Of a stretch of DNA of 38,282 nucleotides, positions 1-38,282 are shown piece after piece. A model generated the notes under the pieces. That model worked only from the letters and a program-made list of their open reading frames with translations. It was not told the DNA's origin and searched no databases. This DNA comes from a virus. The position numbers were made by a program, and so were the translations under genes. The stretch is from the IMG/VR virus record IMGVR_UViG_3300047409_000130, positions 1 to 38,282 of that record; one strand, 5' to 3'. The number at the start of each line of letters is the position of its first letter. The first letter of the stretch is position 1.

Positions 1-157
1 ACGCCGCCGACCACGCCGCCGACCTCGCCGCCGACCTCGCCGCCGACCTCGCCGCCGACCCCGCCGCCCCCGCCGACCTCGCCGCCGCCCCCGCCGACCT
101 CGCCGCCGACTCCGCCGCCGACTCCGCCGACTCCGCCGCCGACTCCGCCGCCGACTC
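1..157. repeat. 12-base tandem repeat tract (left end)
   Basis: Imperfect tandem copies of gccgccgacctc with variants ending in cac, ccc or tcc. On the minus strand each unit encodes Ala-Ala-Ser plus one variable residue (Arg, Trp, Gly or Glu). Because units are multiples of three, copy-number change keeps the frame. The same tract ends the window, so this is probably where the assembly was cut. Confidence 0.9.
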
Positions 158-580
158 GCTCGCATCCTGCTCGCATCGCTCGGCGGCTTCCGTCAGGGCC
201 GTCGCGTGCGCCGGTGCGGGATGCACCGATGCCGCTGCGCGCAGGGCGAGGGGCAGAACGCGGCGGATTGTCTCGGCCGCAACCCGCTTCGCCCATGCAA
301 CGCGGCGCTCCTCGGACCAGTTCGGCCAGTCGAGGACGAGCGGCCCCAGCGGGACCATCGCCGCCGTACGAGCGTCATCGGACGACCACGGCGCGTCGTT
401 GAGGCCGCGGAGGTCCAGCGTGCCTGACGTGTCGTCGGACCACTCCTGGCCCCGGTAGACGTTCAGGGCTTCATGGAGGCAGGCGTGCCCGTTCGGGTCG
501 TGCGCGCCCCCGTACAACTTCCCTCCGAAGCGACGCTCCACGAACGCCGCGAAGTCCTCAGTCGGTGCGGTGACAGCCAT
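1..580 (-). CDS. Repeat-tailed phage protein, N-terminal part (gene runs off the left end)
   Basis: Leftward gene starting at ATG 580, preceded by a strong GAGGAGG ribosome-binding site. About 140 residues look like an ordinary soluble early phage protein (MAVTAPTEDFAAFVERRFG, then a HACLHEALNVYRGQEWS segment) of unknown function. From about residue 140 the frame enters a low-complexity tract of Ala-Ala-Ser-X units, X being Glu, then Gly, Arg or Trp as the 12-base repeat drifts. The reading frame leaves the window at base 2 and is continuous with the partial gene at 38106-38282 if the ends are overlapped by 18 bases. An in-frame ATG also exists at 634 directly after the upstream stop, but the ribosome-binding site favours 580. 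The gene sits in the early leftward operon. Function unknown. Confidence 0.75.
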   Translation of the reverse strand, partial: MAVTAPTEDFAAFVERRFGGKLYGGAHDPNGHACLHEALNVYRGQEWSDDTSGTLDLRGLNDAPWSSDDARTAAMVPLGPLVLDWPNWSEERRVAWAKRVAAETIRRVLPLALRAAASVHPAPAHATALTEAAERCEQDASESAAESAAESAESAAESAARSAGAAARSAGAAGSAARSAARSAARSAAWSAA

Positions 581-634
581 GTGCAGTCCTCCTCGGAGTG
601 GTGGACGGGCACGGCCTCCACCGCACCCGCCCAT

Positions 635-832
635 TCAGCGTTCGGCGGATTTCCCCGCCGTCGATCCCGGCCCGCCTCGCTCCACGACGCGCTCACCGCG
701 CCGCTGCTGTCGCGGACGTGTGATCTCAGAACGGCGCACGTCGGAGAGAGCGACACCGGGAATGTCGATCACGTCCCGCCGTGCGCCGTCCACGGTCGCG
801 CCCGAACCCCGTAGAGGCGCGGCCGTGGTCAT
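635..832 (-). CDS. Small basic hypothetical protein (65 aa)
   Basis: Starts at ATG 832, which overlaps the stop of the upstream membrane microprotein as ATGA, and ends 54 bases before the start of the repeat gene. The N-terminal half is neutral (an IDIPGVALSDVRR stretch) and the C-terminal half is Arg- and Gly-rich and looks disordered. No family recognised. The overlap with the upstream gene and its position in a tight operon are the main support. Confidence 0.5.
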   Translation of the reverse strand: MTTAAPLRGSGATVDGARRDVIDIPGVALSDVRRSEITRPRQQRRGERVVERGGPGSTAGKSAER

Positions 833-945
833 GCGTGCTCCACGATCGCCACGACGAGCACGCCCACGAGCACGCTCAGGGCCGCGATGGCGACCCAGCA
901 GAGGGCCGCGAGGAGCAGGGCGTTGCGCCATGCCGTGGAGGTCAA
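829..945 (-). CDS. Single-span membrane microprotein (38 aa)
   Basis: TTG start at 945 overlaps the TGA of the HTH gene (TTGA), and its own stop overlaps the next start (ATGA). After a short polar N-terminus the whole protein is one hydrophobic stretch (ALLLAALCWVAIAALSVL, then more Val/Leu) ending in VEHA, so it should be a single-pass membrane peptide. It is the second gene of the early leftward operon. Small early membrane proteins next to immunity genes sometimes act in superinfection exclusion or toxicity; here that is only a guess. Confidence 0.5.
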   Translation of the reverse strand: MTSTAWRNALLLAALCWVAIAALSVLVGVLVVAIVEHA

Positions 946-1151
946 GCGAGCGCCGCCTTGCGTTCGGTCCGGTCGATGCCGAACTGTCGCCGCCATTCAC
1001 CGACGGTGACCCGACTGATGCCGAGCAGCGAGGCGATCTCCTGATCGGTCAGACGGCGCGCGACGTACAGCTCTCGAAGATGGGACTCGATGTCGCGGCC
1101 AGTGCGTTCCTGCACCATCCGCTGAACCGTGCTCTTGCGCATTTCAGCCAT
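942..1151 (-). CDS. Small HTH DNA-binding protein (Cro-like position)
   Basis: A 69-residue protein. Residues about 20-60 form a helix-turn-helix typical of small phage regulators: HLRELYVARRLTDQEIASLL followed by GISRVTVGEWRRQFGI. It is the first gene of the early leftward operon and is divergent from the XRE-type repressor, with a palindrome in the 29-base gap. That placement fits a Cro-like antirepressor. The fold also resembles HTH parts of some small terminase subunits, but the position argues against that. ATG 1151 is the only sensible start. Confidence 0.75.
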   Translation of the reverse strand: MAEMRKSTVQRMVQERTGRDIESHLRELYVARRLTDQEIASLLGISRVTVGEWRRQFGIDRTERKAALA

Positions 1152-1155
1152 GCTC

Positions 1156-1180
1156 GTATCCTGTCAGAACTGACGGATAC
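1156..1180. promoter_or_regulatory. Operator-like palindrome between divergent regulators
   Basis: Left arm GTATCCTGTCAG (1156-1167) and right arm CTGACGGATAC (1170-1180) are reverse complements apart from one bulged T, separated by AA. It fills the gap between the divergent HTH gene (start 1151) and repressor gene, which is where a lysis-lysogeny operator should be. The binding protein is inferred, not shown. Confidence 0.7.
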
Positions 1181-1588
1181 ATGCAAGAGGGAATGTTGAC
1201 GCTCGCGGCGGCTCTTAATCGTCAGGACCGGTTGTGGCTACCGGCCCTGACTCTCCCTACCGTTCTGGCGGTGGAGGAGCACGCGAGCGCGTTCAAGCGC
1301 GCATTCGCATCCGTGCTGGTGATGCTCCGAGCGGAGAGCGGACTAGGCTCGCAGGACGCGGTGGCTGCCAAGGTGCCAACGAGCGTGGCGACGTATCGCC
1401 GATGGGAGGCCCTGGACCATTCGGCCCTCCCGGATGCGGAGCAGGTCGCGAGCCTGTGCCGGATTCTGGGCTGCGAACCGGCTGATCTGATCCAGCCGGA
1501 GCCACTCAGTGACCGCGAGGTCCGCCTTGCGCGTCGCGTCGCTCGCGCGGCAAACCGCGGTCGGCGTCGAGCTGTCGAAGGCGATTGA
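1181..1588 (+). CDS. XRE-type helix-turn-helix repressor (putative immunity repressor)
   Basis: A 135-residue protein with a Cro/C1-type HTH domain at about residues 28-98: a FKRAFASVLVMLRAESGL helix, the SQDAVAAKVPTSVATYRRWE turn and recognition helix, and a final helix with LCRILGCEPADL. The C-terminus is a basic tail (ARRVARAANRGRRR). There is no peptidase domain, so it is not a LexA/CI-type self-cleaving repressor. It is one of four rightward genes and diverges from the HTH gene across a palindrome, fitting the lysogeny repressor. The start is uncertain: ATG 1181 abuts the palindrome with no leader, ATG 1193 has an AGAGGGA too close to it, and GTG 1271 would still keep the HTH domain. Confidence 0.75.
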   Translation: MQEGMLTLAAALNRQDRLWLPALTLPTVLAVEEHASAFKRAFASVLVMLRAESGLGSQDAVAAKVPTSVATYRRWEALDHSALPDAEQVASLCRILGCEPADLIQPEPLSDREVRLARRVARAANRGRRRAVEGD

Positions 1589-1805
1589 GGGCGCGTCGCG
1601 TGGCAAGCACAACGGCCTCCTCAACCTCGCGTTCCATGTCGGCGAGGATCGCGTCCTCAGCCGGATCGGTGACGGGAGCCGCATTTCGCACGGCGCCTGA
1701 CCCGTTCTCGCGTCGTATCGTCATCGCAGCGGTGAGGGCTGCGTGGCCGTCGCCCGACGCGTGGTCGAGCGCGTCAAGGTAGCGAACGGGTAGGGGATGG
1801 GTCAA
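1506..1805 (-). CDS. Hypothetical helical protein (99 aa)
   Basis: Leftward frame with a TTG start at 1805 and a credible acidic helix in the middle (EDAILADMEREVEEAVVLAT, then RRALNRLR). Its 3' end overlaps the repressor gene tail-to-tail by about 83 bases. No family recognised and no clear ribosome-binding site; GTG 1787 or ATG 1724 are alternative starts. If it is not real, bases 1589-1804 are the promoter region of the lipoprotein gene. Confidence 0.4.
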   Translation of the reverse strand: MTHPLPVRYLDALDHASGDGHAALTAAMTIRRENGSGAVRNAAPVTDPAEDAILADMEREVEEAVVLATRRALNRLRQLDADRGLPRERRDAQGGPRGH

Positions 1806-2353
1806 TGCGGTTATCCACGACTTTCGCGCTGGTTGTCGGGTTATCCACAGTGATAGCGGGCTGCTCCGCGGCCGCGACTCCCGCGCCCACGGCTCCCCCG
1901 CAGCCGACGCCGCAGATCATCTACGTGACCGCGCCACCTGCGCCTTCCGTCGCCCAGCCGACGCCGATCATCGTGTACGTGACGCCCGCTCCCTCGTCAG
2001 CGGCACCGACGCACGATCTGAATGGCACGATCTCGCTGTTCCTGCCCACGGCCTACGGCACGACGTTCACCGCGGCTGGCGAGACGTGTCAGGGCGTGAA
2101 CGGGTACAACGACATCGCCAAGGGCGCACCCGTCACGGCGAAGGACGGGTCGGGGACAGTCATCGGTACGGGCCAGCTGACCGAGACGGGCCACGTTGAC
2201 GCGGCCCTCGGCTGCGTTCTGCCCTTCGTCCTCGCGGGTCTGCCGGATGCCCCGTTCTACACGCTCGAGGTGAGCCACCGGGGGCCGGTCACCTATTCGC
2301 GCGCCGACCTCGCGGCGAAGGGCTGGAACGTCGCGCTGACGCTCGGCTCCTAG
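1805..2353 (+). CDS. Secreted lipoprotein (putative lysogenic-conversion or exclusion factor)
   Basis: A 182-residue protein with a classic lipoprotein signal: MRLS, hydrophobic core TTFALVVGLS, lipobox VIAGC (Cys at about residue 20). A Pro/Ala/Thr-rich linker with repeated IIYVT/IIVYVT segments runs to about residue 65. A small extracellular beta-rich domain follows, with two cysteines (ETCQG, LGCVL) that could form a disulfide. It would be exported, lipid-anchored and displayed outside the cytoplasmic membrane. It is rightward, beside the repressor, and its stop interlocks with the stop of the convergent tail gene in a shared CTAG. A lipoprotein expressed from a prophage beside the repressor often blocks superinfection or alters the host surface; that role is inference. 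The linker style recalls Chloroflexota lipoproteins. Confidence 0.8.
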   Translation: MRLSTTFALVVGLSTVIAGCSAAATPAPTAPPQPTPQIIYVTAPPAPSVAQPTPIIVYVTPAPSSAAPTHDLNGTISLFLPTAYGTTFTAAGETCQGVNGYNDIAKGAPVTAKDGSGTVIGTGQLTETGHVDAALGCVLPFVLAGLPDAPFYTLEVSHRGPVTYSRADLAAKGWNVALTLGS

Positions 2354-5300
2354 TACGCGAACTCCTCGCATGCGCGGGTCACGGTCCACAAGCCCGCCGG
2401 TTCGACCTGATGCTCCTCGCGCATCACGATGTACTCGCCGTTGCGGTGCAGCGAGGCCGTGAGGTTCAGCACGAAGTCGTCCTGGAGGTCGATCCCGAAG
2501 ATGGCGCTGTAGTCGCTGCCGACCGGATCTCCGACGAGCATGATCCGCGGCCGGGCGTGCTGGTCCTTGTAGCGTGCCACCTGCAACGGGCCGAGAAGGT
2601 CGGGGATGGTGCGGTCCGCGAAGAACAGCGCGCCGTCGATGACCGAAGGGGCCGGTCGGACGCCCTGCGTGCCCACGCTCTGGCCGTCGCTGTCGCCGTA
2701 GTACTCCGTGCCCGTGGCGTGGGTCACGGCGACCAGGTTGATGATCTGCTGGCGCTCCACGTCGAGGCCGGGCGAGCCGAGGACGTCCGCGCCGGAGACG
2801 GTCGCGACGCTCGCCTTCGACTGGAACGTCGTCCGGTCCTCGGTGCAGATCTGGTACCACGGGGCCACCGTGAGGTACTTGATCCACATTCGGGAGCCGG
2901 TGAGCTCGTTGATCTTGAGCATCGCCGCCAGCGCCGATCCGGTGAACGTGGCCGTCGTGGCGTAGGTATCCGTCACCTCAGCGCCGGTCGCGAGGTTCCA
3001 CTGCGCCATCTCGAAATCGTCCGCAGGCGCCGGGATGACGCGCGGGCCGCCGACGTGGATCGTCACCCCCGAGGCGGCCGTGTGGTAGACGAAGAACATC
3101 ACCTGCCACGGCTGGGTGGAGGCGTAGTCCGCGCTGGGCGTCCACGACACGGTGATGTCGCCGGTCCCCGACGTCGTGCCGGTCGTGGCCGCCTCGTCGT
3201 ATGTCCCGTCGCCCTTGTTGGCCGAGATGCCGACCTTGTACGCGCCGAAGTTGTCCGTCCGCACCTTGAACGAGTAGGTGACACCGGCGACGAAGGTCGG
3301 GGCGTTGAGCCCCTGCTGATAGAAGTCGTAGATGAAGCCCGAGTTCGCGACGGCGGTCGTGGTGCCGACGAGCGACGAGCCGCCGTAGATCGTGGTCGCC
3401 GACGTGACTGCCACGGATGAGGACAGCGGCACACCGCCGCCGCCCGGCCCTGAGTCCACATATCCCGAGGATGTGGACGCAAGCGTGTCGCGCAGGAACA
3501 CGTACGCGCCGTCGATCGAGTAGGTGCCGTTGGTGTCCCAGCGGACGAAGAACTGCGCGTCCGTCCGGTTCGAGGCTGGCACCCACGTCAGCGGTGCCGT
3601 GGTGTAGGACGACGTCACGCCGACCGACGTGAACGCGGCATCGCCCGTCGTCCCTGCCGAGCCGATGCCGAATGTCCCCGTCGCCGAGCCCGACGACTTC
3701 TTCCAGGTGATCCCGAAGTCGTACGTCCGGCCGCTGATGAACGTGCCGGTGATCGCGAAGAACGCCCCGGCGTCGGTCGTGTTGATGACGACGTCGGCCC
3801 GTGACGACGCGAAGAAGCCACCGGAGCCGACGCGCGTGATGGACAGGGCATTCGCAGTGAACGCGCCGCCCGTGATCGCCCAGCCCGAGGTATTCGTCTC
3901 GAACGAGCCGTTCGTGATGAAGTTCCGGAAGGCGTCGTAGTAGCCCGCCGGGTTCGACCCGACCTGGCCGTCCCATGACGAGTTGCCGACGAGGTTCCGC
4001 CAGCGCCCGGTGCCGAGGTCCGAGTACCCGTAGAGCGCCGCGCCGCGGGTGACCGACGCGCAGTCGATGTTGACCGTGCCCGCGCCCGTCGACTCGACCC
4101 ACAGGATCAGGCCCGGCGATGCGGGCGCGTCCGCCGTCATCTTGTAGGTGACGCTGAACCGTCGCCAGTCCGTCGTCGTCGTGGTGAAGCTGAGGTCCGT
4201 CCCGAGAACATTCGGCCCGAGCCCGACCCGCCACGACGTGGACCCGGACACACCGTGGAGGAACACAGATCCGCGGTAGACCTCGCCGTCGAAGTACATC
4301 GCCCCGAGCCGGGCGCTGATGTAGGCGCGCTGGCCGGAGCCTGACGCGATGAACTGCGCGGACGCTGTGCCGCCGAGCGGTGCGTAATCCGTGGTGATGC
4401 GGGTGAGCGACGTGCCCGTCTGCGTCCAGTTCGCCGTGTCCGTCTCGAACGAGGGGTTGTGGCCGACGAGGTTGAGGTTCCCGCGCTCGAAGTCCTCGAG
4501 GGCCGCGATGCGTGTCTCCCGCGCGCTCCGGCTGAGTGACAACACCGGCACGATGACGTCCGTCTCGGAGTAGCGCCGCAGCGGGTCGAACATCGTGACC
4601 GTCGCGAGGTTGCTCACCGGGTCTAGGCGGATGTCCTCGATGAACCCGTAGAAGCGGCCGTAGTCGGTCGCTGCATGGGTAGCCGTCCACTGGACAGCCT
4701 TCCCCGAGACGAGTTGCCCGCGCGATGGCCCGTCCAGGTACGTGTTCTCGGACGATCCCGCGTTGAACTGGATGCAATCCACGCGCAGCGTCGCCACGGC
4801 CGCGGTCGTCGTTCGGACGAAGAGCACGACATCGGTTCTGTCCGCGGTTGCGGTGAACGTGAACGGGTAGTTCGCCCACGACGTGGTGATGTCCGAGGAG
4901 GTCGAGCCGATGTTGGCGACCGTGCCCGCCGCCGCCGCGCCCGCGCGGACGTGGAGGTTCCCCGAGATGGACTTGAGCCAGAACGATCCCGAGTAGGTGA
5001 CGCCGTTACGGATCCGGTACGGGAAGGCGAACGTGACGCCCGAGTTGTTCGTCCCCGTCAGGACGATCGACGCCGCCTTCGTGCCCGTCCCTGTCGCGTG
5101 GTCCGATACCTGCGTGATCGACGTCGCCGCGACGGTGAGGCCCGACACCGCGAGGACCGACCAGCCGGACGTGTCGTATTCGAAGGAGGGGTTGTCGCAC
5201 TCGTTCCGGAAACGGGTGAAGTAGCTGTCGTCGTTGCGGAAGACCATCGTGCAGTCGCCCGTGGCCTCGCCCGAGTAGTCGCCCGTGGCTCCCTTGTTCT

Positions 5301-5400
5301 GCGAGATGGACATCGGGACGCGAACGGCGTCGATCCCGGTCGCGGTGAATGTGCCCGCGCCCTCCCAATCGAAGTTGACGGCGTGGGTCGGGAACGTCAT
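2350..5400 (-). CDS. Large minor tail protein with repeated carbohydrate-binding-like domains
   Basis: A 1016-residue protein encoded directly after the tape measure (ATGA overlap), the usual place of the distal/minor tail proteins. The N-terminal ~90 residues are a tail-hub-like start (MTFPTHAVNFDWEGAGTFTA). The body contains repeated jelly-roll-like units, each opening with a variant of N-P/G-S-F-E-x-D/N-T-x-x-W (about residues 70, 314 and 490) and ending in V-D/N-C or D-G motifs, as in CBM_4_9-type carbohydrate-binding modules. The last ~200 residues (IMLVGDPVGSDYSAIFGIDL region) look like a conserved minor-tail C-terminus. Likely role: tail-tip assembly and binding of host surface glycans. 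Confidence 0.85.
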   Translation of the reverse strand: MTFPTHAVNFDWEGAGTFTATGIDAVRVPMSISQNKGATGDYSGEATGDCTMVFRNDDSYFTRFRNECDNPSFEYDTSGWSVLAVSGLTVAATSITQVSDHATGTGTKAASIVLTGTNNSGVTFAFPYRIRNGVTYSGSFWLKSISGNLHVRAGAAAAGTVANIGSTSSDITTSWANYPFTFTATADRTDVVLFVRTTTAAVATLRVDCIQFNAGSSENTYLDGPSRGQLVSGKAVQWTATHAATDYGRFYGFIEDIRLDPVSNLATVTMFDPLRRYSETDVIVPVLSLSRSARETRIAALEDFERGNLNLVGHNPSFETDTANWTQTGTSLTRITTDYAPLGGTASAQFIASGSGQRAYISARLGAMYFDGEVYRGSVFLHGVSGSTSWRVGLGPNVLGTDLSFTTTTTDWRRFSVTYKMTADAPASPGLILWVESTGAGTVNIDCASVTRGAALYGYSDLGTGRWRNLVGNSSWDGQVGSNPAGYYDAFRNFITNGSFETNTSGWAITGGAFTANALSITRVGSGGFFASSRADVVINTTDAGAFFAITGTFISGRTYDFGITWKKSSGSATGTFGIGSAGTTGDAAFTSVGVTSSYTTAPLTWVPASNRTDAQFFVRWDTNGTYSIDGAYVFLRDTLASTSSGYVDSGPGGGGVPLSSSVAVTSATTIYGGSSLVGTTTAVANSGFIYDFYQQGLNAPTFVAGVTYSFKVRTDNFGAYKVGISANKGDGTYDEAATTGTTSGTGDITVSWTPSADYASTQPWQVMFFVYHTAASGVTIHVGGPRVIPAPADDFEMAQWNLATGAEVTDTYATTATFTGSALAAMLKINELTGSRMWIKYLTVAPWYQICTEDRTTFQSKASVATVSGADVLGSPGLDVERQQIINLVAVTHATGTEYYGDSDGQSVGTQGVRPAPSVIDGALFFADRTIPDLLGPLQVARYKDQHARPRIMLVGDPVGSDYSAIFGIDLQDDFVLNLTASLHRNGEYIVMREEHQVEPAGLWTVTRACEEFAY

Positions 5401-7727
5401 GAGGCCGCGACGATGGGGTGGCTGTGCGTCGCCCCGCCCGATGCATCGCCCGAGGCGTTGGCGCTGCCGGTCTTGATGCCGTCGCGTCGCAGCGCCTTGA
5501 TGATGGCCGGTTCCAGCATCGTGACGAGGCTCGACACGAACGCCGAGTTCGGGTCAGCGATGGAGCCCTGGACCGTGACGGCGACGTTGACGGGGTGTGG
5601 CGTAACTGTCGCGGTGCCGCCTGCGGCCTTGGTGCTCTTGGTTGCGCCACCAGCGGCCGGGATGTCCACGCCGTAGTGGGTGAGGAGCGCGTGGATCGCG
5701 TCGCGGATCTCGATTTCCGCCGTGTGCTGGTCCTTCGCCTTGGCGAGGATGCCCTCGAGGTGCGTCTCGGACGTCTTGAGCGCCGCAGAGAACGATGCGC
5801 GCTCGTTCTTGTCGCGGGTCGTTTCGAGTTCCTTGGCGTGGTCGTAGCGGAGCGTCTCCTGGTCGGTGAGGAGCTTCTGCTGCGTGTCCGCGGTGAGCTG
5901 CTGCGCGTCCAGCGTGGCGTTCGTGACGAGCCCCGCGCCGGGGTTCGCCGCGAGGTGTGCCGCGAGCTTGTCCCCGGCCTCCTGCGCCAAGATGTCGCCC
6001 GAGGAGACGGCCGTCTGGTCGGTGATCCCGGCCGCGACCGCTTCGGCTGCGGTGCGCTGGGCGTCGAGGGTTGCGCGCCGGTCGAAGTCGCTGAGTTGGA
6101 AGTTCGCCTCGTCGAGCTGCTGCTGGAGCGATGCGACCTGCGTGGCGTCGGTGTTCGAGTTGAGCGAGCCCTGAGCCGACGAGATGGCGGCCACAAGCCC
6201 ACCGCGCTGGTGCGCGGCTTCGTCGGCTGACAGCGCCTTCTCGGCGTCCGTCACGGGCTGCATCGCGGCTGCGCGCTTCGCGTCGAGGATCTCGTTGAGC
6301 GCCTTCCGCTCCGCGTCCACTTCCGCCGTTGCGGACTTGTGCGCGTCGTCGATTGCGGCCTGCCGCTGGGTGTGGCTGTCCTCGATCGCCTTCATCCGCT
6401 GGGCGTGGAGCTTGTCGAAGTGCTTCGTCGCTTCGGTGGTGGCGGTGTCGTACGCCTTCTTTTCGTCGGCCGCGATCGTGTCCGCGAGCTTCTTGGCCGC
6501 GGCTGCGGCAGCCTGCGAGGCCGCAGCGAGGCCGCTGCCCTTGTGGCCGCCGCCGCCTCCCCCGCCCGTCTTTCCCGGCTTCGGCGGGTTGTAGCCGAAG
6601 TTGTCGCCCAGCCCGAGGTTGTGCTGGATGAGCGCCTCGGGGTCGAAAGCGTTGGCGGTCGTGTTGATGGAGCCGACGTTGAACCCGACATTCGCGTCAG
6701 CCGTGCCCGCGCCGTAGTGGGTGTTCGTCGGGTGTCCGGCCCGGAAGGCGGCGATCCCGGCTGCCGCGTTCTGCGCTGCCACTGCCGCGGCGTTCATCCC
6801 GCGGGCGAGGTACAGCGCCGCGTCGGCTTCGCTGATCGTGAAGCCGTAGGCGCTCTGGAGTTGGCCGATCAGCGCGCCGGTGCGGGCCTCCAGGCTGTAG
6901 GTTGTCCCCTCAACGATCTGCGTGGCGCTCGCCAGTTCCGTCGCGCCCCCTGCCGCGCCGAGGTAGCCGCCCTGGAGTTCGTGGAGCGTCCCGGTGTAGC
7001 CCGCGGTGACCTGACCCGCTTCGCCGAGGATGCCGTTCGAGGTGTTGACGCGCTCGGCGTAATCGTGCTCGGCGTCTGAGGTGGCAGCCACGACGGTCGT
7101 GAACGCCTTCGTGATGCCGGTCAGGTTGTCTACCGCGTCGGCCTGCTTGTGCGCCTTGTCGTACGCCTCGTCGAAGGTGACGTTCTCGCGCGCCATCATC
7201 TGGCCGGCGAATGCGACGCCGCCGCCGAGCGCGACGAACTTCGTCAGGAGGCCGAGCACCCCGCTCGTACCGAGCGTCGCCAAGCGCCCTTGGAGCGTGA
7301 GCGCGCTCGCGGACGCGACGTCCTCGGCTCGCGCCAGCCCGGTGATCGCGGGCGTCGCCTGCGCGCCGATGCCGAGCGCCGCCTTCGCTCCCGCCACCCC
7401 GGCCGACGTGAGGTTCGCCGCGCCGTGGAGCGCCGCCTTCCCGAGATCGTCGAAGCCGTGGGCGATCTTGCCGAACTCGCCCGACACGGACATGAACAGG
7501 CCGATGGACGAGGCCGCCTGCCCCATGGGACCGGGGATCAGCTGCGCGACATTGACGAGTTCGAGGCCCGTCTTGTGGAACTCGCGCATCTTGCCGCCGG
7601 CACCCTCGGCGGTTTGCCCGAGGACGTTGATCGCGCCGCCGGCCTGAGACGCGGCGACGCCGACGTTGCGAAGCGGCTGCGACGCCGCGTCGTCGACATT
7701 GACCGCGATGCGAATGTTATTGGGCAT
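5397..7727 (-). CDS. Tape measure protein
   Basis: A 776-residue protein directly downstream of the frameshifted tail chaperone (start inside the chaperone extension) and upstream of the minor tail gene. Residues 1-300 are Ala/Gly-rich helical with a hydrophobic segment near 160-180 (LLTKFVALGGGVAFAGQ). Residues 380-660 are long, charged, coiled-coil helices rich in Ala, Lys, Asp and Glu, and the C-terminus is beta-like. Tape measures set tail length; at roughly 0.15 nm per residue this predicts a tail near 115 nm, that is, a siphovirus. No lytic transglycosylase or peptidase motif was seen. Confidence 0.9.
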   Translation of the reverse strand: MPNNIRIAVNVDDAASQPLRNVGVAASQAGGAINVLGQTAEGAGGKMREFHKTGLELVNVAQLIPGPMGQAASSIGLFMSVSGEFGKIAHGFDDLGKAALHGAANLTSAGVAGAKAALGIGAQATPAITGLARAEDVASASALTLQGRLATLGTSGVLGLLTKFVALGGGVAFAGQMMARENVTFDEAYDKAHKQADAVDNLTGITKAFTTVVAATSDAEHDYAERVNTSNGILGEAGQVTAGYTGTLHELQGGYLGAAGGATELASATQIVEGTTYSLEARTGALIGQLQSAYGFTISEADAALYLARGMNAAAVAAQNAAAGIAAFRAGHPTNTHYGAGTADANVGFNVGSINTTANAFDPEALIQHNLGLGDNFGYNPPKPGKTGGGGGGGHKGSGLAAASQAAAAAAKKLADTIAADEKKAYDTATTEATKHFDKLHAQRMKAIEDSHTQRQAAIDDAHKSATAEVDAERKALNEILDAKRAAAMQPVTDAEKALSADEAAHQRGGLVAAISSAQGSLNSNTDATQVASLQQQLDEANFQLSDFDRRATLDAQRTAAEAVAAGITDQTAVSSGDILAQEAGDKLAAHLAANPGAGLVTNATLDAQQLTADTQQKLLTDQETLRYDHAKELETTRDKNERASFSAALKTSETHLEGILAKAKDQHTAEIEIRDAIHALLTHYGVDIPAAGGATKSTKAAGGTATVTPHPVNVAVTVQGSIADPNSAFVSSLVTMLEPAIIKALRRDGIKTGSANASGDASGGATHSHPIVAAS

Positions 7728-8258
7728 CGGGCAGCGCCTCCGACACGGCCATGATCTCCATGAGCAGGCTCACGTCCTGGCGGTTCACGGCGTCGGGGAG
7801 GATGCCTCGGTCGGCCCACCAGCGGTAGAACTTCGCCGCTTCGCCCGTCGCTCGGTTCGCCCGGCGCGGCCAGTCCGCCGGGCTTCCGCCAAAGGGACCG
7901 GCACCGTGCCGATGGAGGTGAACCACGTCCGCACGACCGCCACGATCAGGTTGAGGTCCACGAACATGATCCCCTCGGCGGTCGCGGGGACAGGCTCGCC
8001 ACGCTTCGGGCCGTAGGCGTGGGTCAGGTTCCACGCGATGAGGCCGTTGTCCACGAAGAGCGTCGCCAGTTCACGACTGGCGTTGAGTCGCTCCTCGCCC
8101 GTCTCGGGATGGTCGTAGACCTCGGCCCACTGCTTGAACGCGAAGTAGACGCCGGGTGAGAGCGTCAGGCGCGTCCGGATCTCCGCGCCCGCGAACGGGC
8201 CGTCCTCGATGGTGAGGACGCCGGTCGCCTCGGGGATCTTGTAGTCGGATGCCGTCAT
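7717..8258 (-). CDS. Tail assembly chaperone, -1 frameshifted long form
   Basis: Shifting -1 at C CCT TTG (7896-7890) joins the first ~123 codons to a second frame ending at 7717, giving about 180 residues. The extension (AKFYRWWADRGILPDAVNRQ, then DVSLLMEIMAVSEALPDAQ) is a typical gpT-like chaperone C-terminus and has no plausible start codon of its own. The tape-measure ATG at 7727 lies inside the extension. The family is known to use this frameshift; its efficiency here is unknown. Confidence 0.85.
7785..8258 (-). CDS. Tail assembly chaperone, short (unshifted) form
   Basis: A 157-residue product starting at ATG 8258 behind a GAGGGG ribosome-binding site. The first ~120 residues are a coherent domain (MTASDYKIPEATGVLTIEDG, later LTLSPGVYFAFKQWAEVYDH). 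The last ~35 are Arg/Thr/Ser-rich and read like an out-of-frame tail, as expected for the short partner of a frameshifted pair. It lies between the major tail genes and the tape measure, the fixed location of the lambda gpG/gpGT equivalents that load the tape measure and recruit tail-tube subunits. Confidence 0.85.
   Translation of the reverse strand: MTASDYKIPEATGVLTIEDGPFAGAEIRTRLTLSPGVYFAFKQWAEVYDHPETGEERLNASRELATLFVDNGLIAWNLTHAYGPKRGEPVPATAEGIMFVDLNLIVAVVRTWFTSIGTVPVPLAEARRTGRAGRTERRAKRRSSTAGGPTEASSPTP
7890..7896 (-). other. -1 ribosomal frameshift slippery heptamer CCCTTTG
   Basis: On the minus strand the heptamer is read C CCT TTG in the upstream frame, exactly the X XXY YYZ form. After the -1 slip the tRNAs re-pair on CCC TTT and translation continues GGC GGA in the extension frame. 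Confidence 0.85.
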
Positions 8259-8273
8259 CAGTCCCCTCAGATG

Positions 8274-8302
8274 CGGGAGCGGCCCGCTCGGAGCCGCTCC
8301 CG
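8274..8302. terminator. GC-rich hairpin after the second major tail gene
   Basis: Perfect 10-bp inverted repeat, CGGGAGCGGC (8274-8283) and GCCGCTCCCG (8293-8302), with a 9-base loop. It lies between the stop of the major-tail paralogue (8311) and the tail chaperone start (8258). There is no clear T tract, so it may be a partial terminator or an mRNA 3'-end stabiliser. On the minus strand it is followed by ATCTGAGGGGA, as is the hairpin after the capsid gene. Confidence 0.7.
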
Positions 8303-8310
8303 GTGGTTGG

Positions 8311-8688
8311 CTACGTCCAGGCGACCGCAGTCCCCGACGACAGCTCGTAGTTGCACGAGCCCTTGAGCGAGCCGTCCGTGCCGAGGTTGAGGGAGTAGTT
8401 CGTGGTGACGGCGGTGAAGGTCGCCGTCGCGCCCGGGTAGGCGATCACGAACGTCTTGGAGCCGGGCACCTTGAGCGTCGCGTGGAGGTGCGAGCCCGCC
8501 GTGTTGTGGGTGAAGTTGATCGTGCCCTTCGCGTCGGCGCGGAGCAGGATCTTCTCCATCCCGCTCTTGTCGAGGCCGGTCACGTCCTGCACGCCGTAGG
8601 GCGTGTCAAGGGTGATCGAGTCGATGTCATTTGACAAATCGTTGCCCGCGATAGTCACGGTCGTCGTAATTCCCGAGACTTTTGCCAT
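8311..8688 (-). CDS. Major tail protein paralogue (small, 125 aa)
   Basis: A 125-residue beta-rich protein. Its first ~50 residues align by eye with those of the next gene upstream: both begin MAK-x-SG, contain a D-I-x-S-I/L segment and share D-V-T-G-L/I-D-K-S-x-x-E-K-I. It reads like a compact tail-tube or tail-decoration domain (TATFTAVTTNYSLNLGTDGS). The ribosome-binding site is AGGAAGGGAC before ATG 8688. Which of the two paralogues is the tube subunit is not decided by sequence; this one could be a second tube component or a decoration protein. Confidence 0.75.
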   Translation of the reverse strand: MAKVSGITTTVTIAGNDLSNDIDSITLDTPYGVQDVTGLDKSGMEKILLRADAKGTINFTHNTAGSHLHATLKVPGSKTFVIAYPGATATFTAVTTNYSLNLGTDGSLKGSCNYELSSGTAVAWT

Positions 8689-8706
8689 TTCAGTCCCTTC
8701 CTATTG

Positions 8707-9468
8707 TTATTCGAAGTACCGCACGAAATTGACAAGCGACACGAGGTTCGTGTAGACGCCCGACACGCCGACCCGCACGAACTCCTTGACGGTGGCGTTG
8801 GTCGCGCCCTGGATGCGCTCCGTGCCCGCCGCCGATGCCGCCGTGAAGGTCATGCCGGTCAGGGTGGTGAAGGCCGTGCCGTCGGCGCTGTCCTGGATGA
8901 ACACCGTCGCGGTGCCCGAGGCGATCGAGATGTCGTGGGCGTAGGCGGCAGCGCCGAACGAGGTGGTCGTACCGAAGCCGGTCCCGTACGCGGTCACGAG
9001 GTCGATTGCCGTGCCGAACGTCGTGCCGAGGGCGGTGCCTCCGGCGAACGTCTGCTTGCCGGTCGTGAGGAGTTCGCCCCACTCGAGGCCGTAGCCGTTG
9101 GCGACGGCATTCGTGGTGGCCGTCAGCGACCCGTTGGCTCCGAGGCTCGGCGCGTAGTTCGTCTGCTTCGCCATCATGGAGGCGGCCACCTCACCGAGCG
9201 TGGTGCCGCCGATGTAGGTGACCTGGACGTTCGTCGTCGGGAGCGCGGAGAGGACGGGGTGCGCCTGACCCGGTGTCGTGTTCCAGAACGAGAGGAACGT
9301 GAGCGCGCCGTCCTTGCGGCCCATGATCTTCTCGGGCGCGGACTTGTCGATGCCCGTTACATCGAGGACTTCGCGGGTCGAGTTGATCGACGAGAGCGAC
9401 CCGATGTCGCCGCTGATGTCGTAGACCCCGACGATCAGCCCGGAGCCGAGGCCGGATCTCTTTGCCAT
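8707..9468 (-). CDS. Major tail protein (253 aa)
   Basis: A 253-residue beta-rich protein (MAKRSGLGSGLIVGVYDISG, then the shared DVTGIDKSAPEKI motif) with a C-terminal immunoglobulin- or discoidin-like extension (DISIASGTATVFIQDSADGT). Position and size fit a siphovirus tail-tube subunit. A GGAG ribosome-binding site precedes ATG 9468. It is separated by only 18 bases from its smaller paralogue. Confidence 0.8.
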   Translation of the reverse strand: MAKRSGLGSGLIVGVYDISGDIGSLSSINSTREVLDVTGIDKSAPEKIMGRKDGALTFLSFWNTTPGQAHPVLSALPTTNVQVTYIGGTTLGEVAASMMAKQTNYAPSLGANGSLTATTNAVANGYGLEWGELLTTGKQTFAGGTALGTTFGTAIDLVTAYGTGFGTTTSFGAAAYAHDISIASGTATVFIQDSADGTAFTTLTGMTFTAASAAGTERIQGATNATVKEFVRVGVSGVYTNLVSLVNFVRYFE

Positions 9469-9477
9469 GCGCTGCTC

Positions 9478-9939
9478 CTATCCGGTGATCGTGGAGACGG
9501 CGGCCATCTGCGGCCACCATTCCATTTCGATGGTTCGGCACTCGACGCCGCCGATGGTTTCCTTTGCGGCGACCACGTCACCGAGTTCCATGCCCTTGCC
9601 GGTCGCCTTGCCGCCGGAGAAGACGTGGCCGTACAGCTGCTCGCGGACCGCCATCGCGAACCCCGCGATCCACTGTTCGACCTGTGCCCGGGGAGGCACC
9701 CGTGTCTGGCCCAGCGGGTAGTAGCCGCGGATCTGGAAGCCCCACATCTCCTGCGTCACGCCGAGCGTGTTGTTCTCCCACGGTTTGATGCCGAGGAACC
9801 AGTACGCCACGACGGGACGCGGGCCGATGGTGGTCGGCTCCCCAGCGACGACGGTGGTCGCGACGGGCGGGTTCATCGTTGCGCCGGCCGTGACGAGGTA
9901 GCCCTCGAGGGCATCCGTCAGGTCGGAGAGGGCCGTCAC
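9478..9939 (-). CDS. Tail completion / terminator-like protein
   Basis: A 153-residue protein starting at GTG 9939, overlapping the previous stop as GTGA. It sits between the HK97 gp10-like gene and the major tail genes, where tail-terminator or tail-completion proteins are encoded. Recognisable features are VTALSDLTDALEGYLVTAG at the start and a VEQWIAGFAMAVREQLYGH helix followed by a C-terminal strand with EMEWWPQ. Family assignment is by synteny. Confidence 0.7.
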   Translation of the reverse strand: MTALSDLTDALEGYLVTAGATMNPPVATTVVAGEPTTIGPRPVVAYWFLGIKPWENNTLGVTQEMWGFQIRGYYPLGQTRVPPRAQVEQWIAGFAMAVREQLYGHVFSGGKATGKGMELGDVVAAKETIGGVECRTIEMEWWPQMAAVSTITG

Positions 9940-10352
9940 GCCAGCCCCTTCGTCAGGTCGGTCTTCTGGCGCTTCGTGGCCCGCGACGTCCGGTTGAAGG
10001 CGTGCGTCCGGCGCTCCACCTCGGAGGCCGCGGCGTAGAGCGCGGTCGCCTGCTTCGCGTCGAGGCCGGAGCGATCCGGGCTGATGACGCCGTAGTAGTG
10101 CCACGGCTTGCCGGAGAGCGACGCGACGCGACCGCGGATGTACTGCGAGACGCGGGCGTTCGGCCCGATGGCGCGGATCGCAGAACGGCGGCCTTCGCCC
10201 GCCTCCACCTGCTGCCGCACGTCGGCCGCCATCAGCCCGACCGTCTCCTCGAGGAGGTCGCGGATGTTGGCGGCGAGCGTCTTGGCCGGATCCTTCTGGA
10301 AGAACGGCCCCGAGAAGCTGACCTGCGCGGACGTGCCTGCTGGTCGGCCCAT
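9936..10352 (-). CDS. HK97 gp10-like head-tail/neck protein
   Basis: A 138-residue protein starting at ATG 10352 (TGATG overlap with the connector gene). It has a long helix (AANIRDLLEETVGLMAADVR) followed by a region with RVASLSGKPWHYYGVISP and a basic C-terminus (RRTHAFNRTSRATKRQ). The pattern and position fit the HK97 gp10-type neck/tail family. Longer upstream starts would run into the connector gene in another frame. Confidence 0.7.
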   Translation of the reverse strand: MGRPAGTSAQVSFSGPFFQKDPAKTLAANIRDLLEETVGLMAADVRQQVEAGEGRRSAIRAIGPNARVSQYIRGRVASLSGKPWHYYGVISPDRSGLDAKQATALYAAASEVERRTHAFNRTSRATKRQKTDLTKGLA

Positions 10353-10984
10353 CAGACGAGCCGGTCTACGAGCGTGTAGCCGCGCAGCGTCTCGCGGTCG
10401 CGCGGGGAGATGAGCCGCGACAGCCACATCGGGCCGCCCTGGTCGGTGCCGTCCACCTGCCCGCTGCCCATCTGGCGGCCGGTCCATGCCGTGACGGCGG
10501 CGGCGTTGGCGAGGTCCACGATGTCGTCAGGCTCCACGGCCCAGCCCGCGGTCGCGGTGATGCGGACCGTGCCGTAGCCGGGCGGGAACGCCGTGAACAT
10601 GCCCGTCGGGTAGTCCGTGAAGAAGAGCGCGTCGTACGGCGCTCCGGTTTGCGAGCGTTCGCGGAGGAAATACTGCGACGAGTCCACCGTGACGTAGGCC
10701 GACGACGTGTATAGCGCCATCTCGAGGAGCGTGATCGTGCGGATGCCGCCGATGGGCGTGCCGTCGGCCGTCACCGGCAGGTACAGCCGCCGCCCGGCGT
10801 CGCCGTCGTACAGGTAGGTCGCGGACGGGATCGGCGCGAGGATGCGCCCGGTCATCCGCTCGATCGCCATGTTGACCTGGTCGCAGATGCCGTCGATGAT
10901 CACGTCCTCGCCGGTCGAGAACGTGCCGCCGATACGTGCCTCGACGGTGCCTCTGGTCGCGTACGTCCCGGTGGCTGTGGGCAT
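10352..10984 (-). CDS. Head-tail connector (gp6-like adaptor)
   Basis: A 210-residue protein with the usual adaptor plan: N-terminal helices (TVEARIGGTFSTGEDVIIDG, later AIERMTGR), a beta-rich middle (TYLYDGDAGRRLYLPV), and C-terminal helices (VDLANAAAVTAWTGRQM) ending in ETLRGYTLVDRL. It binds the portal and completes the neck. A CGGAG ribosome-binding site lies 9 bases before ATG 10984. It is the first gene of the connector/tail block after the interruption by two rightward genes, so it probably has its own promoter or relies on read-through on the minus strand. Confidence 0.8.
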   Translation of the reverse strand: MPTATGTYATRGTVEARIGGTFSTGEDVIIDGICDQVNMAIERMTGRILAPIPSATYLYDGDAGRRLYLPVTADGTPIGGIRTITLLEMALYTSSAYVTVDSSQYFLRERSQTGAPYDALFFTDYPTGMFTAFPPGYGTVRITATAGWAVEPDDIVDLANAAAVTAWTGRQMGSGQVDGTDQGGPMWLSRLISPRDRETLRGYTLVDRLV

Positions 10985-11055
10985 GGGTCAATGCTCCGTT
11001 CGGGGCGTGGCGGAATAAAGGCGGAAAAGCGGCAGGAATGCGGAAGTCTCGCCTA

Positions 11056-11074
11056 TTGACACGGGTGCTAGCGT
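11056..11074 (+). promoter_or_regulatory. Possible promoter of the rightward two-gene insertion
   Basis: TTGACA at 11056-11061 is a perfect -35 hexamer, but no good -10 lies 16-18 bases on. TGCTAGCGT at 11066-11074 matches an extended -10 (TGnTAnnnT). At least one promoter must lie in this 181-base gap for the rightward genes. Which element is used cannot be told by eye. Confidence 0.4.
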
Positions 11075-11106
11075 GCGAAGTGGCTGAGTTGGAGCCGCTT
11101 TCACAT

Positions 11107-11160
11107 GCCCCGGTCGGTGCCAACTCCACGGGCCGGGGCTACCCTTTTTCGAGGAGTTGG
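11107..11160 (+). ncRNA. Candidate pseudoknot leader RNA occluding the ribosome-binding site
   Basis: Stem 1 is GCCCCGG (11107-11113) with CCGGGGC (11133-11139). Its 19-base loop contains CCAACTCC (11120-11127), the exact complement of GGAGTTGG (11153-11160), which overlaps the GAGGAG ribosome-binding site of the gene at 11166. Both stems together form an H-type pseudoknot that would hide the site. GAGTTGG at 11086-11092 can compete for the same loop. The hairpin followed by CTTTTTC could alternatively act as an intrinsic terminator. No known riboswitch class is recognised. Confidence 0.5.
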
Positions 11161-11165
11161 CTCGA

Positions 11166-11720
11166 ATGGAGAACTACGAGGTCGAACTGACCGGGATCGC
11201 GCCCGTGATGTTCAACAAACCGACGGCGTCTGCGATCAGAGGGCTGAACCCCGGCCAGAAGTCGGCCAAGCGTGAGGACGCAAGTGGGCGCGAGGAGGAG
11301 GCGATGGAGCGCCTGTCGTACCTCGCTGACGGCACGATCTCCGCAGGCGCGCGCCAGATCAAGCGCGCGATGCTCGACGGCGCCACGCTCGGCTCGATCA
11401 AGATCGGCCGCAAGGGCGCGTGGCCCTTCATCAAGGCGACCATCGTCGTCACGGACGGCTCGTTCGGCGTAGAGAAGCCCGACCGGATCGTTGAGGACGT
11501 GGTACGCATCCCGCCGCGGACTGGCGGCCTCATTCTCAAGGCGTGGCCCGTGCTCGACGCGGGCTGGCGGCTTGCCTTCCGGCTGACGCTGCTGCAACCA
11601 GCGGTCCTCGGGCCTAGCGTCGCGCGGGCTGCGCTCGACAACGCGGGGCTGCTCGCGGGACTCGGCACCGGGCGACCAGAATATGGACGGTTCACGGTCA
11701 CGAAGTGGAGCAGGGAGTAA
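11166..11720 (+). CDS. Rightward insertion protein A, possible RAMP/Cas7-like fold (unknown function)
   Basis: A 184-residue protein on the strand opposite to all surrounding structural genes. It opens with a strand and a G-I-A-P-V-M-F-N motif (ENYEVELTGIAPVMFNKPT), has a charged middle (KREDASGREEEAMERL), a Gly/Arg/Lys-rich centre (IKIGRKGAWPFIKATIVV) and closes with GLGTGRPEYGRFTVTKW. The opening GxxPxMxN and closing GLGxxRPxxGRF patterns resemble small proteins I associate with RAMP/RRM-like folds of Cas7 type; this is a tentative impression, not a family match. ATG 11166 is chosen over TTG 11157 because GAGGAG lies 9 bases upstream. Followed after 3 bases by protein B. Confidence 0.7.
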   Translation: MENYEVELTGIAPVMFNKPTASAIRGLNPGQKSAKREDASGREEEAMERLSYLADGTISAGARQIKRAMLDGATLGSIKIGRKGAWPFIKATIVVTDGSFGVEKPDRIVEDVVRIPPRTGGLILKAWPVLDAGWRLAFRLTLLQPAVLGPSVARAALDNAGLLAGLGTGRPEYGRFTVTKWSRE

Positions 11721-11723
11721 CCG

Positions 11724-12050
11724 ATGCCAAGGCAATACGACGCCACGGATCACGTCCGCCAGCACATGACGGAGGCCGCGGACGAAGGGGCGCTCTATAT
11801 CCGCCGCCTTCTGCGGGGCGAGATTGAGAACACGAAGGACACGCGCGAACTGGCGACTCAGGCACGCGCCGCGCTGGGCTCCTTCACCCGCTACGAGGCC
11901 ACGCTCTCGGCCCGTGATCAGACGGCGGTCGTCGTCTCCAAGATGCTCGCTGGCGACAACGTTGACGAGTTCCGCAAGTACATCGCGGCGTCGATGCCGG
12001 ATCATCCGGCTATCCGCGTCGTTGATCTGGCGCTCGCAAGCGGCGAGTAG
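11724..12050 (+). CDS. Rightward insertion protein B (helical, unknown function)
   Basis: A 108-residue, apparently all-helical acidic protein (TDHVRQHMTEAADEGALYIR, then TRELATQARAALGSFTRYEA). No family recognised. It begins 3 bases after protein A with its own GGGAG ribosome-binding site, so the two are one transcription unit and probably act together. With protein A it forms a moron-like unit inserted into the morphogenesis operon. Confidence 0.7.
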   Translation: MPRQYDATDHVRQHMTEAADEGALYIRRLLRGEIENTKDTRELATQARAALGSFTRYEATLSARDQTAVVVSKMLAGDNVDEFRKYIAASMPDHPAIRVVDLALASGE

Positions 12051-12199
12051 ACAGGACGCGCCGAGGCTAGGCCATCCCGGACCAGACAGGACAGGCTGCA
12101 CTTATCTGACCATCGGAACAGGACGTGGGCCATTACGTGGCTTGACCGGTCTTGCCGAGGCTTGGCAGGGCGAGACATGCCATGACAGGACAGGACTCC
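12051..12199. repeat. Non-coding spacer with two imperfect ~100-base repeats
   Basis: GCCGAGGCTAGGC (12060-12072) and GACAGGACAGG (12085-12095) recur in the same order as GCCGAGGCTTGGC (12154-12166) and GACAGGACAGG (12184-12194); further GACAGGAC-like copies lie at 12050 and 12117. This gap separates the stop of rightward protein B from the stop of the leftward zinc/HTH gene. A two-sided transcription terminator would be expected here, but no long GC stem with a T tract was seen. Confidence 0.6.
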
Positions 12200-12517
12200 T
12201 CATCCGAGGCTCAACCGCTTCCGCCACTCGCGCACCGTCCGGGGTGAGCGGTCCACCTTCTCGGCAATCGCCTCGACCGTAACGGGCTTGCCGTCCTCGC
12301 GGAGTTCGTCCACGGCGCGGGTGTAGGCGAGCCGAACCGCGTCCTCATCGAGCGTCGGACGGCCCTCCGCGACACGGGGTGCGTCGAGGCCGCGGTGCGC
12401 CCACGCCTGCTCCGGATCCCGGCCGCAGTTGCCGCAGCGTGGCGGCTCCGCGACGCGCCCGCACCAGCCGCACTGGACGCGGTACGTGCCGCCGGGCGGG
12501 ATCGCCGTCGTCTCCAT
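12200..12517 (-). CDS. Zinc-ribbon plus HTH protein
   Basis: A 105-residue protein with two CxxC pairs (CGWCG at about residue 18 and CGNCG at about 29) forming a zinc ribbon. A C-terminal HTH (VTVEAIAEKVDRSPRTVREW, then RKRL) follows. ATG 12517 overlaps the preceding stop as TGATG. It is the last gene of the glycan cassette before the rightward insertion and could be a regulator, or a small terminase-like DNA binder, which is otherwise missing from this genome; neither is established. Confidence 0.7.
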   Translation of the reverse strand: METTAIPPGGTYRVQCGWCGRVAEPPRCGNCGRDPEQAWAHRGLDAPRVAEGRPTLDEDAVRLAYTRAVDELREDGKPVTVEAIAEKVDRSPRTVREWRKRLSLG

Positions 12518-13041
12518 CACCAGACGAGCTCCACGCCCGCACGTCCCGCGACGGCAATGGCGCGCTTCGCGGCCTCCATGTAGCCGGTGTCGCCGTCGTC
12601 AATGAGTTCGCTGCCCACGACTCGCCGCGTGTCACCGCGGAGGACGTCGAACCCGAACATGCGGATGCGCCCCGCACCGCGAGCGATGGCGAACGCCACG
12701 GCGACGGGAGCCGACTGGTAGAACCACGGCAGCCCCATCTCCTCGACGTCGAGGACGATGCGCGGTGCCCACGCCGGTCGGCAGTGCCGCGATTCCATGT
12801 GGCTGAGGACGAGCGTGCCTTCCGGTGCGAGCGCGCAGTCGTGGCCGGGGCCGAGGAGCGTGCCGTGAGGGAGGCCGATCCCGCAGCCGTCCTTGAACAT
12901 CGAGAAGATCGGGCTCGGGAGGTCAAGCGCGCGGACCTGGTCGATGGACTGGTTCAGCGTGATGACCGGACCCGGGCCGAAGTCGTCGGGCGTCAGATCG
13001 AGCAGCGACGGCCCGCGGCCGACGATGTGCCAGTCAGCCAT
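12517..13041 (-). CDS. MptE/DUF115-like protein of the glycan cassette
   Basis: A 174-residue protein opening MADWHIVGRGPSLLDL and continuing DDFGPGPVITLNQSIDQV. A G-x-G-P-S-L turn followed by a strand ending in N is typical of the Rossmann-like DUF115/MptE-type proteins and of some phage sialyl/glycosyltransferase-like enzymes. Near the C-terminus are RIRMFGFDVLRGDT and DTGYMEAAKRAI. It overlaps the SpsF-like gene by 8 bases. Likely role: a step in making or transferring a sugar; the reaction is not known. Confidence 0.6.
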   Translation of the reverse strand: MADWHIVGRGPSLLDLTPDDFGPGPVITLNQSIDQVRALDLPSPIFSMFKDGCGIGLPHGTLLGPGHDCALAPEGTLVLSHMESRHCRPAWAPRIVLDVEEMGLPWFYQSAPVAVAFAIARGAGRIRMFGFDVLRGDTRRVVGSELIDDGDTGYMEAAKRAIAVAGRAGVELVW

Positions 13042-13780
13042 GCGCGACTCGCTCCTGCGCGCCGGCCCACCAGTACTGGCGGATGCTCGCGTTGATCGCC
13101 GCCCACTCGGGGTGCTCATCGAGGACTTCGATGATGTCGCGGATCGGCATGTCGGGCTGGCGCGGGTAGAGGTACTCGATCAGCGTCCGGTGCATCTCGA
13201 AGTCGGCCGCCTCGTCCACGGTGAAGCGGTACGGGCGGTTGAACCCCACCGGCTCGTCGATCTCGACGCTCGGGTACCGCTCCGGCCGGCGCTCGAACCA
13301 CGGCAGCGTGTGCTCGCGCTCGTCGTCGTCGGTCGCTTCGAGGTAGCCGTCCTTGAGTCCCTTGCGGCTGACGATGTGCGCGTTGAGGCCGAGCGGCCAG
13401 CCGCGCGAATGGACGATGCCCGCGCCGCCCTGCGCGAAGCGGTCGAAGCAGGTGTCGAACACCTCGGCGTCGAGGAGCGGGTCATCCGCCCCGCCGAGGC
13501 CGATCATCTCCGCGCCCATGAAGTTCGCCGCCGCGAGGTTCCGCGACAGGAGGTCCGTCGGGTGCCCGCGGACGCACGCCACGTCCATCTGCACGCACAG
13601 GTCCGCGATGGGATCGTCGGCGTCGTCCCACGTCGTGGCGATGCACAGTTGCGCCCGCAACGACTGCGTGAGGCGGTCGATCTGGTAGGCGAGCATCGGA
13701 CGGCCGAGGATCGGCATCAGCGTCTTGCCGGGCAGCCGCGTCGAGGTCATGCGCGCCTGGACGACGATGGCCGCTACCAC
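13034..13780 (-). CDS. SpsF-like cytidylyltransferase/nucleotidyltransferase
   Basis: A 248-residue protein. After a GTG start at 13780 (overlapping the GT2 stop) it reads VVAAIVVQARMTSTRLPGKT and LMPILGRPMLAYQIDRL, the nucleotide-binding signature of the SpsF / CMP-NeuAc-CMP-Kdo synthetase superfamily; DPLLDAEVFD supplies a metal-binding acidic region. These enzymes activate acidic or amino sugars as CMP (or other NDP) derivatives. In a run with two glycosyltransferases and a TagD-like enzyme it probably makes the sugar donor. The substrate cannot be read from sequence. Confidence 0.8.
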   Translation of the reverse strand: MVAAIVVQARMTSTRLPGKTLMPILGRPMLAYQIDRLTQSLRAQLCIATTWDDADDPIADLCVQMDVACVRGHPTDLLSRNLAAANFMGAEMIGLGGADDPLLDAEVFDTCFDRFAQGGAGIVHSRGWPLGLNAHIVSRKGLKDGYLEATDDDEREHTLPWFERRPERYPSVEIDEPVGFNRPYRFTVDEAADFEMHRTLIEYLYPRQPDMPIRDIIEVLDEHPEWAAINASIRQYWWAGAQERVAHG

Positions 13781-14493
13781 AGCCGCGCCGCCCGCTTCGC
13801 CGGGTCGGGGCGGACGTGCGACAGCGGCACGTCGGAGTCCCACGGCGTGTCGAACGCCTCCCACGTCGGGCCGCCGCCCCACTTGGCGTGGTACTCGGCG
13901 CGGTTCAGCGCGAACGTCCGGGTGTTCGCCTCCGACATGGCCGCGTCGCTCTTGATGGTGACGGAGCCCTCCAGCCCATCGTCGCCGTGGCGGATGTCGC
14001 CGTCATACGGCAGCCACTCGATGCCCGCGAGCTTGCAGCGCCGCTCATAGTCGTCGTCGTCGAAGTAGATCGGGTAAAAGGCGTGCTCGTCCATCAGCCC
14101 CACGGCCCGGACGGTGGCGACGTTCAGCGCGCCGTACGCCCACCGGAGCATCCGCGAGTCGTTCCGTGTGCCGGTGACGACGCGCGGCTCCGCGGTGCCG
14201 TTCATACGCGAGGAGATGGCGGCGAGGTCGTCTTCACCGAACTCGATGTCGACCGATGCGAACAGCCACCACGGCGCGGCGGGCGTCTGCATGATCCCGG
14301 CGTTGATGCCGCCGGGGTAGCCGAGGCCGGTGATCGGACGGATGTACTCGGCGCGCGGGTCCGAGACGGTCGCGCCGGAGCAGGAGTTGTCCACGATGAC
14401 GAGCCGCTCGACGGGTTCATCGAGGGAGCGGATCAGCCGCTCGAGGAGGTCGAACCGCGACACGGCCGGGACGATCAGCACCGGAATGGTCAT
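13774..14493 (-). CDS. GT2-family glycosyltransferase
   Basis: A 239-residue protein starting at ATG 14493 (ATGA overlap). It has the GT-A opening of family 2: TIPVLIVPAVSRFDLLERLI, VERLVIVDNSCSG, then GLGYPGGINAGI, and an acidic ASVDIEFGEDD in the place of the DxD metal site. The later region contains YPIYFDDDDYERRCKLAG, common in GT2 rhamnosyl-type enzymes. Predicted to be cytoplasmic; transfers a sugar from a nucleotide donor to a phage structural protein or host glycan. The acceptor is unknown. Confidence 0.85.
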   Translation of the reverse strand: MTIPVLIVPAVSRFDLLERLIRSLDEPVERLVIVDNSCSGATVSDPRAEYIRPITGLGYPGGINAGIMQTPAAPWWLFASVDIEFGEDDLAAISSRMNGTAEPRVVTGTRNDSRMLRWAYGALNVATVRAVGLMDEHAFYPIYFDDDDYERRCKLAGIEWLPYDGDIRHGDDGLEGSVTIKSDAAMSEANTRTFALNRAEYHAKWGGGPTWEAFDTPWDSDVPLSHVRPDPAKRAARLW

Positions 14494-14918
14494 GCCCGCA
14501 TCGCCTCGCGGACCATCGTCGAGCTGATTCCGTCGGTGTACGGCACGTAGAAGATCTGGATGCCCGCCGCGTCGAGTTCCTCGGCCGTGAGGCCCAGCTG
14601 CGCGAGGTAGTCGCGCCCCTGCCAGTCGGAGCCGACGACGATGGCGTCCGGTGCCACCTCGAACACGACGTTCGCCGGGGAGCCGACCGTCGTCTGGTCG
14701 TTCGCTACCACGGCATCGACGAAGCGGCAGGCGCTCACGACCTCGATGCGCTGCTGGAACGGGATGACCGGCGCGTGATGCTTGAACGCCTCCACGAACT
14801 CGTCCGTGTTCACCGCCACGGTGATAGAGCCGTGGCCCGCGATCCGGCGGCAGCGCCGGAGCAGGTTGACGTGTCCGACGTGCCAGAGGTCGAACGTGCC
14901 GAGCGTGAGGACGTTCAT
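14490..14918 (-). CDS. TagD-like cytidylyltransferase
   Basis: A 142-residue enzyme, about the usual length of glycerol-3-phosphate cytidylyltransferases. It opens MNVLTLGTFDLWHVGHVNLL with the HxGH nucleotide-binding motif and ends with GISSTMVREAMRA, the I-S-S-T-x-x-R motif. The family transfers CMP to a phosphorylated alcohol or sugar (for example CDP-glycerol) or AMP/CMP to related substrates. ATG 14918 overlaps the preceding stop. It probably supplies an activated donor to the neighbouring transferases. Confidence 0.85.
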   Translation of the reverse strand: MNVLTLGTFDLWHVGHVNLLRRCRRIAGHGSITVAVNTDEFVEAFKHHAPVIPFQQRIEVVSACRFVDAVVANDQTTVGSPANVVFEVAPDAIVVGSDWQGRDYLAQLGLTAEELDAAGIQIFYVPYTDGISSTMVREAMRA

Positions 14919-15148
14919 CCGGCGACCGCCGGGTCGTAGGGCGTGACGCCGTTGTCTGCCAGCCATGTCGCACAGGCGTCGCGCATGGCGGTGGCCTTCG
15001 CGAGGTCCTCGTGGAGTCTCACGAGTTCGGCTGTCTGCTCGTTGACGGCCTCCACGAGGTGATCGACATCTCGCTGTTGTCTGTCGAGTTGGCGCTGCAT
15101 CGCCCGATGCGCCATGTGTTCCGGGGTGATCACGTCGTCGTCGTTCAT
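14915..15148 (-). CDS. Small coiled-coil protein in the glycan cassette (77 aa)
   Basis: A 77-residue protein overlapping its neighbours as ATGA on both sides. Residues 12-58 form one amphipathic coiled coil (HRAMQRQLDRQQRDVDHLVE, then AVNEQTAELVRLHEDLAKAT) followed by DNGVTPYDP. No family recognised. It may be an assembly or scaffold factor for the cassette, or a small virion component. Confidence 0.65.
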   Translation of the reverse strand: MNDDDVITPEHMAHRAMQRQLDRQQRDVDHLVEAVNEQTAELVRLHEDLAKATAMRDACATWLADNGVTPYDPAVAG

Positions 15149-16416
15149 CCGGCCACCTTCAATCGACGCCGCTGCTCGCGGTTGAGGCGCACCGGCACCT
15201 CGGACGCCATCTCCTCGAGGATCGGCTTCCAGTCGCGCTCGAACACGCGGTCGGCCCGGTAGTCGGCGGCGCGCTCCTGCGCCGCCTTCCGCCGCTCGTC
15301 CCAGCGGCCCTTCTTCCACTCCTCGTACGCCCGTTCGAGGGCGATGATGATCTGCGCGATGGAGGGCTTGCCGTAGTCGGCACCCTGGCGCGGATCCCAA
15401 TCGGGGTCGCAGTAGACGAGCCAGCCGTTCGGGTACTCGGCCGACGCCATGTCCTCCCAACTCCATGCCGTGCCGCGCACGAGTTCGGCCTGCGCCGTCC
15501 AGTTCGACGCGATGACGGGCACGCCGCACGCCTGCGCCTCGATGACGGGGATCCCGAAGCCTTCGCCGCGCGAGGTGGCGAGCAGGAGGTCGAACGACGA
15601 GTAGATGCCCGCCATGTGCTCGTCGGTGATGGAGTGCTTCTTGAGCGCGTACTGGTCGGCCCACATCACGCGGTCGGCCGGGATCTGCTTCTGGCCGAGC
15701 AGCGACGGCAGGTCCATCGCGTTGAAACCGCGTTGCAGCGTGTGGAGGTAGACATAGGCGTCGGAGTGGCGGCCCATGAACACGGCCAGTGCCGTCGCCA
15801 TGTCACCGAAGCCCTTGCGGTCGTAGGTCAGGGTGTCCGTGTTGGCGGCCACGATGCCCACGAGGAAAGCATCGTCGGGGACGTCGATCGCCTCGCGGAA
15901 GTCCGACTCCACCGGCCGGTAGACCGGCTCCACGGCGTGCGGCGCGTATCGGACCTCGAACGGCTTCTGGCCCGCAGTGACGAGGCTGTCGCGCAGCTCC
16001 ACCAGCCGGTCGTAGCCGTACCTGCTCATGGCGATGGCGAGGTGCGAGTTGACGAGCCACTGGTGCAGGACGATCGGGACCGGGAAGTGGTCGATCGGGA
16101 TCCAGCCCGCGACGCGCGGCACGCCCTCGAACGGGTCGCGCATCCCCTGCGTGTAGACCCATGCGTCGTACAGGCTGATGACCCAATCCGCCTCCGAGCG
16201 TTCCAGATCCTCGCGGATGCTGTCGCGCGAGTAGCGGTCGGTGCCGGATGAGCCGCGGACGAGCAGCCCTTCCCACTGCTGGTCGCCCCGCGTGCCGTCG
16301 TTCGCGACGAACTCGATGTCGTGGCCGGCCTTCGCGATCCGTCGCCCCACCTGCCGCGTCTGTGAGCCGTACCCCGACGGTGCCCACGGCGCATTAGAAA
16401 TCCATAAAACGTTCGT
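15145..16416 (-). CDS. GT4-family glycosyltransferase with apparent ACG start
   Basis: About 423 residues. The C-terminal half carries the GT-B/GT4 signature: EGFGIPVIEAQACGVPVIAS, with the E-x7-E pair. The first ATG or GTG-type codon in frame is GTG 16350, but the frame is open further upstream to a TGA and encodes NVLWISNAPWAPSGYGSQTR, a conserved GT4 N-terminus. That stretch starts at ACG 16416, six bases after GAGGGGAG, exactly where an ATG is expected. I therefore extend the gene and take ACG as a rare start, or a T-to-C difference in this sequence. First gene after the capsid gene and its hairpin; head of the glycan cassette. Confidence 0.8.
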   Translation of the reverse strand, partial: TNVLWISNAPWAPSGYGSQTRQVGRRIAKAGHDIEFVANDGTRGDQQWEGLLVRGSSGTDRYSRDSIREDLERSEADWVISLYDAWVYTQGMRDPFEGVPRVAGWIPIDHFPVPIVLHQWLVNSHLAIAMSRYGYDRLVELRDSLVTAGQKPFEVRYAPHAVEPVYRPVESDFREAIDVPDDAFLVGIVAANTDTLTYDRKGFGDMATALAVFMGRHSDAYVYLHTLQRGFNAMDLPSLLGQKQIPADRVMWADQYALKKHSITDEHMAGIYSSFDLLLATSRGEGFGIPVIEAQACGVPVIASNWTAQAELVRGTAWSWEDMASAEYPNGWLVYCDPDWDPRQGADYGKPSIAQIIIALERAYEEWKKGRWDERRKAAQERAADYRADRVFERDWKPILEEMASEVPVRLNREQRRRLKVAG

Positions 16417-16438
16417 ATTCGACTCCCCTCAGATTGGC

Positions 16439-16473
16439 GGCGGGAGGACCGCTGGGGGTCCGGTCCTCCCGCC
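16439..16473. terminator. Hairpin downstream of the capsid gene
   Basis: Perfect 12-bp inverted repeat GGCGGGAGGACC (16439-16450) / GGTCCTCCCGCC (16462-16473) with an 11-base loop, starting 10 bases after the capsid stop in the direction of transcription. No T tract follows, so a partial terminator or 3'-end stabiliser is likely. On the minus strand it runs into ATCTGAGGGGA, the ribosome-binding region of the GT4 gene. Confidence 0.8.
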
Positions 16474-16482
16474 TGGGTACTG

Positions 16483-17724
16483 CTACGTGTTAGCTGAGAC
16501 CAAGAAAGCAAGCGCGGTGACGTCTGCCACCTTCCCGCCTGCCCGGTAGACGGTCTTTAGGGCCACTTGGTCGATGTCGAACTTGAACTCCGTGGACGTG
16601 GCGACCCGGAGCGCCATCTGCTTGATGACGACTGCGGAGGGATCGCCGTAAATGACCGACTTCGTGGCCGAGGCCGGGGCTGCGAGGTACGGATCCTCAT
16701 AGACCGGCTGGCCGTCGAAGGTGTCCGGCTGGCCGCCCGCGATGGCCGAGTAGCCGGCGGGCTGCCAGAGGTACTGGCCGTTCTTGTCGGTGAACTTGCG
16801 GACCTTCTTGATCGCGCCGTTCGACATGATCCAGACGCCCACCTGGCGGTAGGGGTACTGGCGGCCGTACTTCAGATCGAGGAGATCCTCGTAGCCGAAG
16901 AACGTCGCCGTGCCGCCGCCCGAGAGGCCGCCGGCCGTGCCGCCGTTGTTGACCGCCGCGACGAGTGCCACGGTCAGGTCGGAGCCGAACTTGAGGCCGA
17001 TGGAGCGGCCCTGCGCCTTCGCGACGAGGGGCATGAGGCCGACCAGTTCGTCCTCAGTCGACTCGGCGGACAGGTACGACAGCGCCTTGTAGGCCGTCGT
17101 GGTGAGCGCGGCCGAACCGATGGTCGGCGTGCTCTCGGTGATCGCCGTGCCCTCACCGTTGGTGTAGGACGTCGGGTCCACCGTCAGGTTCGGCAGGTTG
17201 AGCGGCCGGCCGTTGTCCGCGTTGATGATCGAGGCGAGGTTGATCCACGGGCTGACGGTGCGCTGGTAGACGGCCACCTGCGTCGCGAAGTCCGTGGTGT
17301 AGAGCGCGCCGCTGTCGGAGAAGTCCGCGATCGCGCGCCTCTCCATGTCGACGGGCATCTCGATGAACAGCTCGCGCTCTGAGCGGGAGCCCTTGTACTC
17401 GGCCTGGATCGCGCGGATGTTCGCGAGCAGCCCGGCGTTCGAGAACGTCTGAGTCTGGGTCGAGCCGCTGGTGCTGTCGGTGACGTCACCGATGCGGCTG
17501 CGGACTGCCGACTCGAGGGCGACCGCGTCCGAGTCGAGCTTCGTCAGCTTCTCGATGCGGGCCTTGCGGGCGTCGGACGAGGCGATGAAGCGGTCGAACC
17601 GCTCCTCCTCTTCCGGCGACAGGTCGCGGCTTTCGGTTGCCGCCGTGTCGAGGATCGACCGGGCGTCGGCCTCGTCCTTGGCGCGAGCTTCGTACTCGCG
17701 GTTGATGTGCTCCGTGTTGTTCAC
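16483..17724 (-). CDS. HK97-type major capsid protein
   Basis: A 413-residue protein starting at GTG 17724 behind AAGGAG. Residues 1-75 are a charged helical scaffold-like delta domain (YEARAKDEADARSILDTAAT, EEERFDRFIASSDARKARIE). The rest is the HK97 fold: a VYQRTVSPWINLASI strand, the NLPNLTVDPTSY E-loop region, and LKYGRQYPYRQVGVWIMSNG, GDPSAVVIKQMALRVATSTE and DQVALKTVYRAGG near the end. The delta domain would be removed by the neighbouring protease. Two hairpin-linked features (strong ribosome-binding site, downstream hairpin) fit high expression. Confidence 0.92.
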   Translation of the reverse strand: MNNTEHINREYEARAKDEADARSILDTAATESRDLSPEEEERFDRFIASSDARKARIEKLTKLDSDAVALESAVRSRIGDVTDSTSGSTQTQTFSNAGLLANIRAIQAEYKGSRSERELFIEMPVDMERRAIADFSDSGALYTTDFATQVAVYQRTVSPWINLASIINADNGRPLNLPNLTVDPTSYTNGEGTAITESTPTIGSAALTTTAYKALSYLSAESTEDELVGLMPLVAKAQGRSIGLKFGSDLTVALVAAVNNGGTAGGLSGGGTATFFGYEDLLDLKYGRQYPYRQVGVWIMSNGAIKKVRKFTDKNGQYLWQPAGYSAIAGGQPDTFDGQPVYEDPYLAAPASATKSVIYGDPSAVVIKQMALRVATSTEFKFDIDQVALKTVYRAGGKVADVTALAFLVSANT

Positions 17725-17836
17725 GGTCGGGTACTCCTTCGGTTGTGAGGAGCCCGGCCCTTGCGTGGTGACTTCGGTGGTGGCCTCCCGAGTGAGGCTC
17801 CGAGCGAAGCTCCGAGGTGTAGCCCTGGCAGATGTC

Positions 17837-18556
17837 CTACGACGCGATGGCGGCGAGCCGTTCGCGTGCGCGGGCGAGTTTCGGGCCGACGAACGGCTCG
17901 TCGGCATGGGCGTTGATGGCGATCTGGAGGAGGCCGTGCTGTTCGGACGTGAGCTTCACGTCCGGGTCACGCAGGATGCGGAACGCCTGGAGGAGTTCGT
18001 CGGGATCGGCGTCGATCTCCTCCGCGAGCGCCCGGACAGTGGCGACGGTGTCGGGGTATGCCGGTGAGTTGGCGATGGAGACTTCCGGGCCGATCTTCAC
18101 CTCGCGCAGGAGGCGAAGAGAGCCGAGGGTGTCCTTCTGCCACTCCTCCTCGACCTTTGCGAAGCGGAACGACATCCCCGACACGTCGCCGCGGGCGATC
18201 GCATCGCGGACGGGCCGACCCCATTCGTTGTCGGGGAGCGTGGCTCGCGCGCGGAGGCCGCGGCCGTCCTGTTCGAGGGACAGCGTCCCTGACCTCGTCC
18301 GACCGAGAGGGAGCGCCGTCATGTCGTGCTGCCAGAGCAGCAAGACGTCGGGGTTGGCTGCGAGCGTTCGGGTGAAGGCACCGGGGACGATCACTTCGCG
18401 GAACCGCTTCCCGCCGCCCACGCCGGGGAACTGCATCGACAGCGACGGCAGGTCGAACACGGCGGCATAGCCGTCGAAGGTCATGCCATCCGACGAGGCG
18501 CGCATCTCGAAGTCGGCCTCGGGCCACATGTCCGCGGTGCGGAATTCGTACGTCAT
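17837..18556 (-). CDS. HK97-family prohead maturation protease
   Basis: A 239-residue serine protease of the U35/HK97 type. The DGYAAVFDLPS opening, the catalytic-His region LLLWQHDMTALPLGRTRSG and the catalytic-Ser region IARGDVSGMSFRFAKVEEEW are all present in order. The last ~60 residues are a helical scaffold-like extension. It trims the capsid delta domain and itself during head maturation. ATG 18556 lies 1 base after the portal stop. Confidence 0.9.
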   Translation of the reverse strand: MTYEFRTADMWPEADFEMRASSDGMTFDGYAAVFDLPSLSMQFPGVGGGKRFREVIVPGAFTRTLAANPDVLLLWQHDMTALPLGRTRSGTLSLEQDGRGLRARATLPDNEWGRPVRDAIARGDVSGMSFRFAKVEEEWQKDTLGSLRLLREVKIGPEVSIANSPAYPDTVATVRALAEEIDADPDELLQAFRILRDPDVKLTSEQHGLLQIAINAHADEPFVGPKLARARERLAAIAS

Positions 18557-18557
18557 G

Positions 18558-19910
18558 TCAGGCCGCCTTTCCGGCTGGAGGGAATGAAGGCGCGGGCGCG
18601 GCTTTCGGCTCGCCCTCGCCGCTGCCCGGAGGGACGGGCGGGTTGTTGAGGTTGGCGTCAACCGGAGCGCCGGGGATCGGGGCCGCGGTGGCCAGATCCT
18701 TGAGCGGCACCATCTGGCGCTGCATGTAGAGCATGTCGCCGGGGTCGGTGGCGTTTGGATCGACCGGCGGGAGGTCTTCGTTCGCGCGCGCTTCGTGCGG
18801 CGTGAGGAAGCCGCCCTGCACCCCGGCCGCGTGCGCCTGGTAGCGGGTGAGGAGGCTCGTCCGGGCGACGTGGTCGAGGTTGAACTTGAACTCGGCGGCG
18901 GCGTTCGGGTCCGCGATGTGGCTGGGCACCGAGACGAGCCGGTTGTGGTGCGCCTCGATCCGCAACGCGAGCGGCAGGACCGCGTAATCGCGGAACTCGT
19001 CGCGCCACACGTCGGCCGAGGCGTACGACGACGCACCCGGCTCCTGCGAACCGGCCATGTTCGGCGGCACGCCATAGGGCCGGCACAGATCCTCGACGCT
19101 GAACTTCCGCGTCGCGAGCATCTGCGCCTGTTCGGGCGATGGGGCGAGGTTCGGAACGAACTTCGCGCCGCCCGTCAGCACGCCGATGGCGTGGCTGTTC
19201 TGGTTGCCGACGTGCTTCTTCCGCAGCGACTCCGCGAGTTCGGTCTTCTGCACCTTGTCGAGCTGGCCGGGCACCTCGACGCCGAACGACAGCGTCGCGC
19301 CCTGCCCGAAGAACCGCGCGCCGAAGTCCTCGGCTGCGACGGCAGAGCCGATACCGCGACGGAGCGCCTCGAGGGGCGACATGCCGCGAAGCGAGCCCGA
19401 CCGCCAGAGCCATTTCCCGTGGAGCATCTCCATCGGGCCGAGCGTGCTGATAGTCCGGCCTGTCTCGTCCTTGACGTCGTACAGCGGGCCGGGTCGGACG
19501 ACGACTCGCGAGGGCGGGATGACCGTGAGCACTTGCGGATCCAGCACGTACGGGTAGACGTGCGTGAAGAAGTTTCCCTCGAGCAGGAGGTCAACCGCGA
19601 TCTGTGCGAAGTAGTCGCTGATGGTGTAGCTGGGGTCGGTCGGGTCCGGCGTCACGAGCCAGGTCGGCTTCACGAACTCGGGGAACGACTTGCCGCCGAC
19701 CTTGAGGATGATGTCCTTCGGTGACTGCGAGACGGCCGCCGACAGGAGATCCACGCAGCGCCAGACCGTCGTGAGGCTGAGAGCGACGTTCGCGGACACG
19801 AGCACGCCAGCTGACGTGGCCCGCCCCGTCACCGGGCCATCCACGCCGTCGTCGCGGGTCAGCCAGCCCGTGTCGTTGCGTTCCTCGAAGCGTTGTGCCA
19901 GTAGGCCCAT
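18558..19910 (-). CDS. HK97-type portal protein
   Basis: A 450-residue protein with portal hallmarks: LSLTTVWRCVDLLSAAVSQS near residue 50, LEGNFFTHVYP, MLHGKWLWRSGSLRGMSPLE, a long stem/crown region and VEDLCRPYGVPPNMAGSQEP. The C-terminal ~40 residues are Pro/Ala-rich. It forms the dodecameric DNA channel and docks the terminase. ATG 19910 overlaps the preceding stop as TGATG. Confidence 0.92.
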   Translation of the reverse strand: MGLLAQRFEERNDTGWLTRDDGVDGPVTGRATSAGVLVSANVALSLTTVWRCVDLLSAAVSQSPKDIILKVGGKSFPEFVKPTWLVTPDPTDPSYTISDYFAQIAVDLLLEGNFFTHVYPYVLDPQVLTVIPPSRVVVRPGPLYDVKDETGRTISTLGPMEMLHGKWLWRSGSLRGMSPLEALRRGIGSAVAAEDFGARFFGQGATLSFGVEVPGQLDKVQKTELAESLRKKHVGNQNSHAIGVLTGGAKFVPNLAPSPEQAQMLATRKFSVEDLCRPYGVPPNMAGSQEPGASSYASADVWRDEFRDYAVLPLALRIEAHHNRLVSVPSHIADPNAAAEFKFNLDHVARTSLLTRYQAHAAGVQGGFLTPHEARANEDLPPVDPNATDPGDMLYMQRQMVPLKDLATAAPIPGAPVDANLNNPPVPPGSGEGEPKAAPAPSFPPAGKAA

Positions 19911-20113
19911 CAGTCGGCCCTCCGCGGTACGGTGAGCGCGATCCCGACGAGCAGGGCGACGGCCCCGACGACGGCGGCGGGACCATAGGTGGAGATGCCG
20001 AGCGAGGCATACGCGAGGCACACGGTGCCGATGAGCAGGAACGCGCCCTCGAGGCCGACCGACGACGCGGCGGACACGAGCAGGGTGCGGAGGGCGACAG
20101 CCGCGCGCTTCAT
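19910..20113 (-). CDS. Small two-span membrane protein between terminase and portal
   Basis: A 67-residue protein with two hydrophobic segments (GAFLLIGTVCLAYASLGI and AAVVGAVALLVGIALTV) and basic ends (MKRAAVALR, PRRAD). Coupled on both sides by ATGA/TGATG overlaps. Small membrane proteins are often encoded here in high-GC phages; the function is unknown. A holin is possible but the true lysis genes are elsewhere. Confidence 0.7.
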   Translation of the reverse strand: MKRAAVALRTLLVSAASSVGLEGAFLLIGTVCLAYASLGISTYGPAAVVGAVALLVGIALTVPRRAD

Positions 20114-21585
20114 AGGGCGATGAACTCCACGGCGGGAGCGACGTCGACGTGCTGCGCCTGCTGGACAGCCAAGGCGAGCGCAACTGCGGCGTCGATCCGG
20201 CCGCGGCTCTTGCCCTTCGAGAGGATGAAGCCCCGGTCGTTTGACCTCGGCACCGCGTTGAGCACCTGCGTCGCGAACTCAGCCGTGCCGTCGTGCGTGA
20301 GGCCGCGCTGCTGGATGAGTTCGTAGAGGTTCCCGACGGCCGGCGTCATCCGCTCGATCGACTGCGGGATCTCGACCATCTTCACGCCTTCGTCGCTGAG
20401 CATCTTGGCCGGCACATCGAAGAAGCGCGGGTCGTAGCTGACGGCTTCGATCTGGTAGCGGTCGTCAAGCTCGCGGATGTACTGCATCGCCTCGGTCAGA
20501 TCGACGGGTGTCTCCGGCGTCGGCACCCAGATCCGCGCCATCGCGTGAAGCCGCCCGTCCTCGCGGCGCTGGACTACGACGACAGCCGTGGAGTCGCGCT
20601 TGATGCCAGCGTCCAGGCCGACCCACGTCGGTGCGCCATCGACGAGATCCCACGGGGAGGTGAGCGCCTCCCACGTCGCCTTGCCAGAAGCGCCGAGCCA
20701 TGCGTCCGTGCCGTCTACCCACTGGCCGAGACGGAAGAGGCGGAAGTGCGCCTCGGGCGTGATGCCGAGGTCGTTGGCGAGAGCCGTTTCGCGGAGGAAG
20801 CCGGCCGCGATCGCGGGGTTCGCCTTGCGCCACGCGGTCCGGTCATCCAGCTCGCAGCCTTCGGGCGCGGAGAACTCCTTGAACACGAACCCGGTCGGCT
20901 TTGCGCCCTCGAGGAGCGCCTGCCGGAGATGATGGAGTGCGTTCAGCCGGTCCAGACCGGGCGTACCGAGGCCGATCGCCACCGAACGGTCACGCTTGCC
21001 GGAAGCGAGGCGCAGCGAGTCCCACGACTCGATGGGCTGGAAGCCGATCTCGTCCACGATGGCGAGGGAATAGTCGAGCCCTTGGAGCCCGTCGGGGTCG
21101 TTGGAGATGGGGAACATCGTCCCCTCGTTCGCCGGCACGTCGACTCGACTCGTCCCGATCCCGGTGAAGATGAGCGAACGGCGTAGCAGTTCCGGCTCGT
21201 TGCGGATCATCGACGCGGCGACGCCGTAGCAGGAACGGATGGCCTGCCCGACCGTCGTCGCGATGATTGGCACCTGGGGAGCGCCTGTCTCGTCGTCGTC
21301 GAACAGCGCCCACGTCGCGAGCGCGCCGCCGCCGGACGACTTGCCGTTGCCGCGCGGTGTCTGGAGGACAGCCGAGTCCACGCCGTCCGCAAGCGCGTCC
21401 TCGAGGAACTCCTTCTGGAACTTCGCGAGCTTCAACGGCTGGCCGTGGCCCTTGCCCTTCGGTGGTCGGCAGTAGGTCTCGATGAACTTGATGGCGCGGC
21501 CGTGCCGGCTCTTGATGCGCCACGACTTCCACGGGCCGGCGGACGCATCAGCGACGCGCTTGGAGGCGTTGCCGTTCGGGTTCAC
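20110..21585 (-). CDS. Terminase large subunit
   Basis: A 491-residue packaging motor. ATPase: Walker A-like LQTPRGNGKSSGG near residue 75-87 and Walker B YSLAIVDEIGF near 170. Nuclease: acidic residues in TWVGLDAGIKRDSTAVVVVQ, EAVSYDPRFFDVPA and RGRIDAAVALALAVQQ. GTG start at 21585 overlaps the HNH stop (GTGA). It cleaves and translocates DNA through the portal. HK97-like terminase of the type that pairs with an HNH endonuclease. Confidence 0.93.
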   Translation of the reverse strand: MNPNGNASKRVADASAGPWKSWRIKSRHGRAIKFIETYCRPPKGKGHGQPLKLAKFQKEFLEDALADGVDSAVLQTPRGNGKSSGGGALATWALFDDDETGAPQVPIIATTVGQAIRSCYGVAASMIRNEPELLRRSLIFTGIGTSRVDVPANEGTMFPISNDPDGLQGLDYSLAIVDEIGFQPIESWDSLRLASGKRDRSVAIGLGTPGLDRLNALHHLRQALLEGAKPTGFVFKEFSAPEGCELDDRTAWRKANPAIAAGFLRETALANDLGITPEAHFRLFRLGQWVDGTDAWLGASGKATWEALTSPWDLVDGAPTWVGLDAGIKRDSTAVVVVQRREDGRLHAMARIWVPTPETPVDLTEAMQYIRELDDRYQIEAVSYDPRFFDVPAKMLSDEGVKMVEIPQSIERMTPAVGNLYELIQQRGLTHDGTAEFATQVLNAVPRSNDRGFILSKGKSRGRIDAAVALALAVQQAQHVDVAPAVEFIAL

Positions 21586-21953
21586 TGCGCCCTACCGCCG
21601 TTGTAAGTAATCGGACCGCTAGCAGGCCGTCGTGGCGGCGCGACCGTTTGAGTTTTTCGGACCCCCCCTCGGCTGCGTCGCAACCCATCGGCGAAGTTGC
21701 AATGCCGACACGCGGGCGACAGCGAGCCGTCGTCGTTGTGCTGGGCGGTGTCGCTCACGCCGGTGCAGCCACGCAGACGGAGGGAGCACGGCTCACCCAG
21801 CAGCGGTGCTCGCTCCCGCAGATACGCTGCGTCATAGCCTCGCTGCGTGGAGCTCACGCCGTATCCGTGACGTGGTGACACACGGTCACACGTCGAGCAT
21901 CGACGCCCATGAGGGATGAGCGCACCGCAGTCGATGCACGTTCGCATCGGCAT
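21582..21953 (-). CDS. HNH endonuclease next to terminase
   Basis: A 123-residue protein with a zinc knuckle (RTCIDCGALIPHGRRCSTCD) and an HNH core (GVSDTAQHNDDGSLSPACRH with CN following). HNH nucleases encoded beside an HK97-type large terminase are known to assist cos cleavage and DNA maturation. This suggests cohesive-end packaging, as inference. ATG 21953 overlaps the upstream stop. Confidence 0.85.
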   Translation of the reverse strand: MPMRTCIDCGALIPHGRRCSTCDRVSPRHGYGVSSTQRGYDAAYLRERAPLLGEPCSLRLRGCTGVSDTAQHNDDGSLSPACRHCNFADGLRRSRGGVRKTQTVAPPRRPASGPITYNGGRAQ

Positions 21954-22246
21954 CAGTCCGCCCTCGCCTTGAATGGGTCGGTCCAGTCGGAGTAGCGCGT
22001 CGCGCCGCTGTTCTCATAGCGTGCGCGGTACCACGTCGTGGTCGAACCGTTGGGGTCGTACGCTTTGTAGTACGTGGTGCCGGAAACGATGGTTACGGTC
22101 GGCGTGCTGCCCGTGCCCGAGAGGTCGGCGTACGTGCCGTCTGATGCGGAGGACGACTGCACATGCGTCACCGCTGACGCGCCATACATACCCGTGGTCA
22201 CGATGTCGTCGGAGTCGATCACGGTGATGAGGATCACGTTCGCCAT
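21953..22246 (-). CDS. Small fibronectin-like protein (97 aa)
   Basis: Starts at ATG 22246 (TGATG overlap). A beta-rich sequence with Tyr/Trp-rich strands (SGTTYYKAYDPNGSTTTWYR, ARYENSGATRYSDWTDPFK) resembles a single fibronectin type III-like module. It follows the receptor-binding genes and precedes HNH, so it is probably a virion accessory domain. No family match claimed. Confidence 0.65.
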   Translation of the reverse strand: MANVILITVIDSDDIVTTGMYGASAVTHVQSSSASDGTYADLSGTGSTPTVTIVSGTTYYKAYDPNGSTTTWYRARYENSGATRYSDWTDPFKARAD

Positions 22247-22401
22247 CAGTCCACCCTCGCGCTGGGCTGCGGGTGCTCGGCTACTGCCACAGGTGCAGGT
22301 GTAGACGGATCGAGGACGGGCAGCAGTTGGTGGGCAGTGACAGTCGGGGGCTCGCCGCCAATGAGCACCGCACCCGGCCACCAGATCAGCAGGAGCAGCA
22401 T
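22246..22401 (-). CDS. 51-residue microprotein with N-terminal hydrophobic segment
   Basis: Fits exactly between two genes, with TGATG overlaps on both sides. It begins MLLLLIWWPGAVLIGG and continues as a Pro/Ala/Val-rich linker (DPSTPAPVAVAEHPQP). It could be a membrane-anchored or signal-bearing peptide. The perfect coupling is the evidence that it is translated. Confidence 0.5.
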   Translation of the reverse strand: MLLLLIWWPGAVLIGGEPPTVTAHQLLPVLDPSTPAPVAVAEHPQPSARVD

Positions 22402-24278
22402 CAGACGAGATCGCGCGGCAGGATGCCGCGCGCCAGGATCACGCGGTCCACGCTGATGTCGCCGCCCATCAGCACGCCGCCTGCCCCGAGGGTCGGTGAG
22501 CCGACGTAGCTGCCGTCGTGGCTTCCGCCCGACGAGTCATGGAGCGTCGAGCCTGACGGTTCGCCCATCCGGTAGTAGGCGTATGGGCTGCGAGCGATGG
22601 CCTGCGTGTTGTAGCCCGCGCTGCCCGACGCCTTCCAATCCGCGAGACGAGCCGCCGCGGAGATGGGCGTGGTGTAGACGCTGTATTCGTCGAGCGTGCC
22701 CGAGAAGTAGTAGGTCGACGAGTCAGCGCGCCGGCCGATGTAGTACGTCGCACTCGTGACGCCGAGAGCCGTCTGTGCGCCCAGCGTGCCCGCCACGCCA
22801 TCGACCTCGAGCGTCGGCGTCGAGGTGCCCGGCGTCCAGGTGACCGCGAAGTAGTGGCTGTCCGTGTCCGTGATCGTGTTCGCGGATCGGACGAGGTAGC
22901 CGCTCGTGCCGAGCTCCTGGAAATAGAGGTAATCGTCGGTCGCGAAGTAGACGATCGCCCGCCCGGTGCCGCCCGACCATAGCGCCTCATTGGCTCCGCT
23001 GCGTGCCCGCTTGAACCGCCCGATGACCGTGAAACCGGAGCTGAACGCGGGCATCGCCGTCGTGGCGTACTGGCTCGCTCCGTCGAGCGCGACGGCCGTG
23101 TCGCCGTCGTTGTAGGGCGCTGCGGCGTCTCCGAACACGTTCGCGTAGATGAAGATCGCCGCGGGGTCGATGAGCTGGCTCGCCACCGACCAGTGCCAGC
23201 CGTCCGTCCGAAGGATCGACGGCGTCGTGATGCTCGCGACGTTCGTCTGGATGCCCGCCCGCCCTGCCGTATTCGACCCTGCCGAGCCGCGGACGTAGAT
23301 ACGCGCCGCGACCGTCAGCCACGTCCCGCGCAATGTCCGCACCTGCGCCGCGGAGAGCGGCTGGTAGATGAGCGACCCACTCGCAGCCGTCGCCCGCATC
23401 CGTACCGCGTAGCCGTTCGGCCCGTCGAAGTGGTCGAGATCCTTGACGAGGTCTACCGCGGTTGCGGTCCACGAGTCGAGCGTCGGCGGGCTGGCGAAGG
23501 ACGCCATGTCGCCGTTCGTGAGCATGTTGCGAACGGGCACCGACAGCGAAGAGTGCGTCTGCGGCTGGGGCTGGTACCACGGCTGGTAGGTGAAGGCGGG
23601 CGTGACCGTGGCGTGCCAGAGGAGCTGGCCGGCGTCGTTCGGGTGTACCGAGTTCAGCATCAAGTCGGCCTGCCATGTGCCGTAATCGAGGAACGCCTGG
23701 TGCACGTCGATGAACCCGAAGCCCTTGGTCTGCGCGATCTGCTGGTACTGCTCTGCCCGCAGCCCTTGGAAGTCGTCGGTTGTGTTCGGGTTCTGGGCGG
23801 TGAGGATGACGCTGGCCTGCGGGTTGCGGAGCAGCAGCGTCTCGGTGAGCGCCAGCATCCGGTCGCGGACGTTCGAGTAGCTGATGCCCGTCTCGTTGTG
23901 GCCGTGGCTGATGATGACGAGGTCGGGCTCCTTCGAGCCGCACATGTCCTCGAAGCCCACGAGGTGGTAGACGGGCGGCTTGCCGGGGATCGCGGCGATC
24001 CAGATCGTGATCGTCTGCGAGCCGGAGCCGGTCGAGATCCGCGTCGCCGCCGGGTACGCCTGCGTCGTGTCGTCCCAGAACGCCACATCGACGTTGATCG
24101 CCGGGTACGTCACGCCGAGCCACTGGCCAAGCAGGTAGGCCCAGTCTTCGGGGTGAGCGGCCGTCGAGTCGCTCAGGACAACCAGCGTCGCGTTGTAGCC
24201 ACGCCGGATCTTCTTGAGGAACCGCTGCGTCGAGCCAATCGCCGCCGACTGCGGATGGCCGCGGCCGAGGCTGGTCAA
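22401..24278 (-). CDS. SGNH hydrolase - LamG receptor-binding/tail-spike protein
   Basis: A 625-residue two-domain protein. Residues ~25-235 are an SGNH/GDSL-type hydrolase: block I as LVVLSDSTAAHP, block III as IISHGHNETG, and block V as LNSVHPNDAGQLLWH with the catalytic D-x-x-H order replaced by H-P-N-D spacing. After a ~200-residue linker with NMLTNGDMASF (carbohydrate-binding-like start), residues ~420-590 form a LamG/concanavalin-like domain (DGASQYATTAMPAFSSGFTV, WTPGTSTPTLEVDG). Likely deacetylates or de-esterifies host surface polysaccharide during adsorption. Start TTG 24278 overlaps the previous stop (TTGA). Encoded upstream of terminase, not after the tape measure. Confidence 0.82.
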   Translation of the reverse strand: MTSLGRGHPQSAAIGSTQRFLKKIRRGYNATLVVLSDSTAAHPEDWAYLLGQWLGVTYPAINVDVAFWDDTTQAYPAATRISTGSGSQTITIWIAAIPGKPPVYHLVGFEDMCGSKEPDLVIISHGHNETGISYSNVRDRMLALTETLLLRNPQASVILTAQNPNTTDDFQGLRAEQYQQIAQTKGFGFIDVHQAFLDYGTWQADLMLNSVHPNDAGQLLWHATVTPAFTYQPWYQPQPQTHSSLSVPVRNMLTNGDMASFASPPTLDSWTATAVDLVKDLDHFDGPNGYAVRMRATAASGSLIYQPLSAAQVRTLRGTWLTVAARIYVRGSAGSNTAGRAGIQTNVASITTPSILRTDGWHWSVASQLIDPAAIFIYANVFGDAAAPYNDGDTAVALDGASQYATTAMPAFSSGFTVIGRFKRARSGANEALWSGGTGRAIVYFATDDYLYFQELGTSGYLVRSANTITDTDSHYFAVTWTPGTSTPTLEVDGVAGTLGAQTALGVTSATYYIGRRADSSTYYFSGTLDEYSVYTTPISAAARLADWKASGSAGYNTQAIARSPYAYYRMGEPSGSTLHDSSGGSHDGSYVGSPTLGAGGVLMGGDISVDRVILARGILPRDLV

Positions 24279-24649
24279 CTGACCTCCACCACGCGCACGT
24301 CCTGGCCTGTCGTTGCCGCGATGGCGTACAAGACCGCGCCAGCCGCGAGGTCGAACGGCACCGGGCCGTCACCGGGCTGGATCGGGATCCCTGCCGCAGT
24401 CGTGACGCCTGAGCCGCCGAGGTAGATCGGCACCTGGCCGTTGTTGTAGATCGCGAGCGCCTTGCGGCTCGTCAGCGCGGAGGACGGCAGCGCGACCGCG
24501 CTCGTGCCGACGGTGACGGCCGTGGCAAGGACGGTCCCGCCGAGTCCAGCTGGGATCACCTCTTGGATGAACTTCCCGCCGCGTGTCGCCGTCGCGACCG
24601 ACGTGCCGGATCCCGCGGTGATGTCGACCGAGCTCTCGACGTCGCTCAT
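24275..24649 (-). CDS. Small virion-associated beta protein (124 aa)
   Basis: ATG 24649 overlaps the LamG gene stop. It is a beta-rich sequence, with KALAIYNNGQVPIYLGGSGV followed by TTAAGIPIQPGDGPV and DLAAGAVLYAIAATTGQDV. This is the pattern of small phage tail/fibre proteins with an 'artificial positional' jelly-roll, often found near receptor-binding genes. Exact role unknown. Confidence 0.65.
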   Translation of the reverse strand: MSDVESSVDITAGSGTSVATATRGGKFIQEVIPAGLGGTVLATAVTVGTSAVALPSSALTSRKALAIYNNGQVPIYLGGSGVTTAAGIPIQPGDGPVPFDLAAGAVLYAIAATTGQDVRVVEVS

Positions 24650-25335
24650 CAGCCGCCTCCGAACACTGCGCCGAGGTAGGCGTTGTCGGCCGCCGAGAGC
24701 GCCTTGTTGAAGACCGCGAGGGTGCCGATATTGCCGGGGAAGTAGCGGCCGGCGACGGTGCCCTCGATCTGACTCACCACGAAGTCGGTGCCGCCCGTGT
24801 ACAGCACAGGCCCGACGATGCCCGCGCCCGTGTTGTTCAGCGCGCCGTTGAGGTACATCTTCGGAGCCGCGTTGTCGTACGTGCCCACGATGAGGGACGG
24901 GCGCGTGGTCGAGAGTTGTGTGACCGTGCCCGCGGTGCTCGTGGTCGTGCCATTGCCGACCGTGAACTTCGGGATGCCGCTCTGGAGCGATACGCGGTAG
25001 CCGAAGTTGCCGTTCACGCCGCAACAGGCGACGTAGGACACGGCAGGCCCGACGCTGCTCGGCATCAGCAGCACCGCGACCGAGACGGCCGTGCCGAAGT
25101 TGAGGGTCGAGCCGGTCTTGTCCGCGCGGCCCGACGTGCCGTCGAAGAACACGCTCGCGTCATCGTCCAGCGACAGCGGACGGCTCCGCAGCGTGTACGT
25201 GGCCGAGATGGTGAGGTGGTTCGCGCCCATCGCGTCGCGCAACTGCGTCCCGGTGCCCTCGTCGAGCATCCACAGCGCGGATGGGCCGAGGTCAAGGAAT
25301 GCCTCGCGGAGCGAGCGGGCGACGAGGAGCGGCAT
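24649..25335 (-). CDS. LamG/concanavalin-like tail protein
   Basis: A 228-residue single LamG-type domain: ALWMLDEGTGTQLRDAMGAN, DDDASVFFDGTSGRADKTG, LIVGTYDNAAPKMYLNGALN, and IGTLAVFNKALSAADNAYLG near the end, the usual LamG closing motif. Such domains bind glycans or mediate adsorption. It lies in a coupled block with the SGNH-LamG gene, with which it shares the domain type. Confidence 0.8.
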   Translation of the reverse strand: MPLLVARSLREAFLDLGPSALWMLDEGTGTQLRDAMGANHLTISATYTLRSRPLSLDDDASVFFDGTSGRADKTGSTLNFGTAVSVAVLLMPSSVGPAVSYVACCGVNGNFGYRVSLQSGIPKFTVGNGTTTSTAGTVTQLSTTRPSLIVGTYDNAAPKMYLNGALNNTGAGIVGPVLYTGGTDFVVSQIEGTVAGRYFPGNIGTLAVFNKALSAADNAYLGAVFGGG

Positions 25336-25820
25336 CAGTCGAGGTTGGCGAACAGGGTGACGACGAGGCTCGACGCCGCGTACGTCGGGGTGCCGCGCGT
25401 GACGAGGATTCCGTAGAGCGCCGTGTCGGCCACTGCGGTCTTGTACGGGAACGCGACACCATTTCGCGTCGAGACGGAGTTGGACGACGACGCCGCGTAT
25501 GGTCCGAACGTGATCACGCCGAGGCAGTGGAGGGCGTCAGCGTCGGTGATGTCGTGGGCCGCGTTCGCCGTGGCCGGGGTTACGGCCGTGTCGAACAGCC
25601 ACAGCTCGCCGGATGCGGACTGCGTGGCCTGGTCGGCCACGAGGAGTTTGACGACGACGCCGGTTCCGCCGACAGCGCGGGCCATCCCCGCGAACGTGAG
25701 GATCGCCGTGTGGAGGCTGTCGCCCGGCGCGTAGGCGTTGGTGTCGAGGGTCGGCGTCACGGCCACCTTGACGGGGTTATTCGCGACCGTGACCGGCGGG
25801 AACGTGGTCGTATCAGCCAT
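25335..25820 (-). CDS. Virion structural protein (161 aa)
   Basis: A beta-rich 161-residue protein (PVKVAVTPTLDTNAYAPGDS, later GELWLFDTAVTPATANAAHD) of a type repeatedly seen in high-GC phage tail regions. It has a good AGGGAG ribosome-binding site 8 bases before ATG 25820 and begins the receptor-binding block. Precise function unknown. Confidence 0.65.
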   Translation of the reverse strand: MADTTTFPPVTVANNPVKVAVTPTLDTNAYAPGDSLHTAILTFAGMARAVGGTGVVVKLLVADQATQSASGELWLFDTAVTPATANAAHDITDADALHCLGVITFGPYAASSSNSVSTRNGVAFPYKTAVADTALYGILVTRGTPTYAASSLVVTLFANLD

Positions 25821-25847
25821 GCGGGGCTCCCTTGTGCGTTAGGCGGA

Positions 25848-25922
25848 TCACAGGAGCGTCCGCACGAGCCAGACGATGAGGATCACCAGCACCACGAGGA
25901 CGAGCGCGCGTTCGATCGTCAT
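25848..25922 (-). CDS. 24-residue single-span membrane microprotein
   Basis: ATG 25922 overlaps the stop of the holin-like gene (ATGA). The entire peptide is MTIERALVLVVLVILIVW followed by LVRTLL: one transmembrane helix with a positively charged residue at each end. It lies just downstream of the holin candidate and may modulate lysis timing. Too short to prove from sequence alone. Confidence 0.45.
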   Translation of the reverse strand: MTIERALVLVVLVILIVWLVRTLL

Positions 25923-26179
25923 CGGTTCGGGCTCGCACCGGACACGACGGCCGGCGCGTCGTTCGGCGTGGTGACTGCGGTGCCGATCGGGAGCACCGGG
26001 TCCGCGATGGGCGTCACGAGTTGGCGCTGGATCCACGCGCCGATGCCGAACGTGGCGATGATGGCGACGAGGCCGAGGATCGCGGCGGTCTGGTCGGACG
26101 TGATGTTCACGCCGAACGCCACGGCGAGCACGATGATCGCCTTGGCGAAGTCCACGAGGACGACGGGTTCTCTGGTCAT
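25919..26179 (-). CDS. Holin-like protein (two membrane spans)
   Basis: An 86-residue protein with two hydrophobic helices (FAKAIIVLAVAFGVNI and TAAILGLVAIIATFGIGAW) joined by a short TSDQ turn, and a polar Pro-rich C-terminus. The layout matches class II phage holins (r1t-like), which pierce the membrane to release endolysin. It starts with an ATGA overlap directly after the endolysin gene. Confidence 0.7.
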   Translation of the reverse strand: MTREPVVLVDFAKAIIVLAVAFGVNITSDQTAAILGLVAIIATFGIGAWIQRQLVTPIADPVLPIGTAVTTPNDAPAVVSGASPNR

Positions 26180-26985
26180 TCGGGGGTTCCCTCCGGGATG
26201 AGTGCGACGACCTGCGTCGGGCGCTTCACGCCGTCCGCGTAGAACCGCCCGGTCAAGACCTCGACGGTGTAGCGCCCGTTGTGGGCGTCGGCCTTGCCGT
26301 AGACCGGCAGGTGCGTCGGGGTGTCGAGCGTGGCGAACTGGTGGCCCTCGAAGTCGAAGAGCTGCGTCCCGGCGGGAGCGGCGATCGACAGCGGGGCGTC
26401 GGGGTAGAGCGTGGCGAACTTCACGGTGGTGTCCTCCGGGGGCTTCGGTGCGTCGCTGACGCAGGCGAGGAACTGCGCGAGCGTGCCGGCGTAGCTGTCG
26501 CGGTCGAGGCGGCCGGCGCTGTCGCTGTACTGCCAAACGTCATGCCGGCATTTCGGCTCCGTGGCGTAGTTGGCGACCCAGCGCCAGTCCGCACCGAATG
26601 CGTCCGTCGGGTAGTCGGCCGGTGAATACTCGGATTGGTACAGGCCGATCTTCCTGCCAGCCTTCTGCACCGCCTTGATGAAGGCGCGGGCGTTCGCCTC
26701 CAGCATCAGCGTGCCGTGCCGCGAGCGTTCGTAGTCGAGGGCGAGGTAATCGGCATCCTTGGCGATGCGCAGGAAGAGCGCGACCTGTTCGGGGACGGGC
26801 CACTCCGCGCGGGCGAAGTGATACGCGCCGAGCGGCTTCTTGGCTGCGCGAACGGCTGCCGAGTGCTGGTCCCACTTGCCGTCCTGGAAGTTGCCCTCGG
26901 ACGCCTTGACGATCACGAAGTCGAGCGCGTCGAGATGCGGCGTCGTGTCCTGCGCCCAGCTGATGTCGATACCCTCGAGCGTCAC
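26176..26985 (-). CDS. GH25-family endolysin (lysozyme)
   Basis: A 269-residue muramidase. GH25 signatures in order: GIDISWAQ (catalytic-site Asp), LDFVIVKASEGNFQD, YLALDYERSRHG (Asp/Glu pair), GLYQSEYSPADY and DVWQYSDSAGRLDRDSYAG. The catalytic domain ends near residue 190, and a ~65-residue beta-rich C-terminal part (TQLFDFEGHQFATLD) may bind the wall. No signal peptide. GTG 26985 overlaps the stop of a 21-residue ORF. Confidence 0.88.
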   Translation of the reverse strand: MTLEGIDISWAQDTTPHLDALDFVIVKASEGNFQDGKWDQHSAAVRAAKKPLGAYHFARAEWPVPEQVALFLRIAKDADYLALDYERSRHGTLMLEANARAFIKAVQKAGRKIGLYQSEYSPADYPTDAFGADWRWVANYATEPKCRHDVWQYSDSAGRLDRDSYAGTLAQFLACVSDAPKPPEDTTVKFATLYPDAPLSIAAPAGTQLFDFEGHQFATLDTPTHLPVYGKADAHNGRYTVEVLTGRFYADGVKRPTQVVALIPEGTPE

Positions 26986-27047
26986 GGTTGCGCCGCCGGT
27001 CCGTCGTCGGAGGGGTCGTTCGGGTCGCGCGGCAGCGGCTCGTTCAT
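26982..27047 (-). CDS. 21-residue acidic Pro-rich microprotein
   Basis: MNEPLPRDPNDPSDDGPAAQ plus a final Pro. Its start overlaps the upstream stop (TAATG) and its stop overlaps the endolysin start (GTGA). It may act as a coupling leader peptide for endolysin translation, or be a translated spacer. Only the double overlap supports it. Confidence 0.35.
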   Translation of the reverse strand: MNEPLPRDPNDPSDDGPAAQP

Positions 27048-27544
27048 TAGGCATGCCAGCCATGCGGAGCCACACCGGGTCCGCACGCCTTGCAGCGGCC
27101 GGCCGGGACGCCCATCGCGGCGATGCGCGCCATGTCGCGGTCGTGCAGGTACTCGTCGAAGTCGCGGTGCTGGATGCGGTGATGGACGCGCAGCGCGACG
27201 TGGCGAGCGTCGGGGTAGGCGTCAGGGAAGCGGCAGGGGAAGCAGGAGCACTCCGAGCCGATGCCCTCGATGTCCTCACCGACGACAGGTTCGGGTGCCG
27301 GGATCTGCTTCTTCTCCGGCGCGTCGGGGTTCACGCGCACGACCATCGTGTAGTTGTCGCGGACCCTGTAGTAGTTGGCGAGCGCCTGGAGGCCGCCGGC
27401 ACCGGCCGACGTGACGTTCGTGGTGCCGCGCTGGTACACCGGGCGCTGGCAGTGGAGGCACGGCGAGCCGTTCGGGCCGTGGATGGTGTGCGTGAGGCCG
27501 GGGCCGCGAGCTGGGCACACATCGTCGAGAAAGCCGCTGCTCAT
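27047..27544 (-). CDS. Cysteine-rich zinc-binding-like protein
   Basis: A 165-residue protein with several CxxC-type pairs: PCLHCQRPVYQRG near residue 30, CSCFPC near 100 and CKACGPG near the C-terminus. These suggest two zinc sites. The middle (GLQALANYYRVRDNYTMVVR) looks beta/alpha. Its place upstream of the endolysin gives no clear job. No family recognised. Confidence 0.65.
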   Translation of the reverse strand: MSSGFLDDVCPARGPGLTHTIHGPNGSPCLHCQRPVYQRGTTNVTSAGAGGLQALANYYRVRDNYTMVVRVNPDAPEKKQIPAPEPVVGEDIEGIGSECSCFPCRFPDAYPDARHVALRVHHRIQHRDFDEYLHDRDMARIAAMGVPAGRCKACGPGVAPHGWHA

Positions 27545-27735
27545 GCCGGGACCGCCGCAGTGTGCGGCCCGTTGCACTTCCACGGCGTCACGCAGTTCGG
27601 GCACATCTCGGCTTCCCGCACCAGCAGCGCATGGAGTCGGGCCATCCGCCGCTCGCGAAGATCGCGCTTGCGGGCGATTCGCTCCCACCGCCATTCGGGC
27701 CTTGCGGTGGCATAGAAGCCGATGAGCCGCATCAT
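27541..27735 (-). CDS. Small basic CxxC protein (64 aa)
   Basis: Begins MMRLIGFYATARPEWRWER, with a very basic helix (ARKRDLRERRMARLHALL) and a single CPNC-x5-C cluster near the end (MCPNCVTPWKCNG). ATG 27735 overlaps the previous stop. Function unknown; possibly nucleic-acid binding. Confidence 0.6.
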   Translation of the reverse strand: MMRLIGFYATARPEWRWERIARKRDLRERRMARLHALLVREAEMCPNCVTPWKCNGPHTAAVPA

Positions 27736-28058
27736 GGGTGACGCTGCCGCAGGAGCCGCCACATCCACAACAGCGCCGCGCTCGGCAGCAGCAGGGCGCA
27801 CGCGACGATCAGCAGACCGACGCCCGGCGGGACGATGCCCTGCCCAGTGAACCGCAGCGCGATGGCCGAGAGGCCAACGAACAGGCACGCGGTCACGGTC
27901 GCGGCCACGGTGACGATGAGGGCCAGCGTCGGAGCGAAGTAGGGGATGTGCTCGCCGCCGCGCCATGCCCGGTAGAACGTGAGCGCCACGTACCAGTCGA
28001 TCGGCGTGAGGATGCCGATAGCGATGGTCGACAGGACCGTGATAGTCGCAACATCCAT
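27732..28058 (-). CDS. Three-span membrane protein in the lysis region
   Basis: A 108-residue protein with hydrophobic segments near residues 5-20, 42-68 and 78-98 (TLALIVTVAATVTACLFVGL; GVGLLIVACALLLPSAALLW) and a basic tail (RLLRQRHP). It could be a holin or antiholin; three-span holins are common. It is coupled by TGATG to the gene upstream. Confidence 0.65.
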   Translation of the reverse strand: MDVATITVLSTIAIGILTPIDWYVALTFYRAWRGGEHIPYFAPTLALIVTVAATVTACLFVGLSAIALRFTGQGIVPPGVGLLIVACALLLPSAALLWMWRLLRQRHP

Positions 28059-28297
28059 CAGTGCCCATCCAGCCGGTCGGCAATCGCGGTGTAGGCCCGG
28101 CGGATCGCTTCTCGCCGCACGCCGGTCGTCACGGCCGCGGCGCGTTCCATCGAGTGGACGGCCTCAGTCATCACGGCCTGCCCCTGCTGATGACGCGCTT
28201 CGACCTCGTCCTCGTGGTAATACGGGAGGATCCACTGGACGAGGCGGTGCCAGCGACTATCTCGGATCACGACCGCGACCACGCCAACGAACCTCAT
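28058..28297 (-). CDS. Small helical protein overlapping the upstream membrane gene
   Basis: A 79-residue protein (MRFVGVVAVVIRDSRWHRLV, then HHEDEVEARH-like and ERAAAVTTGVRREAIRR segments). Its start lies 41 bases inside the upstream gene in another frame, unusual here, and has no strong ribosome-binding site; GTG 28270 is an alternative. The amphipathic C-terminal half is a good helix. Function unknown. Confidence 0.55.
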   Translation of the reverse strand: MRFVGVVAVVIRDSRWHRLVQWILPYYHEDEVEARHQQGQAVMTEAVHSMERAAAVTTGVRREAIRRAYTAIADRLDGH

Positions 28298-28502
28298 CGG
28301 TGAGGGCGTCCAGGGACTTGGAGAACGCGGCGATGGTCGCGGCCGCGTCATCGCGGGCCTTCGCCTCGCGCTCGAACATCCAGCCGGGGACCAGCCAGCG
28401 GCGAACGAAAGCGACGCCGAGGAAGAAGCCGATCGCAATGACGACGGCCCAGCCGCCCGCGTTCGCCAGTGCCGAGACAACGACGACGATGTCCGTCGGC
28501 AT
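28257..28502 (-). CDS. Single-span membrane protein, holin-like of the lysis region
   Basis: An 81-residue protein: PTDIVVVVSALANAGGWAVV and IAIGFFLGVAFVRRWLVPGW form one membrane span plus a short loop. A charged coiled-coil tail follows (REAKARDDAAATIAAFSKSL). The layout matches small actinophage-type holins that lie near endolysin. First gene after the promoter-like motif at 28703, so it opens this transcript. Confidence 0.65.
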   Translation of the reverse strand: MPTDIVVVVSALANAGGWAVVIAIGFFLGVAFVRRWLVPGWMFEREAKARDDAAATIAAFSKSLDALTDEVRWRGRGRDPR

Positions 28503-28529
28503 TCATCGATCGCCGCATGGGAACGCCCC

Positions 28530-28556
28530 GCCCGATGGGGAGGAGTGCCATCGGGC
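28530..28556. promoter_or_regulatory. Leader hairpin upstream of the lysis genes
   Basis: Perfect 9-bp stem GCCCGATGG / CCATCGGGC with a 9-base loop, 28 bases upstream of the membrane gene start. In the leftward transcript the loop reads CACTCCTCC, an anti-ribosome-binding-site-like sequence. Could be a terminator of the upstream phosphoesterase unit or a translational control hairpin. The rest of the 28503-28754 gap holds the 24-base motif and no convincing gene. Confidence 0.5.
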
Positions 28557-28702
28557 CGGGACGCGGTGAGCGGGGGTTGCCTGCGAAGCGGTGGGGGGAA
28601 ACGGGTAGAGCGCGCCGCTGAGGACGCGCTGCAAGGCCGTTGTGATGGCTCCGAGGACATCCGCGAGCACGTCTGTAAGTGTCGCGCCGGGCCGACCGTG
28701 GG

Positions 28703-28726
28703 GCGCGTATACGTTCGTTACGGGGC
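28703..28726 (-). promoter_or_regulatory. 24-base motif, copy 1 (candidate late promoter/operator)
   Basis: On the plus strand it reads GCGCGTATACGTTCGTTACG followed by GGGC. It matches the second copy at 30079 in 22 of 24 positions and in the same orientation. It sits between the phosphoesterase stop and the lysis genes, with a GTATAC centre. Likely a phage-specific promoter or regulator site for leftward late genes. Confidence 0.6.
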
Positions 28727-28754
28727 TATCTGGTGGCCCGGTAGACGGTTGCGT

Positions 28755-29774
28755 CTAGTCGAGCCAGACCTTGAACTGCGACGTGACCCTTCCCGTGCTC
28801 GGCTCGATGAAGTGGAGGCGCTGCGAGGGCTTCGCGACGGAGCCGAGGCCGTTGCGGGCATAGCGGTTGTCGCTCTCGGTCGAGCCGGTCTGGTACCAGG
28901 CACCCTCACCGTCGGCCATCGCGTACTCGTCGTGGGTGTGGCGGTGGCCGGTGTAGACGTCGCGGAACGACCAGCCGAACGCGCCGGCCTTGAGCTTATT
29001 GAGGTACGTCAGGAACGTCGTCGCGGAGACGTACCCGTTGCGGCCCGTCTCGTCGCCGTGGAGCAGGAGCGCGCGGTAGTTGCCGATCTCGACGCGCTGG
29101 ATGTCCTCGGGGCAGTCCTCCCACGTCAGGCGCTTCTCGAGGGCGAGCATCTGGCGTGCGGTTTCGTAGCACATGCGGTCGATGTTGTCGGCTCGAGGAA
29201 CGGCGTCGCGCTTGGAGCCGATCCGCCCGTGGTTGCCCCACTCCGCGACGACGGTGACGTTCTGGTACATCGTGAGCGCCCGCTGCACCGTCTCAGTGAT
29301 GAGGCGGCTGACGCTCACCCACTGCGCGAAGAGCGTCGCGTCAATCTCGAACGGCTGGGTCGGGTAGTTGAAGAGCCCCTCCACCAGATCGCCACCGAAC
29401 AGGATCACGGCATCGTTCACCGGGTGATCGGCGCGCTGGATTTCGGTCAGGTGCGCGGCCTTGTCCACGAACTGCCCGACGCGCCGCCGCATGACCTCGG
29501 AGTTGTACGTCGTCGTGACCTTCGCGCCCTGCCAGTCGGTCAGGTGCCACAGCGCCACCTCGGCCTTCTTGACCCGCTGGACACGGGCGGGAGGAGTGAC
29601 GGGTCGGACGGGATCCGCGACGAGGGCGTCACGGACGGCGCGGTAGACGGCTGCGACGAGGTCGTCGGTCTTCGCCCTCGCCCGTGCCAGCTCACGGAGC
29701 GCGTTGTCGAGGGCGCGGCGGAGGTCGGCGTCCTTCGACTCGGCCTGGACTTCCGCGACGATCTCGTCCCTCAC
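28755..29774 (-). CDS. Metallophosphoesterase (calcineurin-like)
   Basis: A 339-residue protein. Residues 1-75 are charged helix (LRRALDNALRELARARAK). The catalytic domain shows the family's metal motifs in slightly altered form: WHLTDWQGAK, LFGGDLVEGL, VVAEWGNHGRIGSK, LLLHGDETGRN and YTGHRHTHDE. Predicted to hydrolyse phosphodiesters of nucleotides or nucleic acid. GTG 29774 overlaps the stop of the HTH gene (GTGA). The pair is bracketed by the two 24-base motifs. Confidence 0.82.
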   Translation of the reverse strand: MRDEIVAEVQAESKDADLRRALDNALRELARARAKTDDLVAAVYRAVRDALVADPVRPVTPPARVQRVKKAEVALWHLTDWQGAKVTTTYNSEVMRRRVGQFVDKAAHLTEIQRADHPVNDAVILFGGDLVEGLFNYPTQPFEIDATLFAQWVSVSRLITETVQRALTMYQNVTVVAEWGNHGRIGSKRDAVPRADNIDRMCYETARQMLALEKRLTWEDCPEDIQRVEIGNYRALLLHGDETGRNGYVSATTFLTYLNKLKAGAFGWSFRDVYTGHRHTHDEYAMADGEGAWYQTGSTESDNRYARNGLGSVAKPSQRLHFIEPSTGRVTSQFKVWLD

Positions 29775-30001
29775 GGACACTGGCAATCGCCCCGACGATG
29801 CCGCTGCACGGTGAACGGATTGACGCGGGTGCCGCGCTTCGCCAGCCAGCGGGCGATCCCGGTCCCCGTGACGAGCGGATCGGTCATCGCGTCCACGACG
29901 CCTGCGCGGTCCTCCGGGGACAGTGCGGCGAGCGCGACGCCCATCTGGCACGTCGGACCCTTGTCCCCGGCCAGTTCGCGGATCTCGTCCTTGACGGTCA
30001 C
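29771..30001 (-). CDS. Small HTH-like protein paired with the phosphoesterase
   Basis: A 76-residue protein: DRAGVVDAMTDPLVTGTGIA, then RWLAKRGTRVNPFTVQRHRR and GDCQCP. The last part looks like a recognition helix followed by the H-R-R-G-D-C ending seen in small phage DNA binders, some annotated as small terminase subunits. GTG 30001 has only a weak ribosome-binding site. It may act with the phosphoesterase or regulate it; a small-terminase role is possible because no other clear candidate exists. Confidence 0.6.
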   Translation of the reverse strand: MTVKDEIRELAGDKGPTCQMGVALAALSPEDRAGVVDAMTDPLVTGTGIARWLAKRGTRVNPFTVQRHRRGDCQCP

Positions 30002-30008
30002 CGGGCTG

Positions 30009-30158
30009 TTATGCGCCTGCGAGGCGAAGCGGTTGCACGCTCACGTCGTTGCAATCGTGACGGATATTCGCCGGTTGAGCGCGTATACGTTGGTTACGCG
30101 GCCTAATTGACCCTCTCGACGGGCGCGGCGGGGTTGCCGCTAGCGCCTCGTCAGTCAT
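30009..30158 (-). CDS. Doubtful 49-residue ORF covering the second 24-base motif
   Basis: Starts at ATG 30158 overlapping the LuxR-type stop (ATGA). The sequence is Arg/Pro/Gln-rich (RPSRGSIRPRNQRIRAQPAN) without secondary structure signals and reads through the promoter-like motif at 30079-30102. Coupling favours translation; the embedded regulatory motif argues against it. Confidence 0.25.
   Translation of the reverse strand: MTDEALAATPPRPSRGSIRPRNQRIRAQPANIRHDCNDVSVQPLRLAGA
30079..30102 (-). promoter_or_regulatory. 24-base motif, copy 2 (candidate late promoter/operator)
   Basis: Plus strand GCGCGTATACGTTGGTTACG followed by CGGC; 22 of 24 bases match copy 1, same orientation. Located upstream of the HTH-phosphoesterase pair and downstream of the LuxR-type gene. 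Core CGTATACG is a palindrome. Confidence 0.6.
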
Positions 30159-30355
30159 GCCGCCCGATCCTTCCGCAACCCGAGAGCCGCCCACGCCTGG
30201 AGGTCGGAATGCACCCCGAGCCTCCGGTAGAGCCGCCACATCCGCTGGCGCGCCGCGTTCTCGGTGATGCCGAGGTCGTGGGCGACGGATGCGTAAGAAG
30301 CACCGGGCTCCGCGAGCCGGTGCAGGACCGACAACTCATTTGCAGTCGGTGGCAC
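30155..30355 (-). CDS. LuxR/GerE-type HTH regulator (66 aa)
   Basis: An isolated GerE-type HTH domain: ANELSVLHRLAEPGASYASV, AHDLGITENAARQRMWRLYR and RLGVHSDLQAWAALG, in the usual order E-x-x-V-L ... I-A-x-x-L-G-I ... V-x-x-x-x-R-x-Y-x-K-L-G-V. No receiver or ligand domain. GTG 30355 is assumed, without an evident ribosome-binding site. Positioned right after attP and immediately before the first 24-base motif, so a candidate activator of the late genes. Confidence 0.65.
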   Translation of the reverse strand: MPPTANELSVLHRLAEPGASYASVAHDLGITENAARQRMWRLYRRLGVHSDLQAWAALGLRKDRAA

Positions 30356-30359
30356 CGAG

Positions 30360-30380
30360 TACGGCAGAACTACGGCAGTT
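30360..30380. repeat. Candidate integrase arm-type sites, left of attP
   Basis: TACGGCAGAAC at 30360-30370 followed immediately by TACGGCAGTT. The same 11-mer occurs twice at 30536-30558 on the other side of the tRNA core. Paired repeats flanking a core are the normal layout of tyrosine-integrase arm sites. Confidence 0.6.
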
Positions 30381-30442
30381 GGTGGCCCAGAACGGCTGTC
30401 TCAGAGGCTTCCGGCGTGCACGGCCCGATGCGGGCCAGTTGT

Positions 30443-30487
30443 CTGCAAAACCTCTATTCACCGGTTCGAATCCGGTCGTCGCCTCCA
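30443..30487 (+). other. attP core: 3' half of a tRNA-Cys(GCA) gene
   Basis: Contains the anticodon loop CTGCAAA (GCA at 30445-30447), the T arm ACCGG-TTCGAAT-CCGGT and the 3' acceptor strand CGTCGCC with TCCA; the discriminator is T, as in tRNA-Cys. The distance from anticodon to CCA end is exactly 40. The upstream half does not fold (anticodon stem GTTGT/ACCTC mispaired; no matching GGCGACG acceptor), so this is not a working tRNA but the att site restoring the host gene on integration. It is next to the integrase stop. Confidence 0.82.
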
Positions 30488-30502
30488 CTTCCTGAGCACG
30501 AA

Positions 30503-31708
30503 TCACGACTCTCGGCCCTCATCGGCAATCGGCACTACGGCAGAACCTACGGCAGAACGCGCCGAAAACCCTTCGCCGAGCAGCCGCGCGACCTCGCGGG
30601 CTCGCACCGGATCGGGGTGCGAGTAGGTGTCCGACGTGAGCCGAATGGATGAGTGGCCGAGCATCTGCTTGACGTCTTCCAGCGGGATCCCCAGAGCCAC
30701 GGCATTCGTCGCGGCCGAGTGCCTGAGGCCGTGGAACGTCACGCGCGGCAGCGGGTCGATGGGCGGCTCGGTCTGCTTGCCTTCGAGGTTCAGCCGGTCC
30801 AGCAGCGCATACCACTCCGAGAGCAGCGCGGCCGAGTGGTAGGGCCGTCCGGTCGGCGTCAGGAAGACGTGCCGGTAGAAGGGCCACGATAGAGCCTTCG
30901 CGGCCTCGGCCAGTTGCCGCTCGCGGTGTTCGGTCAGCACATGCACGACCGGCGCGGCTAGTTGGATGGTGCGTCGGCTCAGACTGGTCTTTGGTTCAAC
31001 GAGGACCCATCGTCCGCCAGAGCGAGCCAACTGATGCCGAATGCCGAGCGTTCCCGCATCCAGATCCACGTCTTCCCAGAGCAGGCCGAGAGCTTCGGAT
31101 TCCCTGAGTCCGTGAACGCCAGCGAGCAACCACAATCCCACGAGACGGTTACCGCTTTCAGCGACTCGATGGAGTTGGCTAGCCACAAGAGTCGCCCGAT
31201 CTGGTCGCGGCGCGCTTGGAGGTGACGCGAGGGCGGCGACGTTTCGTCCGACGTATCCGGCCCTGACGGCGTACTGAAGGGCGTTTCGGAGGACGGCGTG
31301 ATGGTGTCGGACCGACTGCGCGGCATGCGTTTTCCCCTTCGCGTTGAGGTACCGCTGCACCTGGAGCGGCGTCAGATCGGCCAGCGGCACGTCGCCGAGC
31401 GCCGGGATGAGATGCGTCTCGGCGATGATCCGGTAGTGCTTGCGGGTCGCCGGCCGGACTTGGATCACGTCAGCGAGCCATCCGGACAGCAGCCCCGCGA
31501 CCGTCAGTCTCGGGTTCGGTCGCTCGAGGCCGGCGTCCCGCTGGCGTAGGAGTTCGCCGAGCAACGCCTTCGCGGCCTTGCGCGTGTTGTCGGACTTGCG
31601 GCAGTACACCGTCCGCCGTCCGGTCGGCAGGCTGATGGACGCGCACCACAGGCCGGTCGCCTTGTGGCGGTAGATCGTGCCCTCCCCATGTCCCCGCACG
31701 CTCGGCAT
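30503..31708 (-). CDS. int: Tyrosine site-specific integrase
   Basis: A 401-residue recombinase. N-terminal arm-binding part (SVRGHGEGTIYRHKATGLWC), core-binding SAM-like domain (LTVAGLLSGWLADVIQVRPA), and catalytic domain with Arg in VHGLRESEALGLLWEDV, Lys in EPKTSLSRRTI, HGLRHSAATNA, MLGHSSIRLTSDTYSH (His and Tyr). ATG 31708 has GGAGG about 7 bases upstream. It overlaps the excisionase frame by 239 bases. Last gene of the early leftward operon, abutting attP. Confidence 0.93.
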   Translation of the reverse strand: MPSVRGHGEGTIYRHKATGLWCASISLPTGRRTVYCRKSDNTRKAAKALLGELLRQRDAGLERPNPRLTVAGLLSGWLADVIQVRPATRKHYRIIAETHLIPALGDVPLADLTPLQVQRYLNAKGKTHAAQSVRHHHAVLRNALQYAVRAGYVGRNVAALASPPSAPRPDRATLVASQLHRVAESGNRLVGLWLLAGVHGLRESEALGLLWEDVDLDAGTLGIRHQLARSGGRWVLVEPKTSLSRRTIQLAAPVVHVLTEHRERQLAEAAKALSWPFYRHVFLTPTGRPYHSAALLSEWYALLDRLNLEGKQTEPPIDPLPRVTFHGLRHSAATNAVALGIPLEDVKQMLGHSSIRLTSDTYSHPDPVRAREVARLLGEGFSARSAVGSAVVPIADEGRES

Positions 31709-31862
31709 TGTGCCCCTCCAGCGAGTCCACGTAGATCCGCATCGCCCGCCCCGAACCAATCGACCGCAGCACGCCGCGCGCCGCCCATCGCCGCACGGTG
31801 TCCGACGAGACGGACAGCGCCTCAGCGGCTTCCTTCACCGGGACGGCGATCCGGTCGCTCAT
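31470..31862 (-). CDS. xis: Excisionase-like winged HTH protein
   Basis: A 130-residue ORF. Residues 1-60 are a classic excisionase/MerR-like DNA-binding domain: RIAVPVKEAAEALSVSSDTV, RRWAARGVLRSIGSG, MRIYVDSLEGH. The remainder (about 80 residues) is Arg/Gln/Pro-rich and lies in a different frame over the start of integrase, so it is probably not conserved protein. It directs the integrase toward excision. ATG 31862 overlaps the preceding stop (ATGA). Confidence 0.75.
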   Translation of the reverse strand: MSDRIAVPVKEAAEALSVSSDTVRRWAARGVLRSIGSGRAMRIYVDSLEGHNAERAGTWGGHDLPPQGDRPVVRVHQPADRTADGVLPQVRQHAQGREGVARRTPTPAGRRPRATEPETDGRGAAVRMAR

Positions 31863-32125
31863 CGCGCCTTCCGCCCGAACCGGAACCCCTCGTCCCGGAT
31901 GCGCGTGGAGATGGCCTGGTCCGCCCTGCCCGCCGGGACGCCTGCAGCCTTGCGGTGTTTCGCGAACGCCTCCTGGATGGGCGTGTACGGGTCCGCGAGC
32001 CGCCAGTCCGCCATCGCTGCGACCTCCTCGCCGCAGGAGCACGTCGCGAGGAGCGGTTGCGGGAGCCGGGAGCGGCGCGGGAAGCGGACTCCGCCGCGCT
32101 CGACGACGTGGAGTCCGGTCGTCAT
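31859..32125 (-). CDS. Small hypothetical protein with zinc-like Cys pair (88 aa)
   Basis: Begins MTTGLHVVERGGVRFPRRSR, has a CSCGEEV pair in the middle and a basic C-terminal helix (RIRDEGFRFGRKAR). Coupled by ATGA on both sides. A DNA-associated accessory protein is plausible; unknown. Confidence 0.6.
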   Translation of the reverse strand: MTTGLHVVERGGVRFPRRSRLPQPLLATCSCGEEVAAMADWRLADPYTPIQEAFAKHRKAAGVPAGRADQAISTRIRDEGFRFGRKAR

Positions 32126-32292
32126 GTGCGCGCCGTCCGAGCCGACGAGGAGTCCGTCGACTGTGGCCCTGCCGCCGTCACTGCGCCGGCCCACGGCGCT
32201 CGAGCGGGTTCGCAGATAGCGCGGGGGTGCCTCCGGCTGGTGGCGCCCCGGTCCGAGCGGCGTACGTGCTGCGCGGGCCGCGGAGCCGTCAT
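32122..32292 (-). CDS. 56-residue basic hypothetical protein
   Basis: Starts at ATG 32292 overlapping the RuvC-like stop and ends overlapping the next start, both as ATGA. Composition is Arg/Ala/Ser/Pro-rich (RPAQHVRRSDRGATSRRHPR) and mostly disordered. It is kept only because the double overlap closes the gap in the operon precisely. Confidence 0.4.
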   Translation of the reverse strand: MTAPRPAQHVRRSDRGATSRRHPRAICEPARAPWAGAVTAAGPQSTDSSSARTART

Positions 32293-32747
32293 CGGACACC
32301 GTCGGAGTACGCGACGGCGACCGCGAGCGCGGCCCACACGTCCTTGTGGATGCCGTAGAGCGCGCCGCCCTTGCGGATGGCGGACGGGCCTCCGAACCTG
32401 TCGATGAGGGCTTGGCGGACGTTGGCGTCCTTCGCCTTCGCGGAGCCGCACAGGTGCGTGACGACGTCTTTTCGGCCGATGAACCCGACCTCTGTCGCCG
32501 CGAGTGCCGCCTGCTGGAACCGGCCCGTCCAGCGGCAGGTGTCGAACACTTCCCGACCGACCGGCATCCCGTAGGACCGGACTTCCTCGACGACGACGGT
32601 GGTTGCCTGTAGCGCCCATCCCGGCAGGCGATCGACGAGTTCGTTGTTGTCAAGGATCCCGAAGTTCGTCGGGTGGATGTACTGGCCTGTGAGCAGCACC
32701 CACGCCGACTGCGTCGTTCCGGGGTCGATCGCCAGGATGCGGCTCAC
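32289..32747 (-). CDS. RuvC-like Holliday junction resolvase
   Basis: A 152-residue protein of RuvC size. First acidic motif RILAIDPGTTQSAWVLL, second TTVVVEEVRSYGMPVG, and a C-terminal GIHKDVWAALAVAVAYSD with the last catalytic Asp. RNase H-fold resolvases cut branched DNA before packaging or after recombination. GTG 32747 overlaps the previous stop (GTGA). Confidence 0.85.
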   Translation of the reverse strand: MSRILAIDPGTTQSAWVLLTGQYIHPTNFGILDNNELVDRLPGWALQATTVVVEEVRSYGMPVGREVFDTCRWTGRFQQAALAATEVGFIGRKDVVTHLCGSAKAKDANVRQALIDRFGGPSAIRKGGALYGIHKDVWAALAVAVAYSDGVR

Positions 32748-33022
32748 TCCCGGCCCTCCGGCTCCGGGGCTGCGCGGTCAGGGGCAGAGCGCCATGAGAC
32801 GACGAGCGGACCGATGAACAGGGAGTTGCCGTAGCCGACCGTCCACCACTGGCGTCCGTTCGGGCTGGCCATGATCGGCCAGAGCCGTCGATGGATCGTT
32901 GGCGGCCACGAGAACCGCCGGACGAACGCGACGCGCACGGGCCACCGCAGGTCGTAAGCGAGCGATCCGCGACGCTCCCGAGTCGTTCGCTTGATCGCGT
33001 CGATGAAACTGTGGTCGCTCAC
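32744..33022 (-). CDS. Hypothetical protein (92 aa)
   Basis: A 92-residue, basic, Trp-rich protein (RWPVRVAFVRRFSWPPTIHR, then RQWWTVGYGNSLFIGPLVVS). GTG 33022 overlaps the previous stop. No family recognised. Confidence 0.6.
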   Translation of the reverse strand: MSDHSFIDAIKRTTRERRGSLAYDLRWPVRVAFVRRFSWPPTIHRRLWPIMASPNGRQWWTVGYGNSLFIGPLVVSWRSAPDRAAPEPEGRE

Positions 33023-34053
33023 TGTCCCTCGTCCCTCCCGGCGCGGTCAGAGGGTTCGCGGGCGGCGGCGTAGATGCCGCGACCCAGCGCACGTTCGACC
33101 CGCCCGAACGCCAGCCACAGTTCGGCCGTGGCCAGACCGACAATCGCCGGAAGCGAGCGACGGATCGTTCGCAAGTCCTCAGCCACGTCCAGCGCGTCGA
33201 TCCCGCTGGCGGGCGGCTCCGGGTCGCGGACAGGCTCGGCGGCGGCGAGGGCGGGTGCGTATAGCAGCTCTTGGTCGCTGGGTTCCTGCGTCGGAACGGC
33301 TGCGTCGATGAGGCTAAGGACGAGCCTCTTAGCCGCAGCGAAGCCGCGACCTTCACCGGCCTCCATCGTCAAGTCGTCCGCGGTCCAGTCGGGCCGGTCC
33401 TCGCGACGCTGCCATCGCACGGAGAACGAGTTGATAGCGTCCACTTGCGCGCGCAGTTTCCGCAGGTCGGTCGGCTCCGCGGCACGGAGTCCGCGCCAGA
33501 GGTTCTGCGCCCATCGCCCGTACGGATCGCCGGTCGGGTAGGAGCGGAACACCATCGCGCCGTCGAGCGACTGCCGCAGCGCCGTCTCAATGTCGCCGTA
33601 GGACACCGCCAGCCGCTCCACGTCTGGCCCTGCCTCACCGGGCTCCTGCGGGGCAGTGGGACGGGAAGCGGCGATGGCGGCACGGAGCGACTCCGCGCAA
33701 GCACGCAGTGCGTCGGCGGCGATCTGACGGCGAACGCGCGGGAGCGCCTTGCCGCGCGGATTGTGCGTCGCCGTCTCGATGATCTCGGCCTCGGCGCCCC
33801 ACTGGTCCGGCAGCGCCGCGACTCCCTGCGCTCCCGTGGCGACACCGGCCTCGTAACCGGCGGCACGGGCCTCGGCGAGATCGGCTGTGAGCCGGTCCTT
33901 GTCCGCGATGAGCCTCTCGATGGTCGTTTGTGCGCTGTCGATCACGGGGTTGCAGGCATCGAGGGCCGAGGCGTTGCCGTCCGCCCAGCCCCGGTTGTAC
34001 GCAAGAGTCGCCTCCGTCACCGGCTCCGTCGGCTGCTGCGGCTGGTCGGTCAC
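33019..34053 (-). CDS. Large helical early protein (344 aa)
   Basis: Starts at GTG 34053 (GTGA). Mostly helical with a coiled-coil-like stretch (IERLIADKDRLTADLAEARA) and several amphipathic helices (GKALPRVRRQIAADALRACA). No recognisable catalytic motif. It is the largest early gene of unknown function, lying between replication and resolvase genes. Confidence 0.65.
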   Translation of the reverse strand: MTDQPQQPTEPVTEATLAYNRGWADGNASALDACNPVIDSAQTTIERLIADKDRLTADLAEARAAGYEAGVATGAQGVAALPDQWGAEAEIIETATHNPRGKALPRVRRQIAADALRACAESLRAAIAASRPTAPQEPGEAGPDVERLAVSYGDIETALRQSLDGAMVFRSYPTGDPYGRWAQNLWRGLRAAEPTDLRKLRAQVDAINSFSVRWQRREDRPDWTADDLTMEAGEGRGFAAAKRLVLSLIDAAVPTQEPSDQELLYAPALAAAEPVRDPEPPASGIDALDVAEDLRTIRRSLPAIVGLATAELWLAFGRVERALGRGIYAAAREPSDRAGRDEGQ

Positions 34054-34166
34054 GTCGGGCTCCCCACACTCAGGGCCACCAGGGCAAGGAGCCACACGGA
34101 GGCGGCGTACAGGAGGCCGCCGAGGACGTAGTAGGCGAGGTCGCGGCCGATGAGGTCGCGGATCAC
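34050..34166 (-). CDS. 38-residue single-span membrane microprotein (second copy of this design)
   Basis: GTG 34166 overlaps the previous stop and its own stop overlaps GTG 34053. Sequence: IRDLIGRDLAYYVLGGLLYA then ASVWLLALVALSVG, one transmembrane helix. Same size class and coupling style as the membrane microprotein at 829-945, but no clear identity. Confidence 0.5.
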   Translation of the reverse strand: MIRDLIGRDLAYYVLGGLLYAASVWLLALVALSVGSPT

Positions 34167-34402
34167 TGGCCTCCCTCCCGAGCAGCGATGACGCGCAGCC
34201 CGATCCCCAGCGCCTCGATGAACAGCTCGGGCCGGATGGCCTCATCGAACTGCACCACCGCGTAGTCGTAGGACTTGCTCGGCCCCATCGCCTTCAGCGA
34301 CGCGGTGAGCGTGACCCGCCTAACGCCGACCTCCAGCACACCGAGGTCGTATTCGTCCGCGATCTGGCCGATACGGGACTGGTGCGCTTCGGTGCCGCTC
34401 AC
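34163..34402 (-). CDS. Hypothetical protein (79 aa)
   Basis: Starts at GTG 34402 overlapping the upstream stop. An alpha/beta mix (GVLEVGVRRVTLTASLKAMG, SYDYAVVQFDEAIRPELFIE). No family recognised. Confidence 0.6.
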   Translation of the reverse strand: MSGTEAHQSRIGQIADEYDLGVLEVGVRRVTLTASLKAMGPSKSYDYAVVQFDEAIRPELFIEALGIGLRVIAAREGGQ

Positions 34403-34581
34403 CCCTGCACCGCCACCGGACGGATGTGATGGCCCCGATCCGCAGGCTTTATCCGTTCGGCGTCGTGCGCCCAATGCGGGCAGTACAACGCGCCATCCCG
34501 CATCAGCAGGAGCGGGCCGTGCGTCGCGTTCGCTGGGCACAGCTCGCCAATGGACGGCGGCCGGCGCTTCGTCATCGTCAT
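34399..34581 (-). CDS. Small zinc-binding-like protein (60 aa)
   Basis: Contains LCPANATHGP and YCPHWAHDAERI, that is, C-x5-H plus C-x2-H-like residues that could bind one zinc. ATG 34581 overlaps the previous stop. Unknown. Confidence 0.6.
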   Translation of the reverse strand: MTMTKRRPPSIGELCPANATHGPLLLMRDGALYCPHWAHDAERIKPADRGHHIRPVAVQG

Positions 34582-34850
34582 CGAACAGCCTCCCCATACA
34601 TCGCCCGCTCCACTCGGGCACGTTGCTCGTCGCTCGGCAGTTGCGCGAAGCGATAGGCCAACCGCTCGTCCGCCTCGTTGAAGTCCTCGACCATCGAGAT
34701 GAGGGCGTCCAGCGGGTAGACGCACCAGGCGCACTCGGACGGATGGCGCGTCGTGGCCGCTGCCGCGATGGCGCGGTACGTCCCGTCGCCTTGCCAACGG
34801 GCGAGCCAGCAGATCGACGCGGCGGCGGCGGATTGTGGGTCGAGGGTCAT
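34578..34850 (-). CDS. Small hypothetical protein with CxxC (90 aa)
   Basis: A 90-residue helical protein (SICWLARWQGDGTYRAIAAA, ECAWCVYPLDALISMVEDFN). The ECAWC pair could hold a metal with other residues. Coupled on both sides. Confidence 0.6.
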   Translation of the reverse strand: MTLDPQSAAAASICWLARWQGDGTYRAIAAAATTRHPSECAWCVYPLDALISMVEDFNEADERLAYRFAQLPSDEQRARVERAMYGEAVR

Positions 34851-34936
34851 GCCGGGATCTCGAGGCCGAGGCTGAGGATTGCGAGGACGGAGCGGCGCTT
34901 CGACGCGAGGAAGCCCGCGTAATCGAGCGTGCTCAT
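34847..34936 (-). CDS. 29-residue microprotein
   Basis: MSTLDYAGFLASKRRSVLAI followed by LSLGLEIPA. Its start overlaps the replication gene stop (ATGA) and its stop overlaps the next start. A short helix; function unknown. Confidence 0.45.
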   Translation of the reverse strand: MSTLDYAGFLASKRRSVLAILSLGLEIPA

Positions 34937-35682
34937 GCCGTCTCACCGCGCTGTCGGGCGAGCATCCGCTGGGTCGCGGCGGCGGCACGGTCGAAGTTCG
35001 CCGCAGCCTCGTCGGCACGCTCGCCGCGCTCCACGGCCTTGAGGTCGGGGCGTGGGAACAGGGCGTCGGTCGCGCCGAAGATGAAGCCCTTGGTGTCGCC
35101 GTCCATGACGCCAGCCGAGGCGAGGCGGTCCATCGTCCCGACGACGCGGTTGATCCCGAACCGCTCCACGGCGAGGATGAGCTTCTGGTGGTAGCCGTCA
35201 CCTGGACGGAGGTAGCAGCCGTGGCGTCCGAGCCATTGCAGCGCCTCGAACTCCGGTTGATCGTCAGCCTCGCGCGCGCCCGCGGGAGGGCTCGTCTCGT
35301 CTTTGCTCGTCTCGTCTCGTCTTAGTCCCCGCTCTCCGGGTACGACTGGGGACCGTCCGGTACCCGACTGGTCCCCGTTTGGTCCCCTGTTGGTCGGCGG
35401 ATGAGTGGCGGACTCCTTGCGACGGTTGCGCTCGGCGTCGAGGCCGTGGACGCGGTAGCGGCTGCCAGCCTGGAGGTCGATGAGGCCAGCGCCGACGAGG
35501 ATGGCGACCGACTGACGGCGGGTGTTCACGGGGATGTGAGCCGAGGCCGGCCACGCCATGTCAGCGACGAGCAGGAGGCGTGTCCACGCCGCGAGTGCGC
35601 GGTCGTCGTCGTAGACGTTCGCGAACTTGGCGTCGTCGATGATCGACCAGTAGACGCGCGAGTAGGCTGCTCGTTCGCTCAT
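34933..35682 (-). CDS. Phage replication organiser-like protein
   Basis: A 249-residue protein. Residues ~1-95 look like the winged-helix N-terminal domain of phage replisome organisers (SRVYWSIIDDAKFANVYDDD, LLLVADMAWPASAHIPVNTR, VGAGLIDLQAGSRYRVHGLD). A charged, low-complexity linker (ETSKDETSPPAGARE) follows, then a C-terminal helical domain (LILAVERFGINRVVGTMDRL). Such proteins bind the phage origin and load host helicase. No DnaB, primase or polymerase gene is present, so replication depends on the host. Confidence 0.7.
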   Translation of the reverse strand: MSERAAYSRVYWSIIDDAKFANVYDDDRALAAWTRLLLVADMAWPASAHIPVNTRRQSVAILVGAGLIDLQAGSRYRVHGLDAERNRRKESATHPPTNRGPNGDQSGTGRSPVVPGERGLRRDETSKDETSPPAGAREADDQPEFEALQWLGRHGCYLRPGDGYHQKLILAVERFGINRVVGTMDRLASAGVMDGDTKGFIFGATDALFPRPDLKAVERGERADEAAANFDRAAAATQRMLARQRGETA

Positions 35683-36071
35683 GCGGCCAATCCGCGCGGG
35701 CACGAATGCCGCCGGCCGTCGATGTCGAACCACGCCACGCCGTTCCAGTACAGGGAGACATGGCAGTCGTGGCACCCGCACGGCCCGAGCACGACCTTGA
35801 CCTTGTAGGGCCGCTGCTGGACGCGGGCGTTGAGCCGCGCGAGCCGTTCGCGTCGCAGCCGGGTCCGCTCATTGACGCAGGCGCGGCACTTCATCACGTT
35901 CACCGCGGAGCGCCGGACGTAGGTGCGCCCGTCCGCTCGGCTGTACTCGCTGCCAGCCTTCCGCATGTCGTTGATCCAGAACTCAGCGTCGTCCGGCTGC
36001 CAGATGAAGCACTGGTCGCAGAACCGCACGCGGCCGAGGACCGGATCCTCGCGGACGCGCTCAGTGATCAC
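35679..36071 (-). CDS. Multi-zinc-ribbon protein (130 aa)
   Basis: Cys pairs at FCDQCFIW (about residue 18), KCRACVN (about 60) and CGCHDCH (about 98) form two treble-clef/HNH-like zinc sites. The pattern with RTYVRRSAVNVM resembles small HNH-like proteins but no catalytic H-N-H is clear. GTG 36071 overlaps the previous stop. Confidence 0.6.
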   Translation of the reverse strand: MITERVREDPVLGRVRFCDQCFIWQPDDAEFWINDMRKAGSEYSRADGRTYVRRSAVNVMKCRACVNERTRLRRERLARLNARVQQRPYKVKVVLGPCGCHDCHVSLYWNGVAWFDIDGRRHSCPRGLAA

Positions 36072-36418
36072 GACTCCACGTCCGCGAGATAGGCCCGGAA
36101 CGCCTGACGCATCTCGCGGGACGGCGGGCGGGTGTTCATCAGCCCGCAGAGCGCCACGCCGTGCTTCGCGTCACGGGGAGCCTTCTGGCCCATCGCGTGC
36201 TTGTCGTCGTCCTTGATCTCCTCGACGGTGAGGAGCGGCAGTGCGAACGGTGCGTGGGGCACGCCGAAGGTGGACCGGCACTCGTGGACGAACCCGAGCT
36301 TCGCGGCGACGCACTCCTTGTCGCGCCGGAGGATGTAGTCGTGGAGGACCGACGGGTAGGGTGGCCGGCGCTTCGCCTTGAACGGTGTGCGGCGGATCAG
36401 CGCCACGCGACGGAGCAT
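36068..36418 (-). CDS. HNH-like nuclease of the recombination/replication cluster
   Basis: A 116-residue protein: HDYILRRDKECVAAKLGFVH and ECRSTFG, LPLLTVEEIKDDDKHAMGQK, APRDAKHGVALCGLMNTRPP. The order C, H, C, then K-D ... H-x-V-A-L-C ... N is that of a variant HNH family found in phages. Probably cleaves or nicks DNA during replication/recombination. ATG 36418 overlaps the previous stop as TGATG. Confidence 0.7.
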   Translation of the reverse strand: MLRRVALIRRTPFKAKRRPPYPSVLHDYILRRDKECVAAKLGFVHECRSTFGVPHAPFALPLLTVEEIKDDDKHAMGQKAPRDAKHGVALCGLMNTRPPSREMRQAFRAYLADVES

Positions 36419-36801
36419 CACGCGATGCCCTCTCGTTCCGCGCGCTCTTGCGCGTCGCGGTCCTGCCACGCCTTGTCGACCTGTGCCTTGTCGCGCCCGG
36501 CGACACGCCAGCCGACGGGGAACTTCTTGTAGACCGGCCGCCCGTTCTTCGGGACGTTGTGAAGCCACTCGTCCCACGGCCACACGACCTCAGTCCGCTC
36601 ATAGTCCCCGCGGCCAACTCGCTCGCGGACGTAGAGCGTGTATGGCGTGGGCATTGCGTCGAGCAGCGGCATCTCTTCGATGCGGTCGAACTTCGCGGCG
36701 GCCTTGATCTCCTCCGCGAGGGCCTTGGTCGTGGCGACAGCGCGCACGCTGTAGTCGCTGTACTCGCCATCCGTCACGAGGTACACCGTCCGGACGATCA
36801 C
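36418..36801 (-). CDS. Hypothetical protein next to the annealing protein (127 aa)
   Basis: A 127-residue alpha/beta protein (TVYLVTDGEYSDYSVRAVAT, then TKALAEEIKAAAKF) with a basic/acidic C-terminal helix (RDAQERAEREGIA). The N-terminal strand-helix pattern is seen in many small actinophage early proteins. GTG 36801 overlaps the previous stop. Confidence 0.6.
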   Translation of the reverse strand: MIVRTVYLVTDGEYSDYSVRAVATTKALAEEIKAAAKFDRIEEMPLLDAMPTPYTLYVRERVGRGDYERTEVVWPWDEWLHNVPKNGRPVYKKFPVGWRVAGRDKAQVDKAWQDRDAQERAEREGIA

Positions 36802-37580
36802 GACGCCGCTCCCACGAGGGCGAGCTGCGCGTCATCAGGGGCGGGTGGCTCGTCGTCCGGCTCCGGCTCGGTGAGGTCGAGGTGGCCCACCTTGAGCCGC
36901 GACAGGCGCATCACGCGGTACGTGATGGGGCGCGTGGCGTCCTTCGGGGTGAACGACTCCTCGCGCATCTCGCCCCACGCCTGGACGCGGAACGCCTCGA
37001 TGCCCGCACGGTATTCCGAGATGAGTTCCGCGAGCGCGCCGACCGCCTCCACCTTGAGCTTCGTGCGCCCCTCGGTGAGCCGGAACGCGATACGCGGCCC
37101 GACGCTCGTCTGGCGCATCTCGAAGTCCGCGTCGCCCGTGCCCTTCTCGGCGGTGCCGAACAGCCCGTCGGCGATGGGATCCGGTGCGGGTGCGGCGGGT
37201 TCGCCTTCCTTGTTGCGGAACTCCTGAGCCGACGCGATCGACTTGTCGATGCCGATGCCGAGCGCCCCGATGGCGCGGCCCCACGCGCTCGTCTCGGTGT
37301 TCTCCAGCTCGGACCCGTTCGTGTACGGCGTCCGGCCGGGGAGTTCCATCCACGACCAGCCGACGGCCGGCTGCGGGTCGTCCGGGGTCCGGTACGCCTT
37401 CGCCTCCACCCACACGCGCGGCTTGCCGTCCGGGTCGCTGCTCGCGCTCACGGACGACGTGACGAGCCGCCCGTCGGGGTGCTTCGCGTAAAACTGGGCG
37501 ATGCGGTCCTTGACTTCGACGTAGCCCGCCAGGCGGTCGTTCATCCGCGCGCCGCGCCCCTGCTCCACGACTGGACTCAT
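36798..37580 (-). CDS. ERF/Sak-like single-strand annealing protein
   Basis: A 260-residue protein. Residues ~18-115 match the ERF-type pattern: DRIAQFYAKHPDGRLVTSSV, VWVEAKAYRTPDDPQPAVGW and YTNGSELENTETSAWGRAIG followed by ALGIGI. The E-x-x-x-T-S-A-x-G-R-A-x-x-x-L-G core is the family's hallmark. The C-terminal part (LKVGHLDLTEPEPDDEPPAP) is acidic. It promotes strand annealing in phage recombination. ATG 37580 overlaps the previous stop. Confidence 0.78.
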   Translation of the reverse strand: MSPVVEQGRGARMNDRLAGYVEVKDRIAQFYAKHPDGRLVTSSVSASSDPDGKPRVWVEAKAYRTPDDPQPAVGWSWMELPGRTPYTNGSELENTETSAWGRAIGALGIGIDKSIASAQEFRNKEGEPAAPAPDPIADGLFGTAEKGTGDADFEMRQTSVGPRIAFRLTEGRTKLKVEAVGALAELISEYRAGIEAFRVQAWGEMREESFTPKDATRPITYRVMRLSRLKVGHLDLTEPEPDDEPPAPDDAQLALVGAAS

Positions 37581-37837
37581 AGCCCGAGGCTCACGTTCTG
37601 CGCCGGTCGAGTCCGACCGCGGCTATCCCATCGGCCCTCCGGGTGGCCCGCGCAGTGGAGCGGGAGACGCTTGAACTCCGCGACGGTCATCGTCTCGATG
37701 CGCGCGCCCTTCTTCGCCCAGCCAGCCGCGTCCTTGTAGGCGTCGGCGTCGTGGCCGTCGAGGACGGTTACGCCCCACAGACAGCCACACTCAGCGCGCC
37801 CGACGAGACACTTGTGGCCCTCGTCCGGATCCGTCAT
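37577..37837 (-). CDS. Small Cys-containing early protein (86 aa)
   Basis: KCLVGRAECGCLWGVTVLDG contains C-x7-C-x-C, and HCAGH near the end may complete a metal site. Next comes AAGWAKKGARIETMTVAEFK, a compact helix-strand. Coupled as ATGA on both sides. Unknown. Confidence 0.6.
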   Translation of the reverse strand: MTDPDEGHKCLVGRAECGCLWGVTVLDGHDADAYKDAAGWAKKGARIETMTVAEFKRLPLHCAGHPEGRWDSRGRTRPAQNVSLGL

Positions 37838-38109
37838 CGGATCGCCTCCAACGATGCGTGCAACTGCTCCTCGAGTTCGGTCTGCGCGTCCCCGAACAGG
37901 GCGTCCAGCGCGAGTTGCGGTTCGGCCTCCGGGTCGCTCAGGCGCGGCGGGAGCGCCACGTCCCGGCCCACGGTTGCCTCCAGGCGGACGCAGCGTGCGT
38001 GGCAGCGCATCGTCATCCCGTTGAGGGAGGAGCTGGCGAACCCGCCCCAGCTCAGGTCCACGAACGCGCCGTTCAGCGGCTCGCCGCAGACGTGGCACAG
38101 GCGGCTCAT
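37834..38109 (-). CDS. Small zinc-finger-like early protein (91 aa)
   Basis: N-terminal CHVCGEPLNGAFVDLSW and MRCHARCVRLEAT form two CxxC-type pairs (treble clef-like); the C-terminal half is acidic helix (EPQLALDALFGDAQTELEEQ). ATG 38109 overlaps the stop of the repeat gene (ATGA). Confidence 0.65.
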   Translation of the reverse strand: MSRLCHVCGEPLNGAFVDLSWGGFASSSLNGMTMRCHARCVRLEATVGRDVALPPRLSDPEAEPQLALDALFGDAQTELEEQLHASLEAIR

Positions 38110-38282
38110 GCGGCCACCGGCTCTCGCGTTGCCTGTGCGGCTTCCGCAAAGATCGTGGCGATGAGGCGGAGCGGCTCATCGCCCGCCGCCGACCACGCCG
38201 CCGACCACGCCGCCGACCACGCCGCCGACCTCGCCGACCACGCCGCCGACCACGCCGCCGACCCCGCCGCCGACCACGCCGC
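38106..38282 (-). CDS. Repeat-tailed phage protein, C-terminal part (gene enters from the right end)
   Basis: Same gene as 1-580. The frame entering at 38282 reads the Ala-Ala-Ser-Trp repeat, then leaves it at 38184 and ends in a non-repetitive tail GDEPLRLIATIFAEAAQATR EPVAA with a stop overlapping the next start. The tail is a normal helix, so the repeat is internal rather than terminal. Confidence 0.7.
   Translation of the reverse strand, partial: AAWSAAGSAAWSAAWSARSAAWSAAWSAAWSAAGDEPLRLIATIFAEAAQATREPVAA
38184..38282. repeat. 12-base tandem repeat tract (right end)
   Basis: Continuation of the left-end tract, here mostly in the gccgccgaccac variant. The last 18 bases (38265-38282) equal bases 2-19 of the window, and overlapping there keeps the coding frame. 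Confidence 0.9.

What the first reader, a model, noticed from the sequence alone, without database searches (positions are those of the whole stretch)
11040..12050. Rightward two-gene insertion in the leftward morphogenesis operon
Two coupled rightward genes lie between the glycan cassette and the head-tail connector, where all other genes read left. They have their own leader and a repeat-filled 3' spacer, a moron-like layout. Protein A has G-x-x-P-x-M-x-N near its start and GLGxxRPxxGRF near its end, which recall RAMP/Cas7-like folds; protein B is all helical. A defence, counter-defence or host-modifying unit expressed apart from the late genes is plausible, and I know of no described system that fits.
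Basis: partly seen in the sequence, partly recalled or inferred. Interest (0 to 1): 0.8.

Follow-up and report, generated by a model that had tools for sequence, protein, structure and literature searches.

The report
Divergent phage VIPR RNA-guided system
An uncultivated phage carries, inserted backwards among its virion genes, a small RNA-guided unit (a Cas7-like protein, a helical helper and two short repeat-built guide RNAs) that belongs to the newly described VIPR systems phages use against one another, and it is a far-off branch with an unusual guide code.

Summary
In detail: two GC3-supported rightward genes (A 11166-11720, B 11724-12050) sit in a leftward late operon. Three relatives have the same two neighbours (g12.2, head-tail adaptor) about 10-50 bp apart instead of 1,215 bp. 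A is a RAMP: its AlphaFold2 model's listed PDB matches are all Cas7/Csm3-type proteins (best E 3e-7), and a profile of A's own five-member clade finds one solved protein, SUSP1 Vipr (36pp, E 9e-12). The 'repeat-filled spacer' is the guide locus: two period-5 arrays (10 and 12 pentamers), the strongest lag-5 signals in the 38 kb. This is the VIPR system (PMC13142463): Vipr + accessory Vap + vrRNAs. Across 173 Vipr loci, 88% have a period-5 array beside vipr (13% elsewhere). The window's branch differs from the described ones: the constant triplet is G-N-C (mostly GAC/GGC) rather than GGY, and B defines an accessory family, present in all five clade members, with no sequence or fold relative found and no hit in 50,697 named phages. 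The target search was negative or at chance level; the host is unknown. Best reading: a vrRNA-guided DNA-binding repressor aimed at competing mobile elements. Not categorically new, but a divergent variant of a very young kind.

The parts
11040..11165 (+). Own leader of the pair: extended -10-like TGCTAGCGT (11066-11074), two hairpins (11080-11139) with complementary 7-nt loops GAGTTGG (11086-11092) and CCAACTC (11120-11126); CCAACTCC is also complementary to GGAGTTGG over the Shine-Dalgarno (11153-11160). Possible translational switch.
   Evidence: sequence; RNA fold -34 kcal/mol, z -2.6; loop pairs. No sigma-70 consensus promoter found. Regulatory role is inference.
11166..11720 (+). Protein A = Vipr (RAMP/Cas7-like single-RRM protein, 184 aa, C-terminal G-loop GLGTGRPEYGRF)
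   Evidence: phrog_4652 E 8e-7; clade profile hits SUSP1 Vipr 36pp E 9e-12; AF2 + Foldseek: Cas7/Csm3; tree
11724..12050 (+). Protein B = clade-specific Vap (accessory protein), 108 aa, four helices
   Evidence: homologue beside Vipr in all four nearest relatives L188, L191, L199, L272; AF2 pLDDT 86.4, helices 7-30, 38-76, 80-90, 95-106; no Pfam/PHROG family, no PDB fold match below E 0.001
12050..12099 (+). vrRNA-1 guide tract: 10 pentamers GACAG GACGC GCCGA GGCTA GGCCA TCCCG GACCA GACAG GACAG GCTGC (constant G-N-Y, variable NN)
12100..12138 (+). Candidate 3' tail of vrRNA-1 (39 nt); nested folding not better than shuffles
   Evidence: position between the two tracts; fold z 0.15; inference
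12139..12198 (+). vrRNA-2 guide tract: 12 pentamers GGCTT GACCG GTCTT GCCGA GGCTT GGCAG GGCGA GACAT GCCAT GACAG GACAG GACTC; the only run of 7 or more GNC pentamers in the genome. Its tail, if any, overlaps the antisense end of gene 12200-12520.
10985..12199 (.). Whole inserted cassette: 1,215 bp between g12.2 (12200-12520, -) and head-tail adaptor (10352-10984, -), adjacent in relatives
   Evidence: gap about 10, 10 and 51 bp in L124, L132, L114

Best explanation
The cassette is a VIPR system carried as cargo in a tailed phage. Protein A (Vipr) would polymerise along small RNAs transcribed from 12050-12199, each protomer gripping a constant G-N-C triplet and displaying the two variable bases of each pentamer. 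The complex would find double-stranded DNA that matches the dinucleotides with one skipped base between them (predicted protospacers vr1 AGnGCnGAnTAnCAnCGnCAnAGnAGnGC; vr2 TTnCGnTTnGAnTTnAGnGAnATnATnAGnAGnTC) and block transcription there, most likely in a competing phage or satellite in the same host. Protein B would be an accessory that helps DNA binding or filament assembly. Shown here: homology, fold, repeat arrays, conserved A-B association, empty site. Inferred from the published systems: transcription of the arrays, the 1-nt skip rule, DNA binding, repression, phage targets.
For: Clade profile to SUSP1 Vipr (36pp) E 9e-12, the only significant PDB sequence. RAMP fold, E 3e-7 to type VII Cas7. 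Period-5 arrays next to vipr in 88% of 173 loci against 8% at lag 4, 32% at lag 6 and 13% elsewhere; window arrays are the top lag-5 sites of its genome, 10 and 12 units, within the published 9-16. Two-gene architecture and phage location as in PMC13142463. Five-member clade (98/91) with B beside Vipr in every member. Empty site in three relatives. Same-family cassettes lie at unrelated positions in other phages, several opposed to virion genes.
Against: The strict YNNGG chain test fails in the window: the constant triplet is GNC, which is its own reverse complement, so the strand rests on the R bias of the middle base and on the rule in other loci. No conserved tail structure found. No convincing target. 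No promoter consensus. A alone hits SUSP1 Vipr only at E 0.019. No expression data. Arrays in L188 and L191 are only modestly above shuffles.
Confidence: 0.88

Rival explanations
1. A Vipr-derived but inactive or decayed system: A still folds as a RAMP, but the degenerate repeats no longer act as guides.
For: Middle base of the triplet is loose, one unit is TCCCG, no target found, tail not recognisable.
Against: 12 unbroken GNC units with 2.0 bits at G and at C; intact open frames with strong GC3; all G-loop residues kept; related loci show the same kind of altered triplet.
Confidence: 0.08
2. The repeats are DNA sites or RNA scaffold for A (autoregulation or RNA protection), not guides.
For: Repeats lie right behind the genes; the leader has a possible translational switch.
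Against: The variable dinucleotides differ between units and loci as expected for guides; published homologues use them as guides (PMC13142463).
Confidence: 0.03
3. An ordinary morphogenesis or connector gene pair that happens to be inverted.
For: Position next to the head-tail adaptor; weak PHROG hits of B to head proteins (E 0.14 and worse).
Against: Absent from three relatives with the same flanking genes, no Vipr match in 40 TerL-related records (many fragments); homologues occur in early, tail, replication and integrase regions of unrelated phages; RAMP fold.
Confidence: 0.01

Closest known systems
VIPR systems (Vipr, Vap, vrRNA), type II prototype Escherichia phage SUSP1; PMC13142463; PDB 36pp
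   Same: Single small RAMP homologue with G-loop, adjacent accessory gene, phage-borne, intergenic arrays of pentanucleotide repeats with a constant triplet and variable NN, 10 and 12 units (published range 9-16), same strand as vipr
   Different: About 20-24% identity to type II-like Viprs; triplet G-N-C instead of GGY; B unrelated by sequence and fold search to the SUSP1-type accessory (winged-helix-like by its sequence) or to anything in Pfam, PHROGs or PDB; tail not recognised
Class 1 CRISPR backbone proteins (Cas7, Csm3, Cmr4; type VII Cas7 8z4j)
   Same: RRM/RAMP fold and glycine-rich loop
   Different: No other cas genes and no CRISPR array in the cassette; TM-score only about 0.55-0.6; guide is period 5, not repeat-spacer
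PHROG 4652 (unknown function)
   Same: A matches over its whole length (E 8e-7)
   Different: The family carries no function in PHROGs v4; the link to Vipr is made here through and the paper

Membership tests
VIPR | Vipr: small RAMP homologue with RRM core and G-loop, related to known Viprs | tested here: met
VIPR | Minimal locus: vipr plus a vap gene | tested here: met
   A and B only; B conserved beside Vipr in all five clade members
VIPR | Flanking intergenic tandem pentanucleotide arrays with variable NN, 9-16 units (GGY/NN or a related consensus) | tested here: met
   10 and 12 units, period 5, z 6.3; consensus GNC/NN, i.e. the 'related consensus' branch of the definition
VIPR | Strict YNNGG (GGY) constant motif of types characterised in the main text | tested here: not met
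   no GG chain in the window; only 6 of 22 units have G in the middle
VIPR | Structured 3' tail on the vrRNA | tested here: inconclusive
   tail candidates fold no better than shuffles; pseudoknots not tested
VIPR | vrRNAs expressed and co-purifying with Vipr; 1-nt skip DNA recognition | not testable with these tools
   needs sRNA-seq, pull-down and binding assays
VIPR | Targets in competing mobile elements | tested here: inconclusive
   no match in related phages; one chance-level match in IMG/VR
VIPR | Assignment to one of the seven types or six vaps | not tested
   supplement not held
Class 1 CRISPR-Cas | CRISPR array of repeats with unique contiguous spacers, plus further cas genes in the cassette | tested here: not met
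   only A and B in the cassette; repeats are pentamers; no Pfam match for A or B

The most novel reading that the evidence does not exclude
The five-member clade (window, L188, L191, L199, L272) is a VIPR type not among the seven described: Viprs that read a relaxed constant triplet (GNC, AGC, NAC or GGC by member) and work with a dedicated small helical subunit, possibly a Cas11-like partner lining the filament (speculative; no fold match found). This would show that the constant part of the guide code, not only the variable part, can evolve.
Probability: 0.35. Interest if true: 0.75.

Novelty: new variant of a known kind. Interest (0 to 1): 0.66.

Why it matters
VIPR is described by its authors as RNA-guided DNA recognition with a non-contiguous code and is proposed as a root of CRISPR. 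A distant branch with a changed constant triplet and its own accessory protein makes it testable which parts of the code are fixed by the protein, and widens the set of small programmable DNA binders. The G-loop DNA motif used here pulled out over 110 Vipr loci in one scan, so the family can be mapped easily in metagenomes.

Tried and rejected
Direct protein search of window A in named phages (no hit) and in GTDB genomes (none). Profile scan with alignment A2 (too divergent). B in phages and viral contigs by similarity (none). Host by TerL in GTDB genomes (none). Rfam: nothing relevant. Sigma-70 promoter or terminator consensus in the cassette: none. Kissing loops as a conserved feature of vipr leaders: only 3 of 172 loci, and 81 such loop pairs are listed on the + strand of the window alone, so not claimed as conserved. 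vr2 'target' in 14 homologous contigs: rejected as chance, since only the searched core matches and GC and virus differ. B fold search in PDB: no match below E 0.001. Morphogenesis gene pair: rejected.

Full report
OBSERVATION. The window is a 38,282-base virus record. Protein A (11166-11720) and protein B (11724-12050) are read rightward; codon-position GC supports both, and the flanking genes are leftward. The right-hand genes include major head protein, portal and TerL; the left-hand gene is a head-tail adaptor (phrog_442).

INSERTION. TerL relatives (57-74% identical for most of the loci listed) were fetched. In L124, L132 and L114 the homologue of the window gene 12200-12520 ends about 10, 10 and 51 bases before the start of the head-tail adaptor; in the window the same two genes are 1,215 bases apart. 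No Vipr match was seen in 40 related records (many are fragments). So A, B and the repeats are one inserted cassette.

WHAT A IS. A matches phrog_4652, function unknown. Through L002 the family was traced to Felixounavirus (including SUSP1), Pseudomonas LESphi2 and Medea1, and Gordonia, Mycobacterium and Listonella phages. There it usually lies beside a second small gene and sits at quite different genome positions, several times in or against the virion operons: LittleE between tape measure and tail genes, phiHSIC beside the head-tail adaptor, Medea1 and Ecliptus in the tail region. The AF2 model of A (pLDDT 75.6, pTM 0.72) has as its 50 listed PDB matches only class 1 CRISPR backbone proteins: type VII Cas7 E 3e-7, Csm, Cmr, Cas7-11, Cascade. 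The profile of A and its four nearest relatives has one significant hit in all PDB sequences: SUSP1 Vipr, 36pp, E 9e-12; L188 alone hits it at 5e-9, A alone at 0.019.

THE REPEATS. Flanks of the homologues carry arrays of YNNGG pentamers. A paper search then found the VIPR preprint (PMC13142463), which describes exactly this: Vipr, a vap gene, and vrRNAs of 9-16 GGY/NN repeats with a 3' tail, read with a one-base skip, repressing transcription of competing phages. In 173 Vipr loci a period-5 stretch (lag-5 identity 0.5 or more) lies beside vipr in 88%, against 8% at lag 4, 32% at lag 6 and 13% for lag 5 elsewhere; at 0.6 the figures are 58, 0, 2 and 3%. In the window the spacer 12050-12199 has lag-5 identity 0.50 (shuffles 0.26 +/- 0.04), and its two blocks are the top two lag-5 windows of the genome. 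Block 1 (12050-12099) has 10 pentamers; block 2 (12139-12198) has 12 unbroken G-N-C-N-N pentamers. Information per column in block 2 is 2.0 bits for G and for C and 0.2-0.5 for the others. The position between G and C is A 10, G 6, C 5, T 1 over 22 units (my count), i.e. GRC-like on the + strand. GNC is its own reverse complement, so the strand call rests on this bias and on the rule seen in other loci.

THE CLADE. A motif scan for the G-loop gave 120 stretches, nearly all Viprs. In a 60-row tree the window groups with L188, L191, L199 and L272 (support 98/91, identities 31-38%). All five loci have a B homologue next to Vipr, on either side. Their arrays differ in the constant triplet: RGC (L272), GGC (L199), NGC (L188), NAC (L191, weak), GNC (window). 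The L188 and L191 arrays are only modestly above shuffled maxima. Neither the window A nor L191's Vipr nor the window B nor L272's B has a match in 50,697 named phage records at the limits used. L188's Vipr matches only distant Viprs there.

B. Four helices (pLDDT 86.4), no PDB fold match with E below 0.001, no Pfam or PHROG family at a significant E-value. Its constant presence in the clade makes it a vap; whether it is one of the paper's six vaps could not be checked because the supplement is not held.

TARGETS. With the one-base skip the guides predict the two gapped sequences given above. vr1 (its last 9 dinucleotides) has no exact match in IMG/VR. vr2's 9-dinucleotide core matches 14 homologous contigs of a GC-0.4 virus, but the adjoining dinucleotides do not match. 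With about one to three chance matches expected in a collection of this size (own estimate), this is not evidence. No match with up to 3 mismatches in 40 related records; the local scan is at permutation level.

LEADER. 11080-11145 folds into two hairpins (z -2.6) whose 7-nt loops GAGTTGG and CCAACTC are perfectly complementary. CCAACTCC is also complementary to GGAGTTGG over the Shine-Dalgarno (11153-11160). This could be a switch controlling vipr translation. Such loop pairs are not rare in this GC-rich genome (81 listed on the + strand) and are not conserved in other vipr leaders, so it stays a lead.

VERDICT. VIPR membership about 0.9. How it works is inferred from SUSP1: guide-directed, non-cleaving DNA binding that represses a competitor. 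What is new here is the distant branch, its dedicated helical accessory and its altered constant triplet. Whether the branch is one of the seven published types could not be tested, so the label 'variant' rests on the code and accessory differences from the systems described in the main text.

Noticed in passing
window 12520-16350 (-): Sugar-nucleotide and glycosyltransferase genes (HldE-like nucleotidyltransferase phrog_7878, glycosyltransferase phrog_2170) lie between the major head protein and the adaptor; part of this block recurs in relatives L128, L133 and L134.
   Followed up: partly
window 11080-11160 (+): vipr leader: CCAACTCC can pair either with an upstream hairpin loop (GAGTTGG) or with GGAGTTGG over the Shine-Dalgarno, a possible translational switch.
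   Followed up: partly
L002 7940-8000 and 8545-8620: AT-rich relative with GTTNN pentamer arrays before vipr and between vipr and the next gene, ending in a shared TTTTGCTACGCTATTTTTTTAA: another altered constant triplet.
   Followed up: partly
L005 6610-6840, L056 5720-5920 and 7150-7440, L057 5820-5965: vrRNA-like arrays of Gordonia and Mycobacterium phages are interspersed with tRNA-T-arm-like hairpins (GGTTCGA..TCC with an acceptor-like stem), a possible tail or processing element.
   Followed up: no
L272 4995-5165: Two long RGCNN arrays almost back to back with hardly any tail between them, perhaps the overlapping 'staggered' type.
   Followed up: no
L215 1144-2052 and 3537-4337: One viral contig holds two Vipr genes.
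   Followed up: no
L020-L055 (several): Many metagenomic viruses carry A, B and, directly after, a PD-(D/E)XK-like (Cas4/RecB-like by its look) protein of about 295 aa next to 2-6 pentamer arrays.
   Followed up: no
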